Below are positions 1 through 38,249 of a DNA stretch of 38,249 bases, in pieces. The DNA lies in the NCBI GenBank assembly GCA_029862185.1, contig JAOTXX010000041.1:1-38249 (forward strand). Direction: 5' to 3'. The position numbers and the translations under genes were made by a program. Under the pieces are notes generated by a model. That model was given only the letters and a program-made list of their open reading frames with translations, was not told the origin of the DNA and did not search any database. Source of the stretch: Myxococcales bacterium (GTDB taxonomy: Bacteria > Myxococcota_A > Polyangia > Polyangiales > Houyiibacteriaceae). Numbering within the stretch: position 1 is the stretch's first letter; each line of letters opens with the position of its first letter.

Positions 1-23
1 ACCGCCGAACGATGGAGTCGAAC

Positions 24-629
24 TCAGCTCTCGTCAACGATGGCAAAGCGCAGCGCGTGGGCTACGCCGTCTCGCCGATAGTCGACGATGAGATCCGAAG
101 CGGTTCGCAGCTCTTCCCAGACCGCAATAGCCTGCTCGGGCCGCTCGATGGGCTTGCCATTGATGCGCGTAACGGTGTCGCCAGGACGAAGGTCGAGCGA
201 TGCGAAGGCGGGCTCACCGGGAAACAGGCTGACGATGCGAAAGCCCACGAAGGCGCCCTTGAGGAACGCCGGCTCGGTCTGAACATTTTGGAGAAAGCGA
301 CCAAGGCCACCGTCGAGGACGGGCAAGAGCTCGGAGCGCGCGATGACACCTTCGGTCACGCGCTGGTACGGCTGATCGAGATTGCTCTCGGGCTTCGCCT
401 CTTCGGCGGCCGGCACCGCCTCCATGGGGGCGTTCTTCTTCTCCCACTCCTCGTTTCGCTTTCTCTCTTTGCGACTGGGACCTTTTTCCGCGGCCTCCCA
501 GTCCTCCTCGCCTTCCGAGGTCTCCCAAGTGGAGTCCTCCAACATGTCTCGCTGCAGCTTCGTGGTTTCGCAGCCCGTGACGCTGGCGACCAAGAGAACG
601 GCGAATGGCAGAAATAGGTAACGGCTCAT
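24..629 (-). CDS. PDZ-domain lipoprotein
   Basis: A 201-residue predicted lipoprotein. The N-terminus is a short charged start, a hydrophobic stretch and a lipobox ending in VTGC, with Cys20 as the lipid-modified residue. Residues about 25-85 are highly charged (Glu/Lys/Arg-rich) and probably disordered. Residues about 105-200 look like a PDZ domain: a carboxylate-loop-like GFRIV, then LRPGDTVTRINGKPI, typical of the second half of PDZ folds in GspC- and DegP-type proteins. No protease domain is present, so it probably binds or scaffolds envelope proteins. Its start codon overlaps the tmk stop by four bases (ATGA), so it is the last gene of the tmk operon. The partner is unknown. The lipoprotein and PDZ calls are fairly secure; a specific role cannot be given. 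Confidence 0.8.
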   Translation of the reverse strand: MSRYLFLPFAVLLVASVTGCETTKLQRDMLEDSTWETSEGEEDWEAAEKGPSRKERKRNEEWEKKNAPMEAVPAAEEAKPESNLDQPYQRVTEGVIARSELLPVLDGGLGRFLQNVQTEPAFLKGAFVGFRIVSLFPGEPAFASLDLRPGDTVTRINGKPIERPEQAIAVWEELRTASDLIVDYRRDGVAHALRFAIVDES

Positions 630-1279
630 ATGGATTCTCCTCGCAGTGCCATCACCTCGGCCCAGATGGCCTTGGCCACTGCTTCGATGCCGCAGTTCGC
701 ATCGATGTGTCGAATGGTATCATTTGGGAAAAGTTCGTCGATTTTCCCGTAAAATTCGGCAAGCTCGACCTGCATTTCGTCGACTTCGTACAGCTCAGGG
801 CTGCCGGATCGCGTCTCGCGACGGCTTGCTGCAGCGTTGGGGTCGACATCGAGCACGAGCGTCAGGTCGGGACGCTTGGCGTGCCGGTTGAGCTCGCGCA
901 CCCAGCTGGAAATGTCTTCACCGCCTCCCCCGCTAACCGTTTGGTAGGCGACGGAGGAATGGTCGTAGCGATCGCAGATGACCGTGACCCCATCGGTCAA
1001 GTTGGGAATGACCTCGGCCTCGAGGTGATCGAGACGGTCGGCCGCAAACAAGGTGGCCATGGTCGCCCAATTGAACGGGCGGGCCCCTTGGCGGCCCGAG
1101 ACGACTACTCGCCCCGTCAAGACCTGACGAATGAGGACGCCGATCGGCCCATCGCTTGGCTCGCGCGTGGTGCGAACGGGAAGTCCTCTCTCGGTGAGGC
1201 GGTCTGCCAGGATCGAGCACTGCGTCGTCGTACCCGATCCGTCGATGCCTTCGATCACGATGAAGTGGCCGTCGATCAC
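626..1279 (-). CDS. tmk: Thymidylate (dTMP) kinase, variant P-loop
   Basis: A 217-residue cytoplasmic protein of the usual dTMP kinase length, which makes dTDP from dTMP and ATP. Residues 8-18 form the P-loop region (VIEGIDGSGTT), followed by REPSDGP (the family's REPGGT region) and CDRYDHSSVAYQ (the family's DRY/F..S motif that binds dTMP). The oddity is residue 17: the expected P-loop lysine (GSGKTT) is threonine, codon ACG at 1229-1231. The rest of the fold signature is intact, so this is likely a lineage variant and not a dead enzyme, but that is inference. It overlaps the PEGA gene upstream and the PDZ lipoprotein downstream by four bases each, so the three are probably co-translated. 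Confidence 0.88.
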   Translation of the reverse strand: MIDGHFIVIEGIDGSGTTTQCSILADRLTERGLPVRTTREPSDGPIGVLIRQVLTGRVVVSGRQGARPFNWATMATLFAADRLDHLEAEVIPNLTDGVTVICDRYDHSSVAYQTVSGGGGEDISSWVRELNRHAKRPDLTLVLDVDPNAAASRRETRSGSPELYEVDEMQVELAEFYGKIDELFPNDTIRHIDANCGIEAVAKAIWAEVMALRGESI

Positions 1280-3156
1280 GAGCCCTCCTTCGGACTACCG
1301 AACTTGAAGGTCGCGCCGAACTGCCCATAGACGAGGGAGTCCGCGTGGCCGCCTCCGAAGATGTCCCCAAGCACCCGCCGCCTGTCTCCAGCGACGATAC
1401 CTTCGACTTCAATCCACACGTTCCACTTCTTGGTTACGACGATTTCCAGTGAGCCGCCTACCCGGGCGCGCACCACATTCTGACGGGAAGAGCCTGGCAC
1501 GGAGATGTTGCTATTGCGACCGCTGAAGTCCCATCGATCGCTGTTGAAGTCCCCGGCGATCCAAACCGAAAAGGCGCCATGAGGCGGGAAGTGCACGCTG
1601 AAAATCGCGTCCAGACTGATGAAAAAATTGTTGGTCGGACGCCTGTCGCCGCTGAGGTTCCGCCGCGCGGGCCCGATACCGCCGCCAATCTGGAGATCTC
1701 CGCCTACTGAGAAGTTTGGGGATGCGCGCCATCCCGCTTTGGTGCTCAGCGTGAAATCCGTGAGACGCCCGAAGGTTTGAACCGAAATGCCGACGTCGAG
1801 GAAATCCGTCAGCCCGGCGCGCAAGCCAACCCAAGCCAACCAGGGCCAACCCGTCGAGAAATCGAGGGTGGCCACCCCCGGCGGAGTGGGCGCACCGGCG
1901 CGGGTGACGGTGTTGCGCAGCAGATCCTTGCGCGTCCCCGTCTCGTCCCGCTCGGCCGACGCGACGGGGATGACTGCCGGGGTGAGAATCACCTGAATCA
2001 GACGGACGCGCGGCGACTTCTGAAGGCGAATCTGCTCGACGTGGTTCCCGTGGCCCTCGGCTCGGACTTCCAGTTGATGGATTCCTGCAGCTAGATCCCC
2101 TTCCCAAGGCACGGGGCCACGCAGCTCGCCGTCGACGTAGAGCTCCGCATCGGACACGTTGGCCTCAACTCGAACCGGGACGCCGAGGGCGTTGAGCTCG
2201 GCGTAGACCTCGCAGTTGCGGCTCGGCCCAACGGAACAGGTACGGCGCACCTCGCGATAGCCCGGCGCTCGCACGACCACGGAGTGGGTACCGAGGTCGG
2301 CAGGCTCGATGGTGATCGGCGGGTTACCGTATTCCTCTCCGTCGATCGTCACGATCGCGTCCGGAACGCTCGCGCGAACGAGGATGCGGGGGATCTCCGT
2401 GCTCGCGGTGGTGAATCTCAGTGAAACCACACGCTCGCGCCCGGCGATCACCGTCACGGTTTGCGTGACGCTCTCGTATCCACTCGCCTCGGCGGAGACG
2501 ATATGCTCGCCAGGCGAGAGGCCACCCTTGGCAGCAGGGGCGACCCCGATCTCGATCCCGTCGAGACGAATGATTGAACCCGGCACGTTCGCGATCACGC
2601 GGAGACTGCCGAGGTCGGGAGCAAGTCGGATCGTGGCGTCGACTGTCGTTCGCGCGTTCGGCTTGACGGTGACGACCTGGGAAAACGCTTGGTAACCCTC
2701 TCCGGGGCTCTTGATTTCGACGACGTGCTCGCCCTCTGTGAGGCCGTCGACGACCAGGGGCGTGCCCCCTCGTCGCTGTCCGTCGATGTAGACGGGTAAG
2801 CCCGTGACGTCGGCTGTAATCAAGAGCGAGCCGGTCTTCGCCGCTGAAGGCTGAAGTGCGACAGGGATGGTCATCACCTGCCCAGCAACCAGATCCACCC
2901 ATTTCGAGAAGGTCGCAAAGCCGCGCTTCCCCACCTGCACCAGGTGCCGCCCGGGCGTGAGCGTCTTTCGAAGTGGCACGTTGCCCGATGGCTCACCGTC
3001 GATCCGAATCGCCGCCCCCGAGCTCGCGTCGTCGCTCGCGGTGATCACGATGACGCCCGGAGACTCCTCCTGCGCCGCCGCCTCGGAAGAAACGATGAGT
3101 GAACCAAGCACGAACACGAGCCGCACGAACCCACCAACGCCAAGCAACCGTCGCAT
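1276..3156 (-). CDS. Exported five-PEGA-domain protein with probable C-terminal beta-barrel
   Basis: I place the start at 3156, not at the longer frame start (3285), because a GAGGG ribosome-binding site lies four bases upstream and the protein then opens with a classical signal peptide ending near AAAQ (residue 28). The mature 600-residue region carries five PEGA-type repeats at about 35-100, 108-180, 184-256, 258-325 and 327-395. Each has the pattern of a short beta-strand, V/I-x-I/V-DG, then P-L, then G-x-H-x-V. Residues about 430-620 are rich in alternating polar/aromatic strands and end in GATFKFG, which resembles an outer-membrane beta-barrel or porin-like domain. PEGA domains are surface or S-layer-like modules; a cell-envelope role is inferred. 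It is followed by tmk with a four-base overlap. The exact function is unknown. Confidence 0.75.
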   Translation of the reverse strand: MRRLLGVGGFVRLVFVLGSLIVSSEAAAQEESPGVIVITASDDASSGAAIRIDGEPSGNVPLRKTLTPGRHLVQVGKRGFATFSKWVDLVAGQVMTIPVALQPSAAKTGSLLITADVTGLPVYIDGQRRGGTPLVVDGLTEGEHVVEIKSPGEGYQAFSQVVTVKPNARTTVDATIRLAPDLGSLRVIANVPGSIIRLDGIEIGVAPAAKGGLSPGEHIVSAEASGYESVTQTVTVIAGRERVVSLRFTTASTEIPRILVRASVPDAIVTIDGEEYGNPPITIEPADLGTHSVVVRAPGYREVRRTCSVGPSRNCEVYAELNALGVPVRVEANVSDAELYVDGELRGPVPWEGDLAAGIHQLEVRAEGHGNHVEQIRLQKSPRVRLIQVILTPAVIPVASAERDETGTRKDLLRNTVTRAGAPTPPGVATLDFSTGWPWLAWVGLRAGLTDFLDVGISVQTFGRLTDFTLSTKAGWRASPNFSVGGDLQIGGGIGPARRNLSGDRRPTNNFFISLDAIFSVHFPPHGAFSVWIAGDFNSDRWDFSGRNSNISVPGSSRQNVVRARVGGSLEIVVTKKWNVWIEVEGIVAGDRRRVLGDIFGGGHADSLVYGQFGATFKFGSPKEGS

Positions 3157-3179
3157 AATCCCTCGGACGCACCGAAATA

Positions 3180-3200
3180 GGGTCGATTCATCGACGACCC
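3180..3200 (-). other. Stem-loop in the leader of the PEGA gene
   Basis: On the minus strand GGGTCG and CGACCC form a perfect six-base stem around a nine-base loop, followed by a short U-leaning run (TATTTC). It sits 24 bases upstream of the PEGA start and about 98 bases downstream of the GT51 gene stop. It could be a weak terminator or attenuator between the two genes, or just a symmetric operator. The T-run is too short for a confident terminator call. Confidence 0.3.
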
Positions 3201-3297
3201 AAGCGCCTCGAACGTGTTTACCCCCAGCGTTGGGGTCAGCCCAATAAATGACGGGTGGCGTCTGCGGTGAGGCGAGAATTTTCAAACACGGACACGG

Positions 3298-5661
3298 CTA
3301 GGGCTCTACGAATAGGCTCTCAAACGGATCGAGAGCCCCCGGATCGGGAAACTCGGCTGCGCCGAGCGGCGGGAGTATCCGCGGGGGCGGCAGGGGGTCT
3401 CCGTTCCGACGGAACCGGAGGTCCTCGAGCTCCGCCAGCCCGTACTCGAGCGCTTCGGGGCCGATCCGTTCACGCTTCGCCATGTGCTCGAGGAGCCGCC
3501 GTACCTTGCTCTTCATCGAGCGGCTGAGCGCGCCGCGCTCGTACGAAATGTGATAGCGCTTGGGCGATGGCAACATGCACGCGAGGAAGGCGGCCTCCGC
3601 AGGGCTTAGATCGATCGGATTCCGGCCGAAGTAGTAAGCCGCGGCATGCCTGAGCCCGTAAACAGCGGGGCCATACTCGATGACGTTGAGATAGAGCTCG
3701 AGGATCTCGTCCTTGTCGAGTGCGTTCTCGAGCCACCACGTGAGAATCACTTCTTGAACTTTGCGCGCGATGGTCTTTTCGCGCTGCAAGTAGAGGTTCT
3801 TGGCCAGCTGCATCGAAATCGTACTCGCGCCCACGACGTACCGGCCCTCTCGCAGATTCCGTACGAGCGCATCGCGGATCGCCCAGGGTGCAAACCCACC
3901 GTGCTCGTAGAACGCTCCGTCCTCGTGACTGATCGCCGCCGCGGTCATGAAGGGGCTGATGTCAGAGAACGCTACCCAGTTCGGGGTTCCGGGACCCGTG
4001 CGCATTTCGAACACGGTATCGTCCGGCTCGATCGCGCGGTGCCGGAACGGCCCCTGAAAGCGCTCGACGCGTACCCAACGGGGTGTTCTTTCAAACTGGC
4101 AGAGGTTTCGAACCCGAATCGAGAGCTCAGTAGCTTCGAGCTCTCTCGAGTCGAGAGAGGCATGCACCAGCGCGCTCCAACTGCCCGACCAATCGAAGCG
4201 AGCGAGTGAGCCGAGCACGTCGTCGGGGATCGCTCCGATCACGTCATTGCAATGTGTAGGTGGAAGCTTCGCAGTGAGGTCCACTCGGAAGTGCTCCGGG
4301 GTCCGTTCAAGCTCGCCGTCGATCAGCACAGCTACCTTGCCCATGCGGACCTCGCCCCGCTCGACTTGAAGGAGGCGCTCACCGGGGTACCAGCTGCCCT
4401 TCCCTTTGATATCCATGTTGATGTTGTCCACAGGCTCCGCTGCGATACGCTCGGAATTGAGCGCGAGGTCGCGCAGCCGTAGGCGCCCTTCGATGCTGAT
4501 CTGCTCGGGAGAGCTTGCGGCGAGCTCGAGCTTGGCGCTCAGGGTGCCTCCCTCGTCGTAGAAGGGGACCTCGGGAACAAGAGGTGCAATGACCGCGAGC
4601 GACATCCGGCGGAGCTCGATGCTTCCCTCGGCGCGTGCCTCGCTGGGCATGACGCTGAGGTCGACCCTCAAAGCCCCGTCATTGGAGGTCTGACCGCCGA
4701 CCACCAACCGGTACCAGCCGTTGCCTCCTCCGTTCAGCGCCCAGCCGAAGTCGCGGATTCGCTCGACGTGACCTGCCGGCGTTTTGCTTTCGATCTGAGC
4801 GCCGGAAACGTCCACGCGAGCATCCGGGGTCAAGCGTGCGAAAAGGCGCGCGCCGGTCGGAGAGGCAGCCAACCGGAGGGTCTCGGCCTCGGCCTCGGTA
4901 CCGCTTGGCGAGGCGCGGAGCTGGTTCAAAGCGTCTCGCAGCCGAGTTGCGAGAGCCCTTGGCTCCTCATTGCCGTTGCGAAGAGAGCGTACACTCGCAC
5001 CTTGGATCTCGAGCTCGCGAAGCTTCCACGCTCCGTCACTGCGCCTCAGTTCCAACTTGGTGGGTCCGATGCTTGCGTAGTCCGCGCTTTGCTCACCGAG
5101 CAGCGCGCCCCCGAAGCGCCCCAGCAACTCATCACCGTTCTTGCGCATGCTCACATCGCTCATCGATACGAGCTGCCCGTCTGCGTCGATCACACGAAGG
5201 GTCAAGTCGTCCAGAGCGTACGTTCTTCTCTTGCGATTGCTGCCGCTGGATGCCTGCGGAGATTCAGGATCGGGCCCTTGTTCTTGAACCAGCGCGATCG
5301 AGTCGCGGAACCCTTCGTGACTGAGGTCGAGGGTCACTTGGAGGCCGCGCGCAGAGACCGCGCGAACGGACCGCGCACCCTTCCAGATCGCGCCGAGGAG
5401 GCTCATTCGCGCCTCGATCTGTTCGATGCGCGCGATGAAGCCGCCGTGGCGACCTCGTAGATCGACACCGCGGAGCTCGACGCCGCCGAAGGACAAACTC
5501 GTTTCTTCGATCTGAGCATCGACGCCGAGGCGCGCCGCAATGAGGTCCGCAGCGCGCGCAGAAACGCGGGGCATGCCCCAGCTCCAAAGGCCAAGCACGA
5601 GTGCGCACGCGACGAAGGCCGCGACCACCCAAACGCGTCGCTCGCTGAGGAACCGCAGCAT
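3298..5661 (-). CDS. AsmA-like / GT51 peptidoglycan glycosyltransferase fusion
   Basis: A 787-residue protein with one N-terminal membrane anchor (residues about 10-29). Residues about 35-540 have the character of AsmA/TamB/DUF748 proteins: beta-rich, with repeated motifs such as SLSFGGVELRGVDL and GRLRLRDLAL. Residues about 555-735 are a complete GT51 transglycosylase domain: HEDGAFYEHGG with the catalytic glutamate at 580, GASTISMQLAKN at 611-622, RKVQEVIL at 633-640 and YLNVIEYGP with a following YFG. GT51 enzymes polymerise lipid II into glycan strands in the periplasm. There is no penicillin-binding transpeptidase domain, so it is like a monofunctional MtgA carried on an AsmA-like stalk. 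dtd lies 35 bases upstream on the same strand. The GT51 call is secure; the AsmA assignment is by pattern. Confidence 0.85.
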   Translation of the reverse strand: MLRFLSERRVWVVAAFVACALVLGLWSWGMPRVSARAADLIAARLGVDAQIEETSLSFGGVELRGVDLRGRHGGFIARIEQIEARMSLLGAIWKGARSVRAVSARGLQVTLDLSHEGFRDSIALVQEQGPDPESPQASSGSNRKRRTYALDDLTLRVIDADGQLVSMSDVSMRKNGDELLGRFGGALLGEQSADYASIGPTKLELRRSDGAWKLRELEIQGASVRSLRNGNEEPRALATRLRDALNQLRASPSGTEAEAETLRLAASPTGARLFARLTPDARVDVSGAQIESKTPAGHVERIRDFGWALNGGGNGWYRLVVGGQTSNDGALRVDLSVMPSEARAEGSIELRRMSLAVIAPLVPEVPFYDEGGTLSAKLELAASSPEQISIEGRLRLRDLALNSERIAAEPVDNINMDIKGKGSWYPGERLLQVERGEVRMGKVAVLIDGELERTPEHFRVDLTAKLPPTHCNDVIGAIPDDVLGSLARFDWSGSWSALVHASLDSRELEATELSIRVRNLCQFERTPRWVRVERFQGPFRHRAIEPDDTVFEMRTGPGTPNWVAFSDISPFMTAAAISHEDGAFYEHGGFAPWAIRDALVRNLREGRYVVGASTISMQLAKNLYLQREKTIARKVQEVILTWWLENALDKDEILELYLNVIEYGPAVYGLRHAAAYYFGRNPIDLSPAEAAFLACMLPSPKRYHISYERGALSRSMKSKVRRLLEHMAKRERIGPEALEYGLAELEDLRFRRNGDPLPPPRILPPLGAAEFPDPGALDPFESLFVEP

Positions 5662-5696
5662 CGAGGTGGCATTATGCCGCGTCCAAAACGCGAAGC

Positions 5697-6146
5697 CTAA
5701 TAAAGCTTGCGGCTGTCGATTTGGATCGTGACAGGGCCATCAACGCTGGATTGAACGACCATCATGGCCCGAAAGGTGCCCGTTTCGACCGGCAAGCCCT
5801 TGGCACGCAAACGTTGGACCAGCTCCAAGTAGAGGCGCTCCGCGTCTTCGGGGTCTGCCGCGCCATCGAACGAAGGGCGTCTGCCGCGCCGCACATCGCC
5901 AAAGAGCGTGAACTGGGAAACGACCAACACGGCGCCCCCGACATCGCCGACGGACAAAGACATGCGTCCATCGTCGTTGGGGAACACGCGAAGACCCGAA
6001 ATCTTTTCGGCGATGTATTGCACGTCCTTGGGCTCGTCTCCCTTCGCCGCGCCGAGATACACCAGCAGACCTCGCTCGATGCCCCCGACCCGCTCCCCGT
6101 CGACGGTGACGCTGGCTTCGTTGACCCGCTGAACGACGGCACGCAT
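5697..6146 (-). CDS. dtd: D-aminoacyl-tRNA deacylase
   Basis: A 149-residue protein matching Dtd in length and order of motifs. It opens MRAVVQRVNEASVTVDGE, has SQFTLFGD at about 77-84, and ends with GPVT at 137-140, the Gly-cisPro motif that excludes L-amino acids. Dtd hydrolyses D-aminoacyl-tRNAs in the cytoplasm and protects translation from D-amino acids. The usual asparagine of the NxGPVT motif is valine at residue 135, while the Gly-Pro itself is kept. It is divergent from coaE (65 bases between starts) and is the first gene of the minus-strand run leading to the GT51 fusion. Confidence 0.95.
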   Translation of the reverse strand: MRAVVQRVNEASVTVDGERVGGIERGLLVYLGAAKGDEPKDVQYIAEKISGLRVFPNDDGRMSLSVGDVGGAVLVVSQFTLFGDVRRGRRPSFDGAADPEDAERLYLELVQRLRAKGLPVETGTFRAMMVVQSSVDGPVTIQIDSRKLY

Positions 6147-6211
6147 GCGGCTTGCCTAGCACGGGGCGAATCCTCTTGCCCGAATCAGACGATGCTCAAT
6201 ACTGGGCAGCG

Positions 6212-6832
6212 ATGAAACCGGTTGTGGGTCTTACGGGGGGAATCGCGTGCGGGAAGTCGACCGTTGCGGGTATGTTTGCGGACCTGGGAGTTTCCGTCAT
6301 CGACGCCGACGACTTGGCGCGCGAAGTGGTCGAGCCGGGGACGCCTGGCTTGCAAATGATCGTGGACGAGTTCGGCAAGGGGGTGCTGGACGAAGCGGGC
6401 CGCCTCGATCGCAAGAAGGTCGCCGAAATGGTCTTCGGCGACGAGGAAGCTCGCGAAACGCTCAACGCGATCATGCACCCCCTGATTGGAGCGGCCGGCG
6501 CCAAACACATCGAGGCCCGGCAAGACAGCCTCGCGCCCTACCTTCTCTACGAAGCCGCGCTCCTGGTAGAAACCCGCGCCTACCAGGCGTTTTCTGCCCT
6601 CATCGTGGTTAGCGCCGAGGAATCGCTCCAGCGGCTGCGGCTGATCGCGCGCGACGGCTTCACGGCGCTCGAGGCCAATGCTCGAATCGACTCTCAGCTA
6701 CCGCTCGAGCGAAAAGTCGCCGTCGCGGACTATGTCGTGACCAACAACGGCGACCTCGACTCGACGCGAGAGCAGGTGGCCGCGATTCACGAAGACCTCG
6801 TCGCGAGGTTCACGTCAAAGGAGTGGGCGTGA
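6212..6832 (+). CDS. coaE: Dephospho-CoA kinase
   Basis: A 206-residue cytoplasmic kinase for the last step of coenzyme A synthesis, phosphorylating the 3'-hydroxyl of dephospho-CoA. The start at 6212 gives the canonical opening MKPVVGLTGGIACGKSTV, with the P-loop at residues about 8-17. It is followed by DADDLAREVV, then HPLI, which are typical of the family, and a LID-type RDG region. The frame is open 60 bases further upstream, but that extension has no family character. The stop TGA shares its A with the ATG of the following reductase gene (TGATG), so the two are translationally coupled. Confidence 0.95.
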   Translation: MKPVVGLTGGIACGKSTVAGMFADLGVSVIDADDLAREVVEPGTPGLQMIVDEFGKGVLDEAGRLDRKKVAEMVFGDEEARETLNAIMHPLIGAAGAKHIEARQDSLAPYLLYEAALLVETRAYQAFSALIVVSAEESLQRLRLIARDGFTALEANARIDSQLPLERKVAVADYVVTNNGDLDSTREQVAAIHEDLVARFTSKEWA

Positions 6833-7890
6833 TGGGCAAGCTGATTCGTTCGGTGCTCGTGACGGGCTTTCCAGGACGGCAACCTGCCGTGCACCTCGTG
6901 CGAGAGCTCGCGAATCGCGGCGAGCGCTCAGTGTGTTGCCTCGTGACCGAAGGGCGGCAAGAGCGCGCGATGGAACTGCTCGACGCACTTCCCGAATCTG
7001 CACGAGAGCGTGTGTCGATTTGGCTCGGCGACCCGCGCTCCATGGACCTCGGCTTGAGCGGCGAAGAGTTCGCGGTGCTCGCTGAAGGTGTAGAGGTCAT
7101 TCACCACTGCGCGTCGATCGCCGATCCGGCCGCAACCAAGGAGGAGGCGGCCGGCAACGTGCGCGCCGCCGCGGAGATTCTCGAGCTTGCTGAGGCCGCT
7201 CCACGCCTGAAACGTCTCGTATGTTGGTCGAGTGCTACGGTGTCGGGCAACCGCGAAGGCTTCGTCAAGGAGACCGAGCTGGACGCCACGATGGGCTTTC
7301 GAAATCCCGTCGAGGAGTCCCTGTACAACATGGAGCGGATGCTTCGCGAGTCGGCCGAGGAGCTGCCGATCGTCATTCTGCGGCCCGCAGTCATGGTCGG
7401 TGATTCACTGACCGGCGAGCTGGAAGATCTCAACGGCTTGTATCTCCTGATCCGATTCTTGCTGAGCGCGCCTGACGATTATCGCATCCCGACGCCGAGC
7501 CGAACAGGGGTGCGAATCAGCGCCGTGCCTGTGGACTATGCGGTCCGTGCCGGTTTGCGCATCGCGGACGACGAGCAGTCGGTAGGGCGCACTTTCCACA
7601 TCGTCGACCCGAAGCCGGTCACCGTGCAGCACGCCCTGCGCCTCTTCGCGGAAGCGACCGGCCGCCCCAGTCCTCGCGAGCACGACCCGCTCAACCTCGC
7701 CACCGCCCTGATGCGCGCGCCAGGTTTGCAACGCTTCCAAAATACGACTCGCGCGTTTCTCGACCACTTGAAGACGGACGTGATCTACGACGACCGGAAC
7801 GCGCGCGACCTGCTCGCAGGCACCGGAGTCCAATGCCCGGCACTGGAGAGCTACGTCGACGCAATGGTAGCGAGGGCGCAGCGGGACTGA
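6832..7890 (+). CDS. NAD(P)-dependent epimerase/reductase of the extended SDR type
   Basis: A 352-residue protein with an N-terminal Rossmann fold: VLVTGFPGRQPAVHLVREL is a TGxxG-type nucleotide loop, and VEVIHHCASIAD corresponds to the NxAA region. RLVCWSSATVSG and the later SLYNMERML place the usual Ser and Tyr of SDRs, but the YxxxK lysine is arginine. The C-terminal half (ILRPAVMVGDS, FHIVDPKPVT) resembles the thioester-reductase/male-sterility family acting on carrier- or CoA-bound acyl groups. The substrate cannot be read from the sequence. The ATG at 6832 is chosen over the GTG at 6823 because AAAGGAG lies eight bases upstream and the coaE stop overlaps it by one base. Confidence 0.7.
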   Translation: MGKLIRSVLVTGFPGRQPAVHLVRELANRGERSVCCLVTEGRQERAMELLDALPESARERVSIWLGDPRSMDLGLSGEEFAVLAEGVEVIHHCASIADPAATKEEAAGNVRAAAEILELAEAAPRLKRLVCWSSATVSGNREGFVKETELDATMGFRNPVEESLYNMERMLRESAEELPIVILRPAVMVGDSLTGELEDLNGLYLLIRFLLSAPDDYRIPTPSRTGVRISAVPVDYAVRAGLRIADDEQSVGRTFHIVDPKPVTVQHALRLFAEATGRPSPREHDPLNLATALMRAPGLQRFQNTTRAFLDHLKTDVIYDDRNARDLLAGTGVQCPALESYVDAMVARAQRD

Positions 7891-7967
7891 CTCGTGAACG
7901 CTTGCGTACCCGGGCGCGGCGTGCCCCTCCACAAGTCGACGTCCACGAATCACTGTCGCTGCTCTCG

Positions 7968-9344
7968 TTAAGATCCGGCGAGGGTCATGGAGGAGACCCT
8001 GAACGTTGGTGACGCGACGGCGGTTCTGTGGTCGAGATCGTTGGCGACTGCATCGATGCGTTGCAGGAGTTGATCGAGGTTTAGCGAGATGGTGACCTCG
8101 GAGACGGGGTGGCTCAGTGTACCGTCTTCGATCAGAAAGCCCGAGGCTCCGCGGCTGAAGTCGCCCGTCACCGCATTGAAGCCGAAGCCCATCATGCCCG
8201 TGACGTACAAGCCATGTTTGGTGTTGGCGAGGAGCTCGTCGCGGGACTGGCTGCTGGCTTTCAACATGAGATTGCTGCTCGATGGCGAGACGCCACCCGA
8301 CGGGGAGCGAGCTGCGCTGCCGGTGCTCTTCAGCCCGAGCTTACGGGCGCTATAGGTGTCCATCAGGTAGCTCTTGAGGACCCCAGACTCGACGACGACG
8401 TTGCGGCGCGATAGCAATCCCTCTCCGTCGAACGCGCGGGAGCCCGGCGCCCTCGCGAGCAACGGGTCGTCGAGGATGTCCACGCGGTCGCTCGCAACCC
8501 GGGTGCCGACGCGATCGACCAGATACGAGCTCTTGCGCCAGATCGAGCCGCCCAGAATACAGCCCGCGAAAAGACCCAAGATAGAACGCGCGGCGTCTTT
8601 GTCGAAAACCACAGGGAGCTCTTGGGTAGGAAGTTTTTTTGCGCCGAGTTGGGCAATCGTGCGACGGGCCGCTTCCTCCCCGACGGCCTGGCTTTCTTCG
8701 AGGTCCGCATAGTGTCGGGCGGCCGTCCAGTGATAGCCGCTCCGCTTCTTTCCGCCCTCGTCGTCGGCGATCGGATTGACGACCATCGACGCGTAGGTCC
8801 CATAGTCGCTTCCGACAAACCCGCTGCTGGTAACGAGCGCGCTGACGCCTCGAGCGCGGGTGAACGAAGCGCCCTCGCTGTTGCTGATGCGAGGATCGAA
8901 ATCAAAGGCGGCGCGCTCGCCTTGAAGGGCCCGCTCGAGGGCCTCGTCGGCTGATATCCCGCTGACTCCCTCGTCGAATGTGTCCAAGTCCTTCCATTGC
9001 GATGGCGAGGACAGGTCCGACGGGTCGGGCGGACCTGCAAACGCGTCCGACTCGCTGAGCCGCGCCAGCTCGATCGCGTCTTCGATCAATGTGCGCTTCC
9101 CCGCCTCGCTCAAGTCGCTCGTGTAGGTCGAAGCGACGCGCTTTCCGACCATCACTCGCAGCCCGAGCGCGCGCGAGCCGGCCTCCTCGACGAGCTCAGG
9201 CTCGCTCTTGCGGACCTTCACAGAAAGATGAGACCCACTGTGCACGCTGGCCTCCGCAACATCCGCCCCCGCCGCGCTTGCGCGCTCGACCACCGAGTGC
9301 CCGAGGTCGAGCAGGGCTCTTGCGTCTTCCTCGGCTCTGGTCAT
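7968..9344 (-). CDS. pmbA: TldE/PmbA subunit of the TldD/TldE metalloprotease
   Basis: A 458-residue TldD/PmbA-family protein. Family features are the N-terminal helix-rich part, GLRVMVGKRVASTYTSDLS, and the C-terminal half with GGVLKSYLMDTYSARKLG-like text (here starting ESGVLKSYLMD) and GFLIEDGTLSHPVSEVTI. It lacks the HExxxH zinc motif, as expected for the TldE partner. TldE with TldD forms a heterodimeric protease that trims peptides in the cytoplasm (microcin B17 precursor and CcdA in E. coli). The start at 9344 is chosen because it overlaps the tldD stop by four bases (ATGA); a longer frame reaches 9446 but lies wholly inside tldD. It is convergent with the reductase gene, 77 bases away. 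Confidence 0.9.
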   Translation of the reverse strand: MTRAEEDARALLDLGHSVVERASAAGADVAEASVHSGSHLSVKVRKSEPELVEEAGSRALGLRVMVGKRVASTYTSDLSEAGKRTLIEDAIELARLSESDAFAGPPDPSDLSSPSQWKDLDTFDEGVSGISADEALERALQGERAAFDFDPRISNSEGASFTRARGVSALVTSSGFVGSDYGTYASMVVNPIADDEGGKKRSGYHWTAARHYADLEESQAVGEEAARRTIAQLGAKKLPTQELPVVFDKDAARSILGLFAGCILGGSIWRKSSYLVDRVGTRVASDRVDILDDPLLARAPGSRAFDGEGLLSRRNVVVESGVLKSYLMDTYSARKLGLKSTGSAARSPSGGVSPSSSNLMLKASSQSRDELLANTKHGLYVTGMMGFGFNAVTGDFSRGASGFLIEDGTLSHPVSEVTISLNLDQLLQRIDAVANDLDHRTAVASPTFRVSSMTLAGS

Positions 9345-10786
9345 CCGCTCGCCATCTGCGTCCCGCCGACGGTCATCCCGGCGATCTTGATGGTGGGGCA
9401 GCCAACGCCGACGGGAACGGACTGACCCTCCTTGCCGCAGGTCCAAATTCCGTCGGACACCTCGAAGTCATGCCCCAACATCACCACCTTGCGCATGGCC
9501 TCCGGGCCATTGCCGATCAAGTTCACCCCCTTGAGCGGAGCGGTGAGCTTGCCGTCTTCGATCAAGTAGCCCTCGGTGAGCGAGAACACGAAATCTCCGT
9601 TGGAGATGTCGACCTGACCGCCGCCAAATTTCTTGGCGTAGACGCCACGGCTCACACTGCGAATGATATCCTCCGGTGCGTCCGTTCCGCCGAGAAGCAT
9701 CGTGTTGGTCATCCGCGGCATCGGGTGAGAACGGAAGCTCTGTCGACGGCCGTGTCCATCGGGAGTCGTCCCGAAAAAGTCGGCGCTGTGACGGTCCTGC
9801 ATGTACCCCTTCAAGACGCCGCCCTCGATGAGAACGGAGCGCGCGGGAAGCTGTCCCTCGTCGTCGACGTTGATCGAACCGCGCGACCCGTGCAGCGAGG
9901 CGTCATCGACGACCGTACAAAGCTCGCTTGCGACTTCTTCGCCCACGCGGTCGGAGTAGTTGCTCGTCTTCTTGCGATTGAAGTCCGCCTCGAGCCCATG
10001 ACCGACCGCCTCGTGTAGGAGGATCCCGCTGTCGCCGGGAGCCAACACGACGTCCATCTCGCCGGCCGGAGCCTCACGCGCGTCGAGCATCACCAGGGCC
10101 TGCTGCACGGCCTGCTGGGCGTGCGCCTCGGGTGTCTTGTCGTCGAAATAATCGAGCCCCGTCCTGCCACCGCCACCGGAGGACCCTGACTGACGATTTC
10201 CGCTGTCCTCTGCGATGACCCGAACGCCAAATCGGATGAGGGGCTGGCGGTCACGCGCCATGTGCCCGAGGCTGTTGGCGATCAAGATCTCGCGCACGCT
10301 TTCGGCAAACGAGGCATCGACTCGAATCACGCGAGGATCGGAGGCGCGCGCAGCCCGATCGGCCCGCTCGAGTATGGCCTTCTTCATTTCGCCTTCGATG
10401 TCGAGGGACTCGACCGGCACGGGATAGCGGCTTGGAGTGTCACGCATCGATACCCCAAGCGGCGCAACCGGCTGGCCACCTGCTGCGATCTGTGCCGCAG
10501 TCTCAGCTGCCTGCTTCATCGCATCGAACGAAAAGTCCTCACAGTACGCATATCCGGTCGCATCGCCCTTCATGACCCGGACTCCGAGGCCCATCGACAC
10601 CGCGCGCCTCGCCGATTTCAGGATCTGCTCGTCGTAGGTGTAGCTCCCGCTGACCGAGTACTCGAAAAACAAGTCGGCGTAGTCCCCGCCCTTGCCGAGG
10701 GCGATCTTCAACAGCCGATTGGCGATGTTCGCATCGATCGTATGTGACCCCTGCTCGGCGAACGGTGCATGGTAGCGAGCTATCAT
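9341..10786 (-). CDS. tldD: TldD zinc metalloprotease subunit
   Basis: A 481-residue TldD. The zinc motif HEAVGHGLEAD is at residues 258-268 (HExxxH with His258, Glu259, His263). Other family blocks are GLGVRVMKGDATGYAY, VVLAPGDSGILLHE, GGVLKGYMQDRHSA and GYLIEDGKLTAPLKG. It is the catalytic half of the TldD/TldE heterodimer, which takes unfolded peptides into a central cavity. It is directly followed by the TldE gene with a four-base overlap, so the two subunits should be made in matched amounts. No nearby peptide-modifying enzyme or small peptide gene was seen, so a ribosomal-peptide substrate is not indicated locally. Confidence 0.95.
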   Translation of the reverse strand: MIARYHAPFAEQGSHTIDANIANRLLKIALGKGGDYADLFFEYSVSGSYTYDEQILKSARRAVSMGLGVRVMKGDATGYAYCEDFSFDAMKQAAETAAQIAAGGQPVAPLGVSMRDTPSRYPVPVESLDIEGEMKKAILERADRAARASDPRVIRVDASFAESVREILIANSLGHMARDRQPLIRFGVRVIAEDSGNRQSGSSGGGGRTGLDYFDDKTPEAHAQQAVQQALVMLDAREAPAGEMDVVLAPGDSGILLHEAVGHGLEADFNRKKTSNYSDRVGEEVASELCTVVDDASLHGSRGSINVDDEGQLPARSVLIEGGVLKGYMQDRHSADFFGTTPDGHGRRQSFRSHPMPRMTNTMLLGGTDAPEDIIRSVSRGVYAKKFGGGQVDISNGDFVFSLTEGYLIEDGKLTAPLKGVNLIGNGPEAMRKVVMLGHDFEVSDGIWTCGKEGQSVPVGVGCPTIKIAGMTVGGTQMASG

Positions 10787-10830
10787 CGAGTGCTGGGGAC
10801 TCTAGGGCGCGGGCGTCGCGATGGCCACTT

Positions 10831-11955
10831 CTATCGCTTCAGGAAGGCAATTACGGTATCGATGATGCGGCTCTGACGCGCTTCGCCGAGTCCCGCAAAG
10901 ATCGGAAGCGCTAGAACTTCACGACTGGCGTGCTCCGAGACGGGGAGAGAGCCCTCCTTGTAGCCGAGCGACGCGAAACATTCCTGGCGATGAAGAGGCA
11001 CGGGGTAGTAAATGGTCGTCGCGATTTCTTGTTCCTGAAGATGTGCGAGTAGCTCGTCGCGCCGCGAGCTGCGAATCACGTACTGATTGTAGATGTGACC
11101 CTCGAAACGCCTGCGCGGAGTACGGAGGAGGCTTTCGTCCAAACCGGAATCCGAAAACGCGGCGTCGTAGCGGGCGGCGTTCTGTTGACGGCCCGTAGTC
11201 CAGCCGCGGAGCTCGGGAAGCTTCACGCGCAAAAGCGCCGCCTGCAAGGCATCGATTCGAAAGTTGCCGCCAACGACGGCATGGTAGTACTTCGGCTTGC
11301 TTCCATGCGCGCGGATGACGCGAGCCTTTTCCGCCAGACCCGAATCCTGAGTGGTGACGAGGCCGGCGTCCCCAAAGCCGCCGAGATTCTTCGAAGGGAA
11401 GAACGAAAAGCAACCGTAGGCGCCCAGGCTGCCGACGGGTCCCAGCGGGCTTTGCGTACCGATGGCCTGCGCGGCATCTTCGATGATTGGCAGATCGTGC
11501 TTTCGGGCCACCTCGACCAGGCCCTCCATGTCGCAGGCCTGACCATACAAGTGGACCGGAAGAATTGCGCGAGTGCGCTCGGTGACGGCAGCTGCGGTTT
11601 GCTCGACGTCGATGTTGAAGGTATCGGGTCGAATATCCACGAAAACCGGCGTCGCTCCGACGCGTGCGATGCACCCGCCGGTGGCAAAGAACGTGAACGG
11701 AGTGGTGATGACCTCGTCGCCCCTGCCGATTCCGAGGGCCATCAAAGCCACCATCAGGGCATCGGTTCCGCTGGAAACGCCGATCGCATGTGCGACGCCC
11801 ACATACTCGGCGACCTCCTGCTCGAGTGCGGTAACCTCCGGGCCAAGGATGTAGCGGCCCGATCGAATCACCTCGGCCGCCTTCTCGGTCAATCGATCGA
11901 TCAGCGGCTCGTTCTGGCCAATCACGTCGAGCATGGGGATGGCTTGTTCACTCAC
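10831..11955 (-). CDS. DegT/DnrJ/EryC1-family sugar aminotransferase (WbpE/WlbC-like)
   Basis: A 374-residue PLP enzyme of the sugar-nucleotide aminotransferase family. It shows SSGTDALMVAL (phosphate-binding), TTPFTFFATGG, IIEDAAQAIG with the PLP-pyridine Asp160, and FFPSKNLGG with the Schiff-base Lys189. With the oxidoreductase and acetyltransferase genes just upstream it matches the WbpB-WbpE-WbpD (WlbA-C-B) set, in which the aminotransferase converts the 3-keto-UDP-GlcNAc-uronic acid to the 3-amino sugar. The start is GTG at 11955, eight bases inside the end of the acetyltransferase gene. The exact sugar is inferred from context; the family call is firm. Confidence 0.85.
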   Translation of the reverse strand: MSEQAIPMLDVIGQNEPLIDRLTEKAAEVIRSGRYILGPEVTALEQEVAEYVGVAHAIGVSSGTDALMVALMALGIGRGDEVITTPFTFFATGGCIARVGATPVFVDIRPDTFNIDVEQTAAAVTERTRAILPVHLYGQACDMEGLVEVARKHDLPIIEDAAQAIGTQSPLGPVGSLGAYGCFSFFPSKNLGGFGDAGLVTTQDSGLAEKARVIRAHGSKPKYYHAVVGGNFRIDALQAALLRVKLPELRGWTTGRQQNAARYDAAFSDSGLDESLLRTPRRRFEGHIYNQYVIRSSRRDELLAHLQEQEIATTIYYPVPLHRQECFASLGYKEGSLPVSEHASREVLALPIFAGLGEARQSRIIDTVIAFLKR

Positions 11956-12520
11956 GGCTTTTCACCCATCGACAGCCCGCGGCCGTCACTTCGTATTGGT
12001 CACCACAGCGGGCGCATACTCCATCGGCGGGCAGAATTGCCCCGCAACGGCACGCCCAGGCGGTGCGGCGCGCTGGGTTGCCCACCACGACCGCATGCGC
12101 AGGGACATCTTTCGTCACCACACTGCCAGCTCCGATGAGCGCGTACTCGCCGAGCGAATGCCCACATACAATTGTCGCGTTGGCGCCCACGGTGACGCCC
12201 TTGCCAACCGGCGTGGGCGCGAACTCGTCTTTGCGCTCGACGTGCGCCCGGGGAGTCAGGACGTTCGTGAATACGCAGCTCGGCCCGAGGAACACGTCAT
12301 CTGCGAGCACGACGCCAGCATACACCGACACGTTGTTTTGAATTTTGACGCCGTCGCCAATCTCGACGCCCGGCCCTACGAAGACGTTCTGCCCTAAGAC
12401 GCATCGTGCGCCAACGACCGACCCGGCCGACACGTGCGTGAAATGCCAGACGCGTGTCCCGTTGCCGAGTCGCGCACCGTCGTCGACGATCGCCGTGGCA
12501 TGAATGAACGGAGCGCTCAT
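11948..12520 (-). CDS. Left-handed beta-helix N-acetyltransferase (WbpD/WlbB-like) with zinc-ribbon tail
   Basis: A 190-residue acetyltransferase. Residues about 5-150 carry hexapeptide-repeat text (IHATAIVDDGARLGNG, VGPGVEIGDGVKIQNNVSVY) and end with GAGSVVTKDVPAHAVVVGNPA, the classic end of sugar-nucleotide acetyltransferases. The last 35 residues add CRC...CARC, a short zinc-ribbon-like tail. It should acetylate the 3-amino group of the UDP-aminouronate made by the neighbouring aminotransferase. The start at 12520 shares one base with the oxidoreductase stop (TGATG); the frame extends to 12667 but overlaps that gene deeply. The acetyltransferase call is secure, the exact substrate is inferred. 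Confidence 0.85.
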   Translation of the reverse strand: MSAPFIHATAIVDDGARLGNGTRVWHFTHVSAGSVVGARCVLGQNVFVGPGVEIGDGVKIQNNVSVYAGVVLADDVFLGPSCVFTNVLTPRAHVERKDEFAPTPVGKGVTVGANATIVCGHSLGEYALIGAGSVVTKDVPAHAVVVGNPARRTAWACRCGAILPADGVCARCGDQYEVTAAGCRWVKSRE

Positions 12521-13554
12521 CAGCGTCCCCCTGGGAGCTCTATGCGCGCGCCTCCCTGGGCTAGAGACGCAGAGCCTCCCTCGAGCGCCCGAACGACGTG
12601 AAGACCCGAGGCGCCGTCGGCAACCGGAGCTTTTCGCGTCCGGACAGCCTCGAGAAATGCAAGGCATTCCCGGCGCAGAGGTTCCGCCATCTTCAGTGCC
12701 GGAATCAAGATGTCCCCAGTGCGAATTCGAACGCCTTCCTCGTAGGAAAGGGTCGCAGGCGGCTCGACCCCCTTGTCGAACACAGCCAGCTTTTGGTCCG
12801 CGGAGGTGTCGTCGAACACCGCCATCTTTCTGTCGCCGACGACGGTGAGCTTTCGCGTCTTGTGCGGGTCGAGCCAGCTCACGTGGAGGTGCGCCATGCG
12901 GCCGTCTGGATAGTGGAGGGTTGCAAACACGACGTCTTCGATGCCGCGCTCCGGCTGGAGGTAGCAGGAACCCGTCGCGCTGACGGCTTTGGGAGAGGAT
13001 CCGAGTAGGTAGTTGGCGACGGAAATGTCATGCGGGGCCAGCGACCACCAAGCGTTCTCCTCTCGGCGAACGACACCGAGATTGACCCGCTGAGCATAGA
13101 TGTAGAGCACGTCGCCAAGCTCGCCGTCAGCGATGAGGCCTTTGAGACGCTCGACCGCAGGATGATAGAGGAGCAGGTGACCGACCATGAGAATCCGGCC
13201 GCTCTCTTCGGCGAGCCCGCACAGGGTGGCGGCTTGATCGCCCGATAAGCAGAGTGGCTTCTCGACGAAGACATCCCGGCCGGCGCGCAGTGCGGCTTCG
13301 GCTACTTCGAAGTGAGAAGGCGCGTGTGTGGCCACTACGATGGCGGCCACCGCTGGATCCTCCAAGATGACCGGAAGATCGGAGACGACGTCGACGCTCG
13401 GGTAGAGCGCAGCCATCGACTCCCGAATCCCTTCGTGCCGATCGCAAATGTAACGAAGATCGGCGTCCGGAATGGCCGCGTAGTTGCGAACGTGGTTCTT
13501 GCCCCAACCGCCTGCCCCCACGACGGCGATCCCCACTGCTTCTGATCGACTCAC
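12520..13554 (-). CDS. Gfo/Idh/MocA oxidoreductase (WbpB/WlbA-like)
   Basis: A 344-residue NAD-dependent sugar oxidoreductase. VAVVGAGGWGKNHVRNY-type text (here IAVVGAGGWGKNH) is the Rossmann loop, and VFVEKPLCLS is the family's EKP motif with the catalytic lysine. ENAWWSLAPHDISVANYLLG carries the substrate-side HD pair. In WbpB/WlbA this enzyme oxidises C3 of UDP-GlcNAc-uronic acid. It is the first of three tightly packed genes, followed by acetyltransferase and aminotransferase. The start is GTG at 13554, preceded by a G-run (GGGGGG) that may serve as ribosome-binding site. The UDP-GlcNAc 6-dehydrogenase (WbpA) is not in the window. Confidence 0.85.
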   Translation of the reverse strand: MSRSEAVGIAVVGAGGWGKNHVRNYAAIPDADLRYICDRHEGIRESMAALYPSVDVVSDLPVILEDPAVAAIVVATHAPSHFEVAEAALRAGRDVFVEKPLCLSGDQAATLCGLAEESGRILMVGHLLLYHPAVERLKGLIADGELGDVLYIYAQRVNLGVVRREENAWWSLAPHDISVANYLLGSSPKAVSATGSCYLQPERGIEDVVFATLHYPDGRMAHLHVSWLDPHKTRKLTVVGDRKMAVFDDTSADQKLAVFDKGVEPPATLSYEEGVRIRTGDILIPALKMAEPLRRECLAFLEAVRTRKAPVADGASGLHVVRALEGGSASLAQGGARIELPGGR

Positions 13555-13630
13555 GCGACCCCCCGCTTCATCGGGTCAGCTTAGCAGGACGAGCGCCCTA
13601 CTCCGAAACTTGTGCCGGAACTGCGGAGCG

Positions 13631-16015
13631 TCAGCGCAGCATCGCTCGGCATTCGGACACGTATTGCCCCTCACCGAGCTTCACACAGTTTCGATAGGCC
13701 TGCCGTGCGCCTTGCCGATCGCCCCGCATCTGGCGGGCGGCGCCGAGCGTGACCCAGGCTAGCGCATTCGATGGGTCCACCGCGGTCGCGCGTTCGGCAA
13801 GCTCGGACGCCTCGCGCGTGTGGCTCCTCGCCAACATCAGGCGAGCAAGCTCGGCCAGCGCAGGGCTCGAGTTCGGCTCGAGCTCGATGGCGCGTCGATA
13901 CGCGGCCAGAGCCCGCGCGCCCCGCTTGAGACGACGAGCCAACTCGAGCTGTGCTTCGTACGTGTCGATCGCCCCGGTTGCCGGGTAGATGGTGTTTGGT
14001 GGGTCGGCGATCGACGGTTCCGGGACCGGAACGGGGTCTTGCGCTGGCGCTGGCGCTGCCACCGGCGCTGCCACTGGCGCTGACACGGGCGCTGCCACTG
14101 GAGCGGCCACTGGAGCGGCCACCGGCGCTGCCACCGGCGCTGGCTCCCCTACCGACTTCCAGTACGCCAAGGCGACCACCGCGCCGCCAAGTATCAAGAT
14201 CAATAGCGCCCAGGGCAGCATCGATGGCCGAGAATCCGCGGCACCGACCGCGCTTGGCGAAGTCACGCCGGGCGCGGGCACGTTTGCTTCGGCCGCATCC
14301 TCCTCGAAGACCTGCTCGTACGTGAGCGGCGGCGGGTCGACTTCGGGAGGCTCGTGATAGTCCACGAGGGCATCTCGGTGCTGTCCCTCGCCCGGCAACG
14401 CCTCTTGGACGATCGGGGCGGCGCCGGGCGGCCGTGAGCGAACGAACGCAGCCGGCGGCGGATCGGAGTCGATCGCGACGATCGCCTCTTCGACCTCGGG
14501 GTCAGCGCGCAGCTCTTCGAGCGAGTGGTCCCAACGGCCAACCTCAATCGTCTCGCGACTCGATATTTCTTCGATCGCGCCGATCTCCGGAACACGACCC
14601 GACCAATTGAGATTCGTTCCGCCCTTGTACATCGCGCTCTCCGGTCGCGCCGCCTGGAAACCTCCGAGCGTATTTCGACGAGACCGGGGTGGCAGCGGAG
14701 GCGGCGCGGGCTGCCATCCCGACCCAACCTCGAATGGCACCTCGCTCGCTGGCGCAAGGGAGGTCGGCCGTTCCGACGGCGCGATGATCTCATCCACGGA
14801 AGCCGGCCCGTCCTTGGAGACGGGCGACGGAAAGGAAACGGGTGTGGACATCCGATCGGACCGGCGCCCCGGCGCTGGCTCTACCACCGACGCTGGCACT
14901 GCACCAGTGTCCGATTCGTCTGGCAAGCGGGACGCGGCAGGCACGGCGATCTGAGGCCGCGGCAATCCCGCGGGCCCAGGAATCGTGTGCATCCCTTGTT
15001 TGGGGGCCGGGGCCGATGAGCGAACCGACACCTCGGTCAGGATCGGAATGCTGTCTTGATCTCGCCCGACCTCCCGCACCATGCCTTCGAAGTACAGGTC
15101 CACGACCTTCCGGAGTGCCTCGACGTGGTCTCCTCTGTGTTCGAGCAGGATTTCATCGATCGTTCGCTGTCCGTCGATCAGCCGGAGCATTTCATTTTGC
15201 TCGTCGGGCATTTCCTGCAGCCCCTCGCGGAGTATTTCGGCGTCCACCTCGAGCAAGGTGTCGAATGGAGGCAAGAGCTCCGACAAGCGGCTCCACTCAT
15301 CGAGCCTGCGCATCCCTTCCATCAAGAGAGCTTGCGTCGTTCGGTGAACGGTTCGCTCGCTCAGACTCACGCGCCTGAACTCGAGGTCGAAGGTCCCCTC
15401 GCGCCAGAGCAGATGCCGGTGGACCGCGTCCTCGCCGACGAGATCTTCGACGGTCGCGTTGATGACTGCGCCGGAATCGAACGAGATCATGCCTTCCTGC
15501 CCGTCGTCCGCCACGAGCGTGAGCACGCCCGACTTGCGACTCACGTCAATCGTTTGCAGTAGATCCACGACGCTCATCTCGGAAAGCGAGCCGCTGAATC
15601 GCGTCCTCGAATCACTGCTCCTGTGCGCCAGCCCAGCGCGCGCCTGACGTGCAAGCTCGATGCCGACTCTTGCGATCACCTCGCGGATGTAGATCGGCTT
15701 TGTCAGGTAGTCTTCAATTCCAAGCTCCAGGCCTCGGATCTTGCTCTCGATAGACCCGTCGCTGGAAAGGAACATGAACGGAATCTCCGCCCAATCCGAG
15801 TTCTGCCGAAGCTGCTCGACGAACTCGAAGCCGTTCATGTCATTGAAGGCCGTGTCCGAGAGGATCAAGTCCGGCTTGTTGGCATGCAAGATCTCGAACG
15901 CCTTCCCAACGCTGGGACAGCCCGCCACGTTATAGCCAGCGTTCCGCAGGCTCACCTCGAGCACACGGAGACTCCGAGGATCGGCATCGACGACGAGGAG
16001 GTTCTGCTTGGTCAC
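13631..16015 (-). CDS. Receiver-PATAN (DUF4388)-transmembrane-TPR protein
   Basis: A 794-residue multidomain protein. Residues 5-120 are a CheY-like receiver with acidic residues at 10 and 12, phospho-acceptor Asp54 and Lys106 (LTKP). Residues about 138-215 look like a PATAN/DUF4388 domain (SGSLSEMSVVDLLQTIDVSRKSG). Residues about 215-320 are helical, and 330-595 are a long low-complexity Pro/Ala/Ser/Glu linker. One hydrophobic segment at 599-618 is followed by an APVA repeat at 625-660 and two or three TPR-like units at about 685-790. The topology suggests a cytoplasmic receiver and a periplasmic TPR. The start is GTG at 16015. It stands alone, with no histidine kinase beside it. Function unknown; signal-to-envelope coupling is inferred. 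Confidence 0.75.
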   Translation of the reverse strand: MTKQNLLVVDADPRSLRVLEVSLRNAGYNVAGCPSVGKAFEILHANKPDLILSDTAFNDMNGFEFVEQLRQNSDWAEIPFMFLSSDGSIESKIRGLELGIEDYLTKPIYIREVIARVGIELARQARAGLAHRSSDSRTRFSGSLSEMSVVDLLQTIDVSRKSGVLTLVADDGQEGMISFDSGAVINATVEDLVGEDAVHRHLLWREGTFDLEFRRVSLSERTVHRTTQALLMEGMRRLDEWSRLSELLPPFDTLLEVDAEILREGLQEMPDEQNEMLRLIDGQRTIDEILLEHRGDHVEALRKVVDLYFEGMVREVGRDQDSIPILTEVSVRSSAPAPKQGMHTIPGPAGLPRPQIAVPAASRLPDESDTGAVPASVVEPAPGRRSDRMSTPVSFPSPVSKDGPASVDEIIAPSERPTSLAPASEVPFEVGSGWQPAPPPLPPRSRRNTLGGFQAARPESAMYKGGTNLNWSGRVPEIGAIEEISSRETIEVGRWDHSLEELRADPEVEEAIVAIDSDPPPAAFVRSRPPGAAPIVQEALPGEGQHRDALVDYHEPPEVDPPPLTYEQVFEEDAAEANVPAPGVTSPSAVGAADSRPSMLPWALLILILGGAVVALAYWKSVGEPAPVAAPVAAPVAAPVAAPVSAPVAAPVAAPAPAQDPVPVPEPSIADPPNTIYPATGAIDTYEAQLELARRLKRGARALAAYRRAIELEPNSSPALAELARLMLARSHTREASELAERATAVDPSNALAWVTLGAARQMRGDRQGARQAYRNCVKLGEGQYVSECRAMLR
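14041..14147. repeat. Imperfect hexamer repeat coding the Ala-Pro-Val linker
   Basis: About 18 copies of a hexamer, mostly GCGCTG alternating with CCACTG or CCACCG, in the plus-strand view. Read on the minus strand it encodes the APVAAPVA repeat just after the membrane segment of the receiver-PATAN-TPR protein. The same GCNCTG hexamer style appears between genes at 19597-19661 and 38068-38121. Confidence 0.85.
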
Positions 16016-16099
16016 TGCAACCTATTTTCAGCGTGAGTGTGCGAATGGGCACAGTCCTATGTCAAGCATGCCTTCTGATGCCCAACGTGATAAATTGAC

Positions 16100-16489
16100 A
16101 TGGATTCGATGAGAAAGCTCGGTGGCATCCTAGGCGTGATCATCGGCGCAGTACTCGTACTGTCCGCCTGCGAGAAACCCCAGCCGGCGATGGACTTCCA
16201 GCGTATGGATCCGAATTTCGGAGGCCTGCAGGGTGGAAAGACGATCCGGGTCGTCGGCGAGAACCTTCGATTGGACATTGGCTACGCGGTCTATTTCGGC
16301 CAGCTGCGCTCCCCGCAGGTGTCGATTCAGAACGACAAGGCGCTGCTCGCGGTTACGCCGCGGCAATGGACTCCTGGGATGGTGGACGTGACCATCCGCG
16401 CGGACAACGGATCGGTCTTCGTGATCCACAAAGGATTCGAGTACATCAACCAAAGGGGCCAACTCTTGGGAGCGCCGCAGGAGCCGTAG
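16100..16489 (+). CDS. Small lipoprotein with IPT/TIG-like domain
   Basis: A 129-residue predicted lipoprotein. The signal sequence ends in the lipobox VLSAC with Cys24. The mature part is a single immunoglobulin-like IPT/TIG domain: MDPNFGGLQGGKTIRVVGENL is the family's characteristic opening (P..G...GG..v.i.G.nf), and residues about 60-115 (VYFGQ, VTPRQWTPGMVDVTIRADNG) continue it. IPT/TIG domains occur in surface and carbohydrate-binding proteins; alone, the function cannot be stated. An in-frame ATG at 16109 is an alternative start. The gene is divergent from the receiver protein and convergent with another tiny lipoprotein three bases away. Confidence 0.75.
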   Translation: MDSMRKLGGILGVIIGAVLVLSACEKPQPAMDFQRMDPNFGGLQGGKTIRVVGENLRLDIGYAVYFGQLRSPQVSIQNDKALLAVTPRQWTPGMVDVTIRADNGSVFVIHKGFEYINQRGQLLGAPQEP

Positions 16490-16492
16490 CCC

Positions 16493-16672
16493 TCAGGAGC
16501 CACCATCCACCGCCGCCTCGGGTGTCGGCGTACACACACCCGCGAGGCACGACAATCCCACATCGCACTGCGCACCCCGGGTGCATGGCTCGTCCAGCTG
16601 TTTTGGGCGGATGTTGCTCCCACACCCGACCAAAAACAAACAGAACGGAAGCCACCAAAGTCGGCAAGTCAT
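16493..16672 (-). CDS. Very small Cys-rich lipoprotein
   Basis: A 59-residue predicted lipoprotein with a hydrophobic signal ending in the lipobox LVGC (Cys17). The mature peptide has CTRGAQCDVGLSCLAGVC, a four-cysteine cluster of the kind seen as short disulfide repeats in myxobacterial surface lipoproteins. An upstream extension to 16723 is open, but the start at 16672 gives the normal signal-peptide length. It is convergent with the TIG lipoprotein and divergent from the lytS-type gene, so it has its own promoter. Function unknown. Confidence 0.6.
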   Translation of the reverse strand: MTCRLWWLPFCLFLVGCGSNIRPKQLDEPCTRGAQCDVGLSCLAGVCTPTPEAAVDGGS

Positions 16673-16742
16673 CGGAGCGACGATAGCGCAGGCCGCGATT
16701 CTAGACCACGCCCGCCGTCGCAAACGCTGCTAGGCTCCGGCG

Positions 16743-17972
16743 GTGGATATCCGGCTGCTGATCCCGGAGCTCTTCGAGAAGCTCAGCCTCATCGCAACTG
16801 CTGGCCTGCTTGGAGTGCTCGTGCCGCCGCTGCGCAACCGCCTTCTGGGCGTAGGCCAGCCGCGCGACATTGCAGTCGTCGTCATCTTTGGCCTCCTGTT
16901 TTCGCTCTGGGGCTCGACGATGGGCTTCGAGTGGCTGGGCCATCATCTCAACCTTCGTGCGATTGGAATCATGATTGCAGGGATTCTGGGGGGCCCCCGT
17001 GCCGGCGCGGTCACCGGGTTGCTCGGGGGCGGATTCTACGTGACCCGCGTCACTCCGGAGGCGTTCCCCTGGGCCCTGATCGGGTCGTTTCTGGACGGCT
17101 GGTTGGCAGGCCGCATGTCGGTACGGCGGGAGCAGATGTTCATCGGCTGGCGTGTATTGGGCTCGGCAGCCGTCGTCCAAATCCCGGGCTTGATGGTGAC
17201 AGCCGCTGGGATGGCGCTGTCCGGCTCGGATCCCATCCACGCACTGCCATCCCTCGCAACTCAGCTCGCGGGGGTCGCCGTTGGCGTTGCCCTGTTCATC
17301 AATGTTGCCCTCGTTGTGATTTCCCGTCAGGAACAAGCCGTGGCGCTGGTCGAAGCACAGGCCGCCGCGAATGCCCTTTCGCTCACCGCGCTGCGCAGCC
17401 GACTCGAGCCACACTTCCTGTTCAATGCGCTCAACACGCTTCGCGCGACCATTCGCCGGGACCCAGAACAAGCGCGAAATCTGGTGTCGGATCTCGCCGA
17501 TCTGTATCGGTATCTGCTCCACCATCCGCACGACGCGTCCGTGATGAACGAGGTCGAGCACGCATGCGCGTATCTCGCGATCGAGAGGGCGCGGCTTGGA
17601 GACGAACGGCTCGCGGTTCAAACGTCGATCGACGAGAGCGTGCGCGATGTGCGCATCCCCGCGCTACTCCTTCAACCGATCGTCGAAAACGCGGTCAAGC
17701 ATGGGATCACGCCGAAGGAAGGTCTCGGCAGAATCACCATTCGAGCATCGGATATGGGTAAACGGCTGCGCATCGAGGTCGAAGACGAAGCTGACGGACC
17801 CCCTCGGGGACCATCGACCCAGGGCTCCGGCCTCGCCCTCCAAACGCTCCGGAAGCGGCTCGACGAGCAGTACGACGGAAAGGCCAATCTTCAGCTTTCT
17901 TCGCTGGAGCGCGGTACCCTGGTGACCGTGGAGCTGCCCCTACACTCTGAAATCAAAGGAGAGCCGGCATGA
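16743..17972 (+). CDS. LytS-type sensor histidine kinase
   Basis: A 409-residue membrane sensor kinase. Residues about 10-195 hold six or so hydrophobic segments in the 5TM-LYT pattern (GILGGPRAGAVTGLLGGGFY is typical). Residues about 215-300 are the LytS/YehU-type His_kinase domain with LEPHFLFNALNTL, His224 being the expected phospho-acceptor. Residues about 310-405 are the ATPase domain, with PIVENAVKHGI as N-box and GSGLALQTLRKRL as the G-box region. The start is GTG at 16743. Its stop overlaps the start of the LytTR regulator by four bases, so the two form a two-component pair sensing some envelope or extracellular signal. The ligand is unknown. Confidence 0.9.
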   Translation: MDIRLLIPELFEKLSLIATAGLLGVLVPPLRNRLLGVGQPRDIAVVVIFGLLFSLWGSTMGFEWLGHHLNLRAIGIMIAGILGGPRAGAVTGLLGGGFYVTRVTPEAFPWALIGSFLDGWLAGRMSVRREQMFIGWRVLGSAAVVQIPGLMVTAAGMALSGSDPIHALPSLATQLAGVAVGVALFINVALVVISRQEQAVALVEAQAAANALSLTALRSRLEPHFLFNALNTLRATIRRDPEQARNLVSDLADLYRYLLHHPHDASVMNEVEHACAYLAIERARLGDERLAVQTSIDESVRDVRIPALLLQPIVENAVKHGITPKEGLGRITIRASDMGKRLRIEVEDEADGPPRGPSTQGSGLALQTLRKRLDEQYDGKANLQLSSLERGTLVTVELPLHSEIKGEPA

Positions 17973-18697
17973 GCATTCGTGCGATCGTCGTCGACGACGA
18001 ACCTCTCGCTCGTGACGAGCTTCGATTCATGCTCGGTCAGTGCGAGGACATCGAAGTCGTTGGAGAAGCTCGCAACGCGCCCGAGGCGCAGGGGCTCTGC
18101 GACCAAGAGCGTCCGGACGTTGCCTTTCTCGATCTGCGAATGCCAGGGCCGGATGGCGTTGCGTTGGCCGAAACACTCATGGCTAACCATCCCGAGCTCA
18201 AGGTGGTGATCGTCTCTGCGCACGACGAAGGCGCGTTGCGGGCGTTCGAAGCACGCGTTGCGGACTACCTGCTCAAACCGGTGCGGCTGGAACGGCTGCG
18301 CCAGGCTGTCGAGCGCGTTCGGGGCGAGCCTGGGGGAAACGAGAGCGGTCACGAGCGATTGGAGCGAATCGCCGTACGGCGCAAGGACGCCTACGTGGTG
18401 CTCGAGCTCGGCGATGTGATCTACTTCGAAGTCAAAGACGAGCTCGTATGGGCTGTCACCGAAGACGACCGGTTTGCGATCGACAAAACACTGGCAACCC
18501 TCGAGGGCGAGCTCGATCCCGAAGCCTTCTTCCGATCGCACCGCGGCTTCATCGTTCGCTACGACCGAATTCGAGCGATTGAGCCTACGGGCGCGGGCAC
18601 CTATCAGCTCCTTCTCGAGCACCCGGACGAGCCGAAGATCCCGCTCGCGCGCGAACGCGCGAAGAAGCTGCGTGAGCGCATCCCATTTTCGGGCTGA
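17969..18697 (+). CDS. LytTR-family response regulator
   Basis: A 242-residue regulator. Residues 1-120 are a receiver with acidic VVDDE, phospho-acceptor Asp55 in FLDLRMPGPDG and the switch lysine in LLKPV. Residues about 138-240 are a LytTR DNA-binding domain: RIAVRRKDAYVVLELGDVIYFE, then FFRSHRGFIVRYDRI, where LytTR proteins carry the conserved F.R.H..y.vN pattern. LytTR proteins bind paired direct repeats, often beside their own genes, but I saw no clear paired site locally. It is co-translated with the LytS kinase (ATGA overlap) and is its obvious partner. Confidence 0.92.
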   Translation: MSIRAIVVDDEPLARDELRFMLGQCEDIEVVGEARNAPEAQGLCDQERPDVAFLDLRMPGPDGVALAETLMANHPELKVVIVSAHDEGALRAFEARVADYLLKPVRLERLRQAVERVRGEPGGNESGHERLERIAVRRKDAYVVLELGDVIYFEVKDELVWAVTEDDRFAIDKTLATLEGELDPEAFFRSHRGFIVRYDRIRAIEPTGAGTYQLLLEHPDEPKIPLARERAKKLRERIPFSG

Positions 18698-18766
18698 GCA
18701 TGCGATCGGGGTCGCAGAGATCGAAAGTACTTAGCGTTTGGGCGCTTGGGTGGTAAGTCCCGACGC

Positions 18767-19534
18767 ATGAGGGGGACCGGAATCACTCGCGTGCTCGTGC
18801 TGAGCTTTCTTTGCGCGGCGCTGGCAATATCTGCTTGTAAGAAGGGCAAGGACAGTGCCAACGCGGTAGACGAGAAGCGCGAGCCACCGCCGCCGTCGGG
18901 GACGATGAGCTTGCAGGGCATGTATTCGTACATGGCCGATGCGGGAAGCTTCGTGGACTGCGCGACAGGGGAGCGATGGCCCGTCGCCCAGGAGGGCGAC
19001 AACGCAACGCTCGAGCGCGCCTACGGTCAGGCCAAGATTGCGCCCGGCTCGCCTCTGCTCGTCACTGTCGAAGGCGGATTGGACTCGAGACCCAAAGTCG
19101 ACCGACGAGGCAGAGAAACGACCCTGATCGTTCAGCGCTTCGTGCGCACCTGGCCTAGAGAGAGTTGTGGAAGCATGCAAAAGGCCGCTCTAGAAAACAC
19201 GACTTGGGCGCTGCTCGAGCTCAACGGAAAGACGATCACCGTGACGGTGAATGACAAGGCTCCGTTTCTCGAGCTGAACGCGAAAAAGGCGAGCGCCTAC
19301 GGATTCGGGGGCTGCAATCGCTTTTTCGGCTCGTATGAAACCTCCGGGAAATCACTGACACTCGGCGCCTTGGGTGCGACGCGCATGGCCTGCCCCGAGG
19401 GCATGGACCAAGAGCAAGAGCTCTTCACCGCGCTTGGAACGGTCACGCGCTACGAAATCCACGGTTCCAAGCTCATGCTCTTCGCGGCCAAGAAGCTGGT
19501 TGCACGATTCGAGGCCAGAGCCCCGGTGGAGTGA
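18767..19534 (+). CDS. META-domain (HslJ-like) lipoprotein
   Basis: A 255-residue predicted lipoprotein with lipobox AISAC (Cys24). Residues about 45-130 (MYSYMADAGSFVDCATGERWPV, then the segment with LERAYG) resemble the NlpE/COG3650-type domain often paired with META. Residues about 140-250 are a META domain of the HslJ kind: LENTTWALLELNGK, then FGGCNRFFGSYE, LGATRMACP and a LFTALGTVTRYEI end. META domains occur in secreted and stress-related proteins of unclear biochemical role. The ATG at 18767 is chosen over an upstream TTG at 18746. It stands alone between the LytTR regulator and the repeat at 19597. Confidence 0.8.
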   Translation: MRGTGITRVLVLSFLCAALAISACKKGKDSANAVDEKREPPPPSGTMSLQGMYSYMADAGSFVDCATGERWPVAQEGDNATLERAYGQAKIAPGSPLLVTVEGGLDSRPKVDRRGRETTLIVQRFVRTWPRESCGSMQKAALENTTWALLELNGKTITVTVNDKAPFLELNAKKASAYGFGGCNRFFGSYETSGKSLTLGALGATRMACPEGMDQEQELFTALGTVTRYEIHGSKLMLFAAKKLVARFEARAPVE

Positions 19535-19596
19535 CGTTTGCTTTCGGCGAGCTCGAGCTGATTCCAGATCGGGTGAGGACAGTGGCAATTACAGCG

Positions 19597-19661
19597 GCAG
19601 TGCCAGCGCCAGTGCCAGCACCAGTGCCAGCGCCAGTGCCAGCACCAGTGCCAGCGCCAGC
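19597..19661. repeat. Tandem GCCAGC/GCCAGT hexamer array between genes
   Basis: About eleven hexamers, alternating GCCAGC with GCCAGT or ACCAGT, giving a 24-base higher-order unit repeated more than twice. It lies 62 bases after the META gene stop and 54 before the luciferase-like gene. The reverse complement is of the GCRCTG style seen at 38068 and, less closely, at 14041. I see no open frame of convincing protein character here. Confidence 0.85.
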
Positions 19662-19715
19662 GTCGGAGTCGGCGGGGTATCGACATAAGGGGGCCTGGGC
19701 GGTACGACCGTGGTC

Positions 19716-20576
19716 ATGAAGATCGGAATCGTCTCCATCAATGTCGGCGGACCCGCGACCGCCGAGAGCATGGTCGAGGTGGTGCAGCATGCCGAGGCCG
19801 CTGGTATCGAATCGGTGTGGACCTTTGAGCACGTCATCGTACCAACGGCCTATGAGTCGACCTATCCCTACGCCCGTTCCGGGAAGATGGGGATTCCGCC
19901 GGAGGCTTGGTTTCTCGATCCGTTGATTTCTTTGGCGCACGTCGCCGCGGCGACGAAGACGATTCGCCTAGGCACGGGCGTGAATATTTTTCCGCAAGCC
20001 AATCCGCTCCTCTTTGCGAAGCAGACCGCCAGCCTCGATGCGCTCAGTGGCGGTCGGCTCACGCTTGGCCTCGGCATTGGCTGGCTTGCCGAGGAGTACG
20101 CGGCGATGGGAACGCCCTTCAAGCGTCGCGGCGCGCGCTTCGACGATTATCTCGCGGCGGTGAAGAAGGTCTGGAGCGGCGATGTCGTCGAGCACGAGGG
20201 TGAGTTCCTTTCCTGGCACGGCTTCAAGAGCCATCCGACCCCCGCACAGAAACCTCATCCGCCGATTCTGATCGGCGGCACCTCGACCAAGACGCTGCAC
20301 CGTGTCGTCAATGCCGCAGACGGTTGGTACGCGCCAAGCGATTCGCAGCAGGAGCTCAGTGAGAAGATCACCCTCCTCAAAGAAATGGCCGCCCAGGCGG
20401 GGCGGCCATTCGAGTCGATCGACATCACGACGAACTGGCGAATCGCAAAGCGGCCGGACGCCCTACCCGAGCTCGAAGAGCTGGGGATCAAGCGTGCCGT
20501 GGTGTTACTCGGCGCGACCGGCGAGTCTGATCCCAGAAAGGCGATCGACCTGATCGCCTCCCGGGCCGGGCTTTAG
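19716..20576 (+). CDS. Luciferase-like F420-type oxidoreductase
   Basis: A 286-residue luciferase-like monooxygenase-fold (LLM) protein. MKIGIVSINVGG, then SVWTFEHVIVP, IRLGTGVNIFPQANPLLFAKQTASLDALSGGRL, LGIGWLAEEYAAMG and FKRRGARFDDYL are characteristic of the F420-dependent LLM class (TIGR03619-like). It would use F420 or FMN to oxidise or reduce an unknown substrate in the cytoplasm. The ATG at 19716 is preferred to the GTG six bases upstream because it gives the usual MKIG opening. It is convergent with the Cys-rich lipoprotein, seven bases away. Whether F420 is the cofactor cannot be read from the sequence. Confidence 0.85.
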   Translation: MKIGIVSINVGGPATAESMVEVVQHAEAAGIESVWTFEHVIVPTAYESTYPYARSGKMGIPPEAWFLDPLISLAHVAAATKTIRLGTGVNIFPQANPLLFAKQTASLDALSGGRLTLGLGIGWLAEEYAAMGTPFKRRGARFDDYLAAVKKVWSGDVVEHEGEFLSWHGFKSHPTPAQKPHPPILIGGTSTKTLHRVVNAADGWYAPSDSQQELSEKITLLKEMAAQAGRPFESIDITTNWRIAKRPDALPELEELGIKRAVVLLGATGESDPRKAIDLIASRAGL

Positions 20577-20583
20577 CGCCGCA

Positions 20584-20973
20584 CTAGTTCGCGATGTTCA
20601 TGGTCACGCAGGCTGCCCATGCGTTGACCTCCGAGTCACAGACTTCTCCGTCGCAGTCGTTGGCCGCGAAGCAGTCGGTCAACGTGTCGAACTCGCTGGG
20701 GCAAGTGTCAAGGAACTCCGTCGGAATCGAACCGAATGCGATGTCGCACACTTGCTCACAATCCGCCTGGCCGCCGCCGCAAGCCGCGCAGAGCGAGGTG
20801 CAGAAGTCGCCACCGCCCGAACCCGCTGAGCCGCCCGAACCCGCTGAGCCGCCTGAGCCGGCGGAGCCGCCCGACCCGGCTCCGCCGCCGTTCTCGACTG
20901 GGTCGTCGCCACAGCCCGTCATCGCCAGCATCGAGCCGAACACGATCGCCCAAAGAATCTGCCTCTTTTTCAT
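20584..20973 (-). CDS. Cys-rich lipoprotein with Gly-Ser-Ala linker
   Basis: A 129-residue predicted lipoprotein with lipobox LAMTGC (Cys21) followed by GDDP. Residues about 27-54 are a repetitive GSGGSA linker, and the remaining ~75 residues carry ten cysteines. An even count suggests disulfides in a surface-exposed domain. A strong ribosome-binding site (GGAGG, eight bases before the ATG) supports the start at 20973; the frame extends to 21027 without signal-peptide character. The architecture (lipobox-GDDP, glycine linker, Cys-rich end) is the same as in the lipoprotein at 37539-38060. Function unknown. Confidence 0.75.
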   Translation of the reverse strand: MKKRQILWAIVFGSMLAMTGCGDDPVENGGGAGSGGSAGSGGSAGSGGSAGSGGGDFCTSLCAACGGGQADCEQVCDIAFGSIPTEFLDTCPSEFDTLTDCFAANDCDGEVCDSEVNAWAACVTMNIAN

Positions 20974-21057
20974 TGCCCAGCCTCCTTCGCCATCGTGCGT
21001 CGTGGCGTCCGCGAATGTGGGTATCAACTACTGGAGGTTTGTTCAACAATTTAACCG

Positions 21058-21092
21058 GCCCGTGACGGGCGCAGGGTCAGTGCCACTGACCC
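21058..21092. repeat. Two adjacent perfect palindromes, REP-like
   Basis: GCCCG-TGA-CGGGC at 21058-21070, then GGGTCAGTGCCACTGACCC at 21074-21092 (an eight-base stem with a GCC loop). They lie between the divergent lipoprotein and rpsO genes, just upstream of the likely rpsO promoter. GGGTCA-type palindromes are typical of dispersed REP-like intergenic elements; a regulator-binding site is the alternative. I did not find a second copy in this window. Confidence 0.6.
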
Positions 21093-21106
21093 CTCACAGC
21101 CGCTCC

Positions 21107-21135
21107 TTGACGCCCCCCAGACGCCGGCCCATATT
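21107..21135 (+). promoter_or_regulatory. Likely sigma70-type promoter of rpsO
   Basis: TTGACG (21107-21112) and CATATT (21130-21135) are separated by 17 bases and match the -35 and -10 consensus at five and four positions. Transcription would begin near 21142, giving about 50 bases of leader before the rpsO ATG. It is the best candidate in the 219-base intergenic region. Confidence 0.5.
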
Positions 21136-21192
21136 CCGCCCCCTTCAGGCATAGAAATACCCATTTTTCAAGAGAATTAGCGCGAGTAACGC

Positions 21193-21462
21193 ATGGCACT
21201 GACCGCCGATAGAAAATCCGAGCTGATCGGTCAATTCCGAAACCACGATACGGACACGGGTTCGCCCGAAGTCCAGATCGCCATTTTGAGCGAGCGGATC
21301 AACTACCTAACCGACCATTTCAAGACGCATCAGAAGGATCATCACTCCCGACGAGGCCTGCTGAAGATGGTCAGCCAGCGACGCCGGCTTCTCGATTACG
21401 TGCGAGGCCAGGACGTAGAACGATACCGCAAGATCATTTCCGAGCTTGGCATTCGGAAGTAA
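21193..21462 (+). CDS. rpsO: Ribosomal protein S15
   Basis: An 89-residue protein with the family's full length. It shows [22 protein letters not shown]-type text (read in pieces), then [20 protein letters not shown] and [14 protein letters not shown]15 binds 16S rRNA at the platform and starts central-domain assembly. It is followed 179 bases later by pnp, the standard rpsO-pnp order across bacteria, where S15 commonly represses its own translation. Confidence 0.98.
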
Positions 21463-21469
21463 GCTGAGC

Positions 21470-21558
21470 CCCGGGGCGTTGTCCCGGGTAGAACGAAGGT
21501 TGCTTTGTATCGGGTCCGGAGTTCGCTCTTCGCTTCGATGGTTTGAGCCAGGCTCAAA
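21470..21558 (+). other. Hairpins in the rpsO-pnp intercistronic leader
   Basis: Two stems are visible. CCCGGG (21470-21475) pairs with CCCGGG (21483-21488) across a seven-base loop; there is no U-run, so it is a poor terminator. TTTGAGC-CAG-GCTCAAA (21542-21558) is a perfect seven-base stem. In E. coli the pnp leader has an RNase III-cleaved stem through which PNPase represses itself; a similar role here is possible but only inferred from position. Confidence 0.45.
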
Positions 21559-21641
21559 TCCTGGAATCGGGGACCGAGACCGCTCTCGATGGCAACGCGG
21601 ACCGCATGCGCGGTTGTGCCGCGCGGAAGGCGAAGAGAGCG

Positions 21642-24017
21642 ATGATAATTAGAGAATCCGTTAAGATTGGTGACAAAGAGATCACCATCGAGACGGGCCG
21701 TATTGCCAAACAGGCAGCCGGCTCCGTCCTAGTGAGCTGTGGCGAGACCATGGTGCTCGTCACCGTCTGTGGAAACAAAGAGGCACGTCCCGGCGCGCCG
21801 TTCTTTCCATTGACCGTCGACTACGTCGAAAAGACGTATGCTGCGGGTAAGATTCCTGGCGGTTTTTTCAAGCGCGAGGCCAGGCTGCGCGACCACGAGG
21901 TGCTCACTTCGAGACTGATCGACCGGCCCTGCCGCCCGCTCTTTCCCGATGGCTACATGTGCGAGACGCAGGTCATCGCGACGGTGATGAGCGCGGACGG
22001 AAGCAACCAATCCGATGTCCTCGCGATGGTTGGCGCATCGGCTGCGATTCACATCAGCCCTCTTCCCTGGGGAGGTCCGATCGCTGGCGTCCGCGTCGCT
22101 CGTGTCGACGGAAAGCTGGTCGCGAACCCGACGTACCAAGAGCAAGAGAATAGCGAGTGTGAGCTCATGATTGCCGCGTCCAAGGACGCCATCGTGATGG
22201 TCGAAGGCGAAGCCAAGGAGATGAGCGAATCGGACTTGATCGCGGCCATCCAGTTCGGCCACGCATCGGTTCAGGGCGTGCTCGAGCTGATCGAGAACAT
22301 CCGCGAAGCGGTAGGCCAGGAGAAATGGCCGTTCACGCCGCATCAGCGCGATCCGAAAATCGACGCACGCGTCAAAGACGTCGGGCTTCAGAAGGTCATC
22401 GAGGCCTGTAACATCGCGGAGAAGCACCCCCGCTACGACCGATTCAGCGAGATCAAGAAGGAAGTCGTGGCCGAGCTCGCCACGGAGTTCCCGGACCTCG
22501 AGAGCGACATCAAGGGCGCGTACGAAGATCTTCGTTACGATACGATGCGTGCCCAGGTGCTCGACGACAAGCGCCGGGTCGACGGACGCGACTACAATAC
22601 CGTTCGACCGATCGCGATCGAGGTCGGTCTGCTGCCCCGGGTGCACGGGTCATCGTTGTTCACGCGTGGGGAGACGCAGGGCATCGTCACGACGACCCTC
22701 GGCACGCGCCAGGACGAACAGAAGATCGACGGCCTCATCGACGAGTACTGGAAACCGTTTCTCCTCCACTACAACTTCCCGCCCTACTCGGTCGGTGAGA
22801 CGAAGTTCCTTCGTGGCCCCGGCCGCCGGGAAATCGGCCACGGAACCCTTGCCGAGCGGGCGCTGACCAAGGTGCTGCCTTCGCGCGAAGATTTCCCCTA
22901 CACCATGCGAATCGTCTCGGAGATCACTGAATCAAATGGTTCGTCGTCGATGGCAACCGTTTGTGGCGGAAGCCTTGCGATGATGGACGCGGGGGTTCCG
23001 ATCAAAGCGCCGGTGGCCGGCGTCGCGATGGGGCTCATCATGGAAGGCGAGAAGTACGCCGTCTTGACCGACATCCTCGGTGACGAGGATCATCTCGGCG
23101 ACATGGACTTCAAGGTCTGCGGAACCGACAAGGGGATCACCGCCATCCAGATGGACATCAAAATCGCGGGCTTGGGCCAGGAGATCATGCACGAAGCCTT
23201 GGACCAGGCGCGCGAAGGTCGACTCCACATCCTCGAGAAGATGAACGAAGTGATGGCGACGCCTCGTCCGGAGCTCTCGAAGTACGCGCCGCGCATCGAG
23301 ACCCTCAAGGTCAAGCCCGACCAGATCCGCGTGGTCATCGGACCGGGTGGCAAGATGATCAAGGCGATCACCGAGCAGACCGGCGCCAAAATCGACATCA
23401 GCGACGATGGCACGGTCAGCATCGCGTCGCCGGATGGCGAGGCGCTCAAGAAGGCGATCGAAATTATCGAGAGCCTCACGCTCGAGCCGGAGATCGGCAC
23501 CAAGTACAAGGGCATCGTGCGTCGCGTCGAGAACTACGGCGCATTCCTCGAGATTGCGCCGGGCAAGGATGGGCTCCTCCACATCACCGACATGGACTGG
23601 GGCTTCGTCGAGAAGGTCGCAGACGTGATGGACCTCGGCGACGAGGTGGAGGTCATGATCAGCGACATCGATCGCGAAGGCCGTATTCGGCTCTCCCGTA
23701 AGGCACTCCTCGAAAAGCCGGAGGGCTACGTCGAGCCAGAGCGGAAGGAACGCCGCGATGGTGGCGGACGCGGACGTGACGGCGACCGAGGCCGAGGCCG
23801 AGGTGGACGCGATGGAGATCGCGGGGGCCGAGGCGGACGTGATCGGGATCGTGGCGGCCGAGGTGGCGCGCGAGCCGGCGGACGTGACGGCGACCGCGAC
23901 CGCGGACGAGGACGCGATAGGGATCGGGATCGCGACCGTGGAAGGGATGGCGACCGCGATCGTGACCGCGGAGGCAGCCGCGAGGGCGGAAGCAGCGACC
24001 CCGAGCGAAAAGACTAA
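21642..24017 (+). CDS. pnp: Polyribonucleotide nucleotidyltransferase with long Arg/Gly/Asp tail
   Basis: A 791-residue PNPase, a phosphorolytic 3'-5' exoribonuclease forming a trimeric ring. Two RNase PH-like domains ([35 protein letters not shown]) flank a helical domain. They are followed by KH ([20 protein letters not shown]) and S1 ([15 protein letters not shown]) domains. The start at 21642 gives the usual opening [14 protein letters not shown], with GAGAG upstream; an earlier ATG at 21543 would add 33 residues without family character. Residues 704-791 form an unusual tail of mostly R, G and D. The stop shares one base with the dut start (TAATG). Confidence 0.97.
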
Positions 24018-24463
24018 TGTCGATCCTGCGCGTCCACAAGATGCGCGCCGACGCGGTCATTCCGCGGTATGAGACGAGTGGCGCGGCGGGGATGGACCTC
24101 GCCGCGTGCCTTGACGCTCCACTCGTGATCGCGCCGGGCGGAACCGCGCGCGTGCCGACGGGGTTGCAGATCGCGCTGCCCGCGGGACACGAGGGGCAGG
24201 TCCGTCCTCGTTCAGGCCTAGCCGCGCGCCACGGGGTCACGGTGCTCAACGCGCCCGGCACGATTGACGAAGACTATAGAGGCGAGGTGCAGGTGCTTCT
24301 CATCAACCACGGAAGCGCGGCCTTTACGATCGAAACGGGCGATCGCATTGCCCAGCTCATCGTGGCGCAGGTCACCCGAGTCGAAATCGACGTCGTGAAC
24401 GACGAAACGGGCCTCGGCGGGACCGAGCGCGGTCCAGGTGGTTTCGGCAGTACCGGGGCTTAG
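24017..24463 (+). CDS. dut: dUTP pyrophosphatase
   Basis: A 148-residue trimeric dUTPase with the five family motifs: AAGMDLAA (motif 1), [11 protein letters not shown] (motif 2), [13 protein letters not shown] (motif 3), GDRIAQLIV (motif 4) and [13 protein letters not shown] (motif 5, the P-loop-like lid). It hydrolyses dUTP to dUMP and so keeps uracil out of DNA and supplies thymidylate synthesis. It is translationally coupled to pnp. Its stop codon overlaps the stop of the convergent trxA gene, so the two transcripts are antisense at their ends. Confidence 0.97.
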
Positions 24464-24789
24464 AGCGCGCGGTCCATCAGCTGAGCGATGGTCGTCTTGG
24501 GCGCGGCACCAACGTGCTGCGCAACGAGCTCACCGCTCTTGAAGACCATGAGGGTCGGTACGCCACGGATGCCGTACTTCGACGCGGTGCCGGGGCTCTC
24601 GTCGATGTCGAGATGGGTCACCTTGACCTTGCCAACGTATTCGTCCGCAAGTTGATCGATGAGCGGCGCAATCTGCTTACACGGCCCGCACCAGACCGCC
24701 GAAAAATCGACGAGTACCGGGTCGTCCGATTGGAGAACCTCCGTGTCGAAGTTCAGATCGTTTACTGCGTGTACGTTTGCGCCAGCCAT
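24460..24789 (-). CDS. trxA: Thioredoxin
   Basis: A 109-residue thioredoxin with the active-site WCGPC in [20 protein letters not shown] and the cis-proline loop [15 protein letters not shown]. It reduces protein disulfides in the cytoplasm. No signal peptide is visible. AGGAG seven bases before the ATG supports the start. The gene is divergent from the hemX-like gene and convergent with dut, with the stops overlapping. Confidence 0.97.
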
Positions 24790-24821
24790 CTCAGCTCCTC
24801 TTGGGGTTGTTCGAGATGCTG

Positions 24822-24850
24822 TAAGTAAGGACGCACCGTCCGCTTGTCAA
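24822..24850 (-). promoter_or_regulatory. Candidate trxA promoter
   Basis: On the minus strand a perfect TTGACA (24845-24850) is followed after 17 bases by TACTTA (24822-24827), a weak -10. The trxA ATG lies 33 bases further on. The perfect -35 and position favour it; the poor -10 keeps the confidence low. No equally good plus-strand promoter for the hemX-like gene was found in the same 151 bases. Confidence 0.4.
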
Positions 24851-24940
24851 TGTGCCGCCGCTCCCGGCTACCGCGTAAACCCCCACCATGGTAGGCTTTT
24901 TCGTGACCTGCCACACACCGTTGGGGGCCTCGAGACAACC

Positions 24941-25741
24941 ATGAAAGCCGGCCTTTTCATCGCTACCGCGCTGCTCTACGCGATCGCCTGCGTCCTGTAC
25001 TTGTTCCTGTTGACCCGTGGCTCGAACAGTGCGCAACGGGTGCCGGGGACCGTGTTCGTGGCCGCCCTCGGCGCACATCTCGCCTTTCTTCTGTTGGAAG
25101 CGCCAGCCCCTGGCGAGTTGCCGCTGGCCGACATCGCCCAGGTCCTGAGCGTTTCGTCGTTTGGCATCGGCATCGCGTTCCTGCTGGCGTCCTATCGCTT
25201 CGACGTCACGATCTTGGGCGCGTTCGTTGCCCCGCTGTCGCTCATGCTCTTTCTCGCATCGGGGCTTGGCAGTAGCTACGCACCCGTGCCTCCGAAAGTG
25301 CAGTCGGTCATGCTCACGCTCCACATCGCTGCTAACGTAGTCGGCTTGATCGCCTTTGCGCTCGCTTTCGTCGCCGGCGTTGCTTACATGGTTCAGGAAG
25401 GGCTTCTTCGGCGTCGCCAGCTGGGCGGGGTGTTCCAGCGACTGCCATCACTCGACGTCCTCGATACGATGGGCCTACGAACTGTCTTGGTGGGCTTTCC
25501 ACTCCTGACCTTCGGCATGATCACCGGCACGTTCTGGCTGCTACGCTCCGGCGGCTCGGAGTTCTACGTCAGCCAAGCGCTCGGCCTGGTGGCCTGGGCC
25601 ATCTTCGCAGGCGTCATCGTCCTTCGCGTAGCGGCAGGCTGGCAGGGTCGAAAGGCCGCGCTCGGCACGATGATGGGCTTCTTATTCACGCTGCTGGTTC
25701 TTGCCGGCTATGCGCTTCGGGCTGCAGGAGGCAATGCCTGA
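24941..25741 (+). CDS. HemX/CcsA-like cytochrome c assembly membrane protein
   Basis: A 266-residue integral membrane protein with about eight hydrophobic segments. It belongs to the CcsA/CcmC/HemX family by overall pattern and by two conserved-position histidines, His46 (ALGAHLAFLLL) and His128 (MLTLHIAANVVGLIAF), plus ITGTFW near residue 210. Such proteins handle haem during cytochrome c maturation; the version placed directly before hemA is usually called HemX and affects glutamyl-tRNA reductase levels in Bacillus. The ATG at 24941 is chosen because the frame further upstream lacks membrane character. Its stop overlaps the hemA start by one base (TGATG). Confidence 0.82.
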   Translation: MKAGLFIATALLYAIACVLYLFLLTRGSNSAQRVPGTVFVAALGAHLAFLLLEAPAPGELPLADIAQVLSVSSFGIGIAFLLASYRFDVTILGAFVAPLSLMLFLASGLGSSYAPVPPKVQSVMLTLHIAANVVGLIAFALAFVAGVAYMVQEGLLRRRQLGGVFQRLPSLDVLDTMGLRTVLVGFPLLTFGMITGTFWLLRSGGSEFYVSQALGLVAWAIFAGVIVLRVAAGWQGRKAALGTMMGFLFTLLVLAGYALRAAGGNA

Positions 25742-27102
25742 TGCGTGACTTCGTGGTCGTCGGCCTCTCCCATCGTACGGCGGCTGTGGAGGTCCGAGAG
25801 CGCCTCGCCGTGGCGCCCGATCGCCTCGAGCAAGAGCTGCGCGAGATTGCCAGCAGCGGACGCTTTGACGAGGCGCTTCTCATCTCGACCTGCAATCGCG
25901 TCGAGCTCTACGCCACCAGCGTGGATCCGATCGCAGCCGCGCAAGACGCCCGAAAAGCGTTTGCGGGGCGCCTCTCCAACGCAGTCGGGGACGACGTCCT
26001 CTATCAGGAGCGGGGCGTCGATGTCATCCGTCACGTCTTTCGGGTCGCTTCGAGCTTGGACTCCCTCGTCGTTGGCGAGCCACAGATCTTGGGCCAGGTG
26101 AAAGAGGCCTTCGACGCCGCGAAAGGGGCCGGCATGGTAGGCACGCTGCTCGGTCGCTGTTTCGCGCAAGCATTTGCAACGGCCAAGCGGGTTCGACACG
26201 AGACCGGAATCGCCGAGGGCACGGTGAGCGTCAGCTCGATCGCATGCGAGCTGGCCAAGAAGATCTTTGGGAACCTCGAAGGCCGCCGTACACTCTTGCT
26301 CGGCGCGGGCGAAATGGGCGAGTCCGCTGCGCGGAGCCTCCGGCAAACCGGAACTCAGCTTCACGTCGTCAATCGCAGTGAAGAGCGCGCACAACAGCTC
26401 GCCCGGCTCTGCAGCGGACGCGCTGTTCCCTACGAACGACTCAGCCTGGAGCTCGCGGACGCCGATGTCGTGATCGCCTCGACCGCGAGCGAGAAATTCA
26501 TCTTGACTCCGGAGCTCATGAAGGGGGTCGTTCGAGACCGGCGCCATCGGCCGCTCTTCATCATCGATATCGCCGTTCCCCGCGACGTCGATCCGCGGGT
26601 CGGCAACATGGACAACGTGTTCGTGTACGATGTTGACGACCTTCAGCAGGTTGCAGAGGAGAACCTCTCCGTTCGAGCAAGAGAAGCCGCGCGGGCTGAG
26701 CAGATCGTGGAAGAAGAGGTGGAGTCATTCCTGAGCTGGCGCCGGTCGCTCGAGCTGGCTCCGACCATTGTCGCCCTTCGCAGGCGGTTTGGGCAGATCG
26801 CAACCGAGGAGCTCGCGCGGGCCCTGCCGCGACTAGATAGCGCCAGCTCGTCCGACCGCGCCGTCCTTGAAGCCATGGGCCGATCTCTGGTGAACAAGCT
26901 GCTGCACCAACCTATGACGCAGCTCAAAGCTGGCGCCGGCGAGCCCGACGGCGCCCTCCTCATCGACGCAGTCCGGCGGTTGTTCGCGCTCTCCGAGGAA
27001 GAAGCGGCGGCCGAAGAGGCCTCGCCGCAAGACCCGAAGGACGCCACCGTGACGCCGCTGGCCGCGGCCGCAGCGCCGGGGTCGACAGGCGAATCAAAGT
27101 GA
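25741..27102 (+). CDS. hemA: Glutamyl-tRNA reductase
   Basis: A 453-residue enzyme of the C5 haem pathway that reduces glutamyl-tRNA to glutamate-1-semialdehyde. Family motifs are GLSHRTAAVEVRERLAV, STCNRVELYA with the catalytic cysteine, VGEPQILGQVKEAF, and the NADPH domain LLLGAGEMGESAARSL. IDIAVPRDVDPRVG and FLSWRRSLELAPTI complete it. The last ~40 residues are Ala/Glu/Pro-rich beyond the dimerisation domain and probably flexible. Coupled to hemX upstream (one-base overlap) and hemC downstream (GTGA overlap). Haem often feeds back on this enzyme; nothing here shows that directly. Confidence 0.97.
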   Translation: MRDFVVVGLSHRTAAVEVRERLAVAPDRLEQELREIASSGRFDEALLISTCNRVELYATSVDPIAAAQDARKAFAGRLSNAVGDDVLYQERGVDVIRHVFRVASSLDSLVVGEPQILGQVKEAFDAAKGAGMVGTLLGRCFAQAFATAKRVRHETGIAEGTVSVSSIACELAKKIFGNLEGRRTLLLGAGEMGESAARSLRQTGTQLHVVNRSEERAQQLARLCSGRAVPYERLSLELADADVVIASTASEKFILTPELMKGVVRDRRHRPLFIIDIAVPRDVDPRVGNMDNVFVYDVDDLQQVAEENLSVRAREAARAEQIVEEEVESFLSWRRSLELAPTIVALRRRFGQIATEELARALPRLDSASSSDRAVLEAMGRSLVNKLLHQPMTQLKAGAGEPDGALLIDAVRRLFALSEEEAAAEEASPQDPKDATVTPLAAAAAPGSTGESK

Positions 27103-28079
27103 AACTGCGCATTGCAACACGCAGGAGCAATCTCGCGCTCGTCCAAACGCGTTGGGTCGGCGCCCAACTCCAGGGTCATTTTCCTGACCTCAGCGTTGAA
27201 GAAGTACACGTCAAGACCAAGGGCGACCGTATTCAGGATCGTCCACTCGCACTGGTCGGCGGCAAGGGACTGTTCGTGAGTGAGGTCGAGGCGGTGGTCG
27301 TCCGTGGCGAGGCGGATTTTGCGGTGCACTCCTTGAAAGACGTTCCGGGCGACGTTCCGCTCGCCGAAGGGTTGGGCATCCTGAGCGTGCCTGTCCGCGA
27401 AGACCCGCGCGACGTTCTGGTCACCGTCGACGGAACCGATTTGGCCTCGTTGAAACGCGGCGCGAAAATCGGTACGACCTCGCGCCGCCGCGTGGTGCAG
27501 CTGCACCGACAACGCCCCGACCTTTGCTTCGTGCCGCTCCGGGGCAACATCGAAACACGACTCCGTAAGCTTCACGAAGGGCAATGCGATGCGATCGTCT
27601 TGGCCGCGGCAGGCCTGGCGCGGACGGGGGTGCTTGCACAGACGCCCCATGTAGTTTTACCAACGGATCTTTGCCTTCCCGCCGTTGGTCAGGGAGCGCT
27701 GGCGATTGAAGGCCCGCTCGCGAACGAATCGCTCTGCATGCAGCTCAAATCGATCGAAGATCCGACAGCACGCATTCAGATTACTGCGGAGCGCGCCATG
27801 CTTCAGAAGCTGGAAGGCAACTGCCACTCCTCGATTGCAGGTCATGCAAGCGCGGCAGACGGCAGGCTCCAGCTCGACGCGATGGTGGCCTCGTACGACG
27901 GGGACCAAATGCTGTCGGCGATGTCGGACATCTATCTCGACCTCGGCTCCCCCGACGCGATGAAGATTGCGCATCGGCTAGGCGAAGAGGTCGCGGACCA
28001 TCTTCTGTCCGAGGGTGCCCACGATTTGATCGAGCAAGCGGAGCTGGCGGCTGTGCGAAATCAGTTGATCAGCAACTGA
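27099..28079 (+). CDS. hemC: Porphobilinogen deaminase (hydroxymethylbilane synthase)
   Basis: A 326-residue cytoplasmic enzyme polymerising four porphobilinogens to hydroxymethylbilane. It opens KLRIATRRSNLALVQTRWV, has GKGLFVSEVEAVV, HSLKDVPGDVP with the catalytic Asp region, TSRRRVVQL and RGNIETRLRKL, and EGNCHSSIAGHA with the cysteine that carries the dipyrromethane cofactor. The start is GTG, overlapping the hemA stop. hemD is not next to it. Its last 19 bases overlap the end of the convergent roadblock-like gene. Confidence 0.96.
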   Translation: MKLRIATRRSNLALVQTRWVGAQLQGHFPDLSVEEVHVKTKGDRIQDRPLALVGGKGLFVSEVEAVVVRGEADFAVHSLKDVPGDVPLAEGLGILSVPVREDPRDVLVTVDGTDLASLKRGAKIGTTSRRRVVQLHRQRPDLCFVPLRGNIETRLRKLHEGQCDAIVLAAAGLARTGVLAQTPHVVLPTDLCLPAVGQGALAIEGPLANESLCMQLKSIEDPTARIQITAERAMLQKLEGNCHSSIAGHASAADGRLQLDAMVASYDGDQMLSAMSDIYLDLGSPDAMKIAHRLGEEVADHLLSEGAHDLIEQAELAAVRNQLISN

Positions 28080-28450
28080 CGATCGGCCCGCCAACTCGAG
28101 TCGAGAATACGGCGTACTCCGCCGATGGACTGCTGAAGCCACTCATTGCCAGCGCCGCGGCCGACGGTCGCGACGTAAACCGTTTCGCCTTCGAACGACA
28201 TGGAGTGTACTTCGACGCTCTGCCCCTCCAGCGCACTCGGAAGTCGACCATTGAACGACGGCGATCCGAGAAGGGGTGCAACGGCGCCGAGCGCTTCGCA
28301 GATCGAGCGCTCGCCGGCCCCTGCGACCAGGAGGCCGTTGTCAATTGCCACGACGACGGCATCGAGCTCACCCTTCACGCGGGAGCTCTCGAGCTGAAGG
28401 CACAGCGCGCTGTATGGATCATGGCTTCGACGTATGCGGCGTTCGTACAT
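28061..28450 (-). CDS. Small protein, possible roadblock/LC7 fold
   Basis: A 129-residue protein with no signal peptide. The central text GELDAVVVAIDNGLLVAGAG resembles the first strands of roadblock/LC7 (MglB-like) domains, and EGETVYVATVGRG fits a later strand pair. The C-terminus (NEWLQQSIGGVRRIL) is helical. If so, it could modulate a small GTPase, as MglB does for MglA in myxobacteria, but no such GTPase is nearby. The ATG at 28450 is preferred to the GTG at 28456 because a GGGGA sequence lies six bases before it. It is divergent from the ArsA-like gene. Assignment is tentative. Confidence 0.6.
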   Translation of the reverse strand: MYERRIRRSHDPYSALCLQLESSRVKGELDAVVVAIDNGLLVAGAGERSICEALGAVAPLLGSPSFNGRLPSALEGQSVEVHSMSFEGETVYVATVGRGAGNEWLQQSIGGVRRILDSSWRADRQLLIN

Positions 28451-28463
28451 GGACACTCCCCGA

Positions 28464-28490
28464 TTGATGTAGGTGTATGTAGACTATTAT
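28464..28490 (+). promoter_or_regulatory. Weak promoter candidate for the ArsA-like gene
   Basis: TTGATG at 28464-28469 and TATTAT at 28485-28490. The -10 matches five of six consensus bases but the spacer is only 15 bases. The same AT-rich patch could serve the divergent roadblock-like gene in reverse. This is the only AT-rich core in the 127-base divergent region. Confidence 0.3.
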
Positions 28491-28577
28491 CCCACGGTAT
28501 GCGGATCAAGAATCTGCCGAAATGCGCGAATTCCACCAAATCGACACGACCTACAACACTGCTAGAGTCGCGCTGAA

Positions 28578-29720
28578 ATGAGTCTCGCGGACGTGCTCGG
28601 CAGTCACCGAGTGGTGGTGACTGTCGGCAGCGGCGGAGTCGGAAAGACCACGACCGCAGCAGCCATGGCGGTCCACGCGGCCATGGACGGCCGCAAAGTC
28701 CTTTGCCTCACGATCGACCCGGCGCGGCGCCTTGCCAACAGTCTGGGTCTCGACGAAATGACGACCAGCGAGCAGGACGTGCCCTCTTCGCTGTTCGAAA
28801 CGCATGGGTTGCAGTGCAAGGGCTCACTTTCGGCGATGATGCTCGACACGAAGCGTACCTTCGATGATCTCGTCGTGAGGCATGCGTCGGACCAAGAAGC
28901 ACGCGACCGGATCTTGAACAACCAGATCTACAAGTACGTCGCGAGCTCGCTGGCGGGCACGCAAGAGTACATGGCCATGGAGAAGCTCCACGAGGTGCGC
29001 AAGGATCCGACCTGGGATCTGGTCGTGCTCGACACCCCGCCAACTGCAAGCGCCCTGGACTTTCTCACGGCGCCCGAGCGCCTGATCGACGCGATTGACT
29101 CGCCTGCGATGCGGTGGTTTCTTCAGGTCTTCGAAGGTGCGGGCAAGGAGGCATTTGGTCTGGTCGGCCGCGGCGCGACGGTCTTGCTCAGAGGCATTGG
29201 CAAGATCACCGGCATCGAGTTCTTGGAGCAGGTGGCGGAGTTCGTGAGCGGAATCAACGACCTGTTCGGAGGCTTCAAGGAGCGCGCAGAACAGGTTTCC
29301 GATGCGCTTCGGAGCCCGGAGGTCGCGTTTGTGCTGGTGACCAGCCCCGATCCGCTTGCCATCGGCGAAGCCCGATTCTTCAGCGATACATTGCGGAACG
29401 CGGGCATGAATCGCGAAGCGATCATCATCAATCAGGTCCATGCACTGATCCCGGAGCCCGACATCTCAGCCGAAGCGCAGGTGGAGGAGCTACGGAAGGT
29501 GCTGCCCGAGTCGCTCGACGCAGCCGACGTTCATCCCCGGCTCAGCGAGGCCCTGACGCTGGAGCGCCGCTGGGCGGTGGCGGACCGGGCGGAGGTCGAA
29601 CGATTGAACGAGCAGGTCGGCTCGGACACCCATATTCTGGAAGTACCTGCCTTCGACGAAGATGTGCACGACCTCGCCGCCCTTGCCAAAGTGGCCTCGT
29701 TCCTGACCATGGCTAGCTGA
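28578..29720 (+). CDS. ArsA-like anion/tail-anchored-protein ATPase
   Basis: A 380-residue P-loop ATPase of the ArsA/GET3 superfamily. VTVGSGGVGKTTTAAAMA at about 14-31 is the deviant Walker A (the signature first lysine is Ser here, as in the GSGGVGKT subfamily). TIDPARRLANSLG is switch I, and LVVLDTPPTASALDFL is switch II. VTSPDPLAIGEARFF is also typical. It has one ATPase half, so it should act as a homodimer. The arsenite efflux partner (ArsB) is absent, so arsenic resistance is unlikely. Membrane-protein targeting or another ATPase role is inferred. A nine-base gap leads to glmU. Confidence 0.85.
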   Translation: MSLADVLGSHRVVVTVGSGGVGKTTTAAAMAVHAAMDGRKVLCLTIDPARRLANSLGLDEMTTSEQDVPSSLFETHGLQCKGSLSAMMLDTKRTFDDLVVRHASDQEARDRILNNQIYKYVASSLAGTQEYMAMEKLHEVRKDPTWDLVVLDTPPTASALDFLTAPERLIDAIDSPAMRWFLQVFEGAGKEAFGLVGRGATVLLRGIGKITGIEFLEQVAEFVSGINDLFGGFKERAEQVSDALRSPEVAFVLVTSPDPLAIGEARFFSDTLRNAGMNREAIIINQVHALIPEPDISAEAQVEELRKVLPESLDAADVHPRLSEALTLERRWAVADRAEVERLNEQVGSDTHILEVPAFDEDVHDLAALAKVASFLTMAS

Positions 29721-29729
29721 GCCGCAATC

Positions 29730-31145
29730 ATGCCGATCCAATCACCAGCGCCCTGGAGCGCCATCATCCTCGCAGCCGGCGAGGGGACGCGAATGAAGAG
29801 CACGCGACCCAAGGTCTTGCACGAGATTGCCGGACGAGCGCTGCTGTGCTGGGTAGTGCAAGCAGCCCTCGACGCAGGCGCTTCTCGCTGCCTCGTCGTC
29901 GTAGGTCACGGTCGCGACGATGTCGAACGGGTGCTCGTGACGCGATTCGGTGAACGCGTGGAGATGGTGCTCCAACCCGAACAACGGGGTACGGGGGACG
30001 CCGTCCGCTGCGCCATCAAAGCGGACGCTGCGCTCGAAGGGCGCGTTCTGGTGCTCTACGGCGACTGCCCTTTGATCCCGGCTGCGCTGCTCCGGAATCT
30101 GGTCGAGGAGTCGGATGGAGCTGGGGCCGACCTAGGTCTGGTCACCGCCACGCTGAGCGATCCGAGCGGCTACGGCCGCATCATGCGGAACGCCCTGGGC
30201 CGCGTGGAGCGAATCGTCGAAGACCGCGACTGTTCTGCCGATGAGCGACGCATCGAAGAGGTGAATCCCGGGCTGTACGCCATTCGCGCGGGCTTCTTGC
30301 GAGAAGCCATCGAACAACTGACACCGAACAACGCACAAGCTCAACTCTACCTGACCGACGTGGTCGCACTGGCGGCGGAGCGGGGCGAAGTGCTAGACCT
30401 GGAAGGTGACATGACGGAGCTCACGGGCGTCAATGATAAACGAGACCTAGCACTCGCTTCGGCAACACGCCGTCGTCGCATGGCGGAAGAGCTTGCGCGC
30501 AGCGGTGTCCAAATCGCCAACCTCGATGCCCTCTACGTCGACGCTGAATGCGAGGTCGAGCCGGGTGCGTCGCTGGGCGCAAATGTGCATCTACGCGGCC
30601 GCTGCCTGGTTCGAACCGGGGCTCAGATCGACGTCGGCTGCGTCCTGACCAATGTCGTCGTCGACAAAGATGCCAACGTTCTTCCGTACACGGTTGCGAC
30701 GGACTCGAGCATCGGCGAAGGCGCCCAGGTCGGCCCATTCAGCCACTTGCGGCCGGACACTAGGCTCGGTCCGCGGAGCAAAGTAGGCAACTTCTCCGAG
30801 ACGAAGAAAACCACGCTTGGCGCGGGCTCGAAGGTCAATCACCTTTCCTACGTCGGAAACGGCGAAATCGGTGAAGGGGTCAACATTGGCGCCGGCACGA
30901 TCTTCTGCAACTACGACGGCGAGAAAAAGCACACGACGGTGCTCGAAGATGGGGTCTTCATCGGCAGCGATACACAGCTCATTGCGCCTGTGACGGTCGG
31001 ACGCGGCGCATACGTCGCCAGCGGCACCACCGTCACGGAGGATGTTCCCGCGGACGCCCTGGCGGTCTCGCGAACGAAGCAGGAAAACAAGGAAGGCTAT
31101 GCGGCTCGTCTCCGAGCGCGCCTTCGCCGCAAGAAAAAGCCCTGA
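29730..31145 (+). CDS. glmU: Bifunctional UDP-GlcNAc pyrophosphorylase / GlcN-1-P acetyltransferase
   Basis: A 471-residue enzyme that makes UDP-GlcNAc for peptidoglycan and lipopolysaccharide. The N-terminal uridylyltransferase opens with LAAGEGTRMKSTRPKVLHEI (the family's LAAGxGTRM...PKV). LYGDCPL, GYGRIMRN and VNPGLYA follow. From about residue 250 a left-handed beta-helix acetyltransferase domain runs to the end, with GPFSHLRPDTRLG, KVNHLSYVGNGEIG (catalytic histidine) and NYDGEKKHTT. It would supply the substrate for the sugar-nucleotide cluster at 10831-13554. The Lys-rich C-terminal codons also form part of the hairpin at 31133-31164. Confidence 0.97.
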   Translation: MPIQSPAPWSAIILAAGEGTRMKSTRPKVLHEIAGRALLCWVVQAALDAGASRCLVVVGHGRDDVERVLVTRFGERVEMVLQPEQRGTGDAVRCAIKADAALEGRVLVLYGDCPLIPAALLRNLVEESDGAGADLGLVTATLSDPSGYGRIMRNALGRVERIVEDRDCSADERRIEEVNPGLYAIRAGFLREAIEQLTPNNAQAQLYLTDVVALAAERGEVLDLEGDMTELTGVNDKRDLALASATRRRRMAEELARSGVQIANLDALYVDAECEVEPGASLGANVHLRGRCLVRTGAQIDVGCVLTNVVVDKDANVLPYTVATDSSIGEGAQVGPFSHLRPDTRLGPRSKVGNFSETKKTTLGAGSKVNHLSYVGNGEIGEGVNIGAGTIFCNYDGEKKHTTVLEDGVFIGSDTQLIAPVTVGRGAYVASGTTVTEDVPADALAVSRTKQENKEGYAARLRARLRRKKKP

Positions 31146-31164
31146 AGCGCTTCGGCCGGGCTTT
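31133..31164 (-). terminator. Rho-independent-type terminator for the minus-strand exported protein gene
   Basis: On the minus strand AAAGCCC, a 15-base loop with an inner GAAGCGCTTC palindrome, and GGGCTTTTTC form a seven-base stem followed by a T-run. It begins two bases beyond the stop of the gene at 31167-31964. It overlaps the last codons of glmU (the AAG AAA AAG CCC run). In the plus direction only three Ts follow, so it would work mainly for the minus gene. Confidence 0.6.
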
Positions 31165-31166
31165 GC

Positions 31167-31964
31167 TCAGAACGTGATCTTCAGGTTTGCCCCGCCGGGC
31201 GCAACGCTGAAGTCGAAGTCGGCGCCCTCTTCACTGCGTTCGTAATACTTGCTGGAGCAAGCGATGCCCCGGTAGGCCTCGTACGCCGCTACCGAGCTGC
31301 GCGGTGCGGTTGCGGTCTGGAGCCCCATCAGAACCGGCGGCGCCACGTAGAGGGCGGCCGTCAGGCCCCGACTCGAGCCCGTCCAACTGGTCGCTTTGAT
31401 GGTGCCACCAACAACACCGTAAATGAGCGAGGCGCCCACGCCGAGCGCGCCGCCCATCATCTCCTGCGCCCCTGAAGCGTTCTTCAAGGTTTCGGTTGCG
31501 TATTGAAGCTTGGCCCGCCGAGCTTCTTCGGTGCCCTCGTCCATTTTGCGGATTCGCTTCGCGCCCCAGACGTCAGGCGCCGGGAGGACAGCATGCATGA
31601 GCCCGAAGAAGTACGCGCCGCCGGCGAGGTAGGCCCAACCAAACTTGTCCGGATCGTTGTTGTCACGAGCCGCATTGACGGCCGCGTAGGTCATGCCACC
31701 GCCACCGGCGAGCCAAAGGCTCATCCAGATGTACCGCCAGCGGGTCGCCTGAGGCTTGCCGTCGTCCATCTTTTCTTGGATGTAGCGGATGCGGTAGCGC
31801 ACCTCGTCATCGCTCAGCTCCTCGATGCAGCTGAATGCGTCTTGCGCCTGGGCTGCCCGTGGAGGCGCTAGGATGGAGAACAAGACGGAGAAAGCGAGTG
31901 CACAAGTGAGGACCCGTGCCACGCGCGGAACTGCAGAATTCAGGATTCGATGATGTTCAGCCAC
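31167..31964 (-). CDS. Exported or membrane protein of unknown function
   Basis: A 265-residue protein with a clear N-terminal signal peptide ending AQAQ near residue 40. The mature part begins FSCIEELSDDEVRYRIRYIQEKMDDG, a charged helix, then has four hydrophobic stretches at about 78-98, 107-128, 170-190 and 200-220. Two cysteines remain in the mature part. I recognise no family. The start is GTG at 31964 with an AGG-containing site upstream. It is convergent with glmU and divergent from the rseP-like gene; a terminator lies just after it. An envelope location is the only supported inference. Confidence 0.65.
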   Translation of the reverse strand: MAEHHRILNSAVPRVARVLTCALAFSVLFSILAPPRAAQAQDAFSCIEELSDDEVRYRIRYIQEKMDDGKPQATRWRYIWMSLWLAGGGGMTYAAVNAARDNNDPDKFGWAYLAGGAYFFGLMHAVLPAPDVWGAKRIRKMDEGTEEARRAKLQYATETLKNASGAQEMMGGALGVGASLIYGVVGGTIKATSWTGSSRGLTAALYVAPPVLMGLQTATAPRSSVAAYEAYRGIACSSKYYERSEEGADFDFSVAPGGANLKITF

Positions 31965-32178
31965 AACCTACCCCTGTTCGCCAGGTGGCCGGGATAGTAC
32001 GCAAAACCTCCTCAGACTGCGATAGTGATTCGCATCGTGAGCCACTTTTTTTCTGGGACGGTATTCGCCGGTGGATTGTAGGGATCCAGCCTGACTAGAT
32101 GGCCGCGGGCCAGCTTTGCCACCCCCCTGGCCGGGCTGGCTGCCTCGACGGGCCGGATCGGAGGGTTATGCTGGGGGC

Positions 32179-33231
32179 GTGGATAGCGTCGTTTTCAAGG
32201 TCCTCATTACAGTCGTTGCGCTGTCGGTGCTCATCATCATTCACGAGGGTGGCCACTATTTGGCCGCACGAGCCTTCGGGATGCGGGTGTTGCGGTACAG
32301 CATCGGATTCGGCCCAACGCTGTTTCGATACCAACCGAAAGGCAGCCCGACGGTCTTCCAAGTCGCGGTAATTCCGTTCCTCGCCTACGTGCAGATCGCG
32401 GGAATGAACCCCAACGAGGACGTCGACCCCGACGATCCGGAGCTGTACCCGAACAAAAGCCTTTTTGCCCGGGTGACAACCATCGCCGCCGGGCCGATCG
32501 CGAACTACCTCACTGCATCTGCGATTGTGTTCGCGCTGGGCGTCACCAATACCTTGCCGCCGATGCAGCCGGCGGAGCCGATGCAAGTCGGCCATGTCGT
32601 ACCGGATTCGCCCGCCGCACAAGCAGGCCTCGAAGAGGGCGACGTCATCGTCGTGGCCAACGGTGCGGAGATTCGCAACGTCTCCGAGCTGATCGATGCA
32701 ACTTCATCGCGCGCGGGCCAGCCGACGGTCTACATCGTGGAACGCAACGGCAAAGCGCTGCCGCCGATCACGATTACGCCTGCCGATCACGGGGGACGTG
32801 GACAAATCGGCGTGGGCGCCAAGATGATGCCTCTCTACGAGAACCTCGGGGCCTGGGACGCGGCCAAGTTGTCGATCGCGCTGCCTTATCAGATGACCGT
32901 GGCCCAACTGACCGGCTTGGCTCAGATGGTCGAACGGCGCAGCACCGAAGGCATTGGGGGGCCGGTCATGATGGGCAAAATGGTCGCCGACGCAGCCCAG
33001 GCCGGACTGCCTGCGTTCCTTTGGATCTTGATGTTCATCTCGGTTGCGCTCGGCATGTTCAACCTTCTGCCCTTTCCGGCCCTCGACGGAGGGCGGCTAA
33101 TCTTCCTTGGCTATGAAGCGGTCACGCGCCGGCGCGCCAACGAGCGTTTCGAAATGGCGGTCCATGCTATGGGCATCGTCTTTCTGCTCGGCGTCATGAT
33201 CCTCGTCACGTATCGCGACATCTTCGGCTAG
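32179..33231 (+). CDS. rseP: RseP-type site-2 zinc metalloprotease
   Basis: A 350-residue membrane protease of family M50B. The first membrane segment carries IIIHEGGHYLAARAF with the HExxH zinc site. A second conserved block, NLLPFPALDGG, supplies the third zinc ligand. One PDZ domain (VVPDSPAAQAGLEEGDVIVVANG) sits between them, whereas E. coli RseP has two. Such proteases cut transmembrane segments of anti-sigma factors or signal-peptide remnants. The GTG at 32179 is chosen because it places the zinc site near residue 21, as in RseP; the frame is open to 32116 upstream. No dxr, bamA or cdsA flank it here, unlike in many genomes. Confidence 0.92.
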   Translation: MDSVVFKVLITVVALSVLIIIHEGGHYLAARAFGMRVLRYSIGFGPTLFRYQPKGSPTVFQVAVIPFLAYVQIAGMNPNEDVDPDDPELYPNKSLFARVTTIAAGPIANYLTASAIVFALGVTNTLPPMQPAEPMQVGHVVPDSPAAQAGLEEGDVIVVANGAEIRNVSELIDATSSRAGQPTVYIVERNGKALPPITITPADHGGRGQIGVGAKMMPLYENLGAWDAAKLSIALPYQMTVAQLTGLAQMVERRSTEGIGGPVMMGKMVADAAQAGLPAFLWILMFISVALGMFNLLPFPALDGGRLIFLGYEAVTRRRANERFEMAVHAMGIVFLLGVMILVTYRDIFG

Positions 33232-33269
33232 GCGCTTGCCGCGACACGCGGACCGAGTAGCTTTGACCG

Positions 33270-34385
33270 ATGCATCCCGATGTGATCGTAGTCGGTGGCG
33301 GTTTGATGGGCTGCAGCGTCGCTTATCGGCTTGCCAAAGATGGGGCCCGCGTCTTGGTGCTCGAGCGAAGCATTCCGGGAGCCGAGGCCTCGTCTGCGGC
33401 CGCCGGGATTCTCGGACCCTCGGTAGAGTCATTCGAGAATGCCCTGGCGCTTCAGCTCGGTCGGCGGAGTCGGGAGCTTCATGCCGAGCTCGCGGACGAG
33501 CTCGATGAGCTGCTCGGAGTCGACGTTGGGTTCCGGCGTTGTGGGGTCATCAAGCTAGCTTTCGATGAGCAAGAGCTTGCCGCGCTGGACGCGCAGGCCT
33601 CGACTCTTCGACTTCACGGGGTTCGCTCCGATCGCTGGAGCCCCGAGGAGCTCATCCAAGAGGAGCCCGCCGCGAACCCGGACGCCTTCGGGGCGTTGTG
33701 CATTCCCGAAGATGCGCAAGTCGAGCCCAAGAAGCTGCTCTCGGCGATCGCGCTAGGCGCGGAGCACGACGGCGTGACGTTCCGCAGCGGCTCGACCGTC
33801 CATTCGGTCGATGTCGAAGGTGGACGGGTCCGAGGCGTCCAGCTCGCCGACGAAGCGATCGAGGCGGATCGGCTCGTCGTCGCGGCGGGGAGCTGGACGA
33901 CTCTGATTCCGGGGCTGCCCTTCGATTCCGACACGATCTTTCCGGTACGCGGCCAGATGATCGCGACTGAGACTCGGCCGCGCATCTTCCGCCGAGTCGT
34001 CTTCGGCGCCGGCGGCTATGTCGTGACGCGGCCCGACGGCCGCGTGCTTTGCGGCTCGACCATGGAGCGGGTCGGATTTCAACGCGGAATCACCTTCGGC
34101 GGCATGGCCGACGTCATTGGCAAGGCCACTCGAATTGCTCCGCGCCTGCGGGACGCGGCCATCCAAGAGCACTGGTCGAGCTTTCGGCCAGGCACGCCCG
34201 ATGGGCTGCCTCTGGTTGGAGAAACCCAAATCGAGGGCTTGTTCTTGGCCAGCGGACACCATCGCAACGGGATCCTGCTTGCGCCACTGACCGCGGAGCT
34301 CATCGCCGGGGCGATGGCTGGCGGGCCGGGCTCCAGAGAGTCCGAGGCGCTTTCGCCGCGGCGTTTCGAGGAGCCGCGCGCATGA
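33270..34385 (+). CDS. FAD-dependent amino-acid oxidase, ThiO/DAO type
   Basis: A 371-residue flavoprotein. DVIVVGGGLMGCSVAYRLA is the FAD-binding GxGxxG loop, and VLVLERSIPG follows as the ribose-binding end. DGLPLVGE and GHHRNGILLAP near the C-terminus match the glycine/D-amino-acid oxidase family. ThiO makes iminoglycine for thiazole synthesis, but no thiS or thiG lies nearby, so a general D-amino-acid or glycine oxidase is equally possible. It is the first of a plus-strand pair, overlapping the alpha/beta hydrolase by four bases (ATGA). Confidence 0.85.
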   Translation: MHPDVIVVGGGLMGCSVAYRLAKDGARVLVLERSIPGAEASSAAAGILGPSVESFENALALQLGRRSRELHAELADELDELLGVDVGFRRCGVIKLAFDEQELAALDAQASTLRLHGVRSDRWSPEELIQEEPAANPDAFGALCIPEDAQVEPKKLLSAIALGAEHDGVTFRSGSTVHSVDVEGGRVRGVQLADEAIEADRLVVAAGSWTTLIPGLPFDSDTIFPVRGQMIATETRPRIFRRVVFGAGGYVVTRPDGRVLCGSTMERVGFQRGITFGGMADVIGKATRIAPRLRDAAIQEHWSSFRPGTPDGLPLVGETQIEGLFLASGHHRNGILLAPLTAELIAGAMAGGPGSRESEALSPRRFEEPRA

Positions 34386-35242
34386 CGGCAGTCGTCGAGG
34401 AAACGCTCACTGCCAACGGCCTCCGGCATCATGTGATTCGTTGGGGCGAGCGACCGGTTGATGTCGTCCTGTGCCACGGCTTTCTCGACATCGGATGGAG
34501 CTTCGACGCGCTCGCGCGAGAGTTGGTCGACGCGGGGCATGGCGTCGCTTCCTTCGATTGGCGGGGCCACGGCCAAACCGACTGGATCGGCACGGGCGGC
34601 TACTATCACTTCCCCGACTACGTTCTCGATCTCGATGGGCTGTTGCCGCAGCTCGGCGATCCACCGGTTCATCTGGTAGGCCATTCGATGGGGGGCTCTG
34701 CATGCGTGATGTACGCGGCTGCCCGCCCCGAGCGTTTGCGCTCGCTCACACTGATCGAAGGGATCGGGCCGCCGGAGATGGAGCCGCGCGAGCCGGCCAC
34801 CCGGTTGCGCGCTTGGCTCGATGGCGTGGCCAAGGTCCGCAACAAGCGCAGCAAACCCATGGCCGACACGCGAGCCGCTCTCAAGCGCATGCGCGCTCAG
34901 AACCCGGAGCTCAGCGACGAGCTCGGCCTGTATCTGGCGAGCAAGAGCACGAAGAAGGTGGAAGGCGGGCTCGAGTGGACGTTCGATCCCCTGCACAAGA
35001 CTTGGGCACCCCGGCCCTTCCAGGTCGAGATGTTCGAAAAGCTTCTCGAGTCCATCTCGAACCCGACCCTCGTCGTGGCTGGCGAGCGTGGCTTTCGCTT
35101 GCAGGACGAACAGGATCGGATTTCGAAAATCAAGCAGCATCGCTTCGTCGAAATTCCCGATGTGGGGCACATGATTCACTGGTTCGAGCCGCAAATGCTC
35201 GCTGCGGAGCTCACCGAATTCTTTGCCACGCACCGGCCTTGA
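34382..35242 (+). CDS. Alpha/beta-fold hydrolase
   Basis: A 286-residue hydrolase. LCHGFLDIGWSFD is the oxyanion-hole HG motif, VHLVGHSMGGSACVMYA carries the nucleophile Ser102 in GHSMGG, and PDVGHMIHWFEP has the catalytic His263. FDWRGHGQTDW is the usual strand-4 loop. There is no signal peptide, so it is cytoplasmic. Substrates of this family range from esters to epoxides and cannot be told here. The start overlaps the oxidase stop, so the two are coupled and may act in one pathway. A 15-base gap leads to the PpiC-type gene. Confidence 0.88.
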   Translation: MTAVVEETLTANGLRHHVIRWGERPVDVVLCHGFLDIGWSFDALARELVDAGHGVASFDWRGHGQTDWIGTGGYYHFPDYVLDLDGLLPQLGDPPVHLVGHSMGGSACVMYAAARPERLRSLTLIEGIGPPEMEPREPATRLRAWLDGVAKVRNKRSKPMADTRAALKRMRAQNPELSDELGLYLASKSTKKVEGGLEWTFDPLHKTWAPRPFQVEMFEKLLESISNPTLVVAGERGFRLQDEQDRISKIKQHRFVEIPDVGHMIHWFEPQMLAAELTEFFATHRP

Positions 35243-35257
35243 CCGGCCGCAGGGCTC

Positions 35258-36220
35258 GTGAAACGCTGCCGGCCGATGCGACGGATTTGCCTGGTCTTTC
35301 TGGCTCTGGGGGCGCTCGTTGCCGCGCGAGCGTTTGCCGGGGATGCACCTGCGACTCCCAACGAAGCTCGACGCGCGAAAATCGTTGCCACGGTCGGCAC
35401 CGAAACGATTACGGTTGGTGAGCTCGAGGACTCGATCAACGCGCGGTCGGTGCGCGCCCGCAGGCGATTTGCCGATCCCGAAATGCTCCAAGAGCTCGCC
35501 GACGAGCAGGTCAAAAACGAGTTGTTCTATCAAGGCGCCGAGAAGCTCGGCTATGCGAATGACCCACTCGTCCGGCAGTTTCTCGATCAGACACTCGTCC
35601 AGCTCTACGTCCGAAAAGAGTTCGAAGAGGCCACGACACCCGAGAGCGTGCCCGACGAAGCGGTCGTGAAGTACTACGAAGAGCATTCGGAGGAGTTTCG
35701 TCGACCGGAGATGCGCCGCGCGCGACACATTCTGGTCGCAAGCCGAAAGGAAGCCGCAGACATCCGCCGGCAGCTCGAATCGGGCCAAAAACCAGCATTC
35801 CGAGCGCTTGCGACGGAACGTAGTCTCGACACCGAAACCAAGCTCCGCGGAGGCGACCTGCTTTACTTCACGTCCGACGGAGCTCTCGTGGGCAAGCCCG
35901 ATGGGGCGAGGATCGACGCCACGCTGGCAAAGGCTGCGTTCGAGCTTTCAAAAACCCGAGAGCTGACTAGACCGCTCGACCTCGGGGACGGGAAGTGGAG
36001 TATTCTCGAGCTCACGGGCATCCGGCCCGAGAGGATTCAAACCCGGGAGCAGGCGAGCCCTTTGATCCGAAGGAAGATCTGGCGCGATGAGCGCCAGGCG
36101 GCACTCACCAAGACGATCAGCGACCTGCGGGCCGAGCTCGAGCCAGAGACTTTCCCTGAGCGGATGGACGCCGTGGTCCTCGAGCCAAGCAGCGAGCCGA
36201 TCGAGCCGCCGAACCAGTAG
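35258..36220 (+). CDS. Exported PpiC-type peptidyl-prolyl isomerase
   Basis: A 320-residue protein with a signal peptide (RRICLVFLALGALVAARAFA). Residues about 40-150 resemble the SurA/PrsA N-terminal chaperone region (VGTETITVGELEDSINARS...LADEQVKNELFYQGAEKLG in pieces). Residues about 153-260 are the parvulin domain: RRARHILVASRKEAADIRRQL, then GGDLLYFTSDG and ATLAKAAFEL. It would assist outer-membrane or periplasmic protein folding. The start is GTG at 35258 with AGGG upstream; ATG at 35276 is an alternative that gives a tidier signal peptide. No helper genes of the Bam or Sur set are adjacent. Confidence 0.85.
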   Translation: MKRCRPMRRICLVFLALGALVAARAFAGDAPATPNEARRAKIVATVGTETITVGELEDSINARSVRARRRFADPEMLQELADEQVKNELFYQGAEKLGYANDPLVRQFLDQTLVQLYVRKEFEEATTPESVPDEAVVKYYEEHSEEFRRPEMRRARHILVASRKEAADIRRQLESGQKPAFRALATERSLDTETKLRGGDLLYFTSDGALVGKPDGARIDATLAKAAFELSKTRELTRPLDLGDGKWSILELTGIRPERIQTREQASPLIRRKIWRDERQAALTKTISDLRAELEPETFPERMDAVVLEPSSEPIEPPNQ

Positions 36221-36245
36221 GAAAACCCTACGGGGCGCTGAGGAC

Positions 36246-36274
36246 TTGCCAAACGGCTGGTCTCCGGGTACTAA
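36246..36274 (+). promoter_or_regulatory. Promoter of the acyl-CoA dehydrogenase gene
   Basis: TTGCCA (36246-36251) matches the -35 at five of six positions and TACTAA (36269-36274) is a moderate -10, with a 17-base spacer. Transcription would start about 25 bases before the ATG. The palindrome at 36274-36287 overlaps the last base of the -10. Confidence 0.5.
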
Positions 36275-36287
36275 ATGAACGTTCATT
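36274..36287. promoter_or_regulatory. Operator-like 14-base perfect palindrome
   Basis: AATGAACGTTCATT is perfectly self-complementary and is followed by CATTTT. It lies right at the -10 and start region of the acyl-CoA dehydrogenase gene. TetR-family repressors of fatty-acid degradation (for example Bacillus FadR) bind TGAATGA-like palindromes of similar base composition. A repressor gene of that kind is not in the window. Confidence 0.55.
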
Positions 36288-36306
36288 CATTTTCGGAGCG
36301 AGAGCA

Positions 36307-37485
36307 ATGTCGTCTACATTCCAGCCCTTTCAGGAAGAGCACCAGATTTTCCGGCAGCAGGTCCGGACCTTCGTCGAGAACGAGCTCGCGCCCAATGTCG
36401 ACACCTGGGAGAGGGAGAAGCTCTTCCCCAATTCGGTGTTCAAGAGGGCCGGGGAGCTCGGAATCCTCGGCGCCCACTACCCCGAGGACGTCGGCGGAAG
36501 CGGTGGAGACTTCTGGATGAGCGTGGTGAAGTCCGAAGAGCTCGCCCGCTGCGGCTCTGCCGGTGTGACCATGGGCTTGCTGGTACAGGCCGACATGGCA
36601 ACGCCAGTCATCGCCGACCTCGGTTCCCGCGAAGTGAAAGACGAGTTCTTGGCGCCGGCGATTCGTGGCGAAAAGGTTGCCGCGTTGGGTGTGAGCGAGC
36701 CCGGTGCGGGTTCCGATGTCGCAGGACTTCGAACGACCGCACGAGCGGTGGGCGACGAGTACGTGATCAACGGCTCGAAAACATACATCACCAATGGCAC
36801 CCGAGCGGACTTCATCACCTTGATGGTCAAGACCGATCCCGACGCTGGTCACAGCGGCATCTCGATCATCGTTTGTCCGACGGACGTGAAGGGCTTTAGC
36901 GTGTCGAAGAAGCTCGAGAAAGCGGGGAATTGGTCGAGCGATACCGCCGAGCTCTTTTTCGAGGATGTTCGCGTTCCGAAGCGCTACCTCCTAGGACAGG
37001 AGGGAATGGGCTTCGTCTATCTGATGCAGAACTTCCAGTCAGAGCGCCTCGTTGGATGTGTGAGCGGGCTCGAAGGTTCGAGGCTGGCGCTCGATCGCTC
37101 GGTTCAATTTGGTCGCGAACGCGTTGCATTTGGAAAGCCCTTGATCAAGCGGGAATACTGGCAACAGAAGTTCGTCGATCTGTACACGAAATACGAGGCG
37201 GCCAAGGCGCTGACCTACAACGCCTGTGCTGCGTACAACGAGGACAAGTTCGTCAATCACGGCATGCTTTCGATGGAAACGACGCGGATCGTATCGATGT
37301 CGAAGGCCTATGTTGGCGACGTAACCGGCGAGATCATGGATCAATGCCTCCAGTTCCATGGCGGCATGGGCTACCTCGAAGACCTTTGGGTCGCCCGCGC
37401 CTGGCGCGACGCTCGCCTTTTTCGCATCGGCGGCGGGGCGACAGAAGTGATGCGCTACGCCACCGCGAAGATCATGGGGTTCTGA
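36307..37485 (+). CDS. Acyl-CoA dehydrogenase
   Basis: A 392-residue flavoenzyme that introduces the C2-C3 double bond into acyl-CoA. Domains are N-terminal helices, a middle beta-domain with GVSEPGAGSDVAGLRT and INGSKTYITNG, and C-terminal helices with QCLQFHGGMGYLEDL and RIGGGATEVMRY. The usual catalytic glutamate of the IYEGT region is Gly here. Glu246 in QNFQSERLVG occupies the place of the base in isovaleryl- and long-chain acyl-CoA dehydrogenases, so the enzyme is probably active. It stands alone with its own promoter and operator-like site. The substrate is likely a medium, long or branched chain and cannot be pinned down. Confidence 0.93.
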   Translation: MSSTFQPFQEEHQIFRQQVRTFVENELAPNVDTWEREKLFPNSVFKRAGELGILGAHYPEDVGGSGGDFWMSVVKSEELARCGSAGVTMGLLVQADMATPVIADLGSREVKDEFLAPAIRGEKVAALGVSEPGAGSDVAGLRTTARAVGDEYVINGSKTYITNGTRADFITLMVKTDPDAGHSGISIIVCPTDVKGFSVSKKLEKAGNWSSDTAELFFEDVRVPKRYLLGQEGMGFVYLMQNFQSERLVGCVSGLEGSRLALDRSVQFGRERVAFGKPLIKREYWQQKFVDLYTKYEAAKALTYNACAAYNEDKFVNHGMLSMETTRIVSMSKAYVGDVTGEIMDQCLQFHGGMGYLEDLWVARAWRDARLFRIGGGATEVMRYATAKIMGF

Positions 37486-37538
37486 TCGGCGTGGCGTTTT
37501 CGTTGACGGCCTTTCGGCGACGGCTCAATCTCCTCCCC

Positions 37539-38060
37539 ATGAAATGGATTCTTATCTTTGCCCTCGGCTTGCTCGGCTGCGGTGACGACCCTCCGCGTAC
37601 GGTCAGTGGCGGCGGCGATAGGGTTCCAACTGGGAGCATCGGCGGCACCGGTGCCACGGGCGGCGCAGGTGGCGCAGGTGGCGCAGGCGGTGCAGGCGGT
37701 GCAGCGCCCAAGGGTGCGTGTGACAACGGAACCGATCTTGACGCGATCGAAAACGCCAGCGACACCCTTCGCAATATCGCTCGCGATTGTGGCCTGTTCA
37801 TCTGCGCGGCAAGCGTCGGGAACAGCAACGCGTACCGACAGTGCGTCGATGATTGCGTCGCCGCCCGCGTCCCGGGCATCTCGACGGACTGTGCCAACTG
37901 CTACGGCGAGTTGGAGAGCTGCGGACTGGTCGCGCTGTGTCGGTTTCAATGCCAGGCGAACACCTGCAGCGCCCTATGCCTCAACTGTCTGAACGGCGCG
38001 AGCTGCATTACGGAATTCGAGCAGTGCCGGGGACTCCCCGGCGACGGTTGCGCCGGCTGA
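37539..38060 (+). CDS. Cys-rich lipoprotein with Gly-Ala linker
   Basis: A 173-residue predicted lipoprotein with lipobox LGLLGC (Cys14) followed by GDDP. Residues about 35-62 are a GGAGGA linker, and the remaining ~110 residues carry sixteen cysteines. The even cysteine number suggests a disulfide-bonded surface domain. It shares its architecture with the lipoprotein at 20584-20973. The ATG at 37539 lies after a TCCTCC-type stretch, so ribosome binding is not obvious; the frame upstream belongs to the overlapping dehydrogenase region and lacks signal character. It follows the dehydrogenase gene after 53 bases. Function unknown. Confidence 0.7.
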   Translation: MKWILIFALGLLGCGDDPPRTVSGGGDRVPTGSIGGTGATGGAGGAGGAGGAGGAAPKGACDNGTDLDAIENASDTLRNIARDCGLFICAASVGNSNAYRQCVDDCVAARVPGISTDCANCYGELESCGLVALCRFQCQANTCSALCLNCLNGASCITEFEQCRGLPGDGCAG

Positions 38061-38067
38061 ACGCGGG

Positions 38068-38121
38068 GCACTGGCGCTGGCACTGACACTGGCACCGGCG
38101 CTGACGCGGACACCGGCGCGG
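38068..38121. repeat. Hexamer repeat after the lipoprotein gene
   Basis: Nine hexamers: GCACTG GCGCTG GCACTG ACACTG GCACCG GCGCTG ACGCGG ACACCG GCGCGG. It starts eight bases after the lipoprotein stop and decays towards its right end. The left half is the reverse-complement style of the array at 19597-19661. Confidence 0.75.
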
Positions 38122-38140
38122 CCCAGAAGCAGGCGGCAGC

Positions 38141-38198
38141 GCGAGCCCGCAGGGCGAAGCACGGCGCAACGGGCCGCCAAGCGCGAGCGCAGCGAAGC
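38141..38198. repeat. Paired hairpin-like repeat units
   Basis: GCGAGCCCGCAGGGCGAAGC at 38141-38160 and GCGAGCGCAGCGAAGC at 38183-38198. They are identical except that the first has CC and GG inserted symmetrically around GCA, which lengthens the central stem by two pairs. With the following G-rich end of the window (38199-38249) I see no gene here. Confidence 0.5.
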
Positions 38199-38249
38199 GC
38201 GCGGCAGGGAGGACTACGGGTGGGGGTGGGCGGGCGGTGCAACTAAAAC

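Follow-up and report, generated by a model that had tools for sequence, protein, structure and literature searches.

An AsmA-like beta-groove module joined to a GT51 peptidoglycan polymerase domain in Myxococcota and huge phages

A single open reading frame from a Myxococcales bacterium raises the question of what an AsmA-type groove and a peptidoglycan polymerase domain do together when they are encoded as one chain. The window, that is, the whole stretch of DNA that was analysed, comprises 38,249 nucleotides of contig JAOTXX010000041.1. The gene lies at 3298..5661 on the (-) strand, where 787 codons are open from an ATG start. Orthologues of the 787-residue product, 36-94% identical to it, were found at 14 loci in the genome_contigs set, all from Myxococcota or from uncultured records that cluster with them by sequence. 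Because many independent genomes carry the same architecture, an assembly artefact or gene-prediction error was ruled out as the source of the fusion.

Domain order of the fusion protein

Profile searches and structure prediction establish the order of parts as an N-terminal helix, a beta-groove module and a complete GT51 domain. The predicted membrane helix covers about residues 9-30 (5572..5637, (-) strand), as read from hydrophobicity, and in the predicted model residues 4-45 form a single long helix whose start is of low confidence. Positively charged residues precede this helix (MLRFLSERR), so the remainder of the protein is predicted to be periplasmic. A repeating beta-groove module of the AsmA/TamB/chorein-like type, about 475 residues long with 22 strands, occupies residues 47-519 (4105..5523, (-) strand), as judged from profiles, predicted fold and amphipathic strands. 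Family alignments mark a conserved junction at residues 471-560 (3982..4251, (-) strand), and the GT51 peptidoglycan glycosyltransferase domain extends over residues 560-727 (3481..3984, (-) strand). The chain ends in a tail that reads as proline-rich (3298..3480, (-) strand), in which the Pfam scan recognised no domain.

Residues 560-727 are matched by Pfam Transgly with an E-value of 2e-51 (174 bits against a curated cut-off of 27), and the domain aligns to the solved domains of PBP1A and MGT. The catalytic Glu580 and Glu637, which belong to the EDxxF..H and RKxxE motifs, are invariant in 44 of 44 diverse family members, bearing out the first-pass annotation of a complete GT51 domain. Both glutamates are retained in the aligned phage members as well. 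Such invariance of catalytic residues and motifs argues against a protein that is inactive as a polymerase and serves as a scaffold only, a reading in whose favour nothing was found and which is considered extremely improbable. The same annotation had seen no transpeptidase domain. None was detected in the Pfam scan, which does find one in PBP1A of the same genome, and the protein therefore does not qualify as a class A PBP. The GT51 domain is 40% identical to that of E. coli MtgA over 167 residues and 37% identical to that of PBP1A from its own genome. The score of the whole protein against the NCBIfam model of MtgA, TIGR02070, is 166.7 bits, under the cut-off of 182.65 bits. By these comparisons, the fusion carries an MtgA-like polymerase domain and is not an MtgA equivalog. 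Only two GT51 genes are present in this genome, the fusion gene being the sole monofunctional one and the other encoding the bifunctional PBP1A. In the full-length model, the GT51 core is of low confidence (pLDDT 31-39), and where the polymerase lies with respect to arm and membrane is therefore not readable from it.

The N-terminal part was identified by its relatives and by its fold. DUF748 matches residues 325-420 of the window protein with an E-value of 1e-10, yet its 40.7 bits stay below the Pfam cut-off of 50 bits, and a YdbH-like profile matches weakly (E 1e-4); the assignment from this one sequence alone is therefore weak. Profiling of 44 diverse homologues found DUF748 in 31 of them (E 0.01 or better, best 6e-21), and AsmA and YhdP in five each. 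Once these relatives are used, the assignment of the N-terminal part to the AsmA superfamily is firm at the level of sequence. In addition, the N-terminus of the family profile retrieves two other AsmA-like proteins encoded by this genome, with E-values of 1e-9 and 2e-8, one of which is a classical AsmA according to Pfam. It also retrieves long open reading frames in relatives, many of about 1260-1750 residues, and the one that was scanned matches TamB.

An AlphaFold model of residues 1-545 (pLDDT 79, pTM 0.72) places 22 strands between residues 47 and 519. The best solved match in a Foldseek search was the N-terminus of lipid-bound Atg2 (probability 1.00), and the top match by VIA-align was the bridge-like lipid-transfer protein LPD-3, with a Z-score of 12.8 over 306 residues. 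The next VIA-align score was 9.1, unrelated barrels reached 9.1 and below, Vps13 reached 8.3 and TamB 7.2. Thus the LPD-3 score stands clear of the beta-barrel background, whereas the Vps13 and TamB scores alone do not exceed it. Hydrophobic and polar residues alternate on the strand faces more than in shuffled sequences (10 of 5000), a signal also expected of any beta-sheet with one buried face. A chance similarity between beta-rich sequences was ruled out, since relatives match AsmA-type profiles independently and the LPD-3 score of 12.8 compares with a background of 9.1. The predicted structure is accordingly a repeating beta-groove and not an unrelated fold. With the 787-residue open frame and the Transgly match, it confirms the earlier reading of the gene as an AsmA-like protein fused to GT51.

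These structural matches speak for a route for lipid along the groove. Lipid II or its undecaprenyl tail would leave the inner membrane and travel up to about 10 nm to a GT51 domain near the existing sacculus, or spent carrier lipid would return the same way. Both LPD-3 and lipid-bound Atg2 point in that direction. Both domains, moreover, handle long lipids, and the fusion is kept across the phylum, in Bacteroidota-like contigs and in phages. A common fold, however, is no proof of function. GT51 enzymes normally act at the membrane, where the aromatic and hydrophobic stretch ILTWWLE of this domain could insert, and such a lipid slide is regarded as rather unlikely.

Length of the arm and its junction with the polymerase

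Placed side by side at 0.48 nm each, the 22 strands would give the arm a predicted span of about 10.6 nm. A typical Gram-negative periplasm is usually about 20 nm wide, i.e., the arm would cover roughly half of it. The number of residues before GT51 ranges from about 330 in short complete phage members up to 916 in the longest Myxococcota member. Considering both the span and the shrinkage to about 330 residues in phages, a full lipid bridge from the inner to the outer membrane is unlikely. Variation in arm length does not by itself indicate one fixed role, but together with the span it argues against a fixed bridge and favours an arm with a positioning or regulatory function, which may also hold lipid.

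The first-pass annotation had proposed that the chain links lipid transfer or envelope spanning to wall synthesis, and this link, as it was worded, found no support in the span and variable length of the arm. In its fuller form, the proposal is that phospholipids are carried from the inner to the outer membrane as by TamB, YhdP or YdbH, with GT51 coupling transport to wall growth. Membership of the N-terminal part in the AsmA superfamily speaks for it, whereas the short span, shorter still in phage members, speaks against it. Furthermore, the genome has a separate AsmA, a relative has a TamB-like protein, and GT51 occupies the C-terminus, the end at which TamB contacts TamA. Transport of this kind across the envelope is therefore judged very unlikely.

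Outside GT51 itself, the stretch that joins it to the arm ranks among the best conserved regions of the family. Cys471 and Cys521 co-occur in most of the family and are invariant in the aligned phage members. Such strong conservation, which also includes the motifs PFxH and TGPGTxxW, suggests that groove and enzyme meet at a defined interface.

The reading preferred here, at a probability of roughly 0.55 and based on sequence and predicted structure, is that the fusion is an inner-membrane-anchored, monofunctional MtgA-like lipid II polymerase with a groove arm that serves to position or regulate the enzyme and perhaps to hold polyprenyl lipids. The protein would be held in the inner membrane by its N-terminal helix, and the C-terminal GT51 domain would polymerise lipid II in the periplasm. 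The groove module would form an anchored arm by which the polymerase is placed and regulated, and polyprenyl or acyl chains may be shielded within it. Separate transpeptidases would carry out cross-linking. The role of the groove module would be comparable to that of UB2H, the regulatory domain located between the membrane helix and GT51 in PBP1B.

The protein resembles three known groups and differs from each. Like MtgA of E. coli and MGT of S. aureus, it has GT51 without a transpeptidase, one N-terminal membrane helix and the same motifs, but GT51 begins at residue 61 in E. coli MtgA and at residue 557 in the fusion, after the groove module. With the AsmA superfamily (AsmA, YdbH, YhdP and TamB; Pfam DUF748) it has in common the N-terminal helix and the repeating beta-groove, seen in both profile and fold matches. 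None of these proteins is known to end in an enzyme domain, whereas the fusion has a short groove and a GT51 polymerase domain at its C-terminus. Class A PBPs (PBP1A/1B) also combine GT51 with an inner-membrane anchor; the fusion, however, is without a transpeptidase, and a GT51 tree (SH-aLRT, quick search) separates its lineage from class A PBPs with a support of 99. In the same tree, E. coli MtgA lies on a long branch at the edge of the fusion lineage, with its placement unsure.

Occurrence in Myxococcota, Bacteroidota-like contigs and huge phages

A family-profile search of 140 sampled Myxococcota genomes gave a strong full-architecture match, defined as an E-value below 1e-90, in 83 of them (manual count from the table). 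The other 57 scored from about 1e-87 to 1e-46; a few of these, between 1e-76 and 1e-87, were assigned neither way, while many of the weakest are compatible with ordinary class A PBPs. Within the order to which the window belongs, G139 is the only sampled genome without a strong match. The fusion is thus conserved in close as well as distant relatives, and the absence from close relatives that would have told against it did not occur. At least two full-length groove-plus-GT51 paralogues per genome are found in G010, G064, G069, G128 and others, paralogy being frequent in Myxococcota.

No account of an AsmA/groove-GT51 fusion was found in the open-licence PMC literature searched for AsmA with glycosyltransferase and GT51, or for DUF748 with transglycosylase. 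The fusion defines a widespread class of predicted wall polymerases that combine GT51 and a bridge-like lipid-transfer fold in one covalent chain, and it would enlarge the counts of wall polymerases in Myxococcota, so far based on class A PBPs. For instance, three class A PBPs were counted in Myxococcus xanthus, and moenomycin still causes partial rounding of cells lacking all three (15.3%), an effect ascribed by the authors to nonspecific toxicity (PMC10475089). An uncounted GT51 of the fusion type is a candidate, testable alternative for this residual 15.3% rounding.

Searched for beyond the phylum, the fusion architecture was found in Bacteroidota-like contigs and in contigs of huge phages. 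It is encoded in 643 and 653 residues on MT836530.1 (L208) and MT836802.1 (L209), two records from human stool labelled 'Bacteriophage sp.'. The fusion genes there adjoin PotABCD-like, MsrA-like and efflux genes, which have a chromosomal look. These two records, the strongest INPHARED matches, were thus rejected as phages, and by gene content they are probably Bacteroidota-like. In a further record, L228 (MW495066.1 115479-121892, Microcystis phage MaAM05), glyS, gatD and GT51 stand side by side and look more bacterial than phage.

A profile scan of IMG/VR returned 70 loci, of which 44 were classed as groove-plus-GT51, on contigs of up to 619 kb. Loci encoding such a protein include L138, L141, L144, L146, L150, L157, L160, L167, L169 and L191. 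Some of the phage proteins show a clear groove match at their N-termini (L142 and L146, with 38-48 bits), others a weak one or none, and the groove of the shortest phage members is inferred from the common junction. The viral nature of these large contigs was examined through their terminases. A PHROG 2 terminase-type match was obtained in 15 of the 20 phage-contig records tested, and all nine ORFs tested from large viral contigs scored as terminase large subunits, so mis-binned bacterial DNA was rejected as their origin; Pfam Terminase_6N gave no match in the large viral contigs. Neighbouring genes on phage contigs encode, among others, an endolysin, a tail fibre protein and a DNA ligase.

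In the GT51 tree, the Myxococcota, Bacteroidota-like and phage forms make up a single lineage. Within it, 42 of the 44 phage copies cluster beside one Myxococcota sequence within the Myxococcota part (support 97), and phage contig L148 falls with a different Myxococcota set (96). The simplest reading of this tree is that phages acquired the gene from Myxococcota or related hosts. That huge phages carry the fusion suggests management of the host wall by building as well as by cutting, at least in some phages. A bolder proposal is that the polymerase works at a distance from the inner membrane, supplied by the groove with lipid-linked wall precursor, so that glycan synthesis takes place close to or within the sacculus, and that huge phages took this machine from Myxococcota and use it in infection; as a whole it is unlikely. 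Several of the IMG/VR loci also have common flanking genes of unassigned function beside the groove-plus-GT51 gene.

Gene neighbourhood

The fusion gene stands in a co-directional run with genes for a D-Tyr-tRNA deacylase, a PEGA-repeat protein, a thymidylate kinase and a PDZ-like protein. Its downstream neighbour (1276..3285, (-) strand) has five PEGA repeats (Pfam PEGA, E 4e-57) and a beta-rich C-terminus, with a probable signal-peptide start at about 3156. The PEGA gene adjoins the fusion gene in each of the ten same-genus-like loci whose sequence covers this position and is co-directional within a few kb of it in L129 and L130, but it was not found in the sequence stretches around the more distant loci L013, L127, L128, L131 and L132. 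The PEGA-repeat protein may be an outer-membrane protein and is a possible, candidate partner of the fusion protein. The arm could reach an outer-membrane partner, such as this neighbour, that activates the polymerase as LpoA and LpoB do PBP1A and PBP1B. The co-directional gene in the closest relatives and in two other loci favours such a partner, whereas the failure to find it in the stretches around the five distant loci does not, and the proposal is considered distinctly unlikely.

The beta-rich C-terminus of the PEGA-repeat neighbour ends in GATFKF. On the upstream side, the D-Tyr-tRNA deacylase gene (5697..6146, (-) strand; Pfam Tyr_Deacylase, E 9e-54) is kept as a neighbour in the closest relatives and is probably functionally unrelated to the fusion.
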